The notes under the pieces: generated by a model
Databases searched by the model: none
What the model saw: the letters and a program-made list of their open reading frames with translations, nothing else
What the model was told of the DNA's origin: nothing
In this document: positions 1 through 53,897 of the stretch, in pieces
Layout of the letters: the number at the start of each line of letters is the position of its first letter
How positions within the stretch are numbered: the stretch's first letter is position 1
Position numbers and translations under genes: made by a program
Assembly: GCA_001644455.1 (NCBI GenBank)
Contig: LSTF01000091.1
Span: 1 to 53,897, forward strand
From: Betaproteobacteria bacterium SCGC AG-212-J23
GTDB taxonomy: Bacteria > Pseudomonadota > Gammaproteobacteria > Burkholderiales > SG8-39
DNA: 53,897 nt
Direction: 5' to 3'

Positions 1-1440
1 CGGGTTGACGTAGGACAGCGCGTAGACCTTGTTGACGCTGCCGCTGTTGACGTTGAAGGACAGGAAGTTGCCGGTGCCGAAGACGTTCGACTGGCTCAAC
101 GACGCCGACAGCGCCAGCTTCTCGACGTTGGAGAAGCCGACGCCGAACAGCAGCGCGCCGGTCGGCCGCTCCTTCACCGAATACTGGATGTCGACCTGGT
201 CGGCGCTGCCCTCCACCGGCTGCGTCTCGACGTTCACTTCGTTGAAGTAGCCAGTGCGGTCGATGCGCCGGCGCGACAGCTGGATGCGCGAGGCGTCGTA
301 GTAGGCGCCCTCGATCTGGCGCATCTCGCGCCGCACCACCTCGTCGCGCGTCTTGACGTTGCCGCTGACGTCGATGCGGCGCACGTACACCCGGCGGCCC
401 GGGTCGATGACGATGTTGAACGCCACCGTGCGCTTTTCCTTGTCGACGTCGGGGATGGCGTTGGCGTTGGCGAAGGCGTAGCCGTCGTTGCCCAGGCGGT
501 CGGTGATCGCCTTGGTGCTGGCGGCCAGCTTCTCGCGCGAGAAGACGTCGCCGGTCTTGAGCTGCACCAGCTTCTCCAGCTCCTCGCGCGGCACCAGCAT
601 CTGCCCCGACAGCTTCACCCCGGTGACGGTGTACTTCTCGCCCTCGGTGATGTTGACCGTGACGTAGATGCCGAGCCGGTCGGGCGTGATCGAGACCTGG
701 GTCGATTCGATGTTGAAGTCGAGGTAGCCGCGGTTCTGGTAGTACGAGCGCAGCGACTCCAGGTCCGCCGCGAGGCGCTCGCGCGCGTAGCGGTCCATCT
801 TCGTGTACCACGTCAGCCAGCCCGGGGTGCGCAACACGAACTGGTCGATCAGCTCGTCCTCGCTGAACGCCTTGGCGCCGACGATGTTGATGCCGCGGAT
901 CCTCGCCACGTCGCCTTCGGTGACGGTGATGTTGATCGCGACGCGGTTGCGCTCGAGGGGCGTGACCGTGACCTGCACCGTGGTGGCGTACAGGCCTTTC
1001 GACAGGTACTGGCGCTTCATCTCCTGCTCGGTCTGCTCGAGCAGCGCGCGGTCGAAGATGCGGCCCTCGGCGAGGCCGAGCTCGCGCAGCGCCTTCTTGA
1101 TGTTGTCGGGCTCGAATTCCTTCATCCCGGCGAAATCGATCTGCGCGATCGCCGGGCGCTCCTGGACGAACACTACCAGCACGCCGTTGTCGACCTCGAG
1201 GCGCACGTCCTGGAAGAAGCCGGTGGCGTAGAGCGCGCGCACCGCCTTGCGCGCCACCTCCTCGTCCATCGTCTCGCCGACCTTGATCGGCAGGTAGCTG
1301 AAGATCGTGCCGGCCTCGGTGCGCTGCAGGCCCTCGACGCGGATGTCCTTCACCACGAAGGGCTCGAAGGACTGCGCAACCGCGCCCGCGGAGGCCGCGA
1401 GCAGAAACGCGGCGAATACCGCGGCAACGACGCTACGCAT
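1..1440 (-). CDS. bamA: BamA outer-membrane assembly factor (partial, 3' end outside window)
   Basis: Reading the minus strand from the ATG at 1440 gives 480 uninterrupted codons running off the left edge. The protein starts with a typical signal peptide ([23 protein letters not shown]-like, cleaved near residue 23). POTRA repeats follow ([16 protein letters not shown], then [22 protein letters not shown] and VRRIDVSGN), and the segment stops at the beginning of the barrel ([18 protein letters not shown]). BamA is the central Omp85 component of the BAM complex that folds beta-barrel proteins into the outer membrane. About 480 of an expected 770 or so residues are present. It lies just after rseP in the usual proteobacterial envelope cluster. 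Identity is secure; only the C-terminal barrel is unseen. Confidence 0.95.
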
Positions 1441-1454
1441 GGTCAGCCGCGCTT

Positions 1455-2801
1455 CTAACCAGTGAGAAGACGGTTGAGGTCGTTGTAGAACGCGAACGCC
1501 ATCATCACCAGCAGCAGCGCCAGGCCGACGCGCTGGCCGAGCTCCATCACCCGCTCCGAAACCGGCCCGCCCTTGACGATCTCGATCGCGTAGTACAGCA
1601 GGTGCCCGCCGTCGAGCAGCGGAATCGGCAGCAGGTTCAGCACGCCGAGGCTGATGCTGATCAGCGCCAGGAAGCTGACGTAGGAAATCCAGCCCATCTG
1701 TGCCGACTGGCCCGCGAAGTCGGCGATCGTCACCGGCCCCGAGAGATGCTTCCACGACACCTCGCCGATCAGCATCCGGCCGAGCATCTTCAGGCTGAAG
1801 AGGGAGATGTCCCAGGTCTTGGCGAAGCCCTTCGCCAGGCTGGTGAGCGGCCCGTGCTGCACGCGCACGAACATCTTCTCGACGTAGTCCTCGGACTGCC
1901 GGACCTGCGCGCCGATGATGCGCGTCTTGGGATCGGCGGTGACCTCGACCGTGCGCCTCGCCCCGTCCCGCTCGACCAGCAGGGGAATCGGCGTCCCCGG
2001 CTTCGAGCGCACCACGCTCACGAAATCGTCCCAGGTCTTGATCGGCTTGCCGTCGGCGCTCAGCACCCGGTCGCCCGGCCCGAGGCCGGAGCGCTCGGCC
2101 GAGCCGCCGGGCACCACCTTGCCGATCACCGGCTCGAGCATCGGCCGGTAGAGCCGCAAGCCGATGCGATCGAGGACGTCGGCTTCCACGTCGTCGGCCG
2201 GGAAATCGCGCAGGTCGATGGTGACTGTGGTGACGTGGCCGCGCTCGCTCAGCGTCTCGACCTGCACCGCGTGGCGTTGCAGCGCGGCCTGCAGGATCTG
2301 CCAGCGCAGGTCCTGCCAGGTTGCGACCGGCTCGCCGTCGATGGCGCGCACGGTATCGCCGGCGCCGATTCCCGACGCGGCGGCGAGCGTCCCCGCCGGC
2401 GGCGCACCGACCACTGGCCGCGCTTCGGGCAGGCCGTGCATGAACAGGCCCGCGTACACCAGCACGGCGAAAGCGAAGTTGAACAGCGGCCCGGCGACGA
2501 CGATCGCGATCCGCCGCCATACCGTCTGGCGGTTGAAGGCACGATCCGCCTCGTGCGCGGCAACCGGGCCCTCGCGCTCGTCGAGCATTTTCACGTAGCC
2601 GCCGAAGGGCACCGCGGCGATGACCCACTCGGTCTGATCCTTGCCGATTCTCTTGACCAGGAGCGCTCTTCCGAAACCAATCGAAAAGCGCAGGACCTTC
2701 ACGCCGCACAGGCGGGCCACGAGATAGTGGCCGTACTCGTGCACCACGATCAGCACGCCGAGCGCGACGATGAAGGCGACGAGGGTGTTGAGGAAGCTCA
2801 T
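1455..2801 (-). CDS. rseP: RseP, site-2 intramembrane metalloprotease
   Basis: The protein has 448 residues. An N-terminal membrane helix carries the zinc site HEYGH (residues 21-25). Two PDZ-like segments follow in the periplasmic middle (around [20 protein letters not shown] and [20 protein letters not shown]), and the C-terminal helices carry the second metal motif [14 protein letters not shown] near residue 390. By family knowledge RseP cleaves anti-sigma factor RseA in the sigma-E envelope stress response and removes remnant signal peptides. Its start overlaps the dxr stop as ATGA (2798-2801), so it is probably translationally coupled, and bamA follows 14 bases after its stop. Length and motifs are normal. 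Confidence 0.96.
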
Positions 2802-3943
2802 GCGGCCTGGGCGAGCACGCGTGCCGCGGCGAAGCGCCGAGCCTGGTCGTCGGCGGCCAGCACCTCGCCAAGGTCCGTCCCGGGGCGCGCCGGCAGCGCC
2901 GCCAGCGTGTCGGCGATGACCTGCGCGATGGCGTTAAAGGGTAGCCGCGCGGCGAGGAAGGCCTCGACGGCGATTTCGTTGGCTGCGTTCAGCACCGCCG
3001 CGGCCGTTCCGCCCGCCCGCAGCGCCGCGTAGGCGAGCGGCAGGCAGGGAAAGCGCGCCTCGTCCGGCCGCTCGAAGGTCAGGCCCTTGAGCGTGGCGAG
3101 ATCGAGCGACTTCGCGCCCGACTCGATGCGCTCCGGAAAACCGAGCGCGTGCGCGATCGGCACGCGCATGTCCGGGTTGGACAGCTGCGCGATCATCGAG
3201 CCGTCGACGTATTCCACCAGCGAGTGGACGATGCTCTGCGGATGGATCAGCACCTCGATGCGCTCCGGGGCCAGGTCGAACAGCCAGCGCGCCTCGATCA
3301 CCTCGAGGCCCTTGTTCATCATGGTGGCGGAGTCGACCGAGATCTTGCGCCCCATCACCCAGTTCGGATGCGCGCACGCCTGCTCGGGGGTCACCGAGGC
3401 GAGGGTCTCCGGCGCGGCCGTGCGGAACGGGCCGCCGGAAGCGGTGAGGATGATCTTGCGCACGCCCTTGCGGTCGGAAATGCACTGGAAAACGGCGTTG
3501 TGCTCGCTGTCGATCGGCAGCAACTCCGCGCCCGAGCGCCGGGCAGCTTCGAGGACAAGTGCGCCGCCCATCACCAGCGCCTCCTTGTTGGCGAGCAGCA
3601 CGCGCTTGCCGGCGCGTACTGCCGCGAGTGTCGATGGCAACCCGGCCGCGCCGACGATCGCCGCCATGACCACTTCGGATTCCTGGGCGACGTGCTCGAG
3701 CGCCTTGGCGCCGAACAGCAACTCGGTATTTTCTTTTGAAAATTCTTTCCTGAGAGCGGAATTTTCTTGAGTGCCCGAAAGGACTGCGTAGCGGGGCTTG
3801 TGGGTCCGGCAAAGCTTCAGCAATGCATCCGCCGAGCCGTTGGCGCTCAGCGCGAAGACCTTGTAGCGGCCGGGATGGCGCGCGACGACGTCGAGCGTGC
3901 TCGCCCCCACCGAACCGGTTGCGCCCAGGACCGCGAGGTTCAT
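2798..3943 (-). CDS. dxr: 1-deoxy-D-xylulose 5-phosphate reductoisomerase
   Basis: This 381-residue enzyme converts DXP to 2-C-methyl-D-erythritol 4-phosphate using NADPH, the committed step of the non-mevalonate isoprenoid pathway. An N-terminal Rossmann motif GATGSVG (residues 8-14), the NKEALVMGG segment, the metal-site region [13 protein letters not shown] and [16 protein letters not shown] are all visible. It sits between cdsA and rseP and overlaps both by ATGA (3940-3943 and 2798-2801). Codons around 3725-3770, encoding a loop with [16 protein letters not shown], are strikingly AT-rich compared with the rest of the gene and contain an 8-bp inverted repeat. The reading frame stays intact there. 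Confidence 0.96.
3738..3766. repeat. AT-rich inverted repeat inside dxr
   Basis: GAAAATTC at 3738-3745 and GAATTTTC at 3759-3766 form a perfect 8-bp inverted repeat with a 13-base spacer. It lies in a roughly 45-base AT-rich island within an otherwise GC-rich gene. It falls in a surface-loop region of the protein. No function is evident; it may be a local compositional oddity or a protein-binding site. Confidence 0.4.
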
Positions 3944-4716
3944 GCCGCCGACCTCACGCAGGGCCAGAGCAGCGCGGCGAGCGGCAAGGCCGCGGTCGCG
4001 CTGTCGATGCGATCCAGGATCCCGCCATGGCCCGGAAGCAGCGTGCCGCTGTCCTTGACCGCGGCCTGCCGCTTGGCGGCGGATTCGAACAAGTCACCCA
4101 CGATGCTGAGGACGGCAAGCAGTGCCGCCGCGAGGAGATACGGCACCCAGAGGAGCCCCTCGATGAACGTTCCGAGAATGATAGCGTAGAGCAGCGCCCC
4201 CGCCGTCCCGCCGATCGCGCCTTCCCAGGTTTTTCCCGGGCTGATTCCGGGCGCGAGCTTGTGCCGTCCCCAGGCGCGCCCGACGAAGTACGCCGCGGTA
4301 TCCGCGATCCACACCAGCAGCAGCACCAGCAACACTTCGAGCGGGCGCAGCAGCACGAAGGCGAGCGCCGCGGGCAGGATGACGATGAAGCCCGCGAAAT
4401 CGAGCCAGCGCGCCTGCACGCCGCGCCACAGCCAGAGCGGCGCGGCGACGATCCAGAATAATGCGGCGAGCATGAACGCCGGTTCGCTCGGCTCGGTGTT
4501 GTAGAGCACCAGGAACGCAAGCGCCATCCCTCCGGAATAGAGCCATGCCGCCGGCCCCGCCAGGCGGCAAAGGCGCGCCCATTCGAAGCCTGCGGCGGCG
4601 GCGAGCAGCACGCCGACCGCGGCGAACCACGGCTTGGGGACGAAGAAAAGCGCCGCGAGCAGCGCGGCGATCAACGCCGCGGCCGTCACGATGCGTGCCG
4701 CCAGCCCGCCTTTCAG
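3940..4716 (-). CDS. cdsA: CdsA, phosphatidate cytidylyltransferase (probable CTG start)
   Basis: CdsA makes CDP-diacylglycerol from CTP and phosphatidic acid at the inner membrane. The family signature is present near the C-terminus: [12 protein letters not shown] followed by [19 protein letters not shown], with several hydrophobic helices before it. The first residues that align with the family ([15 protein letters not shown]) begin at a CTG whose last two bases are the first two of the uppS stop (CTGA, 4713-4716). No ATG or TTG occurs nearby, and the only other candidate is a GTG at 4689 that would trim nine residues. I infer the CTG, giving 258 residues. A frame open upstream to 4833 is antisense-like read-through inside uppS and not part of the gene. 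Confidence 0.9.
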
Positions 4717-5477
4717 GCGACCTCGGCCCGCTTCGCCTGCTCGACCTGATCGCTGGTGCGCCCGAAGCGGCGCTCGCGGCCGCGGTAGGAAACGATGGCC
4801 GCGTCCAGCGCCGCCGCGTCGAAGTCGGGCCACAGCGTGTCGGTGAAGTAGAACTCGCTGTACGCGAGCTGCCAGAGCAGGAAGTTGCTGATGCGCTGCT
4901 CGCCGCCGGTGCGGATGAAGAGATCGGGCTCCGGCGCGTAGCTCATCGCCAGGTACGGTGCGAGGGCTTTTTCGTCAATCTGTTCGACAACATTCTTTTC
5001 TTTGATCAGACGCGACACTGCTTGCAGAATGTCCCAGCGGCCGCCGTAGTTGGCGGCGATGCTCAGCGTCAGGCGCTGGTTGGCCGCGGTGTGCTTTTCC
5101 GCCTGCTCGATCAGCGCGCGAAGCTTGGCGCCGAAGCGCTGCGTGTCGCCGACGACCTTGAGCCGCACGCCGTTGCGGTGCAGTTTCTCGACCTCGTTGG
5201 TCAGCGCCGAGGTGAAGAGCTGCATCAGCAGCGCCACCTCCTCCGCCGGCCGGCGCCAGTTCTCGGAGCTGAAGGCGAACAGCGTCAGGTAGGAAATACC
5301 GCGCTCGATGCACGCACTGACCGCGTTGCGCACCGACTCGACGCCGCGGCGGTGCCCGGCGATGCGCGGCAGCAGCTGGCGCTTCGCCCAGCGGCCGTTG
5401 CCGTCCATGATGATGGCGACGTGCTGCGGCACGTCGCCGTGCGCCGGAATCTCCCGGGTGGAGCTGACGCCGCTCAT
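4713..5477 (-). CDS. uppS: Undecaprenyl diphosphate synthase
   Basis: The protein has 254 residues. The cis-prenyltransferase signature [12 protein letters not shown] sits near the N-terminus with the catalytic Asp, and the C-terminal region carries [15 protein letters not shown], the conserved diphosphate/Mg region. The enzyme adds eight isoprene units to farnesyl diphosphate to make the C55 lipid carrier for peptidoglycan and O-antigen. The start overlaps the frr stop (ATGA, 5474-5477) and the stop overlaps the presumed CTG start of cdsA, so frr-uppS-cdsA-dxr-rseP look like one coupled transcript. Length is typical. Confidence 0.96.
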
Positions 5478-6040
5478 ATCGACATCAGCTCCTTCTCCTT
5501 CTCGGCGAGCAGGCGGTCGATCTCGGCCACGTGCTTGTCGGTCATTTTCTGCACCTCGTCCGTGGCGCGGCGCTCGTCGTTCTCCGACACCTCGTGCTTC
5601 TTCAGCGCATCCTTCAGGTGCTGGATGGCGTCGCGCCTCAGGTTGCGTACCGCGACGCGCGCGTTCTCGGCCTCATGCTTGACGACCTTGATCAGCTCCT
5701 TGCGCCGCTCCTCGGTGAGCGAAGGCATCGGCAGGCGGATCGTGTCGCCGCTGGTGGCGGGGTTCAGTCCCAGGTCGGCTTCGCGGATTCCCTTCTCGAT
5801 GGTGGGAATCAGCTTCTTCTCGAAAGGCGTGACACCGATGGTGCGCGCGTCGAGCAGGATCACCTTGGCCACCTGGTTGAGCGGCGCCGGCGTGCCGTAG
5901 TAGTCGACTCTCACGTGGTCGAGCAGGCCGGTGTGCGCCCGGCCGGTGCGCACCTTGCCGAGGTCGGCCTTGAAGGCCTGCACGCTCTTGTCCATCCGCT
6001 GCTCGGTGCTTTTCTTAAGGTCGGCGATCACCACGGCCAT
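5474..6040 (-). CDS. frr: Ribosome recycling factor
   Basis: The 188-residue RRF works with EF-G to split post-termination ribosomes. The N-terminus ([19 protein letters not shown]) and the segment [20 protein letters not shown] are characteristic, and the C-terminal helix ends in [14 protein letters not shown] prefer the ATG at 6040 because AGGTGG lies a few bases upstream of it; an in-frame GTG at 6046 would add two residues. The gene starts ten bases after the pyrH stop, in the standard tsf-pyrH-frr order. Confidence 0.96.
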
Positions 6041-6050
6041 AGCCACCTCA

Positions 6051-6764
6051 TCATACGTGAACCAGCGTGCCCTCGTCCTCGCCCACGACGACCCGCCTCA
6101 GCGCATCTTTCTTGAAGATGCTGAACACATTGATGGGCAGTTTCTGGTCGCGGCACAGGGTAAGCGCGGTCGCGTCCATCACCTTCAGGTTGCGCGCGAT
6201 CGCCTCGTCGAAGCTGATCTTGGCATAGCGCTGCGCGTGCGGGTCGCGCTTCGGGTCGGCGGTATAGACGCCATCGACCTTGGTCGCCTTGAGCACGATC
6301 TCGGCGCCCATCTCGCTGCCGCGCAGCGCCGCGGCGGTGTCGGTGGTGAAGAACGGATTCCCCGTGCCCGCGGCGAAGATCACCACCTTGCCTTCTTCCA
6401 GGTAGCGAATCGCCTTGCCGCGGATGTAGGGCTCGACCACCTGCTCGATGTTGAGCGCCGACTGCACCCGGCTGGCGAGGCCGCTGCGGCGCATCGCATC
6501 CGAGAGCGCGAGTGCGTTCATCACCGTTGCGAGCATCCCCATGTAGTCGGCGGTGGCGCGGTCCATCCCGGCGGTTCCCGGCGAGACGCCGCGGAAGATA
6601 TTGCCGCCGCCGATCACCACCGCGATCTCGACGCCGAGGCGCGAAACCTGCGCGATCTCCGCGACGATCGACTCGATGGTCTGCTTGTTGACGCCGAAAG
6701 GATCCTCCCCCATCAGGGCCTCGCCTGACAGCTTGAGGAGAATCCTTTTGTACTTTGGCGTCAC
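6051..6764 (-). CDS. pyrH: UMP kinase
   Basis: PyrH phosphorylates UMP to UDP and is a hexameric amino-acid-kinase-fold enzyme. [14 protein letters not shown] at the N-terminus, [26 protein letters not shown] and [14 protein letters not shown] are all family hallmarks. The GTG at 6764 gives 237 residues, the normal length, and lies two bases beyond the tsf stop. The open frame continues upstream for more than 270 codons, but that is an arginine-rich shadow of tsf and is excluded. Confidence 0.96.
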
Positions 6765-6766
6765 GC

Positions 6767-7576
6767 TCAGTGTGCCGGTTGCGTCTTCTCGATGCCTTCG
6801 CCGACGACGAGGAACGCGTAGGCGTTCACCTTCGCCTTCTTCGCCGCCAGCATCTTCTCGATGGTCTGCTTGTCGTCCTTGATGAACGGCTGCCCCATGA
6901 GGCTGATCTCGCCGAGGAACTTGTTCAGCGAGCCCTCGACCATCTTGGCGACGATCTCGGCCGGCTTGCCCGACTCCTTGGCGCGCGCTTCCTGGATTTT
7001 TCTCTCGGCGGAAACGGCTTCCTGGGGCACTTCGGCCTTGCTGAGATGCCTCGGCTTGGCGAAGGCGATGTGCATCGCCACGTCCTTGCCGACGTCGTCG
7101 GCGCCGTCGTAGTCGACCAGCACGCCGATCTGGGCGCCGGCGTGCACGTAGAGCGCGAGCTTGCCCTTCGCCTGCAGGCGCTTGAAGTGCCGGATGGTGA
7201 TGTTCTCGCCGATCTTCTGCACCAGCTTCTGGCGCTTGTCTTCCTCGGCCGGACCGGGATCGCGCGTCGCGACGATTTCGGCGAGCGCCTTGGCGAAGGC
7301 GACGAAGTCTTCGTTGCGCGCGACGAAGTCGGTCTCGCAGTTGATCTCGACCAGCGAGCCGAGCTTCATGTCCGGCGAGACGTAGGCGCCGATGATGCCT
7401 TCGGCCGCGATTCGGCTCGCCGCCTTGCTGGCCTTGGCGCCGCTCTTGATGCGCAGCAGCTCCTCGGCCTTGTCGAGGTCGCCGTTGGTCTCGCTCAGGG
7501 CCTTCTTGCACTCCATCATTCCCAGGCCGGTGCGCCTGCGCAGCTCCATCACCAGCGCTGCACTGATCTCTGCCAT
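6767..7576 (-). CDS. tsf: Elongation factor Ts
   Basis: The 269-residue EF-Ts is the nucleotide exchange factor for EF-Tu. The N-terminal UBA-like region ([20 protein letters not shown]) and the following TDFVARNE segment (residues near 80) are the canonical EF-Tu contacts. An AAGGAG ribosome-binding site precedes the ATG. It follows rpsB, but a strong hairpin with flanking A/T runs (7600-7628) separates the two, so the gene may be partly attenuated relative to rpsB. Confidence 0.97.
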
Positions 7577-7599
7577 TTCCTTGCAACTCCTTCAGGTTG

Positions 7600-7628
7600 A
7601 AAAAAAGGGGCGCTGGGCCCCTTTTTTT
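7600..7628 (-). terminator. Symmetric terminator-type hairpin between rpsB and tsf
   Basis: The arm AAAAAAAGGGGC at 7600-7611 pairs perfectly with GCCCCTTTTTTT at 7617-7628 around a five-base loop. Read on either strand it is a GC stem followed by seven U residues, so it resembles an intrinsic terminator or attenuator. Because tsf lies downstream in the same direction and has no obvious promoter of its own, partial termination after rpsB is the likely role. Confidence 0.75.
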
Positions 7629-7645
7629 AATTCATGCGGGCCAAT

Positions 7646-8395
7646 CTACTTGTCTCCTGCATCCTCATCCACCTCGACGAACTCGTCGCGCGAGGCCGAG
7701 ACCACCTCTTCCAGGGACTGGGTGCGGCCTTCCAGGACCGCGTCGGCGACGCCACGCGCGTAAAGGCGGATGGCGCGGCTGGAATCGTCGTTGCCCGGAA
7801 TGACGTAGTCGATGCCTTCCGGTGAATGGTTGGTGTCGACGATGCCGATCACCGGCACGCCGAGCTTGTTGGCTTCCGAGACGGCGCCTTTCTGGTAGCC
7901 GACGTCGATGACGAACAGCGCGTCGGGCAGAGCCGTCAGGTCCTTGATGCCGCCGAGCGAGCGCTGCAGCTTCTGCATCTCGCGCGTCAGCCCGAGCGCC
8001 TCTTTCTTCGAGATGCGCTCGAAGCTGCCGTCCTGCTGCATCGCTTCCATTTCCTTCAGGCGCTTGATCGACTGCTTCACCGTCTTGAAGTTGGTCAGCA
8101 TGCCGCCGAGCCAGCGGTGCTCGACGAATGGCGAGGCGCAACGCTGCGCTTCCTCGCGCAGGATGTCGCGCGCCTGGCGCTTGGTGCCGACGAACAGGAT
8201 GGTTCCCCGGTTGGCGGTCAGCTGACGCACGAACTTCAGCGCGTCCTGGTACATCGCCAGGGTCTTTTCCAGGTTGATGATGTGGATCTTGTTGCGGTGG
8301 CCGAAGATGAACGGCTCCATCTTCGGGTTCCAGTAGCGGGTCTGGTGTCCGAAATGGACGCCCGCCTCCAGCATTTGACGCATCGTTACCGACAC
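7646..8395 (-). CDS. rpsB: Ribosomal protein S2
   Basis: The 249-residue S2 is recognised from [20 protein letters not shown] at the N-terminus, the IHIINLEKT segment, and the later GTKRQA and [11 protein letters not shown] motifs. It belongs to the 30S body. Translation probably begins at the GTG at 8393-8395, 4 codons before an in-frame ATG, because AAGGAG is spaced correctly upstream. The mRNA leader is structured (8423-8470), which suggests autogenous control by S2 as known in other proteobacteria. The C-terminus is acidic ([12 protein letters not shown]). Confidence 0.97.
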
Positions 8396-8422
8396 TTTGC
8401 TTCTCCTTGGGGGTTGGTCTGC

Positions 8423-8470
8423 GGCGTCTTCAACCCCACTTGCTCCGCGGGGACCCTTTGCGAAAACGCC
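8423..8470 (-). promoter_or_regulatory. Structured rpsB leader (candidate S2 autoregulatory element)
   Basis: On the minus strand GGCGTTTT (8463-8470) pairs with AAGACGCC (8423-8430) as an 8-bp stem with one G-U pair. Inside it CCCC (8449-8452) pairs with GGGG (8434-8437) around an 11-base loop. The element sits between the predicted promoter and the rpsB ribosome-binding site. Leaders bound by S2 are known in proteobacteria; assigning this one to that class is inference from position and fold. Confidence 0.55.
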
Positions 8471-8488
8471 GGAAGATTTGAGCCCGAA

Positions 8489-8497
8489 ATTCTAGCA
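8489..8497 (-). promoter_or_regulatory. Extended -10 element for rpsB
   Basis: The minus strand reads TGCTAGAAT, an extended -10 (TGn plus TAGAAT). It would start transcription near 8482, about 87 bases upstream of the rpsB start and just ahead of the structured leader. No convincing -35 hexamer is visible. Confidence 0.45.
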
Positions 8498-8501
8498 TAA
8501 T
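8496..8501 (+). promoter_or_regulatory. Predicted -10 for map, giving a leaderless transcript
   Basis: CATAAT ends seven bases before the map ATG at 8509, the usual distance from a -10 to the transcription start, and there is no Shine-Dalgarno sequence between. The element partly overlaps the opposing rpsB -10. A -35 match is not obvious. Confidence 0.4.
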
Positions 8502-8508
8502 CAGACGA

Positions 8509-9300
8509 ATGCCCGTTGTCCTGAAGAGCTCCGAAGAACTGGAGCGCATGCGCATTGCCGGCCGCCTCGCCTCCGAGGTGCTGGATTTCATTACGCCCCA
8601 CGTCAAGCCCGGCGTCACCACCGGCCGGTTGAACGACCTCTGCCACGACTACATGGTCAAGGTGCAAGGCACCCTGCCCGCGCCCCTCAACTACGCCCCG
8701 CCCGGCTACAAGCCGTTCCCGAAGTCGATCTGCACCTCCGTGAACCACCAGGTGTGCCACGGCATTCCCGGCGAGCGCGTCCTGAAGCCCGCCGACGTCC
8801 TCAACATCGACATCACGGTCATCAAGGACGGCTTCCACGGCGACTGCAGCCGCATGTTCTACGTTGGCGAGGCAAGCATCCAGGCGAAGCGCCTGGTGGA
8901 CGTGACCTTCGAGTGCATGTGGCTCGGCATCCGGCAGGTTCGTCCCGGTGCGCGCCTGGGCGACGTCGGCGCCGCGATCCAGGCGCATGCCGAGAAGCAC
9001 GGCTATTCGGTGGTGCGGGAATTCTGCGGCCACGGCATCGGCCGCAAGTTCCACGAAGAGCCGCAGGTCCTGCACTACGGCAAGCCCGGTGCCGGCATGG
9101 CGCTCGAGGCCGGGATGACTTTCACCGTCGAGCCGATGATCAACGCCGGCAAGGCCGCGATCCGCGAGCTCGCCGACGGCTGGACCATCGTCACCAAGGA
9201 CCACAGCCTCTCGGCGCAGTGGGAACACACCGTTGCGGTCACGCCTTCCGGATTCGAGGTGCTGACCCTTTCCGCCGGGGCTCCGCCTCCGCCGCCGTGA
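8509..9300 (+). CDS. map: Methionine aminopeptidase, type I
   Basis: This 263-residue cytosolic enzyme removes initiator methionine. The metal-binding pattern of the pita-bread fold is present: NIDITVIKDGFHGDCSRMF contains the two Asp ligands, GHGIGRKFHEEP the His, and TFTVEPM and QWEHTVAVT the two Glu ligands. It is divergent from rpsB, a common arrangement in beta- and gammaproteobacteria. There is no ribosome-binding site, and a -10-like element lies directly upstream, so the mRNA may be leaderless. It overlaps glnD by GTGA. Confidence 0.97.
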   Translation: MPVVLKSSEELERMRIAGRLASEVLDFITPHVKPGVTTGRLNDLCHDYMVKVQGTLPAPLNYAPPGYKPFPKSICTSVNHQVCHGIPGERVLKPADVLNIDITVIKDGFHGDCSRMFYVGEASIQAKRLVDVTFECMWLGIRQVRPGARLGDVGAAIQAHAEKHGYSVVREFCGHGIGRKFHEEPQVLHYGKPGAGMALEAGMTFTVEPMINAGKAAIRELADGWTIVTKDHSLSAQWEHTVAVTPSGFEVLTLSAGAPPPPP

Positions 9301-11867
9301 CCGCAGCGCTGCGCGACTCGGTCGCCAAAGCCCGCCAGGTGCTCTGCGATGAGTATCTGAGGAATCCCAAACCGCGACAGCTGCTTGCCCGACACGCGGA
9401 GCTCATCGATCGCACCGTGCGGGCGCTCTGGAGCGAGTCGGGCCCGCCGCGCGGCGCGGCGCTCGTGGCCACCGGAGGCTACGGCCGGGGCGAGCTCTAT
9501 CCCTGCTCCGACATCGATCTCCTGATCCTGCTCGCGGCGGAGCCCAGCGAAGCCGAGCAGGCCGCCGTCGAGCGCCTCATCGGCACGTTCTGGGATGTCG
9601 GCCTGGAGATCGGCCACAGCGTGCGCACCGTGCCGGGCTGCGTCGAGGCCGCGGCGGGCGACGTCACCATCGCCACCACGCTCCTCGAGGCGCGCCACCT
9701 CGCCGGCAGCAAGGCCCTGTGCAGCAGGCTCGGGAAGGAGCTCGCCGAGCATCGCGACCCGGCGGCGTTCTTCCGGGCGAAAAAGCTCGAGCAGGAGCAG
9801 CGCCATGCCAAGCACCAGGACTCGCCGTATGCGCTCGAGCCGAACCTGAAGGAAGCGCCCGGCGGGCTGCGCGACCTGCAGGTGATCCAGTGGATCGCGC
9901 GCGCCGCGGGCATCGGCCATCGCTGGGCCGACCTGGTCTCGAAGGGCCTCGTCGAGCCCGGAGAAGCCCGCTCGCTCGCGAAGCACGAGGCGCTGCTGGA
10001 GGATCTCCGCATCCGGCTGCACTACCTCGCCGGGCGCCGCGAGGATCGCATCGTCTTCGACCTGCAGACCTCGCTCGCCGAGCAGCTCGGCGACAAGGAC
10101 ACGGCGACCCGGCGCTCGAGCGAAGCGATGATGCAGCGCTACTACCAGACTGCGAAAGGCGTGACGCAGCTCAACACCATCCTGATGCAGAACCTGGAGG
10201 CGCTGCTCGCGCCCAAGCCCGACACGCCGCCGCGGGCGCTGAACGAGCGCTTCGAAGTGCGCAGCGAACTGCTGCACGTCCGGCGCGAGGACACTTTCCG
10301 GCGCGAGCCCATCGCGATCCTGGAGAGTTTCCTGCTGATGATGCAGCACCAGGAGCTGCGCGGCATGACCGCGCGCACGCTGCGAGCGCTGTGGCGCGCC
10401 AGGCCCCTGATCAACGCGTCCTTCAGGAAGGATCCGGCGGCGCGGCTGCTGTTCCTGCATATCCTGCAGCAGCCGCGCGGCGTCGTGCACGAATTCCGGC
10501 GCATGAACCAGTACGGCATCCTCGGCCTCTACCTGCCGGAGTTCGGCGCGATCGTCGGCCAGATGCAGCACGATCTCTTCCACGTCTACACGGTCGACCA
10601 GCACATCCTGATGGTGCTGCGCAACCTGCGGCGCTTCACCATGCCCGAGTTCGCGCACGAGTTTCCGCTGTGCACCGAGCTGATGAGCGGGTTCGATCGC
10701 GCCTGGCTGCTCTACGTGGCGGCCCTCTACCACGACATCGCCAAGGGCCGCGGCGGCGATCATTCGACGCTCGGTGCCGTGGATGCCCGGAGCTTTGCCA
10801 AGCGACACGGCCTGGCCGCGGAGGATCGCGAGCTGGTCGCATTCCTGGTCGAGAAGCACCTGGCGATGTCGCACGTCGCGCAGAAGCAGGACGTGCACGA
10901 CCCGGACGTGGTGCGGGAATTCGCCGAGATGGTCGGCAACGAACGGCGCCTCATCGCCCTCTACCTGTTCACCGTCGCCGACGTGCGCGGCACCAGTCCC
11001 AAGGTCTGGAACGCCTGGAAGGCCAAGCTCCTCGAGGATCTGTTCCGCGCCGCGCGGCGCGTGCTCACCGGCCAGCCGCTCGGGCGCGACGCCGCGCTGG
11101 CGGAAAAGCAGGCCGAGGCGGTTCGCCTGCTCCGCCTCTACGCGCTCGACGATTCGGTCAAGGACAAGCTCTGGGCGCAGCTCGACATCACCTATTTCCT
11201 GCGCCACGACGCGCAGGAAATCGCCTGGCAGACGCGCAACCTCCACCAGAAAGTCGACGCCGACAAGCCGGTCGTGAAGGCGCGCCTCGCGCCGTTCGGC
11301 GAGGGGCTGCAGGTCATGATCTACACCCGGGACCGCGAGGCGCTGTTCGCGCGCATCTGCGGCTACTTCGAGCGCTCCGGGTTCAACATCGTCGAAGCCA
11401 AGGTGCACACCACGCGCAGCGGCTATGCGCTCGACACCTTCCTCGTCATGGGCCAGGGACCCGGCTCGCACTACCGCGACCTGATCAGCATGATCGAGAA
11501 CGACCTGGCGAGCGACGTGCAGGCCGAGGCGCCGCTCGGCCCGCCGCGCGGCGGCCGGGTGTCGCGCCGGGTGCGCCACTTCCCGATCTCGCCCGCAGTC
11601 GACATCCGCCCCGACGAGCGCGGCGCCTATCAGGTGCTCTCGATCGTCGCCAGCGACCGGCCCGGCCTGCTCTACGACGTGGCGCGGACCCTCGCGCGCT
11701 ATCGCATCAACCTGCAGACCGCGCGTGTCAACACGCTGGGCGATCGCGTCGAAGACGTCTTCCTCATCACCGGGCCCGCGCTCACCGATTCGCGCGCGGT
11801 GCTCAACCTCGAGCAGGACCTCCTGAAGAACCTGGCGTTGCAGCAGCCCGCAGCTGTCGCCGCGTAG
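9297..11867 (+). CDS. glnD: PII uridylyltransferase / uridylyl-removing enzyme
   Basis: GlnD senses glutamine and uridylylates or deuridylylates PII proteins, setting nitrogen assimilation. The protein of 856 residues has an N-terminal nucleotidyltransferase domain (GGYGRGELYPCSDIDLL), an HD domain (LYHDIAKGRGGDHSTLGAVD), and two C-terminal ACT domains (MIYTRDREALFARICGYF and LSIVASDRPGLLYDVARTL). The start is the GTG at 9297, overlapping the map stop as GTGA; the frame is open further upstream but only as a shadow of map. Length and domain order are standard. Confidence 0.97.
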   Translation: MTAALRDSVAKARQVLCDEYLRNPKPRQLLARHAELIDRTVRALWSESGPPRGAALVATGGYGRGELYPCSDIDLLILLAAEPSEAEQAAVERLIGTFWDVGLEIGHSVRTVPGCVEAAAGDVTIATTLLEARHLAGSKALCSRLGKELAEHRDPAAFFRAKKLEQEQRHAKHQDSPYALEPNLKEAPGGLRDLQVIQWIARAAGIGHRWADLVSKGLVEPGEARSLAKHEALLEDLRIRLHYLAGRREDRIVFDLQTSLAEQLGDKDTATRRSSEAMMQRYYQTAKGVTQLNTILMQNLEALLAPKPDTPPRALNERFEVRSELLHVRREDTFRREPIAILESFLLMMQHQELRGMTARTLRALWRARPLINASFRKDPAARLLFLHILQQPRGVVHEFRRMNQYGILGLYLPEFGAIVGQMQHDLFHVYTVDQHILMVLRNLRRFTMPEFAHEFPLCTELMSGFDRAWLLYVAALYHDIAKGRGGDHSTLGAVDARSFAKRHGLAAEDRELVAFLVEKHLAMSHVAQKQDVHDPDVVREFAEMVGNERRLIALYLFTVADVRGTSPKVWNAWKAKLLEDLFRAARRVLTGQPLGRDAALAEKQAEAVRLLRLYALDDSVKDKLWAQLDITYFLRHDAQEIAWQTRNLHQKVDADKPVVKARLAPFGEGLQVMIYTRDREALFARICGYFERSGFNIVEAKVHTTRSGYALDTFLVMGQGPGSHYRDLISMIENDLASDVQAEAPLGPPRGGRVSRRVRHFPISPAVDIRPDERGAYQVLSIVASDRPGLLYDVARTLARYRINLQTARVNTLGDRVEDVFLITGPALTDSRAVLNLEQDLLKNLALQQPAAVAA

Positions 11868-11893
11868 CGACGAGACGATTCGCCTGATGCCTT

Positions 11894-11909
11894 AGCGGCT
11901 TGCGCCGCT
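11894..11909 (+). terminator. Short hairpin after glnD
   Basis: AGCGGC and GCCGCT form a perfect 6-bp stem with a TTGC loop 27 bases after the glnD stop. There is no U-run, so it is at best a weak or Rho-assisted terminator or an mRNA 3' stabiliser. Confidence 0.3.
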
Positions 11910-11970
11910 CCGTGCGGTATGTCGTCCGCATTGCCCGACAGTTTGGCGCGCTGCGCTGTAGTACAAACCG

Positions 11971-11985
11971 TGGCACGCACTTTGC
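11971..11985 (+). promoter_or_regulatory. Sigma-54 (RpoN) -24/-12 promoter for the di-haem gene
   Basis: The sequence TGGCAC-GCACT-TTGC matches the sigma-54 core exactly, with GG and GC separated by ten bases (GG at 11972-11973, GC at 11984-11985). Transcription would begin near 11997, leaving a leader of about 36 bases that contains GGGAAGGGAG ahead of the GTG start. Upstream, TGTCG (11920-11924) and CGACA (11936-11940) form an inverted repeat that could bind an enhancer-binding protein. The remainder of 11868-12032 shows nothing else recognisable. Confidence 0.75.
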
Positions 11986-12032
11986 ACAAGCATCGACACA
12001 CCGGCAATCAAGCCGGGAAGGGAGATGCTTCC

Positions 12033-13403
12033 GTGAACACGAAACTCGCTGTTCCGCTGTTGCTCGTCCTCGCCGGTCTCGCCCTCACCCATGAAGTCGA
12101 AATCGCCAATTCCGCCGATCCGTTCGCACGCGATCCCGGGCCGCGCCAGACGCCGCCGGACGCCGGGCGGCCGCTCGACGGGTTGAGTCGCACCGAGTCC
12201 GCATTCTTCACGACCGGCAAGGACGACTTCGAGGAAGCGGAGAGCGTCGCCGAAGGCCTCGGCCCGACGATGAACCTCGACAGTTGCGTCGGCTGCCATT
12301 CGCAGCCCTCGAGCGGCGGGTCGAGTCCCGCAGTGAATCCGCAGGTCGCGTTCGCCGGCAAATTGGGAGCGCGCAATCGCCTGCCCTCCTTCATCCGCCG
12401 CGACGGGCCGGTACGCGAAGTCCGGTTCGTGAAAAACCCGGACGGCACCGCCGACGGCGGCGTGCATTCTCTCTTCACCATCGCCGGGCGCTCCGACGCC
12501 GGCAACTGTGGCCTCGCGCAGCCCGACTTCGACCGGGAATTCTCGCGCGGCAACGCGATCTTCCGCATCCCGACGCCGACCTTCGGTGCCGGCCTGATCG
12601 AGCAGATTCCCGACGCGGCGATCCACGCCAGCGCCGCGAGCACGGCCGCGCAGAAGGCCGCGCTCGGCATCGCCGGCCGGCCGAACATCGTCCTGCCGTT
12701 CCACGCCATCTCGGGCCAGACCAATAACAACGGCAACGACGGGACCATCGCCCGCTTCGGCTGGAAGGCGCAGAACAAGTCGCTGCTGCTCTTCGCCGGC
12801 GAGGCCTACAACGTCGAGATGGGCATCTCGAACGAGCTGTTTCAGACCGAGCGCGACGAGACCCGCAACTGCCAGTTCGCGACCAGCCCGAACAGCATCA
12901 CCGACACCACCGCCACCAGCGGCGCCGCCGCGATCAGCGCGATCGAGAAGTTCTCCTTCTTCATGCGCTTTCTCGCCGCGCCGACGCCCTCCGCCGACCA
13001 ACCCGGCGGTGCGGCGTCGATCGGCCGCGGCCGCGGCACGTTCGCGTCCGTTGGCTGCGGCCTGTGCCACACGCCGAGCCTGCGCACCGGCAACTCCAAC
13101 GTCGCCGCCCTGCGCGATCAACCGGTCAACCTGTTCTCCGACCTGCTGATCCACGACATGGGCGTGGCGCTCGCCGACGGCATCTCGCAGGGCCAGGCCG
13201 GCCCGCGCGAGTTCCGCACCGCGCCGCTCTGGGGTCTCGGCCAACGCCTCTTCTTCCTCCACGACGGCCGCACTTCGGATCTCGTGATCGCGATCCGTTC
13301 GCACGCGAGCGACGGTTCGGAAGCGAACCGCGTGGTCGGGAACTACCTGAGGCTTCAGGAGCGCGAAAAGCAGGACCTGCTCAACTTCCTGCGGTCGCTC
13401 TAG
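12033..13403 (+). CDS. Di-haem oxidoreductase, DHOR family (COG3488-like)
   Basis: This is a predicted exported protein of 456 residues with an N-terminal hydrophobic segment (LAVPLLLVLAGLAL). It has two c-type haem motifs: CVGCH at about residue 85 and CGLCH at about residue 342. The C-terminal pattern LWGLGQRLFFLHDGR followed by ANRVVGNYL is typical of the DHOR family, called putative thiol oxidoreductases and related to di-haem peroxidases; substrates are unknown. The GTG start is chosen because GGGAAGGGAG precedes it and the signal sequence follows. It stands alone behind a sigma-54 promoter, so it is probably induced by a specific activator. Its stop overlaps the convergent def stop over CTAG (13400-13403). 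Confidence 0.85.
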   Translation: MNTKLAVPLLLVLAGLALTHEVEIANSADPFARDPGPRQTPPDAGRPLDGLSRTESAFFTTGKDDFEEAESVAEGLGPTMNLDSCVGCHSQPSSGGSSPAVNPQVAFAGKLGARNRLPSFIRRDGPVREVRFVKNPDGTADGGVHSLFTIAGRSDAGNCGLAQPDFDREFSRGNAIFRIPTPTFGAGLIEQIPDAAIHASAASTAAQKAALGIAGRPNIVLPFHAISGQTNNNGNDGTIARFGWKAQNKSLLLFAGEAYNVEMGISNELFQTERDETRNCQFATSPNSITDTTATSGAAAISAIEKFSFFMRFLAAPTPSADQPGGAASIGRGRGTFASVGCGLCHTPSLRTGNSNVAALRDQPVNLFSDLLIHDMGVALADGISQGQAGPREFRTAPLWGLGQRLFFLHDGRTSDLVIAIRSHASDGSEANRVVGNYLRLQEREKQDLLNFLRSL

Positions 13404-13933
13404 TCCTCGGGCGGAAGGTCGCTGTTCGGGAAGAGCTCTTCGTTGAAGCCGAAGCGGGTGAAGTCGCGGATCCGCATCGGATAGAGGACACCGTCGAGGT
13501 GGTCGCACTCGTGCTGCACGACACGGGCGTGGAACCCCTCGACGGTGCGCTCGAAAGGCAGGCCCTTCTCGTCGCGCCCCTTGTAGTGCAGCTTGTGGAA
13601 GCGCGGCACCAGGCCGCGCATGCCGGGAACCGAGAGGCAGCCTTCCCAGCCCTCCTCGATCTCATCCGAGAGAGCCTTCAACTCCGGGTTGATGAGCACG
13701 GTGTCGGGCACGTCCTCGACACCCGGGTAGCGCGGGTTCGCCTTGACGCCGAAGATGACGACCCGCAGGAGCACGCCGATCTGCGGCGCGGCGAGGCCGG
13801 CGCCGTCGAGATGCGCCATCGTGTCCCGCATGTCCGCGAGCAACTCCTTCAGCGCCGGATCCTTGAAGTTGGTCACCGGCAGGGATTTCTGCCACAGGCG
13901 CGGGTCGCCCATGCGCAGCACGTCCCGGATCAT
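13400..13933 (-). CDS. def: Peptide deformylase
   Basis: This 177-residue metalloenzyme removes the formyl group from nascent proteins. All three motifs are present: GAGLAAPQIG (motif 1), EGCLSVPG (motif 2, Cys metal ligand) and VVQHECDHLDG (motif 3). An extra C-terminal tail (FNEELFPNSDLPPED) is common in the type I enzymes of betaproteobacteria. It overlaps the phosphorylase gene stop by ATGA (13930-13933). The usual fmt partner is not adjacent here. Confidence 0.95.
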   Translation of the reverse strand: MIRDVLRMGDPRLWQKSLPVTNFKDPALKELLADMRDTMAHLDGAGLAAPQIGVLLRVVIFGVKANPRYPGVEDVPDTVLINPELKALSDEIEEGWEGCLSVPGMRGLVPRFHKLHYKGRDEKGLPFERTVEGFHARVVQHECDHLDGVLYPMRIRDFTRFGFNEELFPNSDLPPED

Positions 13934-14667
13934 TGCTCGCAGACCTTCTCGATGATGTGCCGCACGCGGCCCATCGCCTCCTCGAGGATCGCGCCGATCT
14001 TGTCCATCGGGACGGCGTGCGCGCTATCGCCGCGGCCGGCGGCGTAGTTCGCGACGACGGCGATGGCGGCATATTCCAGGCCCACCTCGCGCGCCAGCGT
14101 CGCTTCGGGCATGCCCGTCATGCCGACCAGGTCTGCGCCATCGCGCTCGAGACGGTTGATCTCGGCCGCGGTCTCGAGGCGCGGTCCCTGCGTCGCGGCG
14201 TAGACGCTGCCGTCGAAAACCTTCTCCTTCGCGTCCGCGGCAGCCTTCAGGATCGCCTTGCGGAGAGTCGACGAATAAGGCTCGGTGAAATCGATGTGGT
14301 GCACCGGCGAGCCCGCCCCGTCGAAGAAGGTGCTGCGCCGACCCCAGGTGTAGTCGACGATCTGGTGCGGAATCACCAGGCTGCCGGGCTTGTGTTCCTT
14401 GCGGATCGAGCCGACCGACGCGACGGAAACGATGCGATCGGCACCGGCCTCCCTGAGCGCCCAGAGGTTGGCTCGGTAGTTCACCTCGTGCGGAGCGATG
14501 GTGTGGCCGTAGCCGTGGCGCGCGAGGAACACGACCTCGCATTCGAGGATGCGGCCGAGGGTCAGCGGGCCGGACGGCTCGCCATACGGCGTGCGCGCCA
14601 CCTTGCGCTGGGTGACGTCGAGGTTGGCGAGCTTGGTGAGGCCGCTGCCGCCGATGATGGCGAGCAT
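13930..14667 (-). CDS. S-methyl-5'-thioinosine / thioadenosine phosphorylase
   Basis: The 245-residue protein belongs to the MTAP/PNP family that splits methylthio-nucleosides with phosphate during polyamine and AdoMet salvage. Visible signatures are IGGSGL at the N-terminus (phosphate loop), RHGYGHTIAPHEVNYRANLW, TQGPRLETAAEI and GMTGMPEATLARE. The base-specificity segment reads VVANYAAG; true MTA phosphorylases carry Asp here (TDYD-like), while enzymes acting on 6-oxopurines carry Asn. I therefore favour methylthioinosine phosphorylase activity, as known in Pseudomonas, but this is inference. The neighbouring hypoxanthine phosphoribosyltransferase would use the hypoxanthine product. Confidence 0.85.
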   Translation of the reverse strand: MLAIIGGSGLTKLANLDVTQRKVARTPYGEPSGPLTLGRILECEVVFLARHGYGHTIAPHEVNYRANLWALREAGADRIVSVASVGSIRKEHKPGSLVIPHQIVDYTWGRRSTFFDGAGSPVHHIDFTEPYSSTLRKAILKAAADAKEKVFDGSVYAATQGPRLETAAEINRLERDGADLVGMTGMPEATLAREVGLEYAAIAVVANYAAGRGDSAHAVPMDKIGAILEEAMGRVRHIIEKVCEQ

Positions 14668-14671
14668 CGCC

Positions 14672-15220
14672 TCAGCCTTCCTTCATCGCCCGGATCTCGG
14701 GCAGGTTGCGCCAGTAGCCCTTGGCGTCCATGCCGCAGCCGAAGACGAAGCGATCGGGGATCTGCAGGCCGATGAAGTCGGCGTGGATCGGCTTCTTCCT
14801 GTCGAGGACCTTGTCGACCAGGACCGCGCTGTAGACCGACTGCGCGCCGAGCTCGAGCAATCGCGCGCGGATCGCGGCCATGGTCTCGCCGTGATCGAGG
14901 ATGTCGTCCACCACCAGCACCACGCGTCCCTTGGCCAGGTCAGGCGGCGAGACGCGCCACTCCAGGCCGCTGCCGCGCGTCGCCGAGCCGTAGCGCGACG
15001 CGTGGACATAGTCGAAGTCGAGCGGGAAGCGCAGCATCGGCAGGAGCTGCCCGGCGAAAACCACCGCACCGCCCATCACCGCGACCACCAGCGGATACGA
15101 GCCGCCGAGCTTCGCCTCGATCTCGCCGGCGACGCGCCGCACGGCGGCGTCCACCTGCTCGGCACTCGCGATCGGATCGGAATTCCTGAGGAAGGTCCAG
15201 GCCTGCTGCAGGTCAGGCAT
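14672..15220 (-). CDS. hpt: Hypoxanthine-guanine phosphoribosyltransferase
   Basis: The 182-residue PRTase has the PRPP-binding signature [15 protein letters not shown] and the loop [16 protein letters not shown] near residue 45. It salvages hypoxanthine or guanine to IMP or GMP. It overlaps the end of galU by 8 bases and precedes the methylthio-nucleoside phosphorylase, whose purine product it can recycle. The fit to the family used in betaproteobacteria is good; exact base preference cannot be read from the sequence. Confidence 0.9.
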
Positions 15221-16085
15221 TGCGCCCCTTCAGGTATTTGGCGAAATCCTTGCCAATCTCGGCGTGGCGCAAGCCGAGCTCGACCGTGGCCTGCAGGTAG
15301 CCGAGCTTCGAGCCGCAGTCGAAGCGCTTGCCGGGAAGCCGCACCGCCAGCACGCGCTCGTAGGTCAGCAAGCGGGAAATGCCGTCGGTGAGCTGGATCT
15401 CGCCGCCGGCGCCCGGTGCGATCTCGCCCAGCAGATCGAAGACCCGCGGGGTCAGCACGTAGCGGCCGATCACCGCCAGGTTGGAGGGCGCGTCGGCGGG
15501 CTTCGGCTTCTCGACGATGCTGTGGATACGCGCCAGGTCGCCTTCCATCTTGTCGACGGTGACGATGCCGTAGCTCTGCGTCTGGTCGCGCGGCACCTCC
15601 TCCACGCCGAGCAGCGAGGAGCCTTCCTGCTCGAAGGCCTGGGTCATGCGCGCCATCGCCGGCGGCTGGGTGTCCATCAAGTCGTCGGCGAGGATCACCG
15701 CGAAGGGTGCGTCGCCGACGACCCGCTGCGCGCACAGCACGGCATGGCCGAGACCGAGGGGCTCGGCCTGGCGGATATAGATGCAGTTCGCGCCCTCCGG
15801 CAGTACCGAGCGCACCATCTCGAGCAGCACGTTCTTGCCCTTGCGCTCGAGCTCGGTCTCGAGCTCGTAGGCCTTGTCGAAGTGATCCTCGATGGCGCGC
15901 TTGTTGCGGCCGGTGACGAAGATCATCTCGGTGATGCCGGCGGCCGCCGCCTCCTCGACCGCGTACTGGATGAGCGGCTTGTCGACGATCGGCAGCATCT
16001 CCTTCGGGCTTGCCTTGGTGACGGGCAGGAAGCGGCTGCCGAGACCGGCAACCGGGAAGACGGCTTTCCTGACCTTGGCGTGCAT
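15213..16085 (-). CDS. galU: UTP-glucose-1-phosphate uridylyltransferase
   Basis: GalU makes UDP-glucose for surface polysaccharides. The N-terminal nucleotide loop [24 protein letters not shown], the VEKPKP segment and the C-terminal [14 protein letters not shown] are the family marks. The third loop position is Ser instead of the common Thr (GLGSRF), a conservative change. At 290 residues the length is normal. The gene lies two bases beyond the ligA stop and probably belongs to the smc-zipA-ligA transcript. Confidence 0.95.
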
Positions 16086-16087
16086 GG

Positions 16088-18860
<2,773 letters not shown>

Positions 18861-18864
<4 letters not shown>

Positions 18865-21800
18865 GCGGCGAGCTCCTCCCGGATGCGCAGCGCTTCGTCG
18901 ATGTCGACCGCGACGACGCGCGACACGCCGGATTCCGGCATGGTCACGCCGATCAGCTGCTCGGCCATCTCCATGGCGATCTTGTTGTGGCTGATGAACA
19001 GGAACTGCGTCTGCGTCGCCATGCGCTTCACCAGGTCGCAGAAGCGGATGGTGTTCGAGTCGTCGAGCGGAGCGTCGACCTCGTCGAGCAGGCAGAACGG
19101 CGCCGGGTTGAGCTGGAACAGCGCGAACACGAGCGAGATCGCGGTCAGCGCCTTCTCGCCGCCGGACAGGAGGTGGATGGAGGTGTTGCGCTTGCCCGGG
19201 GGCTGCGCCATCACCTGCACGCCGGCGTCGAGGATTTCCTCGCCGGTCATGAGCAGCTTCGCCTCGCCGCCGCCGAACAGCGTCGGGAAGAGCGAGCCGA
19301 AGTGCTTGTTCACCGATTCGAAGGTCCCGCGCAGCAGCTCGCGCGTCTCGCGGTCGATCCTGCGGATCGCGTCCTCGAGCGTCTTCACCGCTTCCTCGAG
19401 GTCGGCCGACTGCGAGTCGAGGAAGCTCTTGCGTTCCTGGCTCGAGGCGAGCTCCTCGAGCGCGGCCATGTTCACCGCGCCGAGCTCGCCGATCGCCTGC
19501 GTCAGGCGCGTGATCTCGCCCTGCAGCGACGAGGGGCGCGGCGCCCCTTCGGCGTGCGTGGCGAGCAGCGCCTCGTCCGCGCTCGCCTCGCTGAGCTGGG
19601 TCGCGTACTGGTCGTGGTTGATCTGCGCCGCCTGCTCCTTGAGGCGCAGCTCGGCGAGGCGCTCGCGCATCGGCGCGGCGCGCGATTCGACCTGCAGCCG
19701 GCCTTCCTCGATCTCGCGCAGCGCAGTCGCGGCGGTCTCGACCGCGTCGCGCGCCGTGGCGAGCGTCTTCTCGCAAGCGAGGCGCGCTTCGACGGCGGAT
19801 TCGAGCTGGCGCTTCACTTCGGGAATCGGGTCGGCCGCGAGCTCGGTGGTGAGCTTGGCGATCTCCTGCTCGGCGTGTTCGATCTGCTGGTCGATGACCT
19901 TCACCGAGTTGTCGATCTCGGCGATCTTCGAGGCGCACTCGCGTTCGCCGAACACCGCGTCCTGCAGCTCGCGCTCGGCCTGCTGCACCGCGCGGCGCTG
20001 CGCGACGACCGCGTCCTCCGCCGCCACCAGCGCCTGGCGCGCCGCTTCGAGCCGCTCGCCCGCGGCGGCGATCGCTTCGTCGCCCCGCGCGATGGCCGCC
20101 TGGCATGCGCTCAGCGCCTGTTTGGCGCGATCGGTCTCGCGGTCGATCTCGGCGAGCTCGGCTTGGACCTGCGCGCTGCGCTCGCGGTAGCGCTCTTCCG
20201 ACTGCGTGAGCTTCAGCTCCTCGATCTGCGCATCGTGGCGGGCCTTTTCCGTGCGCGAGAGCTGCGCTCGCGCCGCTTCCAGCGCTTCGGCGCGCTCCGT
20301 CGCATGGGCTTCGGCGGCCTCCAGGGACGCCTCGGCCGTGCGCCGCGCCTGCTCCAATCCCTTGCTGCGTTCCTCGAGGGCCTCGATCTCGGCCTGCCGC
20401 GCCAGCAACCCCGCGTCGGCCGCATCGGGCGCGTGGAAGCTGACGGTGTGGCGCGTGAACTGGTGCCCCTCGCGATTGACCGCCACCATCCCCGGCCGAA
20501 GCGATTCGCGCGCGGGCTGCCCGTCGACGGCATAGACATCGGCGAGCCAGTCGGCAAGGGCCCCGGAGACGGCGGGATCCGCCGCGTGAACGTGCGCCGC
20601 CAGCGGCGTCAGGCCCGCAACCGGCGCCGTCGCCGGCGCGATGCCGCGCTCGAAGAGGCTCGCTTTTGCGGGCGGCATCTCGGACGGGAGGCGATCGATG
20701 CCGCCCGCCTCGAGCGCGTGCAGGCGCTCGCGCAGCACGGCCTCGACGGCGGCTTCCCAGCCCGGATCGATGCGCAGCTTCTGGAAAAGACGCGGCAGCC
20801 CGCCAAGCGCGTGGCGATCGAGCCAGTCACGCAGCGGCGCATTGTTCTCGGTGTCGGCCTGGATCTGTCGCAGGGTGCCGAGCTGCGCCTGGGCCGCGGT
20901 CTCCTCTCGCTGCGCGGCGCTCAGCGCCTCGGCCGCGGCGGCGCGGCCCTCGTCGGCGCTGGCGCTTTCCGCCTGCACGCCTTCCAATCCGGACTGCGCA
21001 GCTTGCAACGATGCGTCGATCTCGCGAATCCCCGCCTGCACCGCACTCGCGGCCGCCGCATCGGGGGCGGCAAGGGTCTGCAGCTCGGCATCGAGCCGCT
21101 CGTGGCGCTGCCCGAGAGCATGCACGGTACGCTCGTGGTGGGCGAGATTGGCGCGCTCGAGCTGCAAGCCGCTTTCCGACTGTTGCAGGCCGCTGCGTGC
21201 CTCGTTCGCCGCTTCCTGCGCGGCACGGAACGCATCCTCGGCCTGCGGCAGGCGGCCGCTCTCCTGCTCGAGCTTCTTCTTCGCCTGCGCGGCGCGTTCC
21301 TTGGCTGTGCCCGAGCGTGCCGCCCACATGTGCAGCGCCTGGGTAAGCTGCGCGCGCTGGTCGCGCCAGGAAGCGAGCTGCGCGCGGCGCTCGGTGTGCT
21401 GGTTCTCCAGCCGGCTGCGCGTCTCTTCCGCGTAGCGCAGCTGCGACTCGTGGCTCGCGACGGTGGCATTGGCCGCGTAGAGGGCGCCTTGCGCGCCATT
21501 CAGGGCATCGCCCGCCTGGTAATGCGTAGCGCGCGAGGTCTCGAGGCGTGCCTCGAGATGGCGGAGCTGCGCGTTCTCCGCTTCCATCTCGTTGCCGACC
21601 CGGCTGATCTCCTGCGCGTGGCGCTCGCGCTCGGCGGCGGCGTCGCGACGCCGCAGGTACCAGAGCAGGTGCTGCTTGATGCTCAGGTCCGCCTGGATCT
21701 CCTTGTAGCGCGAGGCCACCTTGGCCTGCGACTCGAGCTTCTCCAGCTGCGCGCCGAGCTCGAGGCGGATGTCGGTGATGCGCGCGAGGTTCTCGCGCGT

Positions 21801-22358
21801 GTCGGCGAGGCGATTCTCGGTCTCGCGCCGGCGCTCCTTGTACTTGGAGATGCCCGCCGCCTCCTCCAGGAACACGCGCAGCTCTTCAGGCTTCGCCTCG
21901 ATGACGCGCGAGATCATGCCCTGCTCGATGATCGCGTAGGCGCGCGGACCGAGGCCGGTGCCGAGGAACATGTCGGTGATGTCGCGCCGGCGAACGTGGA
22001 TGCCGTTGATGTAGTAGCTCGACTCGCCGTCGCGCTGCAGGATGCGCTTTACCGCGATCTCGCCGTATTGCGACCATTGCCCGCCCGCCCGGCCCTGCGA
22101 ATTGTCGAAGGCGAGCTCGACCGAGGCGCGCGCATGCGGCGGCCGGTTGCCCGAGCCATTAAAGATCACGTCCTGCATCGAATCGCCGCGCAGCGCCGAG
22201 GCGCGCGTCTCGCCGAGCACCCAGCGAACGGCGTCGATGACGTTCGATTTTCCGCAGCCGTTGGGACCGACGACGCCGACGAGCTGGCCGGGAACGTTGA
22301 TGCTGGTTGGATCGACGAAGGACTTGAATCCGGACAGCTTGATCTGCGTGAGTCGCAC
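18861..22358 (-). CDS. smc: SMC chromosome segregation ATPase
   Basis: The 1165-residue protein has the Walker [20 protein letters not shown] at the N-terminus and long coiled coils rich in Glu, Arg and Ala. A hinge lies near residues 490-640 ([15 protein letters not shown]), and the C-terminal ABC signature [18 protein letters not shown] is followed by Walker [15 protein letters not shown]. With ScpA and ScpB (both also in this window) it forms condensin. I start at GTG 22358 because [18 protein letters not shown] matches the family start; the frame continues 55 codons upstream into queF. There is no ribosome-binding site and a -10 element lies seven bases upstream. Confidence 0.96.
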
Positions 22359-22365
22359 GGAAAAA

Positions 22366-22375
22366 ATGATAACAT
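22366..22375. promoter_or_regulatory. Bidirectional -10 element between smc and queF
   Basis: The ten bases ATGATAACAT read as an extended -10 in both directions: TGA-TAACAT on the plus strand (queF) and TGT-TATCAT on the minus strand (smc). On the minus strand the hexamer ends seven bases before the smc GTG, predicting a leaderless mRNA. On the plus strand the start would be about five bases before the queF ATG. The whole gap between the genes is 28 bases. No -35 matches are convincing. Confidence 0.45.
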
Positions 22376-22386
22376 TTCGTCGCTCG

Positions 22387-22758
22387 ATGCCCTCGCGCCC
22401 AAGCAAGCGGTTGCAGACTTTTTCCAACCCTGCTCCCGAGCGCGATTTCCGCATCCACATGGAGATCCCGGAGTTCACCTGTCTCTGCCCGATGACCGGG
22501 CAGCCCGACTTCGCCGTGCTCACGCTCGACTACATCGCCGACAAGCTCTGCGTCGAGCTGAAATCGCTCAAGCTCTATGTCTGGTCGTACCGCAACGAAG
22601 GCGCGTTCCACGAGGCGGTAACCAACCAGATCCTCGACGACCTGGCGCGCGCGACCAAGCCGCGCTGGATGCGCCTGGAGGCGAAGTTCAACGTCCGCGG
22701 CGGTATCCACACCAGCGTCATCGCCGAGCATGTGAAGCGGGGATTCAAGAAGCCTTGA
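22387..22758 (+). CDS. queF: QueF, 7-cyano-7-deazaguanine reductase (short type)
   Basis: QueF reduces preQ0 to preQ1 with NADPH in queuosine biosynthesis. The 123-residue form has the catalytic Cys in [15 protein letters not shown], the substrate region [21 protein letters not shown], and a family C-terminus ([12 protein letters not shown]). The ATG at 22387 gives [15 protein letters not shown], which fits the family; another in-frame ATG at 22366 lies inside the smc promoter. It overlaps dapC by TTGA, which links a tRNA-modification gene to the dap cluster. Confidence 0.93.
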
Positions 22759-23873
22759 ACCCGCTTCTGGAGCGGCTCCAGCCCTACCCGTTCGAGAAGC
22801 TGCGCGCCCTGATCGGTGGGCACACGCCCAATGCCGACCTACGTCCGATCAACCTCTCGATCGGCGAGCCGAAGCACCCGACCCCCATGCTCGTGAGAGA
22901 GGCGCTGGCGAAGGGGCTGGACGGTCTTGCCGTCTATCCCGCGACCGTCGGCACGCCCGAGCTGCGCCAGGCGATCGCCGGCTGGCTCGAGCGACGTTAC
23001 GGGATCCCGAGGCTCGACCCCGAAAGCCAGGTCCTGCCGGTCAACGGCACGCGGGAGGCACTGTTCGCCTTTGCCCAGACCGTGCTCGCCCCCAACGACC
23101 GGGTGGTCTGCCCCAATCCCTTCTACCAAATCTACGAAGGCGCGGCGCTGCTGGCCGGAGCGACCCCGGTCTATGGCGAGCCCCAGTCCTGGGCCGGCGT
23201 GACGCTTCTCTATGTGTGCTCGCCGGCCAACCCGACCGGCAAGGTGCTCGACCTGCAAGGCTGGAAGCGTCTCCTCGAGCTCTCCGATCGCCATGGCTTC
23301 GCGATCGCTTCCGACGAATGCTATTCCGAGATCTATTTCGACCGGCCGCCGCTCGGGTCGCTTGAGGCATGCCACAAGCTCGGCCGCAGCTACGAGAGGG
23401 TCGTGGCGTTCTCCAGCCTCTCGAAGCGCTCCAACTGCCCTGGCATGCGCTCCGGCTTCGCCGCCGGCGACCCGGCGCTGATCCGCAAATTCCTGCTCTA
23501 CCGGACCTACCACGGCTCGGCGATGAGCCTCGCTGTCCAGCAGGCTTCCATCGCGGCCTGGGGCGACGAAAAGCATGTCATCGAGAACCGGCGCTTGTAT
23601 GCGGAGAAGTTCGATGCGGTCGTTCCCATCCTGAACGCCGAAAAACCGGACGGCGGCTTCTACCTCTGGCTCAGGACGCCGGGCGACGACGCGGACTTCG
23701 CCCGCCGCCTGCACCGTGAGTACAATGTTCTGGTAGTGCCTGGCAGCTATCTCGCGCGCGACGCGGCCGGCGGCAATCCTGGGAAAAACCATATCCGCGT
23801 AGCGCTCGTCGCCTCGACCGGGGAATGCGTCGAGGCGGCGCAACGCCTGCAACGCTTCGCACAGAATGGATAA
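22755..23873 (+). CDS. dapC: Succinyldiaminopimelate transaminase
   Basis: This PLP-dependent class I/II aminotransferase of 372 residues has [13 protein letters not shown] at the N-terminus, the CSPANPTG segment, the Asp in [11 protein letters not shown] and the PLP lysine in [16 protein letters not shown]. It transaminates N-succinyl-2-amino-6-ketopimelate in lysine/DAP synthesis, and the adjacent dapD and dapE support that role. The start is a TTG overlapping the queF stop (TTGA, 22755-22758). A very long open frame upstream is antisense to smc and is not coding. The stop overlaps the dapD start by 8 bases. Confidence 0.93.
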
Positions 23874-24660
23874 GCAGAAAAAAATCATCGAAGACGCCTG
23901 GGAGAACCGGGCGAGCCTCAAGCCGGTCAAGCCCCTCAAGGACGCGGTGAAAGCCGTGATCGCAGCGCTCGACGCGGGCGCGCTGCGCGTCGCAGAGAAG
24001 AGCGATGGCGCGTGGATCACGCACCAGTGGTTGAAGAAGGCGGTGCTGCTCTCCTTCCGGCTGGAGGACAACCGGGTGATGAGCCGACTCCACTACGACA
24101 AGGTGCCGTCCAAGTTCGAGAAGTTCGACTTCAGGAAGGGCGGCTTTCGCGTCGTGCCGCCGGCCGCAGCGCGGCGCGGCGCCTTCATCGCCAGGAACGT
24201 GATCCTGATGCCCTCCTTCGTCAACATCGGCGCCTACGTCGACGAAGGAACCATGGTCGACACCTGGGCGACGGTGGGCTCGTGCGCGCAGATCGGCAAG
24301 AACGTGCACCTCTCCGGCGGCGTCGGCATCGGCGGAGTGCTCGAGCCGCTGCAGGCGAACCCGGTGATCATCGAAGACAACTGCTTCATCGGCGCGCGCT
24401 CGGAGGTCGTGGAAGGCGTGATCGTCGAGGAGAACAGCGTCATCTCCATGGGCGTGTTTCTCGGCCAGAGCACGAAAATCCTCGACCGGGCCACCGGCCA
24501 GATCAGCTATGGCCGGGTACCGGCCGGATCGGTGGTGGTTTCCGGTAATTTGCCCTCCCCGGACGGCAAATACGGCCTTTATTGCGCGGTGATTGTAAAA
24601 AAGGTCGACGCGAAAACGCGGGCCAAAACCAGCCTCAACGAATTGCTCCGAGGGGATTAA
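23866..24660 (+). CDS. dapD: Tetrahydrodipicolinate N-succinyltransferase
   Basis: DapD transfers succinyl from succinyl-CoA to tetrahydrodipicolinate. This 264-residue protein has the left-handed beta-helix hexapeptide repeats in the middle ([54 protein letters not shown]). The C-terminal segment [20 protein letters not shown] is conserved. It follows dapC with an 8-base overlap. Everything fits the family. Confidence 0.96.
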
Positions 24661-24694
24661 ACTAGCGGCAACAGCGGTTCCTGGGAGGGATTCG

Positions 24695-27880
<3,186 letters not shown>

Positions 27881-28600
27881 CCAGCGCGCGCTCGCGCCGA
27901 TCCAGCGCGGCTTCGAGCCTGGCGCCGCCGATGCGGCGCGCGACCGCAATGTCGTTCAGCTCGCCCAGCACATCCTGCAAGTCGGCAAGCACGCGGATGT
28001 ACCTGCGCGCGCCTTCGAAGCACGGCGAGAAGAAGTCGCAGGCATAGCGCAGGCGCCGGACGGCGATGCGCACGTCGTGGCGGCCCTCCTCGTCTCGCCA
28101 ATCGATGTTTCGCGCCCGCTTGCGGATCTTGCGGTGCAGGCGATCGAGCGCCGCGGCGGCGTACGCGGCGAGCGGCGGCTCTCCAGTCCCGGCATTCGCC
28201 CGCGCCCAATGCTGCGCTTCGACGAAGAACGCCCGGAATTCAGGGCTCGTCAGCGCGGCGCGACTGCGCAAGTGCGCGGCCCGTCGCCTCGCCTTGCCCT
28301 TCGCGAACCGCGCGACGAACACATCCCAGTCGCGCGCCTCGCCGAGGGGCGCGACGACCTCGCGCAAACGTCGCTCGAGCCGCTTCCCCTTGCGAGTGAT
28401 CTTGCCGAATACGCGCAGCACGGCGCGCAGGCGCCGGATGCCGACGCGAAGCTGATGCAGGTATTCCGGGTCGCGGCCGTCGATCGCCCCGGCGACATTG
28501 GCCGCCATCTGCGCCAGCGCCGCGCTGACCAGCGCCGCGCACGCGTCGCCAGGCAGCGCGCCGCAGTCGAGCGACGGCGCCTGCCATTTGCGGGGAGAGA

Positions 28601-28676
28601 TGGGGTGACCGACGGGATTCGAACCCGCAACAACTGGAATCACAATCCAGGACTCTACCGTTGAGCTACGGTCACC
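28601..28676 (-). tRNA. tRNA-His (GTG anticodon)
   Basis: The minus strand gives a full cloverleaf. The acceptor arm GTGACCG pairs with CGGTCAC, with an extra 5' G (position -1) opposite C73, the tRNA-His identity mark. The anticodon loop is TTGTGAT (anticodon GTG) on a CTGGA/TCCAG stem, and there is a standard TTCGAAT T-loop. CCA is encoded at 28601-28603. It is the last of three tRNAs in the cluster. Confidence 0.97.
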
Positions 28677-28706
28677 ACTGTTGCAACACACTTCCGACTT
28701 CTGATC

Positions 28707-28783
28707 TGGCCTGCCCGGCGAGACTCGAACTCACAACCCCCAGCTTAGAAGGCTGGTGCTCTATCCGGTTGAGCTACGGGCAG
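28707..28783 (-). tRNA. tRNA-Arg (TCT anticodon)
   Basis: The acceptor arm CTGCCCG pairs with CGGGCAG. The anticodon stem CCAGC/GCTGG carries loop CTTCTAA, anticodon TCT, which reads AGA and AGG. The T-loop is TTCGAGT and CCA is encoded. It lies 30 bases upstream of tRNA-His and 22 bases after tRNA-Pro, so the three are probably cotranscribed. Confidence 0.97.
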
Positions 28784-28805
28784 CTTACCGGGCAATGACG
28801 AAATC

Positions 28806-28882
28806 TGGTCGGGGTGGCGTGATTTGAACACGCGACATCCTGCTCCCAAAGCAGGCGCGCTACCAGGCTGCGCTACACCCCG
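28806..28882 (-). tRNA. tRNA-Pro (TGG anticodon)
   Basis: The acceptor arm CGGGGTG pairs with CACCCCG. The anticodon stem CCTGC/GCAGG holds loop TTTGGGA with anticodon TGG. The T-loop is TTCAAAT and CCA is encoded. It is the first gene of the tRNA cluster, only about 15 bases after the -10 of a strong promoter. Confidence 0.97.
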
Positions 28883-28897
28883 AAAATTCGGCGTCGA

Positions 28898-28926
28898 ATG
28901 ATACTCTTAGCTCACTTTCCGAGCAA
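28898..28926 (-). promoter_or_regulatory. Sigma-70 promoter of the tRNA cluster
   Basis: On the minus strand TTGCTC (28921-28926), a 17-base spacer and TATCAT (28898-28903) form a good promoter, followed by a GC-containing discriminator. It would start about 8 bases before tRNA-Pro. It is divergent from the dksA promoter, with the two -35 elements only ten bases apart. Confidence 0.7.
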
Positions 28927-28936
28927 CGAAGTTTGC

Positions 28937-28965
28937 TTGCGACAGGGGGTCTTTTCTGCTACAAA
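28937..28965 (+). promoter_or_regulatory. Sigma-70 promoter of dksA
   Basis: TTGCGA (28937-28942), a 17-base spacer and TACAAA (28960-28965) preceded by TGC give an extended -10 promoter. Transcription would begin near 28972, about 25 bases before the dksA ATG. Confidence 0.65.
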
Positions 28966-28996
28966 GACCGCCTTCTTTTGAGGGCCGCAACCTGAA

Positions 28997-29422
28997 ATGC
29001 CCATAGAAATCACCCGGAAAAGCTTTACGCCGTACGCCGCCAAGAAGGGCGAGGAGTACATGAATACGGCGCAACGCAAGCACTTCAAGAAGATTCTCGA
29101 AGCACTCAAGTCCGAGCTCTCGCAGGAGATCGATCGCACCGTCCACACCATGCAGGACGAAGCGACGGTCTTCGCCGATCCCAACGATCGCGCCAGCCAG
29201 GAGTCGGACATGGCGCTCGAGCTGCGTAACCGCGACCGCGAGCGCAAGCTCATCAAGAAGATCGACGAGACGATCGCGAGAATCGAGGCGAACGAGTACG
29301 GCTATTGCGACAGCTGCGGCGTCGAGATCGGCCTGAAGCGCCTGGAAGCGCGTCCCACCGCGACGCTCTGCATCGACTGCAAGACGCTCGACGAGCTGCG
29401 CGAGCGTCAGGTCGCGAAGTAG
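28997..29422 (+). CDS. dksA: DksA, RNA polymerase-binding stringent response factor
   Basis: The 141-residue DksA has a coiled-coil with the tip motif [20 protein letters not shown] (two acidic residues near the tip) and a C-terminal zinc finger CDSCG...CIDC. It binds the secondary channel of RNA polymerase and, with ppGpp, represses stable RNA promoters. It is divergent from a tRNA operon whose promoter it could itself control. The first ATG is kept because [15 protein letters not shown] downstream matches the interior, not the start, of betaproteobacterial DksA. Confidence 0.95.
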
Positions 29423-29423
29423 G

Positions 29424-29453
29424 AAAAACCCGCTAGCTGTTCTGCTTGGCGGG
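29424..29453 (-). terminator. Intrinsic terminator overlapping the end of pnp
   Basis: On the minus strand CCCGC-CA-AGC pairs with GCT-A-GCGGG around an AGAACA loop (29429-29453) and is followed by TTTTT (29424-29428). The stem includes the last codons and stop of pnp. It ends the long rimP-to-pnp transcript a few bases before the dksA stop. Confidence 0.65.
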
Positions 29454-31544
29454 CTGTTCCTGGTCCTTGATCGCCTTCATGGAGAGGCGCACGCGGCCCT
29501 TGTCGTCGGCCTCGAGCACCTTGACCTTCACGATCTGGCCTTCCTTGAGGTGATCGGACACGGCGTTGACGCGCTCGTTGCTGATCTGCGAGATGTGCAG
29601 CAGGCCGTCTCTTCCCGGCAATAGCTGGATGATCGCGCCGAAGTCGAGCAGGCGCAGCACCGGGCCCTCGTAGATCTTGCCCACCTCGACGTCGGCGGTG
29701 ATGTCGAGGATGCGCTTGCGCGCCGCCTCGCCGCCTTCGGCGACGACGCAGGCGATCGAGATGGTGCCGTCGTCCTCGATCTCGATGGTGGTGCCGGTCT
29801 CTTCCTGGATGCCGCGGATCACGACGCCGCCCTTGCCGATGACGTCGCGGATCTTGTCCGGGTTGATCTTGATCTTGATGATGCGCGGCGCGAAGGTCGA
29901 CAGCTCGGTGCGCGAGGTGTCGATGCCGCCCTTCATGATCTGCAGGATGCCCAGCCGCGCCTCGCGCGCCTGGTCGAGCGCGATCTTCATGATGCCCTTG
30001 CCGATCGACTCGATCTTGAGGTCCATCTGCAGGGCGGTGATCCCGGCCTCGGTGCCGGCAACCTTGAAGTCCATGTCGCCGAGGTGGTCCTCGTCGCCGA
30101 GGATGTCGGACAGCACGGCGAAACGGTTGCCTTCCTTGATCAGGCCCATGGCGATGCCCGCAACGTGCGCCTTGATCGGCACGCCAGCGTCCATCAGCGC
30201 CAGGCTGCCGCCGCAAACGGAAGCCATGGACGAGGAGCCGTTCGATTCGGTGATCTCGGAAACGACGCGCAGCGAGTAGCCGAAATCCTCGGTCTTGGGC
30301 AGCAGCCCGACCAGCGAGCGCTTGGCGAGCCGGCCGTGGCCGATCTCGCGCCGCTTGGTGAAGCCGTAGCGCCCGGTCTCGCCGGTGGCGTACGGAGGCA
30401 TGTTGTAGTGGAACATGAAGCGCTCGCGGTACTCGCCGGCCAGCGCGTCGATGATCTGTTCGTCGCGCCCGGTGCCGAGCGTGACCGTCACCAGCGCCTG
30501 GGTCTCGCCACGCGTAAACAGCGCCGAGCCGTGGGTGCGCGGCAGCACGCCGACGCGCACAGTGATGGGACGTACGGTGCGCGTGTCGCGGCCGTCGATG
30601 CGCGGCTCGCCGTCGAGGATCTGGCTGCGCACGATCTTCGACTCGAGGTCGAAGCAGATGTCCTTCACGGACTGGGAGGTCGGCCCGCCTTCGCTGCCCA
30701 CGCCGACCGCCTCGAAGACCCGCTTCCAGATCGCGTCGATCGCCTCCGAGCGCGCCTTTTTCTGCTTGATGCGGAACGCCTCGCGCAGGTCCGACTCGGA
30801 CAGCTGCTTGATCTTCGCGATGAGCGCCTCGTCCTTTGCCGGCGCTTTCCAGTCCCAGGCCGGCTTGGCAGCCACCTCGGCGAGCTCGTTGATCGCCTGG
30901 ATCGCGGCCTGCATCTGCTCGTGCCCGTAGACCACGCCGCCGAGCATGATGTCCTCGGAGAGCTCGAGCGCCTCCGACTCGACCATCATCACGCCCGCCT
31001 CGGTGCCGGCGACGACCAGGTTGAGCTTCGATTCCTTCAGCTGGGTCGCCGTGGGGTTCAGGATGTACTGGCCGTCGATGTAGCCCACGCGGCACGCGCC
31101 GATGGGCCCGTTGAACGGCACGCCCGACAGGGTCAGCGCCGCCGATACGCCGATCATCGCCGGGATGTCGGAGTCGACTTCCGGATTGAGCGACAGCACC
31201 TGCGCCACGACCTGAACTTCGTTGTAGAAGCCGTCGGGGAAGAGCGGCCGGATCGGCCGGTCGATGAGGCGCGAGGTCAGCGTCTCTTTCTCGGTGGGAC
31301 GGCCTTCGCGCTTGAAGAAGCCGCCGGGGATCTTGCCCGCGGCATAGGTCTTCTCCGCGTAGTCGACGGTCAGGGGGAAGAAATCCTGTCCGGGCTTGGC
31401 GGTTTTCGACGCGGTGACCGCGGCGAGGACGACGGTGTCATCCATGGTCACGAGCACGGCGCCGTGCGCCTGGCGGGCGATCTCGCCAGTCTCGAGGGTG
31501 ACCTGATGGCTGCCGTAGGTGAAAGTTTTCTTGATCGGGTTCAC
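29433..31544 (-). CDS. pnp: Polyribonucleotide nucleotidyltransferase (PNPase)
   Basis: This 703-residue 3'-to-5' phosphorolytic exoribonuclease has two RNase PH-like halves (first with [18 protein letters not shown], second with [19 protein letters not shown] and [17 protein letters not shown]). A KH domain ([20 protein letters not shown]) follows, then a C-terminal S1 domain ([20 protein letters not shown]). It is the catalytic partner in the RNA degradosome. It follows rpsO, as in most proteobacteria. The tail after S1 is short ([10 protein letters not shown]) and part of it encodes the terminator stem. Confidence 0.97.
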
Positions 31545-31595
31545 TGGGAATCCTTTGTCACGACGCGCGAGCGCGCTGCGTACTGCGGGAACAGC

Positions 31596-31865
31596 TTATT
31601 TGCGGATGCCGAGGCGGTCGATGAGGACGCGATACTTGTCGGCGTCCTTCCGCTTGAGGTAGTCGAGCAGCTTGCGGCGCTGGCTCACCATCACAAGCAG
31701 CCCCCGCCGCGAGTGGAAATCCTTGACGTGGGTCTTGAAGTGCTCGGTCAGGGTATTGATGCGCTCGGTGAGGAGCGCGATCTGCACTTCCGGGGAGCCC
31801 GTATCCTTGCCCGAGCGCTGATACTGCTTCACCACCTGAGTCTTCTGTTCGACCTGCAAAGCCAT
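31596..31865 (-). CDS. rpsO: Ribosomal protein S15
   Basis: The 89-residue S15 is recognised by [47 protein letters not shown] and the C-terminal LIDRLGIRK. It binds 16S rRNA at the platform and often represses its own mRNA. A purine-rich GAGAGAGAGAAAG stretch precedes the start. It lies between truB and pnp in the standard order; the 51 bases to pnp hold only GC-rich weak pairings. Confidence 0.97.
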
Positions 31866-31909
31866 GCGACTTTCTCTCTCTCGTTTGTCTCTCGTTTGAG
31901 CCGGCGATT

Positions 31910-32791
31910 CTAACCTTTTTCAGGCACTTGCGTGAGTCTCAGCGGCCGCAGATTGCCGCCTTCCGCGCGCCCAAGACCGATCAGGGCGCCGCCCGGTCCA
32001 TAGACCGCGGAGACGCCCTCCGGCAGGGTCGCCATCTGCAGCGCCTGGCCGTTCCGTAGCTTCGCCTCCGACGCGGCGTCCAGCTCGACGCGCGGCAACT
32101 GCGAGAGCAGCGAGTCGACGGGCAGCAGCCGCGCCCGCCTTTGCGGCAGCGTCATTTCCTCGAGCGCCGGCAGCGCGACCGCGTCCTCGACGCGAAAGCG
32201 CCCCGAGCCGGTGCGCCGCAGCCCCGCGAGATGGGCGCCGGTTCCAAGCGCGGCGCCGATGTCCTCGGCAAGGGTCCGTACGTAGGTCCCCTTGCTGCAG
32301 CGGACGCGGATTTCGGCGAGCGGGCTGGCGAAACCAAGCAGCTCCAGCTCGCGGATGATGACCCGGCGCGGCTGGCGCTCGACGCTCTCGCCCTTGCGCG
32401 CCAGCTTGTAGAGCGGCACCCCGTCGCGCTTCAGCGCCGAATGCATGGGCGGCACCTGCTCGATCTCGCCGAGGAAGCGCGTCAACGCCTCCTCGACCTG
32501 TGATTCCGTCACGGCCACCGGCTTTTTCTCGAGGATCCCTCCCTCGGCATCGCCGGTCGCGGTCGTTTCCCCGAGCCTGAGGCTCGCCAGGTACTCCTTC
32601 TCCGACTCGAGCAGCAGGCCGGCGAACTTGGTCGCCTCGCCGAACAGCGCGATCAGCAGCCCCGAGGCGAGCGGATCGAGCGTGCCGGCATGCCCCGCCT
32701 TGGCGGCTCCCAGGAGTTTTTTCGATCTTTGCAGAACGAAATTCGAGCTGACGCCGAGCGGCTTGTCGAGCAGCAGCGCGCCGTCGATCAC
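31910..32791 (-). CDS. truB: tRNA pseudouridine-55 synthase
   Basis: TruB makes pseudouridine 55 in the T-loop of tRNAs. In this 293-residue protein the catalytic Asp is in [39 protein letters not shown] and [15 protein letters not shown] are further family motifs, and a small C-terminal PUA-like region is present. The start is a GTG overlapping the rbfA stop (GTGA, 32788-32791). Confidence 0.96.
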
Positions 32792-33134
32792 GGCTTGCTC
32801 TTGGTGGAGTCGATCAGGCGCGACAGGTGGTCGCCGCGCTCCACCGATTCGTCGTACTCGAAGCGCAGCTCGGGGGTGGTGTACATCGAGATGCGCTTCG
32901 CGAGCTGCGAGCGCAGGAAGCCGGCCGAACGTTTCAGGCCGTGCAGCGTGTCTTCGAGCTGGTCTTTCTCCAGCAGCGTGAAGAACACCTTGGCATGCGA
33001 CATGTCCGGCGACACGTCGACCGAGGTGATCGTCAGCATCCCCACCCGCGGATCGCGCAGCTCGAGGCGGATCAGCCCCGAGAGCTCGCGCTGGATCAGG
33101 TCGCCCAGCCGTTGCGGCCGACCTTGACCGCGCT

Positions 33135-33138
<4 letters not shown>
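32788..33138 (-). CDS. rbfA: Ribosome-binding factor A
   Basis: RbfA, a KH-fold protein needed for 16S rRNA 5'-end maturation and cold adaptation, is 116 residues here. [36 protein letters not shown] and [20 protein letters not shown] identify it. The start is the GTG that overlaps the infB stop as GTGA (33135-33138); a longer frame upstream is a shadow of infB. Confidence 0.95.
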
Positions 33139-35678
<2,540 letters not shown>

Positions 35679-37199
35679 CTAGGCAGCTTGCTCCTTGTTT
35701 TCGAACCAGTGCGCGCGCGCCGCCATGATCAGCTTCTTGGCCTTCTCCGCGTCCATGCCGGTCATCTCCGACAGCTCGTCGACCGCGAGGTCGGCAAGGT
35801 CGTCGCGCTTCTTCACGCCGCCTTCGGCGAGCTTCGCCGCGAGCTGGGTGTCCATGCCCTCCAGCTTCAGCAGCTCGGGATCGACGCCTTCGACCTTCTC
35901 TTCGTTGGCGATCGCCGCCACCAGCAGCGCGTTGCGGGCGCGGGTGCGCAGCTCGGTCACCGTGCCTTCGTCGAACGCGGCGATCTCGTTCAGCTCGTTG
36001 ATCGGCACGTAGGCGATCTCTTCCAGCGTCGAGAAGCCCTCCTCGATGAGGATGTTGGCGACCTCCTCGTCGACGTCGAGCTTCTCCATGAAGTGCTGCT
36101 TGACCCGGCCGCTCTCCTCCTGCTGCTTCTTGTTCGATTCTTCCTCGGTCATGAGGTTGATCTGCCAGCCGGTGAGCTCGGAGGCGAGCCGGACGTTCTG
36201 GCCGCTGCGGCCGATCGCCACGGCGAGGTTCTCCTCGTCGACGACCACGTCCATCGCGTGCTTTTCCTCGTCGACCACGATCGACGACACCTCGGCCGGC
36301 GCCAGCGCGCCGATCACGAACTGCGCCGGGTCGGCCGACCAGAGCACGATGTCGACGCGCTCGCCGGCCAGTTCCTGGGTCACGGCCTGCACGCGCGAGC
36401 CGCGCATGCCGACGCAGGTGCCGATCGGGTCGATGCGCTTGTCGGCGGTGAAGACGCCGATCTTGGCGCGCACGCCCGGGTCGCGGGCCGCGGACTTGAT
36501 CTCGAGCAGTTTCTCCTCGATCTCCGGTACCTCGAGTTCGAAGAGCTTCATGATGAACTGCGGCGCGGTGCGGGAAAGAATCAGCTGCGGGCCGCGCGCC
36601 TGGCGGTCGATCTTCATCACCCAGGCGCGGACGCGGTCGCCGACGCGCAGGTTTTCCTTCGGGATCATGTGCTCGCGCGGCAGCAGCGCCTCCAGGCGGC
36701 CCGACTCGATGATCGCGTTGCCGCGTTCCATGCGCTTCACCGTGCCGGTGACGAGCTCATCGCCGCGCGACAGGAAGTCGTTCAGGATCTGCTCGCGCTC
36801 GGCGTCGCGGATGCGCTGCAGGATCACCTGCTTGGCGGTCTGCGCGCCGATGCGGCCGAACTCGACGTTCGGGATCGGCTGCTCGAGGACGTCGTCCACC
36901 TTGGCGTCGGCCTTGCCGCGGTCCTGCGCCTCCTCGACCGATAGCATCTGCGCCGTATTCCAGTCGGGAGCGTCGTCGGGCAGCACGCGCCAGCGACGGA
37001 AGGTCTCATACGCGCCGGTAGTGCGGTCCACCGCCACGCGGACGTCGATGTCCTCGGGGTATTTCTTCTTGGTGGCCGAAGCGAGCGCCATCTCGAGGGC
37101 GCCGAACACGATGTCGCGCGGGACGTTCTTCTCCCGGGCGAGAACGTCCACCAGCATCACCAGTTCACGATTGCCTGCCTGCTGCTGAGTCACTGCCAC
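35679..37199 (-). CDS. nusA: Transcription termination/antitermination factor NusA
   Basis: NusA (506 residues) has an N-terminal RNAP-binding domain ([22 protein letters not shown]), S1 ([21 protein letters not shown]) and two KH domains ([45 protein letters not shown]). The C-terminal half has two acidic helical repeats, typical of beta- and gammaproteobacteria. It modulates pausing and antitermination. Two GTG starts are possible (37199 and 37193); the first is used. It lies after rimP in the rimP-nusA-infB operon. Confidence 0.96.
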
Positions 37200-37209
37200 G
37201 TCGCGATCC

Positions 37210-37641
37210 TCACAGTTCCGGCACCAGCTTTGCCCGCTCCATGTCCTCGAGCGCCAGCACCACGACTTTTCCGTCCAGCTCCAGGTTTACCTGCCCATCG
37301 GCGGCGCCCCTGAGCACCCCTACGTACTTCCGCCGGCCACCCTCGCCCGGCGTTCGCATCTTCAGCTCGGCCTTCTGGCCGGCGAAGCGCTCGAAGTCGC
37401 TGGCCTTGCGCAACGGCCGGTCGAGCCCCGGCGACGAAACCTCCAGCCGCTCGTAGTCCACGCCCTCGACCTCGAACACCCTGCTCAGCTGCCGACTCAC
37501 TGCGGCGCAATCCTCGAGGCCGATGCCGCCCGGCTTGTCGATGAAAAGCCGCAACAGCCGACCGCCGTTCGACGCCTGCAGGTCGACCAGCTCGTATCCC
37601 ATGCCGGCAACAACCGGCTCGACGACGTTTTCCAGGTCCAA
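37210..37641 (-). CDS. rimP: Ribosome maturation factor RimP (TTG start)
   Basis: RimP assists 30S assembly. [30 protein letters not shown] and [26 protein letters not shown] are diagnostic. The protein that aligns with betaproteobacterial RimP begins [18 protein letters not shown], which corresponds to a TTG at 37641 (143 residues). An in-frame ATG at 37671 is possible but lies inside a GC-rich hairpin (37650-37669) followed by a U-rich tract, so I treat that part as an untranslated leader. The gene heads the nusA-infB cluster. Confidence 0.9.
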
Positions 37642-37649
37642 ATAAAAAT

Positions 37650-37669
37650 GGGCCGACACTTGCCGACCC
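37650..37669 (-). promoter_or_regulatory. rimP-leader-like hairpin / attenuator
   Basis: On the minus strand GGGTCGGC pairs with GTCGGCCC (8 bp, two G-U pairs) around an AAGT loop. It is followed by ATTTTTATTT, immediately before the proposed rimP TTG start. It lies four bases after the rluB stop. It looks both like an intrinsic terminator of the trpS-scpAB-rluB transcript and like the hairpin of the known proteobacterial rimP leader. Confidence 0.55.
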
Positions 37670-37673
37670 ATCC

Positions 37674-38456
37674 CTAAAGCTTTTGAAGTATAACCGGATT
37701 TTCCAATTCGCGCCACTCTCCCGGCGCGAGATTTTCGGGAAGCGCGACAGGTCCGTACCGCACGCGCACCAGGCGATTCACCCGCGCGCCGACCGCCTCG
37801 AAAAGCCTGCGCACCTCGCGATTACGCCCCTCCTTAAGAACGACGCGATACCAGCGGTTGGTGCCCGCCGCCTCGCGCTCCTGTCGAATGGAGATGAAGG
37901 CGGCGAGGCCGTCTTCAAGCTGCACGCCCCGGCGCAGCTGCTCCATATCGGGACTCCCCTGCACGCGAGCCGAGTATTCCCGCTCCAGCTCATATCGGGG
38001 ATGCATCAGCCGGTTGGCGAGCTCGCCGGAATCCGTCAGCAACAGCAGGCCGGAAGAATTCAGGTCCAGTCGCCCGACGGCCACCCAGCGGCCGGGGGGC
38101 AAACGTGCGAAAACCGTTGGTCGGCCCCCGGGATCGTGGCGAGTGACCATTTCGCCGACCGGCTTGTGATAGAGCAGCACCCGGGGGTTTGAAGCGGCTT
38201 GAAACGCAACGGGTTTTCCATCGACCGCGACTTGTTGGGAGGGAAGAGCGCGATCGCCCAGCTTCGCGACGCGGCCCTCGACGGTGACGCGCCCTGCTTC
38301 GATCCAGCCTTCGATTTCCCGCCGGGATCCTAGCCCCGCTGCGGCCAGCAGCTTCTGCAGCCGCTCAGCCGTCGGTTCCGGTGGCGGGTTGGGGTTGCTG
38401 CTCGACGGCTTCTTCGGGACGGACAGCCGCTTCCGAGGTGGCAGGGGTGGGTTCAA
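37674..38456 (-). CDS. rluB: RluB-type 23S rRNA pseudouridine synthase
   Basis: This 260-residue RsuA-family enzyme has an S4 RNA-binding domain ([21 protein letters not shown]) and the catalytic motif [20 protein letters not shown] with the active Asp. The C-terminal [14 protein letters not shown] is conserved. RluB modifies U2605 of 23S rRNA. The first ATG gives a proline/lysine-rich N-terminal extension and a 92-base overlap with scpB in another frame; no later standard start exists before the S4 domain. Confidence 0.92.
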
Positions 38457-38985
38457 GAGCGAGAGTCTTGGCGATTTCCTCGAGCGGCGGCAACTCCTCC
38501 AGCGATCGCAGGCCGAGATCGTCGAGGAACTGGCGGGTGGTGGCGTAGAGCGCCGGCCGGCCCGGCGTCTCGCGATGGCCGACGACGTCGATCCAGCCGC
38601 GATTCTCCAGGGTCTGGATGATCTGGGCCGAGACGACGACCCCGCGCACGTCCTCGATGTCGCCGCGAGTCACGGGCTGCCGGTAGGCGATGATCGCCAG
38701 CGTTTCCATGACGGCCCGCGAGTAGCGCGGCGGCTTCTCCGGGAACAGGCGCTCGAGATAGGGTTGCAGTTCCGCCCGGGTCTGGAAGCGCCAGCCGCTC
38801 GCCAGGCTCACCAGCTCGACGGCCCTGCCCTGCCACTCCTCGGCGATCTCCGCCAGGAGCTTGCGCAGGGTGTCGGCGTTGATTTCCCCCTCGAACAGGC
38901 GCTTGAGCTCGATGACGCCCAGCGGCTCCGGCGCCGCAAGCAGCGCGGCTTCGAGGATGCGCTTCGCTTCAGACGGACTGGGCAT
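38365..38985 (-). CDS. scpB: Condensin accessory protein ScpB
   Basis: The 206-residue ScpB has paired winged-helix domains: [26 protein letters not shown] at the start and [27 protein letters not shown] in the centre. It dimerises and clamps ScpA on SMC heads. The C-terminal 30 residues are low-complexity ([12 protein letters not shown]) and overlap the start of rluB. The start overlaps scpA by 17 bases. The SMC partner gene is about 16 kb away in this window. Confidence 0.94.
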
Positions 38986-39745
38986 AAGCCAATTTTACGT
39001 AAATCGGCGCGAAACATTCAGCCTGCGTGATCTCGACCAGCAGTTCTCGTGCGAGCTCGAGAAGCGCAAGCAAAGTCACGACCAGGACGGCGACGCCGCG
39101 CGAGGGGTTGAACAGCTCGGTGAACTCGGCCATCCGCTTCTCGCGCAGCAGGCGCAGGATGCCGCTCATGTGCTCGCGCACGGAAAGCTCCTCGCGCGAG
39201 ATGTGGTGGTGCTTCGACATGCGCGCGCGGTGCAGCAGGCTGCGCCAGGCCTCGGCAAGGTCCTGGGCATGGACGTCGGGCAGCTGTTGCTCGATGGTCT
39301 TTTCGATCCAGACCGAGACGGCCGCCACGTCACGGCCAACCTGCGGCAGCTCGTCGAGCTTCTGCGCCGCCTGCTTCATGCGCTCGTACTCGAGCAAGCG
39401 CCGCACCAGCTCGGCGCGCGGGTCCTCCTCGAGCGCCTCGGCGGCCGGCGGGCGCGGCAGCAGCAGGCGCGACTTGATCGCCATCAGCATCGCCGCCATG
39501 ACCAGGTACTCGGCGGCGAGCTCCAGGTTCTTGACGCGCATGATCTCGACGTACTCGAGGTACTGGCGCGTAAGCGGCGCCATTGGAATATCGAGGATGT
39601 CGAGGTTTTCCTTGCGAATCAGGTAGAGCAGCAGGTCGAGCGGCCCTTCGAAGGCCTCGAGCACCACTTCCAGGGCATCGGGCGGGATGTAGAGGTCATG
39701 CGGCAGCTCGACCACCAGCTCGCCGTAGACCTTGGCGGCCATCAT
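38969..39745 (-). CDS. scpA: Kleisin ScpA
   Basis: ScpA bridges the SMC heads. This 258-residue protein has the N-terminal kleisin motif [24 protein letters not shown], a middle segment rich in charged residues, and a winged-helix C-terminus ([18 protein letters not shown]). Translation from ATG 39745 overlaps the trpS stop (ATGA); a second ATG follows immediately. Roughly 20 residues precede the conserved part, which is usual in betaproteobacteria. Confidence 0.94.
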
Positions 39746-40944
39746 GGGTAGTTCAATCCCATCGATTCGCGCACGTCGCGCATCGTCTCGGCAGCAAGGC
39801 GCTTCGCCTTCTCGCAGCCGTCGGCAACGATGTTGCGCACCAGCGTCGGATCGTCGACGTAGGCCTGCGCGCGGGCACGCATCGGTGCGAGCTCGGCGTT
39901 GACCGCGTCGATCACCGGCTGCTTGCACTCGAGACAACCGATGCCGGCGGTGGTGCAGCCGGTCCAGACCCACTTCTTCCGCGCCTCGTCGGAGTAGACC
40001 TTGTGCAGCTCCCACACCGGGCATTTCTCCGGGTTGCCCTTGTCGGTGCGCTTCACGCGCGCCGGGTCAGTGGGCATGGTCTTGATCTTCTTCGCCACCG
40101 ACTCGGGCTCCTCGCGCAGCGCGATGGTGTTGCCATAGGACTTCGACATCTTCTGTCCGTCGAGCCCGGGCATCTTCGACGCCTCGGTGAGCAGCGCTTC
40201 CGGCTCGACCAGGATCTTCTTGCCGGTGCCTTCCAGCCAGCCGTAGAGCCTTTCACGGTCGATGCGCGTCATGTTCTGCTGCTCGTCGAGGAGAGCCTGG
40301 CCGCGCGCGAGCGCGCCGGCGTCGCCCGCCTCGAGGAACTTGGTACGCAGCTCGTTCAGGAGGCGCGCCTTCTTCGCCCCCATCTTCTTCACCGCCGCCT
40401 TGGCCTTCTCCTCGAAGCCCGGCTCGCGGCCATAGAGATGGTTGAAGCGGCGCGCGACCTCGCGCGTGAATTCGACGTGCGGCACCTGGTCCTCGCCTAC
40501 CGGCACGAACTTCGCGCGATAGATCAGGATGTCCGCCGACTGGAGCAGCGGGTAGCCGAGGAAGCCGTACGTCGAAAGGTCCTTGTCGGCGAGCTTCTCC
40601 TGCTGGTCCTTATAGGTTGGCACGCGCTCCAGCCAGCCGAGCGGCGTCATCATGGAGAGCAGCAGGTGCAGCTCGGCGTGCTCCGGCACCTGCGACTGGA
40701 CGAAGAGCGTCGCCTGCGCCGGGTCGACGCCCGCGGCGAGCCAGTCGATCACCATGTCGATGCCGCTCTGCTGCACGTCGCCGGGCTTTTCGTAGTCCGT
40801 GGTGAGCGCGTGCCAGTCGGCCACGAAAAACAGGCACGGATACTCGCTCTGCAGGCGCACCCAGTTCTTCAGCACCCCGTGGTAATGGCCGAGGTGCAGG
40901 CTGCCGGTAGGCCGCATGCCGGAGAGGACTCGGGTTTCGTACAA
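39742..40944 (-). CDS. trpS: Tryptophanyl-tRNA synthetase with four-Cys motif
   Basis: This class I synthetase of 400 residues is longer than the roughly 330-residue E. coli form. The HIGH-type motif is GSLHLGHYHG and the KMSKS motif is KMSKSYGNT. In the anticodon-binding region four cysteines are spaced C-x21-C-x6-C-x2-C (C308, C330, C337, C340), resembling the [4Fe-4S] motif described for Thermotoga TrpRS. The start is a TTG giving MYETRVLSGMRPTG, which fits the family; the frame extends upstream into the protease gene without support. It overlaps scpA by ATGA. Confidence 0.93.
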   Translation of the reverse strand: MYETRVLSGMRPTGSLHLGHYHGVLKNWVRLQSEYPCLFFVADWHALTTDYEKPGDVQQSGIDMVIDWLAAGVDPAQATLFVQSQVPEHAELHLLLSMMTPLGWLERVPTYKDQQEKLADKDLSTYGFLGYPLLQSADILIYRAKFVPVGEDQVPHVEFTREVARRFNHLYGREPGFEEKAKAAVKKMGAKKARLLNELRTKFLEAGDAGALARGQALLDEQQNMTRIDRERLYGWLEGTGKKILVEPEALLTEASKMPGLDGQKMSKSYGNTIALREEPESVAKKIKTMPTDPARVKRTDKGNPEKCPVWELHKVYSDEARKKWVWTGCTTAGIGCLECKQPVIDAVNAELAPMRARAQAYVDDPTLVRNIVADGCEKAKRLAAETMRDVRESMGLNYP

Positions 40945-40952
40945 GTCGGTCT

Positions 40953-41681
40953 CTAGAGGAGCACGACAGCGCGCAGCAGCGCTTCGGACTCGAAGAGGAG
41001 CGGGCCGAGCACGCCGCCCAGGACGTTCGTGAACATCAGGACGAGCAGGATCGGCAGGCCCCACGGCTCGATCTTGGCAAAGGTCCACGCCGCACGGCTG
41101 GGCAGCAGGCTGGCGAGAATTCGCCCGCCGTCGAGCGGCGGGATCGGGATCAGGTTGAGCAGCATGAAGATGAGGTTGACCAGCACGCCCGCCGCGGCCA
41201 TGCCGATGGCGAACTCCGCCGGCCCGCTGCCGTGGCGAAGCACGGCATCGATCAGGCCGCCGGTGCCGGCTTCCTTCGCCACCTCGGTCCAGGCGTCGGC
41301 GCGGTCGCTGAGCGTCACGCCGAGCCGCAGCACTGCCGTCCAGGCGAGCGCCATAATCAGGTTCGCGGCCGGGCCCGCCGCAGCCACCCACGCCATGTGC
41401 TGGCGCGGCTTCCTCAGCGCCGAATAATTCACCGGCACCGGCTTCGCCCAGCCGAACAGGAACTTGCCGCCCGAGACGAGGAGGATGGCGAGCGGCACGA
41501 GCAGCGTGCCGACGAGGTCGACGTGCCGCAGCGGGTTCAGGCTGATGCGCCCCTGCGCGTGCGCCGTCATGTCGCCGAAATGGCGCGCCACATAGCCATG
41601 CGCCGCCTCGTGCAGCGTGATGGCGAACAGCACCGGGAGGGCATAGATGGCGAACGTCTGCAGTGCGTGGTTGACGTCCAT
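40953..41681 (-). CDS. M50-family membrane metalloprotease (YwhC/SpoIVFB-like)
   Basis: This short site-2-type protease of 242 residues has the zinc motif FAITLHEAAHGYVARHFGD in its first helix and the third ligand in LIPIPPLDGGRILASLLP. There are about five to six hydrophobic helices and no PDZ domain. Homologues occur widely next to trpS and scpA in bacteria, but their substrate is generally unknown. The start ATG is preceded by a short gap after yciO. The family is certain, the role is not. Confidence 0.88.
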   Translation of the reverse strand: MDVNHALQTFAIYALPVLFAITLHEAAHGYVARHFGDMTAHAQGRISLNPLRHVDLVGTLLVPLAILLVSGGKFLFGWAKPVPVNYSALRKPRQHMAWVAAAGPAANLIMALAWTAVLRLGVTLSDRADAWTEVAKEAGTGGLIDAVLRHGSGPAEFAIGMAAAGVLVNLIFMLLNLIPIPPLDGGRILASLLPSRAAWTFAKIEPWGLPILLVLMFTNVLGGVLGPLLFESEALLRAVVLL

Positions 41682-41700
41682 CTTCTTCGCCGGGATTTTA

Positions 41701-42327
41701 TCAGACCGGTTCCACTGCGAAGGGCGCGAGCGAGCCGCTGCCCTTGCGCAGCACGAGCGGCGTATCGCCGGTCAGGTCGATCACCGTGCTCGCCACCACG
41801 CCGCACGCGCCAGCGTCGATGACGAGATCGAGCTGGTGCTCGAGCGCCTCGCGAATGTCGTGCGGATCGGACAGGGGCGCCCCTGCGCCGGGCAGGATCA
41901 GCGTCGCCGAAAGCATCGGCTGATCGAGCTCGGCGAGCAGCGCGTGCGCGACCGGATGCCCGGGGACGCGCACGCCGATCGTTTTCTTCTTCGTCAGGCG
42001 GCGCGGAACCTCTCGCCGCGCGCGCAGGATGAAGGTGTAACTCCCCGGCGCCGCGCGCTTCAGCAGCCTGAACTGCGCATCTTCCACCGTGGCGTAGCGC
42101 GCGATTTCAGCGACGTCCCGGCACATCAGCGTCAGATGGTGCCGCTCGTCGATGCCGCGGATACGCCGCAGGCGCTCTGCCCCCTTGGCGTTGCCGCGAT
42201 CGCAACCCAGCGCATAGCAGGAATCCGTCGGATAGGCGATCAGCCCGCCGCCGCGCACGATGTCGGCCGCGCGCCGCACCAGCCGCGGCTGCGGATGCGT
42301 CGGATGGATGGCGAAAAGCTGCGCCAT
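41701..42327 (-). CDS. yciO: YciO, Sua5/YrdC-family protein
   Basis: The 208-residue protein closely follows the pattern of E. coli YciO: FAIHPTHPQPRLVRRAADIV, GGLIAYPTDSCYALGCD, HHLTLMCRDVAEI, GSYTFILRARREVPRRL and STVIDLTGDTPLVLRKG. This fold makes threonylcarbamoyl-adenylate in TsaC/Sua5, but YciO itself is a paralogue with weak or distinct activity, so I do not claim t6A synthesis. The start ATG shares one base with the hydrolase stop (TGATG). Confidence 0.88.
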   Translation of the reverse strand: MAQLFAIHPTHPQPRLVRRAADIVRGGGLIAYPTDSCYALGCDRGNAKGAERLRRIRGIDERHHLTLMCRDVAEIARYATVEDAQFRLLKRAAPGSYTFILRARREVPRRLTKKKTIGVRVPGHPVAHALLAELDQPMLSATLILPGAGAPLSDPHDIREALEHQLDLVIDAGACGVVASTVIDLTGDTPLVLRKGSGSLAPFAVEPV

Positions 42328-43184
42328 CAGCCGAGGAACGCTTCGATGGCGTGTGCCAGCGCTTCGGGCTGGTCGTGATGCAGCATGTGCCCGGCGTCGG
42401 CGATCTCGATGAACCGCAGGTCGCGGAATGCCGATCGGCGCTCGGCGTGCTGACCGGCGTCGAGACCGAGGCGCTTCAGGGTGTCGGATTCCTTGCCGTC
42501 CACCCACAGCACCGGCGCGGTGACCTTGCGCCAGCAGGCCTGCGCTTCCTCCAGGCGATAGAGGGTCGCGTTGACGATCTTGTGCGCCGGATCAGCGCGG
42601 AGCATCACCTTGCCATCCTTCTCATGGCCCCAGTGCCGTGCAAGGAAATCAGACCGTTCCTTCGACAGTCTCTTGTTGCCGCTGCGCAGGCGTGTGGCCA
42701 GCTCGTCGAAGCTCGAATAGGGACGGAGTTGCGGCGGCGCGCGCAGCTCGCCAACCCAGCGCGCATAGCGCTCCGGGGCCTCGTCGGATCGCGTCGCCCG
42801 CAGGCCGAACCCCTCGAGGTTGACGAATTTCGCGACCCGCTCCGGCTGGACACCGGCGTACATCGCCGCGACGTTACCGCCCAGACTGTGACCGACGAGG
42901 TGGATGGGACTGCCGATCGAATCGACGAGAAAGTCCAGGTCGGCGAGATAGTCCGCGAACCAATAGCAGTCTCCCTTTCCCCATTCCGTAAGGCCGTAAC
43001 CCCGCCAGTCGGGCGCATACACGTCCCAGTCGCGCCGCAGGGCATCGACCATGAACTGGAACGATGCCGACACGTCCATCCAGCCATGAAGCACGACCAT
43101 TTTCGGCGCGCCGGGATTCGCCCAGCGACGCACGTGGTAGCGCAACTCCCGGATCTGCAGGAACTGCGATTCGCTCGGCTTCAT
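42327..43184 (-). CDS. Alpha/beta hydrolase
   Basis: A 285-residue alpha/beta-hydrolase fold protein. The oxyanion region is VVLHGWMDVSASF, the nucleophile elbow is LVGHSLGGNVAAMYAG (Ser), a likely acid is in LWVDGKESD and the catalytic His is in IADAGHMLHHDQPE. It has no signal peptide. Related proteins include esterases and epoxide- or haloalkane-type hydrolases; the substrate cannot be told. It overlaps dadA by ATGA (43181-43184), so it is probably in a dadA-hydrolase-yciO operon. Confidence 0.85.
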   Translation of the reverse strand: MKPSESQFLQIRELRYHVRRWANPGAPKMVVLHGWMDVSASFQFMVDALRRDWDVYAPDWRGYGLTEWGKGDCYWFADYLADLDFLVDSIGSPIHLVGHSLGGNVAAMYAGVQPERVAKFVNLEGFGLRATRSDEAPERYARWVGELRAPPQLRPYSSFDELATRLRSGNKRLSKERSDFLARHWGHEKDGKVMLRADPAHKIVNATLYRLEEAQACWRKVTAPVLWVDGKESDTLKRLGLDAGQHAERRSAFRDLRFIEIADAGHMLHHDQPEALAHAIEAFLG

Positions 43185-44392
43185 GAGAAGTGGAAATCCA
43201 CTTCCGGCCTGCGCCCGGAGACGAGGTCGGCCAGCGCCTTCCCCGACCCGCAGGCGAGCGTCCAGCCGAGCGTGCCGTGCCCGGTGTCGAGAAAGAGGTT
43301 CGAGAAGCGCGTGCGGCCGATCACCGGCACGTTGCTCGGCGTCGCCGGCCGCAACCCCGCCCAGGTCTTGATCTCTCCCGGCACGATGTCGGGAAAGAGT
43401 GTGCGAACGCGGCGCAGGATCGCATCGCAGCGCGCCGCATTGATGCTGGTGTCATAGCCCGCCAGCTCGGCGGTGCCCGCGGCGCGCAGGCGATTACCGA
43501 GGCGCGAAATCACGATCTTCGCGGCCTCATCCGTAAGGCTCACGGTCGGTCCGTCCTTCGTTTCCAGCGTGATGGAGTAGCCCTTCAGGGGGTAGACCGG
43601 GATGCGGATGCCAAGCGGTCTCAATAGAAGAGGACTGTAGCTGCCGAGCGCCACCACGTACGCATCACCCTGCAGCCCGTCAACACCCTCGACACGATCG
43701 CCAGCGACCTCGATCCGAGTCGCGACATGTCCATAGCGGAACTGCACGCCTCGCTGCTCGCAGCGACGGGCGAGTTCCAACGTGAACTTGTGCGCATCGC
43801 CCGACTCATCGTGCGGATCGTAGAGGCCGCCGAGCACGGGCTCGCGGGAATTCTTCAGCGCTGGCTCGAGCGCCACGCACTCGGCCGCGGTCTTGAACTC
43901 CCGCCGCGCGCCGAACTCGCGCATCGCCGCCGCTTGCTGCTTGAGGGTTTCGAGGTCCGCCTTGCGAGTGGCGAATTGCAGGATGCCCCGGGTCAGCTCG
44001 TCGTAGCGGATGCCGGTGCTCCGGCGCAGCGCCTGCAGGCATTCCCGGCTGTACGCGGCAAGCCCGGCGAGCGCCCGGCTATTGCGCTCGAATCGGCCAG
44101 GGACGCACTCGCGCAGGAAACCGAGCCCCCAGCGCCACTGCGCCCAGTCGAGGCGCGGCCGGAAAAGAAGTGGCGCGTCCTCGTGGCCGAGCCACTTCAG
44201 GATCTTCGGCAACGCGGCGGGTTTCGCCCAGGGCTCGGCATGGCCGGCCGAGATCTGGCCGCCGTTCGCGAACGAGGTCTCGAGCGCGGGTTGCGCACGA
44301 CGATCGACGACCGTCACTTCGTGGCCCGCCTCGGCGAGATACCAGGCGCTGGTGACGCCGATCACGCCCGCGCCCAAAACAATGACCTTCAC
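43181..44392 (-). CDS. dadA: D-amino acid dehydrogenase-like FAD enzyme
   Basis: This 403-residue DAO-family flavoprotein begins KVIVLGAGVIGVTSAWYLAEAGHEVTVVDRR, the dinucleotide-binding motif, and ends with TGHGTLGWTLACGSGKALADLVSGR, typical of DadA. It oxidatively deaminates D-amino acids (classically D-alanine) and passes electrons to quinones. The start is a GTG at 44392, without a clear ribosome-binding site. No alanine racemase gene is adjacent, so the substrate could differ. Confidence 0.88.
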   Translation of the reverse strand: MKVIVLGAGVIGVTSAWYLAEAGHEVTVVDRRAQPALETSFANGGQISAGHAEPWAKPAALPKILKWLGHEDAPLLFRPRLDWAQWRWGLGFLRECVPGRFERNSRALAGLAAYSRECLQALRRSTGIRYDELTRGILQFATRKADLETLKQQAAAMREFGARREFKTAAECVALEPALKNSREPVLGGLYDPHDESGDAHKFTLELARRCEQRGVQFRYGHVATRIEVAGDRVEGVDGLQGDAYVVALGSYSPLLLRPLGIRIPVYPLKGYSITLETKDGPTVSLTDEAAKIVISRLGNRLRAAGTAELAGYDTSINAARCDAILRRVRTLFPDIVPGEIKTWAGLRPATPSNVPVIGRTRFSNLFLDTGHGTLGWTLACGSGKALADLVSGRRPEVDFHFS

Positions 44393-44417
44393 AGGTAAAC
44401 GACGATTTTCACTGCAT

Positions 44418-44423
44418 TATCAT
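44418..44423 (+). promoter_or_regulatory. Predicted -10 for the gamma-carbonic-anhydrase-like gene
   Basis: TATCAT ends six bases before the ATG at 44430 with no Shine-Dalgarno sequence between, predicting a leaderless or almost leaderless mRNA. The opposite strand of the same stretch reads GATAAT or TATGAT, a plausible -10 for dadA. The intergenic gap is only 37 bases. Confidence 0.35.
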
Positions 44424-44429
44424 AGCCGC

Positions 44430-44954
44430 ATGCCTCTCTACTCCATCGGCGAGCGCCGCGTCACGCTGCTCGGCAAGGACCATTTCATCGCGCCCGACGC
44501 GACCCTGGTCGGCGACGTCACGCTCGAGGCGGCGACGAGCATCTGGTTCCAGGTGGTGATCCGCGCCGAGAACGACCGCATCACCATCGGCGAAGGCAGC
44601 AACGTCCAGGACGGCTCGGTGCTGCACGTCGACCCGGGATTTCCGCTGACGCTCGGTCGCAACGTGAGCATCGGCCACAAGGTCATGCTGCACGGCTGCA
44701 CCGTCGGCGAGGGCTCGCTGGTCGGCATCAACAGCGTGGTGATGAACGGCGCGCGCATCGGCAAGGGCGTGCTCGTCGGCGCCAACACGCTGATCGCGGA
44801 AGGCAAGGAGATCCCGGACGGCGTGCTGGTGCTCGGCTCGCCCGGCCGCGTGGTGCGGGAACTGAGCGCGGAGCAGAAAGACTACCTTTTGAAAATCGCC
44901 AGCGGCTACGCCGAGCGCGGCAAGTACTACAACAGCAACCTCAAGAAGCAGTAG
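44430..44954 (+). CDS. Gamma-carbonic-anhydrase-family protein (YrdA/PaaY-like)
   Basis: This 174-residue left-handed beta-helix protein has hexapeptide repeats. The three zinc His ligands are visible in VLHVDPG and IGHKVMLHGCTVGEG, with the conserved Gln/Asp positions in NVQDGS. It ends in a C-terminal helix (EQKDYLLKIASGYAERGKYY). Family members hydrate CO2 weakly or act as thioesterases (PaaY), so the reaction is uncertain. The frame is open far upstream only as a shadow of dadA. Its stop abuts the convergent SDR stop. Confidence 0.88.
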   Translation: MPLYSIGERRVTLLGKDHFIAPDATLVGDVTLEAATSIWFQVVIRAENDRITIGEGSNVQDGSVLHVDPGFPLTLGRNVSIGHKVMLHGCTVGEGSLVGINSVVMNGARIGKGVLVGANTLIAEGKEIPDGVLVLGSPGRVVRELSAEQKDYLLKIASGYAERGKYYNSNLKKQ

Positions 44955-45716
44955 TCAGCGCGGCGCCATCCGGATCGCGCCGTCGAGGCGGATCGTCTCG
45001 GCATTCAGCATCTCGATCTCGACGATCGATTTCACCATTTGCGCGAATTCCGCCGGCTTCCCGAGGCGCGAGGGGAACGGCACCTGCTTGCCGAGCGACT
45101 CCTGCGCATCCTTGGGCAGCGCCGCGAGCAGCGGCGTCTCGAAGATGCCCGGCGCTATGGTGCAGACGCGGATGCCGTTGCGCGACAGGTCGCGCGCGAT
45201 GGGCAGTGTCATGCCGACGATCCCGCCTTTCGAGGCGGAATACGCAGCCTGCCCGATCTGCCCGTCGTAGGCCGCGACCGACGCGGTGTTGACGATCACG
45301 CCCCGCTCGCCGGCCGCGTTCGGGCTCGCCTTCGCCATCGCATCCGCGGCGAGGCGGATCATGTTGAAAGTCCCGACAACGTTGACGGTGATGACCTTGA
45401 CGAAGCGTCCCAGGTCGTGGGGCGCGTCCTTGCCGATCGTGCGCTCGGCGAGCGCGATGCCGGCGCAGTTGACCAGCACGTGCAGGCCGCCGAACTCCTT
45501 CATCGCCAGCGCCACCGCAGCCTTGCCGTCGGCCTCGCTCGCGACGTCGGTCTTCGCAAAACGACCGCCAAGCTCCTTGGCGAGCTTCTCGCCGGCTTCG
45601 ACCTGCAGGTCGGCGATCACGACCTTGCCGCCGTTCTCCGCCGCCATGCGCGCGGTCGCCGCTCCCAGACCGGAAGCGCCGCCCGTAACGAGGAATATGC
45701 TATTTCTGATCTGCAT
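44955..45716 (-). CDS. SDR-family 3-hydroxyacyl-CoA dehydrogenase (type 2-like)
   Basis: This short-chain dehydrogenase of 253 residues has the NAD site [19 protein letters not shown], the motif LVNCAGIA, catalytic Ser in [10 protein letters not shown], and YSASK. The conserved [20 protein letters not shown] and the C-terminal [10 protein letters not shown] match 3-hydroxyacyl-CoA / 2-methyl-3-hydroxybutyryl-CoA dehydrogenases (HSD17B10-like). It probably works in fatty acid or isoleucine catabolism. GGAG precedes the ATG. It is divergent from the big flavoprotein gene and shares a palindrome-containing promoter region with it. Confidence 0.87.
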
Positions 45717-45726
45717 CGGAACTCCG

Positions 45727-45749
45727 CGGTGAATTCACCGATAATTCTA
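45727..45749. promoter_or_regulatory. 14-bp palindrome and overlapping -10 elements, SDR / flavoprotein
   Basis: CGGTGAATTCACCG (45727-45740) is a perfect palindrome. Next to it GATAAT (45740-45745) can serve the flavoprotein gene on the plus strand and TAGAAT (minus strand, 45744-45749) the SDR gene. The palindrome would cover the first bases of the SDR mRNA and the spacer of the flavoprotein promoter, a good place for a shared repressor. Confidence 0.5.
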
Positions 45750-45754
45750 GCGGC

Positions 45755-48700
45755 ATGCAGCCCGGTTTTGGCTTTCGTTTCAACGACCTCTATGAGCGCG
45801 CGGGGATGCTTCGCATCGACGCGGCGTTTCTCGCCTTTCTGGGCGAGGCGGATGGCGCGTTGCGCGACAAGCTGGTCGCGGCCAGGAAAACGCCGCCGCC
45901 GGGCCGCGAGGAGTCCGACCTGCTGGTTGCACTCTCGCCGCACGTCGAGGACTTCCTGGCGAAGCTCTTCGGCATCGAGGACGAGGCTCGCGCGCTCGCC
46001 GCGCGCCACAACGAGCTCGCCCCGCTCTACTCCGTCAAGCGCCTGTTCGTGCAGCGCCGCGCCTTGCACAAGGTCAAGCCGGAAGACGCGAAGCCCGACA
46101 GCTTCGCCTTCACCACCGAGCTCGACTTCGCGCAGCGCGTCAGCGGCTGGCTGAAGGATGAAGCCGCGAACGCGGCGAGCCTGGAAGCGGCGGCGCGCTA
46201 TGCCGCCTGGGCGACGACGACCCCGGAGGGGAAAAAGAAGCATCGTTCGGGCGTGCTCTTCAAGACGCCGACCAAGCTCGACTTCATGAAGCTCGTGCCG
46301 CTGCACACCGAGACCGCTCACGGCTTCGCCGAGCACACTTCCACCCACCTTCGCCAACGGGAAGGGTTCCAGCTCACCGACCAGGGCACCGATCTCGCCG
46401 GCGCGCTCGATGAAGTCAACTACTGCATCTGGTGCCATGAGCAGGGCAAGGACTCCTGCTCCAAGGGGCTGAAGGAGAAAGCGCCCGCCCAGGGGTTCCG
46501 CAAGACGGTGTTCGGCGTGCCGCTGGCGGGGTGCCCGCTGGAAGAAAAGATTTCCGAATTCCAGATGGTGAAGGCGCGCGGCGAGACGCTGGCCGCGCTG
46601 GGCATCATCGCCATCGACAACCCGATGGCCGCGGCCACCGGGCACCGCATCTGCAACGACTGCATGAAGTCGTGCATCTATCAGAAGCAGCAGCCGGTCG
46701 ACATTCCCCAGGCCGAGACCCGCACGCTCAAGGACGTGCTCGAGCTGCCCTGGGGCTTCGAGATCTACTCGTTGCTCACGCGCTGGAATCCCCTCAACCT
46801 GCGCCGCCCCTATCCCAAAGAGCCTTCCGGAAAAAGAGTCCTGGTCGTCGGCCTTGGCCCGGCAGGGTTCACCGTCGCCCACCATCTGATGAACGACGGC
46901 CACACCGTGGTCGGCATCGACGGCCTGAAGATCGAGCCGCTGGACGCGGCGATCTCCGGGGTGGATCCGCTCGGCAATCGCAGCCCATTCCGTCCGGTGA
47001 AAGCCATCGAGGAATTGAAAGAGCCCCTCGACAGGCGCGCCATGGCCGGCTTCGGCGGCGTCGCCGAGTACGGCATCACCGTGCGCTGGGACAAGAACTT
47101 CCTCAAGGTGATCCGCCTGCTCGTCGAGCGGCGCTCGCAGTTCGCGATGTTCGGCGGCGTGCGCTTCGGCGGCACGCTGACCATCGACGAGGCTTTCGCG
47201 GACGGCTTCGACCATATCGCGCTGTGCGCCGGCGCCGGCCGCCCGACCGTGCTCGAGATCCCGAACGGCTTCGCCCGCGGCGTGCGCGCCGCCTCCGATT
47301 TCCTGATGGCACTGCAGCTCACCGGCGCGGCGAAGCGCGAGTCGATCGCCAACCTGCAGGTCCGCCTGCCGGTGGTGGTCATCGGCGGCGGCCTGACCGC
47401 GATCGATACCGCCACCGAGTCGCTCGCCTACTACGCCGTCCAGGTGGAGAAGTTCCTCGCCCGCTACGAAACGCTCGGCGAGGACCCGTCGTGGAACCCG
47501 GAAGAGCGTTCGATCGCCCAGGAATTCCTGCGTCACGCGAAGGCGCTGCGGGCGGCGAAGCCCGAGGAGCGGCTGAACCTGCTCAAGTCCTGGGGCGGCG
47601 TGACCATCGCCTACCGGCGTCGCCTCATCGACAGCCCCTCCTACACGCTCAACCACGAAGAAGTCGAGAAGGCGCTTGAAGAAGGCATCACGTTCGCCGA
47701 AGGCCTCACACCGGTTCGTATCGATGTCGACGAACATGGTCACGCCAGCGCAGTGGTATTCCAGAACGACATCCGCCTGCCAGCGAAGTCGGTGCTGATC
47801 GCCGCGGGCACGCAACCCAACACGGTGCTTGCCCGCGAGGAAGGCGTGACGCTCGCGCTCGACGGCAAGTACTTCCAGGCCTGCGACGAGACGGGTGCGC
47901 CGGTGAAGCCCGAGAAGCACACCGCAAAGCCGGCGAAGCCGCAGGTGCTGTTGCACCGCTACGCCGACGGCCGCTTCATGAGCTTCTTCGGCGACCTGCA
48001 TCCCTCCTACTTCGGCAACGTCGTCAAGGCGATGGGCAGCGCCAAGCAAGGCTATCCGGTCGTGAGCGGCGTTCTTTCCTCGCTCAAGGCGTCCTCATCG
48101 GAGAGTGACGCGACCTTCCTCGCCCGGCTGAACCGCGACCTGCGCGCGGTCGTGCACGAGGTGAAGCGCCTCACGCCGCGCATCGTCGAAGTCGTCCTGC
48201 GCGCGCCGGTTGCCGCGCGGCGCTTCCATCCCGGCCAGTTCTATCGCATGCAGAATTTCGAAGCCCTGGCGATGAAGGTCGAGGGAACGACGCTCGCCAT
48301 GGAAGGCCTCGCCCTGACCGGCGCATGGGTCGACCGCGAGAAGGGGCTGATCTCGGTGATCGCGCTCGAGATGGGCGGCTCGGCCGACCTCCTCGCCTAT
48401 CTCAGGCCGGGGGAGCCGGTGGTGCTGATGGGACCGACCGGCACGCCGACCGAGATCCCGCACGGCGAGACCGTGGCGCTCGTCGGCGGCGGTCTCGGCA
48501 ACGCGGTCCTTTTCTCCATCGGCCGCGCGCTCCGTACCGCGGGCTCGAAGGTCATCTACTTCGCCGGCTACAAGGAACTCGCCGACCGCTATCGCGTCGA
48601 GGACATCGAGGCGTCCTCGGACGTGGTGATCTGGTGCTGCGACCAGGCGCCGGGCTTCAAGCCGCGCCGCCCTCAGGACCGGTCATTCGTCGGCAACATC

Positions 48701-49126
48701 GTCGAAGCGATGCACGCCTATGCTTCAGGAAAGCTGGGCAAGCAGGAAATCGAGTTCGCCAAGACCGACCGAATCGTCGCCATCGGCTCCGACCGCATGA
48801 TGGCCGCCGTTGCATTGGCAAGACACGGGGTTTTAATGCCTTTCTTGAAACCCAACCATGCGGCCATTGGCTCGATCAACAGCCCGATGCAATGCATGAT
48901 GAAAGAGATCTGCGCGCAGTGCCTGCAGCCGCACGTCGATCCGCAGACCGGCAAGACGTCCTACGTCTTCTCCTGCTTCAACCAGGACCAGCCCCTCGAC
49001 CAGGTCGATTTCCGCGCCCTCGCCCAGCGCCTCGCGCAGAACGGCGTGCAGGAAAAGCTCACCGCCCTGTGGATCGGCCGCTGTCTGAAGAAGCTGCCGC
49101 CTCCCATCGAACGAAAGGCCGCTTGA
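45755..49126 (+). CDS. Fused GltD-like / PyrK-like iron-sulfur flavoprotein
   Basis: A single 1123-residue chain. Residues 1 to about 200 are unrecognised and mostly helical. Next comes a GltD-type Fe-S region: C224, C227, C235 and C260 (in GCPLEEKISE), then C300, C303, C307 (CNDCMKSC). The FAD site VLVVGLGPAGFTVAHHL (near 362) and a second nucleotide site VVIGGGLTAIDTATESLA (near 541) follow. From about 790 a ferredoxin-reductase/PyrK-like domain starts (HPGQFYRMQ, then VALVGGGLGNAVLF near 908) and ends with CMMKEICAQC plus a distal Cys (C1047, C1053, C1056, C1074), a [2Fe-2S] pattern. This is the layout of NfnL plus NfnS in one polypeptide. Activity is unknown; electron bifurcation is only a hypothesis. 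Confidence 0.85.
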   Translation: MQPGFGFRFNDLYERAGMLRIDAAFLAFLGEADGALRDKLVAARKTPPPGREESDLLVALSPHVEDFLAKLFGIEDEARALAARHNELAPLYSVKRLFVQRRALHKVKPEDAKPDSFAFTTELDFAQRVSGWLKDEAANAASLEAAARYAAWATTTPEGKKKHRSGVLFKTPTKLDFMKLVPLHTETAHGFAEHTSTHLRQREGFQLTDQGTDLAGALDEVNYCIWCHEQGKDSCSKGLKEKAPAQGFRKTVFGVPLAGCPLEEKISEFQMVKARGETLAALGIIAIDNPMAAATGHRICNDCMKSCIYQKQQPVDIPQAETRTLKDVLELPWGFEIYSLLTRWNPLNLRRPYPKEPSGKRVLVVGLGPAGFTVAHHLMNDGHTVVGIDGLKIEPLDAAISGVDPLGNRSPFRPVKAIEELKEPLDRRAMAGFGGVAEYGITVRWDKNFLKVIRLLVERRSQFAMFGGVRFGGTLTIDEAFADGFDHIALCAGAGRPTVLEIPNGFARGVRAASDFLMALQLTGAAKRESIANLQVRLPVVVIGGGLTAIDTATESLAYYAVQVEKFLARYETLGEDPSWNPEERSIAQEFLRHAKALRAAKPEERLNLLKSWGGVTIAYRRRLIDSPSYTLNHEEVEKALEEGITFAEGLTPVRIDVDEHGHASAVVFQNDIRLPAKSVLIAAGTQPNTVLAREEGVTLALDGKYFQACDETGAPVKPEKHTAKPAKPQVLLHRYADGRFMSFFGDLHPSYFGNVVKAMGSAKQGYPVVSGVLSSLKASSSESDATFLARLNRDLRAVVHEVKRLTPRIVEVVLRAPVAARRFHPGQFYRMQNFEALAMKVEGTTLAMEGLALTGAWVDREKGLISVIALEMGGSADLLAYLRPGEPVVLMGPTGTPTEIPHGETVALVGGGLGNAVLFSIGRALRTAGSKVIYFAGYKELADRYRVEDIEASSDVVIWCCDQAPGFKPRRPQDRSFVGNIVEAMHAYASGKLGKQEIEFAKTDRIVAIGSDRMMAAVALARHGVLMPFLKPNHAAIGSINSPMQCMMKEICAQCLQPHVDPQTGKTSYVFSCFNQDQPLDQVDFRALAQRLAQNGVQEKLTALWIGRCLKKLPPPIERKAA

Positions 49127-49130
49127 CCCG

Positions 49131-49160
49131 ATATACAAGTCTTATATAAGATTTGTATAT
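49131..49160. repeat. 30-bp near-perfect palindrome, likely operator of the RHH-liv operon
   Basis: The outer arms ATATACAA and TTGTATAT and the core TCTTATATAAGA form an inverted repeat over 30 bases with a single mismatched pair. It begins five bases after the flavoprotein gene stop and runs into the ATG of the small RHH gene. TATAAG inside the core can be the -10, placing the start next to the ATG. AT-rich palindromes like this in front of an RHH gene usually bind the RHH protein itself. Confidence 0.75.
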
Positions 49161-49356
49161 GACGAAGAGCAAGGTCAGCACGTTCTCGGCGACCCCGCGC
49201 GATCTGGAGATGCTCGAGGTCGTGGCCCGCTATCACGGGCTCAACAAGAGCGCGACGCTCGTCAGCCTGGTGCGCAGGGAGTTCTGGCGTGCCTTCCCCG
49301 GCGGAACCGACCGGATCCGGCCTGATCGCGGCGCTAAAGTGAAGGATGAGGCATGA
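49159..49356 (+). CDS. Small ribbon-helix-helix (CopG/Arc-like) regulator
   Basis: A 65-residue protein. The pattern KVSTFSATPRDLEMLEV (strand and first helix), then ARYHGLNKSATLVSLVRREF (turn and second helix), fits the ribbon-helix-helix DNA-binding fold, though I cannot assign a subfamily. The ATG at 49159 is preferred over an in-frame TTG six bases earlier. There is no Shine-Dalgarno sequence, and a long palindrome covers the promoter and start codon. The stop overlaps the next gene as ATGA. No toxin gene is adjacent, so it is more likely an autorepressor of the transporter operon than an antitoxin. Confidence 0.7.
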   Translation: MTKSKVSTFSATPRDLEMLEVVARYHGLNKSATLVSLVRREFWRAFPGGTDRIRPDRGAKVKDEA

Positions 49357-50522
49357 ATCGCACGCTTCTGTTATTTATAGCTTTTATCCCCTTAAATTCC
49401 TTCGGCCAAGCGCTCAAGATCGGCGAGCTGAATAGCTACAAGGTCTTCCCCGCCTTCCTGGAGCCCTACAAGAAGGGCATGGAGCTCGCGGTCGAGGAGC
49501 TCAACTCGGCCAGCGCCAAGTTTGTCGAGCTGGTGGTACGTGACGATGGCGGCACCCCGGGCGACGCCGTCCGGGTCGCCGAGGAGCTGATCGCACGCGA
49601 GCGGGTGAACCTGCTGATGGGCACCTTCGCCTCCAACGTCGGCTTGGCCGTGTCCAACCTCGCGGCCCAGCGCAAGGTGCTGTTCCTCGCTTCCGAACCG
49701 CTCACCGACAAGATCGTCTGGGAGAACGGCAACCGCTACACGTTTCGCCTGCGCCCCTCGACCTACATGCAGGTAGCGATGCTCGTCCCGGAAGCGGCGA
49801 AGCTGAAGAAGAAGCGCTGGGCGATCGTCTACCCGAACTACGAGTACGGCCAATCCGCGGCAGCGTCCTTCAAGAAGCTCCTCGCTCAAGCGCAGCCCGG
49901 CGTCGAATTCGTCGGCGAGCAGGCGCCAGCGCTCGGCAAGATCGACGCCGGAGCGGTGGTGCAGGCGCTCGCCGATTCCAAGCCCGATGCGATCTTCAGC
50001 GCCCTGTTCGCGGCGGACCTGCAGAAGTTCGTCCGCGAAGGCAACACGCGCGGCCTGTTCCGCAGCACGGCCGTGTTCAACCTTCTCGCCGGCGAGCCCG
50101 AGTATCTCGACACGCTGAAGGACGAGACCCCGGACGGCTGGTGGGTGACCGGCTATCCCTGGACCGAGATCAACACGCCCGAGCACCGCCGGTTCCGCGA
50201 CGCCTACCAGAAGCGCTGGAACGACTACCCGCGGCAGGGGTCGGTGGTCGGATACACGGCGATCTACGCCGCCGCCGAAGCGGCGCGGAAAGCGAAAAGC
50301 CGCGACACGGAAAAACTCGTCGAGGCGCTGAAGGGGCTGCAGATGGGCACGCCCTTTGGCGCCATCCAGTGGCGCGCCGTCGATCACCAGTCGACCATGG
50401 GCGCCTACGTCGGCCAGCTGGCAAAGAAGAACGGCGCGGGCGTGATGGTCAACTGGCGCTACGCCGACGGCGCGAAGTTCCAACCCGCCGACGAGGAAAT
50501 CCGTAAGCTCCGCAAGGAGTGA
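49353..50522 (+). CDS. Branched-chain amino acid-type ABC substrate-binding protein
   Basis: The 389-residue periplasmic protein starts with a signal peptide (MNRTLLLFIAFIPLNSFGQA, cleavage near residue 20). A LivK/leucine-binding fold follows: KIGELNSY, KKGMELAVEELN, VVRDDGGTPGDAVRVAEELI, NLLMGTFASNVGLAVSNLA and YPNYEYGQSAAASF. Ligands of this family include leucine, amides, urea and aromatic acids, so branched-chain amino acids are only one option. ATGA and GTGA overlaps tie it to the RHH gene and to the permease. Confidence 0.9.
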   Translation: MNRTLLLFIAFIPLNSFGQALKIGELNSYKVFPAFLEPYKKGMELAVEELNSASAKFVELVVRDDGGTPGDAVRVAEELIARERVNLLMGTFASNVGLAVSNLAAQRKVLFLASEPLTDKIVWENGNRYTFRLRPSTYMQVAMLVPEAAKLKKKRWAIVYPNYEYGQSAAASFKKLLAQAQPGVEFVGEQAPALGKIDAGAVVQALADSKPDAIFSALFAADLQKFVREGNTRGLFRSTAVFNLLAGEPEYLDTLKDETPDGWWVTGYPWTEINTPEHRRFRDAYQKRWNDYPRQGSVVGYTAIYAAAEAARKAKSRDTEKLVEALKGLQMGTPFGAIQWRAVDHQSTMGAYVGQLAKKNGAGVMVNWRYADGAKFQPADEEIRKLRKE

Positions 50523-52312
50523 CTAGCTCAGCCGTTCTGCTGCAGCTCCTGAACGGCCTCGCCGGCGCGAGCTCGCTCTTCCTCGTCGCCGCCGGGCTGT
50601 CGCTGATCTTCGGCGTCAGCCGCATCGTCAACTTCGCGCACGGCTCGCTCTACATGCTCGGCATGTACGTCGCCGTGTGGCTCTCCGGCCGCGTCGGCTT
50701 CTGGGCAGCGGTGCCGCTCGCCGCGCTCGCCGTCGCGGTGCTCGGCGCCTGCATCGAAGCGTCGCTCCTGCGGCGCATCTATCGCGCGCCCGAGCTGCTG
50801 CAACTCCTCGCCACGTTCGCGCTCGTTCTGCTCGCACGAGACTTTGCGCTCTGGGCTTGGGGCCCGGAAGACCTCCTCGGCCCGCGCGCGCCCGGCCTCG
50901 CGGGCGCTGTCGAGATCGCGGGCCAGGCGTTTCCGCAGTACGACCTGCTCCTCATCCTCGCGGGGCCGCTGGTCTTCGCCGTCCTGCACTTCGTGCTGAC
51001 GCGGACGCGCTGGGGCGTGCTGGTCCGCGCGGCGACCCAGGACCGGGAGATGGCGAGCGCGCTCGGTGTCAACCAGCGCTGGCTGTTCACCGGCGCGTTT
51101 ACCCTCGGCGCGGCGCTCGCCGGCCTGGGCGGGGCGCTCGCCATCCCCCGCGAGCCGGCGAGCCTCGGCATCGACCTGGCGCTCATTTCCGACGCTTTCG
51201 TGATCGTCGTCGTGGGCGGGCTGGGGTCGATTCCCGGCGCTTTCGTCGCCGCGCTGCTCATCGGCGTGATCAAGGCGTTCTGCATCGGCCTGGGATATTC
51301 GAAGCTGACTCTGGTCGCCGAGTTCGTGGTCATGGCGATCGTGCTGATCCTGCGCCCCTGGGGACTGCTCGGCCGCCCGCAGGCCGAAGTGCGCGGCACG
51401 TGGACCGAAGTGCCCATCGGGCGACTCTCGAAACGCGGCGCCATCGCCATCGCTCTTCTCGCGCTGCTGCTCGTGGTCCTCCCCTCGCTTCCTGATCAAT
51501 ACGTGCTCGTCCTCGCGACCGACATGCTGGTCTTCGCGCTGTTCGCGGCCAGCCTGCATTTGCTCATGGGCCCCGGTGGCATGGCCTCGTTCGGCCACGC
51601 TGCGTACTTCGGGCTCGGTGCTTACGCTTGCGCATTGGCCGCTCTGACGCTGCATTGGTCAACGGCGGCTGCGCTGTTCACGGGCTGGGGTGCCGGCGCG
51701 CTGGGCGCGGCGATTTTCGGCTGGTTCTGCGTGCGTCTCTCGGGCGTCTACCTCGCGATGCTGACGCTCGCGTTCGCCCAGATCGTCTGGTCCACGGTCT
51801 TCCAATGGGACGCCGTGACCGGTGGGTCCAACGGCCTGGTCGGGATCTGGCCGGAAGAGTGGCTTGCGTCGCGCACCGCGTACTACTACGTCGTCCTGAT
51901 GGTGTGCAGCTACGCGATCTTCCTCCTCTGGCGGATGGCGCACACGCCATTCGGCTATGCGCTTCGCGCCTCGCGCGACTCGCCGTTGCGCGCGAGTGCG
52001 CTCGGCATCAACGTGCGCGCGAAGCAATGGGAGTCCTTCATCATCGCCGGCTCGGCAGCCGGGGTCGCGGGCGCGCTCTTCGCGTTCTCCAAGGGATCGA
52101 TCTCCCCGGAAACGTTATCCGTGCAACGTTCGGTGGATGGGTTGGTGATGGTCCTGCTCGGCGGTGCGCACACCCTGACTGGCCCAGTCTGGGGTGCCGC
52201 CGCGTTCACCTGGCTGCAGGACACGATGGCTCGCAGCGTCGAGTACTGGCGCGCCGGGATCGGCGCCGTCATTCTCGTCCTGGTGTTCGCGCGATGGCGA
52301 TTCTCAGCATAA
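50519..52312 (+). CDS. Fused LivH-LivM ABC permease
   Basis: One 597-residue chain contains two permeases that are usually separate genes. Residues 1 to about 290 are LivH-like (GLSLIFGVSRIVNFAHGSLYMLG, then VVVGGLGSIPGAFVAALLIG), and about 310 to 597 are LivM-like (GPGGMASFGHAAYFGLGAYA, RASRDSPLRASALGINV, VMVLLGGAHTLTGPVWGAA). The linker is short and charged (PQAEVRGTWTEVPIGRLSKRG). The start is a GTG overlapping the binding-protein stop (GTGA). It would form the heterodimeric pore as one polypeptide. Confidence 0.92.
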   Translation: MTSSAVLLQLLNGLAGASSLFLVAAGLSLIFGVSRIVNFAHGSLYMLGMYVAVWLSGRVGFWAAVPLAALAVAVLGACIEASLLRRIYRAPELLQLLATFALVLLARDFALWAWGPEDLLGPRAPGLAGAVEIAGQAFPQYDLLLILAGPLVFAVLHFVLTRTRWGVLVRAATQDREMASALGVNQRWLFTGAFTLGAALAGLGGALAIPREPASLGIDLALISDAFVIVVVGGLGSIPGAFVAALLIGVIKAFCIGLGYSKLTLVAEFVVMAIVLILRPWGLLGRPQAEVRGTWTEVPIGRLSKRGAIAIALLALLLVVLPSLPDQYVLVLATDMLVFALFAASLHLLMGPGGMASFGHAAYFGLGAYACALAALTLHWSTAAALFTGWGAGALGAAIFGWFCVRLSGVYLAMLTLAFAQIVWSTVFQWDAVTGGSNGLVGIWPEEWLASRTAYYYVVLMVCSYAIFLLWRMAHTPFGYALRASRDSPLRASALGINVRAKQWESFIIAGSAAGVAGALFAFSKGSISPETLSVQRSVDGLVMVLLGGAHTLTGPVWGAAAFTWLQDTMARSVEYWRAGIGAVILVLVFARWRFSA

Positions 52313-52998
52313 GAGCCCTCGCCAAGGCCTACGGCGGCGTGAAAGCGCTCGCCGGCGTGTCGTTCGACGTCGCCGCGGGAGAGATCGTCGCCCTGATCGG
52401 TCCCAACGGCGCCGGCAAGACGACGCTGTTCAACGTGCTGAACGGGCAGCTCGCAGCGGATTCCGGAGAGGTCCTGCTCGAGGGCACCAGCCTCGTTGGC
52501 TGCGCGCCGCACCGGGTGGCCCGCCTCGGGGTCGGCCGGACTTTTCAGGTGGCGGCCACTTTCGGCTCGATGACCGCGCGCGAGAACGTGCAGGTGGCGC
52601 TGCAGGCAATCCACGAGCGGCACTACAAGGCCGAAACGTTTCTGGAGCGCGTCGGCGTGACCGAGCGTGCGGACACACCGTGCGCCGCGTTCGCGTATGG
52701 AGAGCTGAAGCGAGTGGAACTCGCGATGGTGCTGGCGCAACGCCCTCGCCTGCTCCTGATGGACGAGCCGACCGCGGGCATGGCTCCGGAGGAGCGCGGC
52801 GCGCTGATGACCCTCGCGGCGGAGCTTGCGCGCAGCGAGAATATCGCCGTGCTGTTCAGCGAGCACGACATGGACGTCGTCTTCGGCTTCGCGCAACGCG
52901 TCGTCGCGCTTCATCTCGGCGAGGTGATCGCCGAGGGCTCCCCGGACGAGGTCCGCTCCAATCCCCGCTTGCGCGAGGTCTACCTTGGCGACGCTTGA
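52294..52998 (+). CDS. LivG-type ABC ATPase
   Basis: This 234-residue ATPase has Walker A LIGPNGAGKTTLFNVLNG, a Q-loop in VGRTFQVAATFGSM, Walker B RLLLMDEPTAGMAPEE and the H-loop SEHDMDVVFGFA. The usual LSGG signature reads FAYGELKRVELA, which lacks the first Ser-Gly but keeps the rest of the region. The ATG at 52294 overlaps the end of the permease by 19 bases. It pairs with the following LivF-type ATPase. Confidence 0.92.
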   Translation: MAILSIRALAKAYGGVKALAGVSFDVAAGEIVALIGPNGAGKTTLFNVLNGQLAADSGEVLLEGTSLVGCAPHRVARLGVGRTFQVAATFGSMTARENVQVALQAIHERHYKAETFLERVGVTERADTPCAAFAYGELKRVELAMVLAQRPRLLLMDEPTAGMAPEERGALMTLAAELARSENIAVLFSEHDMDVVFGFAQRVVALHLGEVIAEGSPDEVRSNPRLREVYLGDA

Positions 52999-53629
52999 GG
53001 TCCGGGGGCTCTCTGCGGGATACGGCCGCGCGCGCGTGCTGTACGACGTGAGCTTCGAGGCCGGCGCCGGAGAAGTGATCGCGCTGCTCGGCCGCAACGG
53101 TGCAGGAAAGTCGACTACGCTCAAGGCCATGATCGGGCTGGTTGCAAAATCGTCGGGCGAAGTCCGCTTCGACGGCCAGCGCATCGACCAGCGGGAGCCC
53201 CATGAGATCGCGCGCCTGGGCCTCGGCTACGTGCCGGAGGAGCGCCGCATCTTCACCGACCTGACCGTGGCCGAGAACCTGGAAGTCGGGCGGCAACCGC
53301 CTCGTCCCGCCACGGCCGCGTGGAGCGACGATGCGCTTTTCGCCCTGTTCCCCGCCCTCGGCACGATGCGCGCCCGGCGCGGCGATCGCATGTCGGGCGG
53401 CGAGCAGCAGATGCTCGCCATCGCGCGCACCCTCGCCGGCAACCCGAAGGCGATCCTGCTGGACGAGCCTTCCGAAGGTCTCGCGCCGATCGTCGTCAAC
53501 GCCGTCGTCAAGGCCATCCAGGAGCTGAAGCGCGCCGGCGTGACCATCGTCCTCGCGGAGCAGAGCCAGCGCTTCGCCGAGCGCGTCGCCGACCGCGTCT
53601 ACCGGATGGAAAGAGGGCAGCTGTCATGA
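52985..53629 (+). CDS. LivF-type ABC ATPase
   Basis: The 214-residue protein has Walker A LLGRNGAGKSTTLKAMIG, signature MSGGEQQMLAIARTLAG, Walker B AILLDEPSEGLAP and an H-loop region IVLAEQSQRFAE in which the usual His is Gln, as in many LivF proteins. A TTG at 52985, inside the end of livG, is the most likely start. The stop overlaps the next gene by ATGA. With LivG it powers the fused permease. Confidence 0.92.
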   Translation: MATLEVRGLSAGYGRARVLYDVSFEAGAGEVIALLGRNGAGKSTTLKAMIGLVAKSSGEVRFDGQRIDQREPHEIARLGLGYVPEERRIFTDLTVAENLEVGRQPPRPATAAWSDDALFALFPALGTMRARRGDRMSGGEQQMLAIARTLAGNPKAILLDEPSEGLAPIVVNAVVKAIQELKRAGVTIVLAEQSQRFAERVADRVYRMERGQLS

Positions 53630-53897
53630 ATCGCGGCCTGCTGCTGACCATGACCGAGCCGCCGCCGGCGATGGAAGAGGAATTCAACGCCTGGTACGAC
53701 GACGAGCACATGGCTGAGCGGCTGGCCATCCCCGGCTTTCGCTCCGCGCGCCGCTGGATCGCGGACGTCGCGCCCGGCGAGGGCAAGTACCTCGCGACCT
53801 ACGAGCTCGACTCTCCTGGCGTGCTGAGCAGCCCCGCCTATCTCGCGCGCTTCCAAAACCAGACACCGTGGAGCAAGCGCTGCCTCGCCAAGGCTGT
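53626..53897 (+). CDS. Small dimeric alpha-beta barrel protein, EthD-like (partial)
   Basis: Ninety residues are visible before the window ends. LLLTMTEPPPAMEEEFNAWY, DDEHMAERLAIPGFRSARRW and GKYLATYELDSPGVL resemble EthD/antibiotic monooxygenase-like dimeric alpha-beta barrels; the exact family is not certain. It overlaps livF as ATGA and so belongs to the transporter operon. An enzyme here suggests that the transporter imports a substrate for catabolism and not only a proteinogenic amino acid. Confidence 0.65.
   Translation, partial: MNRGLLLTMTEPPPAMEEEFNAWYDDEHMAERLAIPGFRSARRWIADVAPGEGKYLATYELDSPGVLSSPAYLARFQNQTPWSKRCLAKA

Follow-up and report, generated by a model that had tools for sequence, protein, structure and literature searches.

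The question raised by this locus is what a single protein chain does that joins, in one open frame, counterparts of both subunits of the transhydrogenase Nfn (NfnAB/NfnSL). The window, by which we mean the whole stretch of DNA analysed (53,897 nucleotides), carries the gene on its forward strand; the frame is open throughout, and its start is the sole ATG, GTG or TTG in that frame. The gene and its parts are as follows.

45755-49126, + strand: whole gene, 1123 aa, single-chain Nfn-like flavoprotein, PRK06567-like
45755-46252, + strand: N-terminal helical domain, residues 1-166, lying within NF005128, no PDB fold match
46256-48082, + strand: NfnL/GltD-like module, residues 168-776, by predicted fold against 5jfc_L
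46424-46717, + strand: two putative [4Fe-4S] sites, distal C224, C227, C235 and C307, proximal C260, C300, C303 and E321
46850-46867, + strand: FAD dinucleotide-binding motif GLGPAG, residues 366-371
47384-47407, + strand: NADP(H) Rossmann motif GGGLTAID, residues 544-551
47420-47590, + strand: helical stretch between the Rossmann and YRR motifs, residues ~556-612, absent from P. furiosus NfnL
47612-47620, + strand: YRR motif, residues 620-622, corresponding to the 2'-phosphate site of NADP(H) in NfnB (PMC7596348)
48146-49090, + strand: NfnS/PyrK-like module, residues ~798-1112, by predicted fold and sequence
48893-48976, + strand: putative [2Fe-2S] site with four Cys, C1047-x5-C1053-x2-C1056-x17-C1074

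Architecture and cofactor sites

An earlier note on this DNA had read the frame as an uninterrupted succession of a helical domain, a GltD-type module and a PyrK-type module. This order (residues ~1-166, 168-776 and ~798-1112) is borne out by the open frame and, for the two flavoprotein parts, by both sequence comparison and predicted fold, and we confirm that the gene encodes a real single-chain, three-part Nfn-like architecture. The 11 cysteines that the note had listed (224, 227, 235, 260, 300, 303, 307, 1047, 1053, 1056 and 1074) lie exactly where it placed them. They are family-wide: a search gave 55 matches in 53 genomes, 30 loci were taken, and in the alignment of all 30 (29 homologues and the window) every one of these positions is Cys in each row. 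Among 120 further loci aligned with the window, the C1047-C1074 positions are Cys in 121/121 rows and the C224-C307 positions in 120/121, the sole exception being locus L155, with gaps and X in that stretch. A further alignment, A1, comprises the window and 24 of the 29 other loci.

In its predicted fold, the middle module resembles P. furiosus NfnL (5jfc_L; Z 23.8, rmsd 2.9, 434 residues aligned, 26% identity), with GltD chains tying or nearly tying in Z at 19-21% identity (2vdc_G: Z 23.1, rmsd 3.0, 413 aligned). Among solved structures, Xfn/NfnL come closest in sequence to the GltD-like half and NfnS to the PyrK-like half. The predicted middle module carries the NfnL-type set of sites (fold, two [4Fe-4S], FAD and NADP), its fold being tied with that of GltD. 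We assigned the cluster ligands by alignment to NfnB, partly by residue order, using the NfnB ligand list given in PMC7596348; all eight, including the unusual Glu (E321, 121/121 rows), have conserved counterparts. The spacings are near the canonical ones yet off them, as the note had remarked: the family has x2, x7 (119/121) and x22-44, followed by Cx2Cx3Cx13E, where Nfn has x4 and x3 in place of x7 and x22-44. The published NfnB motifs (RCx2Cx4Cx3CPV and GRVCPQExQCx3Cx13Gx2ER; PMC6405883) are therefore not matched as such, the ligand residues all being kept and the spacings differing. The YRR motif of the window is well conserved, with Y620 in 119/121 rows, R621 in 120/121 and R or K at 622 in 118/121. 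Fold, ligand mapping and this NADP motif together support the proposal that the protein resembles a fused Nfn.

The C-terminal part is predicted to adopt an NfnS-type fold with FAD and [2Fe-2S] sites. Its model matches NfnS 5jca_S with a TM-score of 0.87 (normalised by target) and PyrK 1ep1_B with Z 14.3 (rmsd 2.7, 251 aligned), and its sequence is closer to NfnS (E 5.4e-13) than to PyrK (E 0.0033). The main departure from Nfn lies in the [2Fe-2S] site. Whereas the NfnA motif, DGTGMCGxCRx10CV, includes an Asp ligand (PMC6405883), the family motif is C-x5-C-x2-C-x15-18-C, its first position being Cys in 121/121 rows, that is four Cys against the Asp and three Cys of NfnS. Hence, by sequence alignment and in part residue order, the iron-sulfur cysteines correspond to both [4Fe-4S] sites of NfnL, as the note's Nfn-like idea required, but only partially to the [2Fe-2S] site of NfnS. 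The ERxPxT flavin strand is partly kept (E850 in 104/121 rows, T855 in 96/121, with Ser in 16 more).

The family and its N-terminal domain

The helical domain ahead of these modules is present as described, although it spans ~166 rather than ~200 residues, since the NfnL fold starts at 168. It cannot be called unrecognised, as it was in the note, because positions 1-174 of the NCBIfam model NF005128 (PRK06567) match it. Against the PDB, neither Foldseek (best E 4.6) nor VIA-align (best Z 4.7, rmsd 3.7, 58 aligned) gave a usable fold, and a missing match is not proof of a new one. The N-terminal alignment, A2, was built from the window and 62 of 110 loci, those remaining after L104, L155, L080, L156, L157, L127 and four loci with very long pieces had been set aside; among its 63 members, each Pfam family matched at most one. 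We then sought the domain in 151 genomes, scoring in many of them a portion of the first-look candidates. Matches were found in 28 genomes, of which 27 place it on open frames of 1056-1354 aa at fused-gene sites; the 28th (G003) has a partial, marginal match (E 3.8e-4). Among the candidates scored, a stand-alone form of the domain thus found no clear support, and the note's suggestion that it be looked for in other proteins led mostly back to the fused gene.

NF005128 covers residues 1-943 of the window protein at a level that chance cannot explain (E = 1.5e-229), each of the three parts matching in order. The score, 764.7 bits, lies below the model cut-off of 1072, and by this measure the protein is rather a relative of NF005128 than a formal member. 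Of 274 genomes sampled from the class to which the window belongs, 53 carry the family; record titles among the matches listed (80 of 569 confirmed stretches) extend it to Acidobacteria, Planctomycetes and further Proteobacteria. Nitrosomonas and Azospirillum, hosts named among the matches listed, are aerobes, and the family is an uncharacterised one common in aerobic bacteria. Most of its chains measure 1125-1250 aa. In phages, one weak partial match was seen (24.7% identity).

The model bears the name "putative bifunctional glutamate synthase subunit beta/2-polyprenylphenol hydroxylase" (NCBIfam), which is misleading. A Neorickettsia genome paper inferred glutamine conversion from this name (PMC5481527), for a protein that may be PRK06567-like or the equally named PRK12779. 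In the open PMC literature, we found no activity reported for the PRK06567-like family, nor any link to FdxA.

Gene neighbourhood, genome content and proposed function

The protein is probably, though we say so with reserve, an NAD(P)H:ferredoxin oxidoreductase in one chain that operates in the manner of Nfn, has FdxA as its likely partner and often serves reductive sulfur assimilation. As to cofactor occupancy, partner, direction and use of the enzyme, we infer the following. NADPH would bind the GltD-like half (YR[RK] motif) and exchange hydride with the FAD of that half; single electrons would travel by way of the proximal and distal [4Fe-4S] clusters to a ferredoxin, most likely FdxA; and a further nicotinamide pool, presumably NAD(H), would trade electrons with the PyrK-like half, which would hold a FAD of its own and the four-Cys [2Fe-2S] cluster. 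In aerobic hosts, the useful direction is probably ferredoxin reduction, and the reduced ferredoxin could supply enzymes that depend on it, such as siroheme sulfite/nitrite reductase and (P)APS reductase.

What is new here is the gene context, with fdxA, siroheme reductase, (P)APS-reductase-like and pntAB neighbours. fdxA lies in the examined flank of 15 of 135 loci, and immediately precedes the family gene, in the same orientation, in L065, L081 and L107 (gaps of 43-139 bp) as well as on the A. caldus plasmid pTcM1. Over 91 scored loci this neighbourhood changes 10 times on the tree, 76 of them having no fdxA within 4.2 kb, in a scoring biased toward matches, which count even where the flank is short. 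The window gene itself lacks both fdxA and sulfur genes as neighbours. Two open reading frames of the window's genome score above the FdxA cut-off, and this genome also encodes a PF00970 protein and a POR_N protein; as to Rnf, this 60% complete genome gave no PF04060 or RnfC_N match. Genome G173 (1.0 Mb, 99% complete) carries the family gene and has no PF00970, POR_N or RnfC_N match. Its six PF07992 matches are the family gene, a dihydrolipoyl dehydrogenase, a thioredoxin reductase and a UbiH-type hydroxylase (these by name), and two weak ones; apart from the family gene, no ferredoxin reductase was recognised in it. Genome G602 has a thioredoxin-reductase-like protein, itself possibly a ferredoxin reductase, and NorW-like reductases are present in G027 and G243.

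It is possible, if doubtful, that the enzyme instead plays a part comparable to that of CysJ or DsrL, as an electron donor dedicated to assimilatory sulfur reduction by siroheme sulfite reductase or by (P)APS reductase. In Nitrosomonas-type loci, cys genes adjoin the family gene; a siroheme reductase stands beside it in L061 and L107, and 14 of 94 scored loci have one no more than 4.2 kb away (6 changes on the tree). For the three siroheme reductases that we scanned, ferredoxin-type NirA models gave the highest scores, none of which reached the cut-off. Four loci (L047, L052, L070, L150) share a row of GntR, a PAPS-reductase-alpha-like flavoprotein, a 77-aa [4Fe-4S] protein, HEAT, fdxA, a sulfonate-type ABC transporter and the family gene; L046 has the same row from GntR to the family gene with no fdxA match, and the PAPS-reductase-like row recurs on pTcM1. 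Against a dedicated role, a NIR_SIR domain occurs in 44 of the 53 gene-bearing genomes and is missing from the other nine; sulfite reduction is therefore not the sole use, and for those nine a strict sulfite-reductase partnership is ruled out. The order fdxA-grxD-family gene, seen in six loci, comes exclusively from genomes among these nine. CysJ, moreover, co-occurs with the family gene rather than excluding it (at E <= 1e-100, 13/53 gene-bearing against 20/221 other genomes, p 0.004; over its cut-off, 9/53 against 15/221, p 0.03), which rules out replacement of CysJ. The family thus departs from the pattern of a CysJ-type donor, with CysJ absent and siroheme reductase always present.

A true electron-bifurcating transhydrogenase like NfnAB, in which one chain splits NADPH oxidation between NAD+ at the PyrK half and ferredoxin at the [4Fe-4S] clusters, or runs the reverse, strikes us as unlikely. 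The chain has both the NfnL-like and the NfnS-like module with their cofactor sites, and in 14 of 135 loci the family gene is followed on its own strand by pntAA and pntB, genes of a proton-driven transhydrogenase, with a gap of 75 bp to 1.5 kb before pntAA. Two further pntAA candidates, in L055 (contig ending inside pntAA) and L156 (32% identical, perhaps an alanine dehydrogenase), had brought the count to 16 and are doubtful, so that we use the 14 loci with pntB. However, the four-Cys cluster weakens this reading: where NfnA has an Asp ligand, to which its [2Fe-2S] cluster owes its high potential (+80 mV; PMC6405883), the family has Cys in 121/121 rows. The flavin strand is just partly conserved, and the named hosts are aerobic, whereas bifurcating Nfn is described as almost exclusive to anaerobes (PMC6085437). 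The boldest form of the idea, an oxygen-tolerant one-chain bifurcating NADPH:NAD+/FdxA oxidoreductase with a helical domain without a PDB match, supplying aerobes with low-potential ferredoxin to reduce (P)APS and sulfite, we consider more unlikely still; if true, it would place bifurcation in aerobes, where bifurcating Nfn is thought nearly absent. The four-Cys cluster in any case offers a natural variant for probing the role of the Asp ligand in bifurcation.

The note had also seen in the neighbouring SDR dehydrogenase a hint of fatty or branched acid oxidation, and a lineage-specific catabolic role together with the adjacent amino-acid/urea-type transporter is very improbable. The SDR is divergently adjacent in the window, L039 and L040, 1.15 kb off in L041 and 4.3 kb off in L081, and Urt-like binding protein and permease genes adjoin the family gene in the window, L039, L076 and L097. 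But among 135 loci searched, the window and those four are the only ones where a close SDR homologue (E <= 1e-25) was found nearby; the link is lineage-local, other lineages have other neighbours, and the hint finds no support because few relatives share the SDR or the transporter. That the protein is a glutamate synthase small subunit, as the NF005128 name and the GltD fold (2vdc_G) might suggest, is hardly credible, given that Pfam shows no glutaminase or GltB domain, an NfnS-like module is fused where GltD stands alone, and no gltB was found among the annotated neighbour genes.

How ferredoxin is charged in aerobes that have no pyruvate:ferredoxin oxidoreductase, Rnf or plant-type reductase is often unclear. 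As a probable NAD(P)H:ferredoxin oxidoreductase, this family is a concrete, testable candidate for that role in aerobic bacteria.

Comparison with known systems

The PyrK subunit of dihydroorotate dehydrogenase B (1ep1_B) shares with the family the predicted fold of the C-terminal module and a [2Fe-2S] cluster ligated by four Cys, although this module is nearer NfnS by sequence. DsrL, an NAD(P)H:acceptor oxidoreductase for sulfite reductase, is likewise a GltD-like, Nfn-related iron-sulfur flavoprotein serving a siroheme enzyme, but it ends in a ferredoxin domain and has no NfnS module among the domains listed for it (PMC7596348). The fused architecture itself is already known from NCBIfam PRK06567 and from the published "Pattern C" Nfn homologues of Actinobacteria and Proteobacteria, which also have GltD first and PyrK C-terminal in one chain (PMC6405883), and the note's statement that known Nfn enzymes consist of two subunits was in this respect incomplete. 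As described there, Pattern C is ~200 aa longer than the Clostridium fusion, a length that better fits PRK12779 (944 aa); compared by that description, the PRK06567-like family is longer. With Nfn the family shares both predicted module folds, the eight [4Fe-4S] ligands including the Glu, and the FAD and NADP motifs. It differs in being one chain in the order NfnL-NfnS, in its added N-terminal domain and helical stretch before YRR, in its longer Cys spacings, and in the fourth Cys that takes the place of Asp at the [2Fe-2S] site.

The fused gene product and its family

The fused gene and its neighbours in the window are as follows.

45755-49126, + strand: fused gene, 1123 aa, open frame without interruption
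44955-45716, divergent, upstream of the fused gene: SDR
43181-44392, divergent, upstream: D-amino acid dehydrogenase
50519-52312, downstream: 597-aa ORF with two BPD_transp_2 permease stretches
downstream: periplasmic binding protein, branched-chain amino acid/urea type
downstream: ATPase, branched-chain amino acid/urea type

The window is contig C91 of a 2.06 Mb genome in 123 contigs, 60% complete. The 597-aa ORF is apparently a fused UrtB-UrtC-like permease, and a similar fused ORF occurs at homologue loci L039, L040, L076 and L097, where close transporter homologues lie near the fused gene (far off in L060). Among the loci searched, close SDR homologues were near the fused gene only in L039, L040, L041 and L081. 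A second, different SDR lies downstream in L065 (8089-8841, 1.6 kb away) and L081 (13536-14321, 26 bp away), two loci with the ferredoxin gene fdxA directly upstream; these SDRs are 66% identical to each other and 32% to that of the window. In the tryptophan--tRNA ligase ORF (39742-41391), the NF008922 match starts only at residue 152, which points to an N-terminal extension or else to a start codon set too far upstream.

The fused gene product is a real, conserved, single-chain Nfn-like enzyme, and the one uninterrupted frame claimed by the earlier note is confirmed. Its family is uncharacterised but already modelled: NF005128/PRK06567 (NCBIfam) spans residues 1-943 (E = 1.5e-229), its score of 764.7 bits falling short of the 1072-bit cut-off. 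In Pfam, Pyr_redox_2 covers residues 361-706 and a Fer4_20 match falls under the cut-off. Scanned separately, the middle part matches GltD-type models and the C-terminal part PyrK/NfnS-type models, both besides NF005128. Homologues occur in 53/274 genomes of the class (E <= 1e-30) and 17/398 of the phylum (E <= 1e-60). A scan of named records confirmed at least 569 stretches, of which the best 80 were kept; among these, the closest named proteins (L039, L040; MAGs titled Betaproteobacteria bacterium) are 82-83% identical, and titles include Nitrosomonas, Nitrosovibrio, Azospirillum, Gallionella, Bryobacteraceae and Paludisphaera. Some MAG records (L045, L047, L061, L072, L094) bear doubtful-looking species names (Bordetella parapertussis, Rhizobium sp., Asaia bogorensis).

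We modelled the protein with AlphaFold2 from a 25-row alignment (mean pLDDT 85.3, pTM 0.88). In the predicted fold, residues 168-776 match Pyrococcus furiosus NfnL (5jfc_L: Z 23.8, rmsd 2.9, 434 aligned, 26% identity), tied with Xfn (Z 23.3) and two GltD chains (Z 23.1 and 22.9), further NfnL and GltD chains ranking slightly lower; fold alone therefore does not decide between NfnL and GltD. Ranking by sequence puts Xfn and NfnL at the top. The C-terminal part matches NfnS both in predicted fold (5jca_S, TM 0.87, normalised by target) and in sequence (E 5.4e-13).

The N-terminal domain, which the earlier note called unrecognised and helical, is indeed confidently helical when modelled alone (pLDDT 91.8, pTM 0.71), but it is not unrecognised, since residues 1-166 match NF005128, their only NCBIfam match. 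In the PDB we found no usable relative (best Foldseek E 4.6; best structural alignment Z 4.7, rmsd 3.7, 58 aligned). The suggested search for this domain in other proteins found it in 28 of 151 genomes of the class, 27 times on the fused gene. L012-L029 form one family branch with chains of about 1,225-1,250 aa and additional stretches within this domain.

Ferredoxin and sulfur-assimilation genes beside the fused gene

The flanks of 135 loci of varying flank length, the window among them, were searched and clustered (121 in the clustering step), and fdxA was found near the fused gene in 15. On a FastTree tree with long branches, which joins L156 and L157, these hits require 10 changes among 91 scored loci (those with a hit or with neither flank shorter than 4.2 kb, a set that favours hits). 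With about 1-2 fdxA genes per ~3 Mb and ~12 kb inspected per locus, we estimate that about one hit or fewer would be expected by chance in the 91 loci; the 10 changes clearly exceed this, despite the post hoc choice of ferredoxin and the hit-favouring set. fdxA lies immediately upstream on the same strand in L065, L081 and L107, and the order fdxA (opposite strand), grxD, fused gene is kept in six genomes (L141, L146, L148, L151, L156, L157), four of them only 1.0-1.7 Mb in size. All four neighbouring ferredoxins scanned (L065, L107, L150, L151) exceed the NF045490 FdxA cut-off.

A siroheme reductase lies within 4.2 kb in 14/94 scored loci (6 tree changes), namely in loci of the Nitrosomonadaceae type, which also carry cysB, cysH, cysD and cysN (for each of these genes one example exceeded a cut-off), in L061 (immediately upstream), L107 (convergent) and L168. 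The Nitrosomonadaceae-type loci L066-L069, L071, L073, L074, L078, L083 and L085 have cysteine-biosynthesis genes upstream (only part of them in L085) and pntAA-pntAB-pntB downstream; overall, pntAA and pntB are downstream neighbours, with pntB in 14/135 loci.

Another row (GntR, flavoprotein, 77-aa [4Fe-4S] protein, HEAT protein, fdxA, sulfonate-type ABC transporter with SsuA-like binding protein, permease and ATPase, fused gene) is found in L047, L052, L070 and L150; L046 has the same row but no fdxA hit, and in L045 part of it is rearranged. Genome G026 carries two fused-gene copies, L150 in this row and L137 elsewhere. A. caldus plasmid pTcM1 carries the part from GntR to fdxA with the fused gene immediately after it, and an ABC transporter adjoins on the other strand; L214 also counts among the loci with the row. 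The pTcM1 flavoprotein, to which those of the chromosomal rows are 68-70% identical, exceeds the cut-off of PRK08275 "fumarate reductase/succinate dehydrogenase flavoprotein" (NCBIfam), but among solved structures it comes closest to a methanogen PAPS reductase, in its alpha subunit (8a8o, E 1.2e-61). The row may represent an alternative system for assimilatory (P)APS reduction. The plasmid cargo of F. caldus has been described as modules for ferredoxin/APS reductase/GntR and for sulfonate transport, in a main text from which the term "oxidoreductase" is absent (PMC12375680). We found no link of the family to FdxA or reductive sulfur assimilation in the open papers searched, and this link is the part of the finding worth testing.

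Sulfur-specific role or general ferredoxin supply

A role as a CysJ stand-in is rejected by co-occurrence, CysJ being commoner in gene-bearing genomes (13/53 versus 20/221 others at E <= 1e-100, p 0.004; 9/53 versus 15/221 over the cut-off, p 0.03). So is a tie to siroheme reductases: NIR_SIR occurs in 44/53 gene-bearing and 159/221 other genomes (p 0.12), and the nine gene-bearing genomes without it include all six with the fdxA-grxD order. A general ferredoxin supply, often used in sulfur assimilation, fits better. Among gene-bearing genomes tested, no PF00970 reductase was found in 7/11 (G173, G243, G130, G027, G050, G602, G327), POR_N is over the cut-off in 5/20 (7/20 at E <= 0.001) and RnfC_N in 3/20 (6/20 at E <= 0.001). 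G173 has six PF07992 matches (the fused gene, dihydrolipoyl dehydrogenase, thioredoxin reductase, a UbiH-type hydroxylase and two weak unnamed ones), which leaves the fused gene as the only recognised candidate there for ferredoxin reduction. Against this stand a thioredoxin-reductase-like protein in G602 that may be a ferredoxin reductase, NorW-like reductases in G027 and G243, and a PF00970 and a POR_N protein in the window's own genome. That genome has two FdxA ORFs over the cut-off (contigs C1 and C87).

Cofactor ligands and comparison with Nfn

In T. maritima NfnB, C39, C42, C47 and C100 bind the distal cluster and C51, C90, C96 and E117 the proximal one (PMC7596348). In a profile alignment to 5jca_L and 5vj7_A, C260 aligns with the GCP cysteine, C300/C303/C307 with the second cysteine group and E321 with the LER glutamate; C224/C227/C235 lie outside the aligned stretch and, by their order, are the probable counterparts of C39/C42/C47. 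The ligand cysteines from C224 to C307 are kept in 120 of 121 rows (L155 has gaps and X there) and E321 in all 121. The NADP motif YRR is at residues 620-622. The first [2Fe-2S] ligand position is C1047, a cysteine in 121/121 rows. PyrK likewise has Cys as its first ligand.

The placing of the Fe-S cysteines on NfnL/NfnS sites thus holds for the [4Fe-4S] ligands, by alignment and order, and fails at the NfnS Asp position. The fused protein, which the earlier note likened to a fused Nfn, shares the scaffold (NfnL/NfnS folds and ligands), like which it is predicted to work, but departs from canonical Nfn in two sequence tests, the Asp ligand and the motif spacing; that the Cys spacings are not identical with the canonical ones is borne out by the Nfn motifs quoted in PMC6405883. 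Fused GltD-first Nfn homologues are described there as the uncharacterised "Pattern C", whose stated length suits PRK12779 better than this family. The NfnA [2Fe-2S] motif quoted in the same source includes an Asp ligand, tied to the high cluster potential of +80 mV (PMC6405883), whereas the fused family has Cys at this position, and its bifurcation energetics may therefore differ from those of Nfn.
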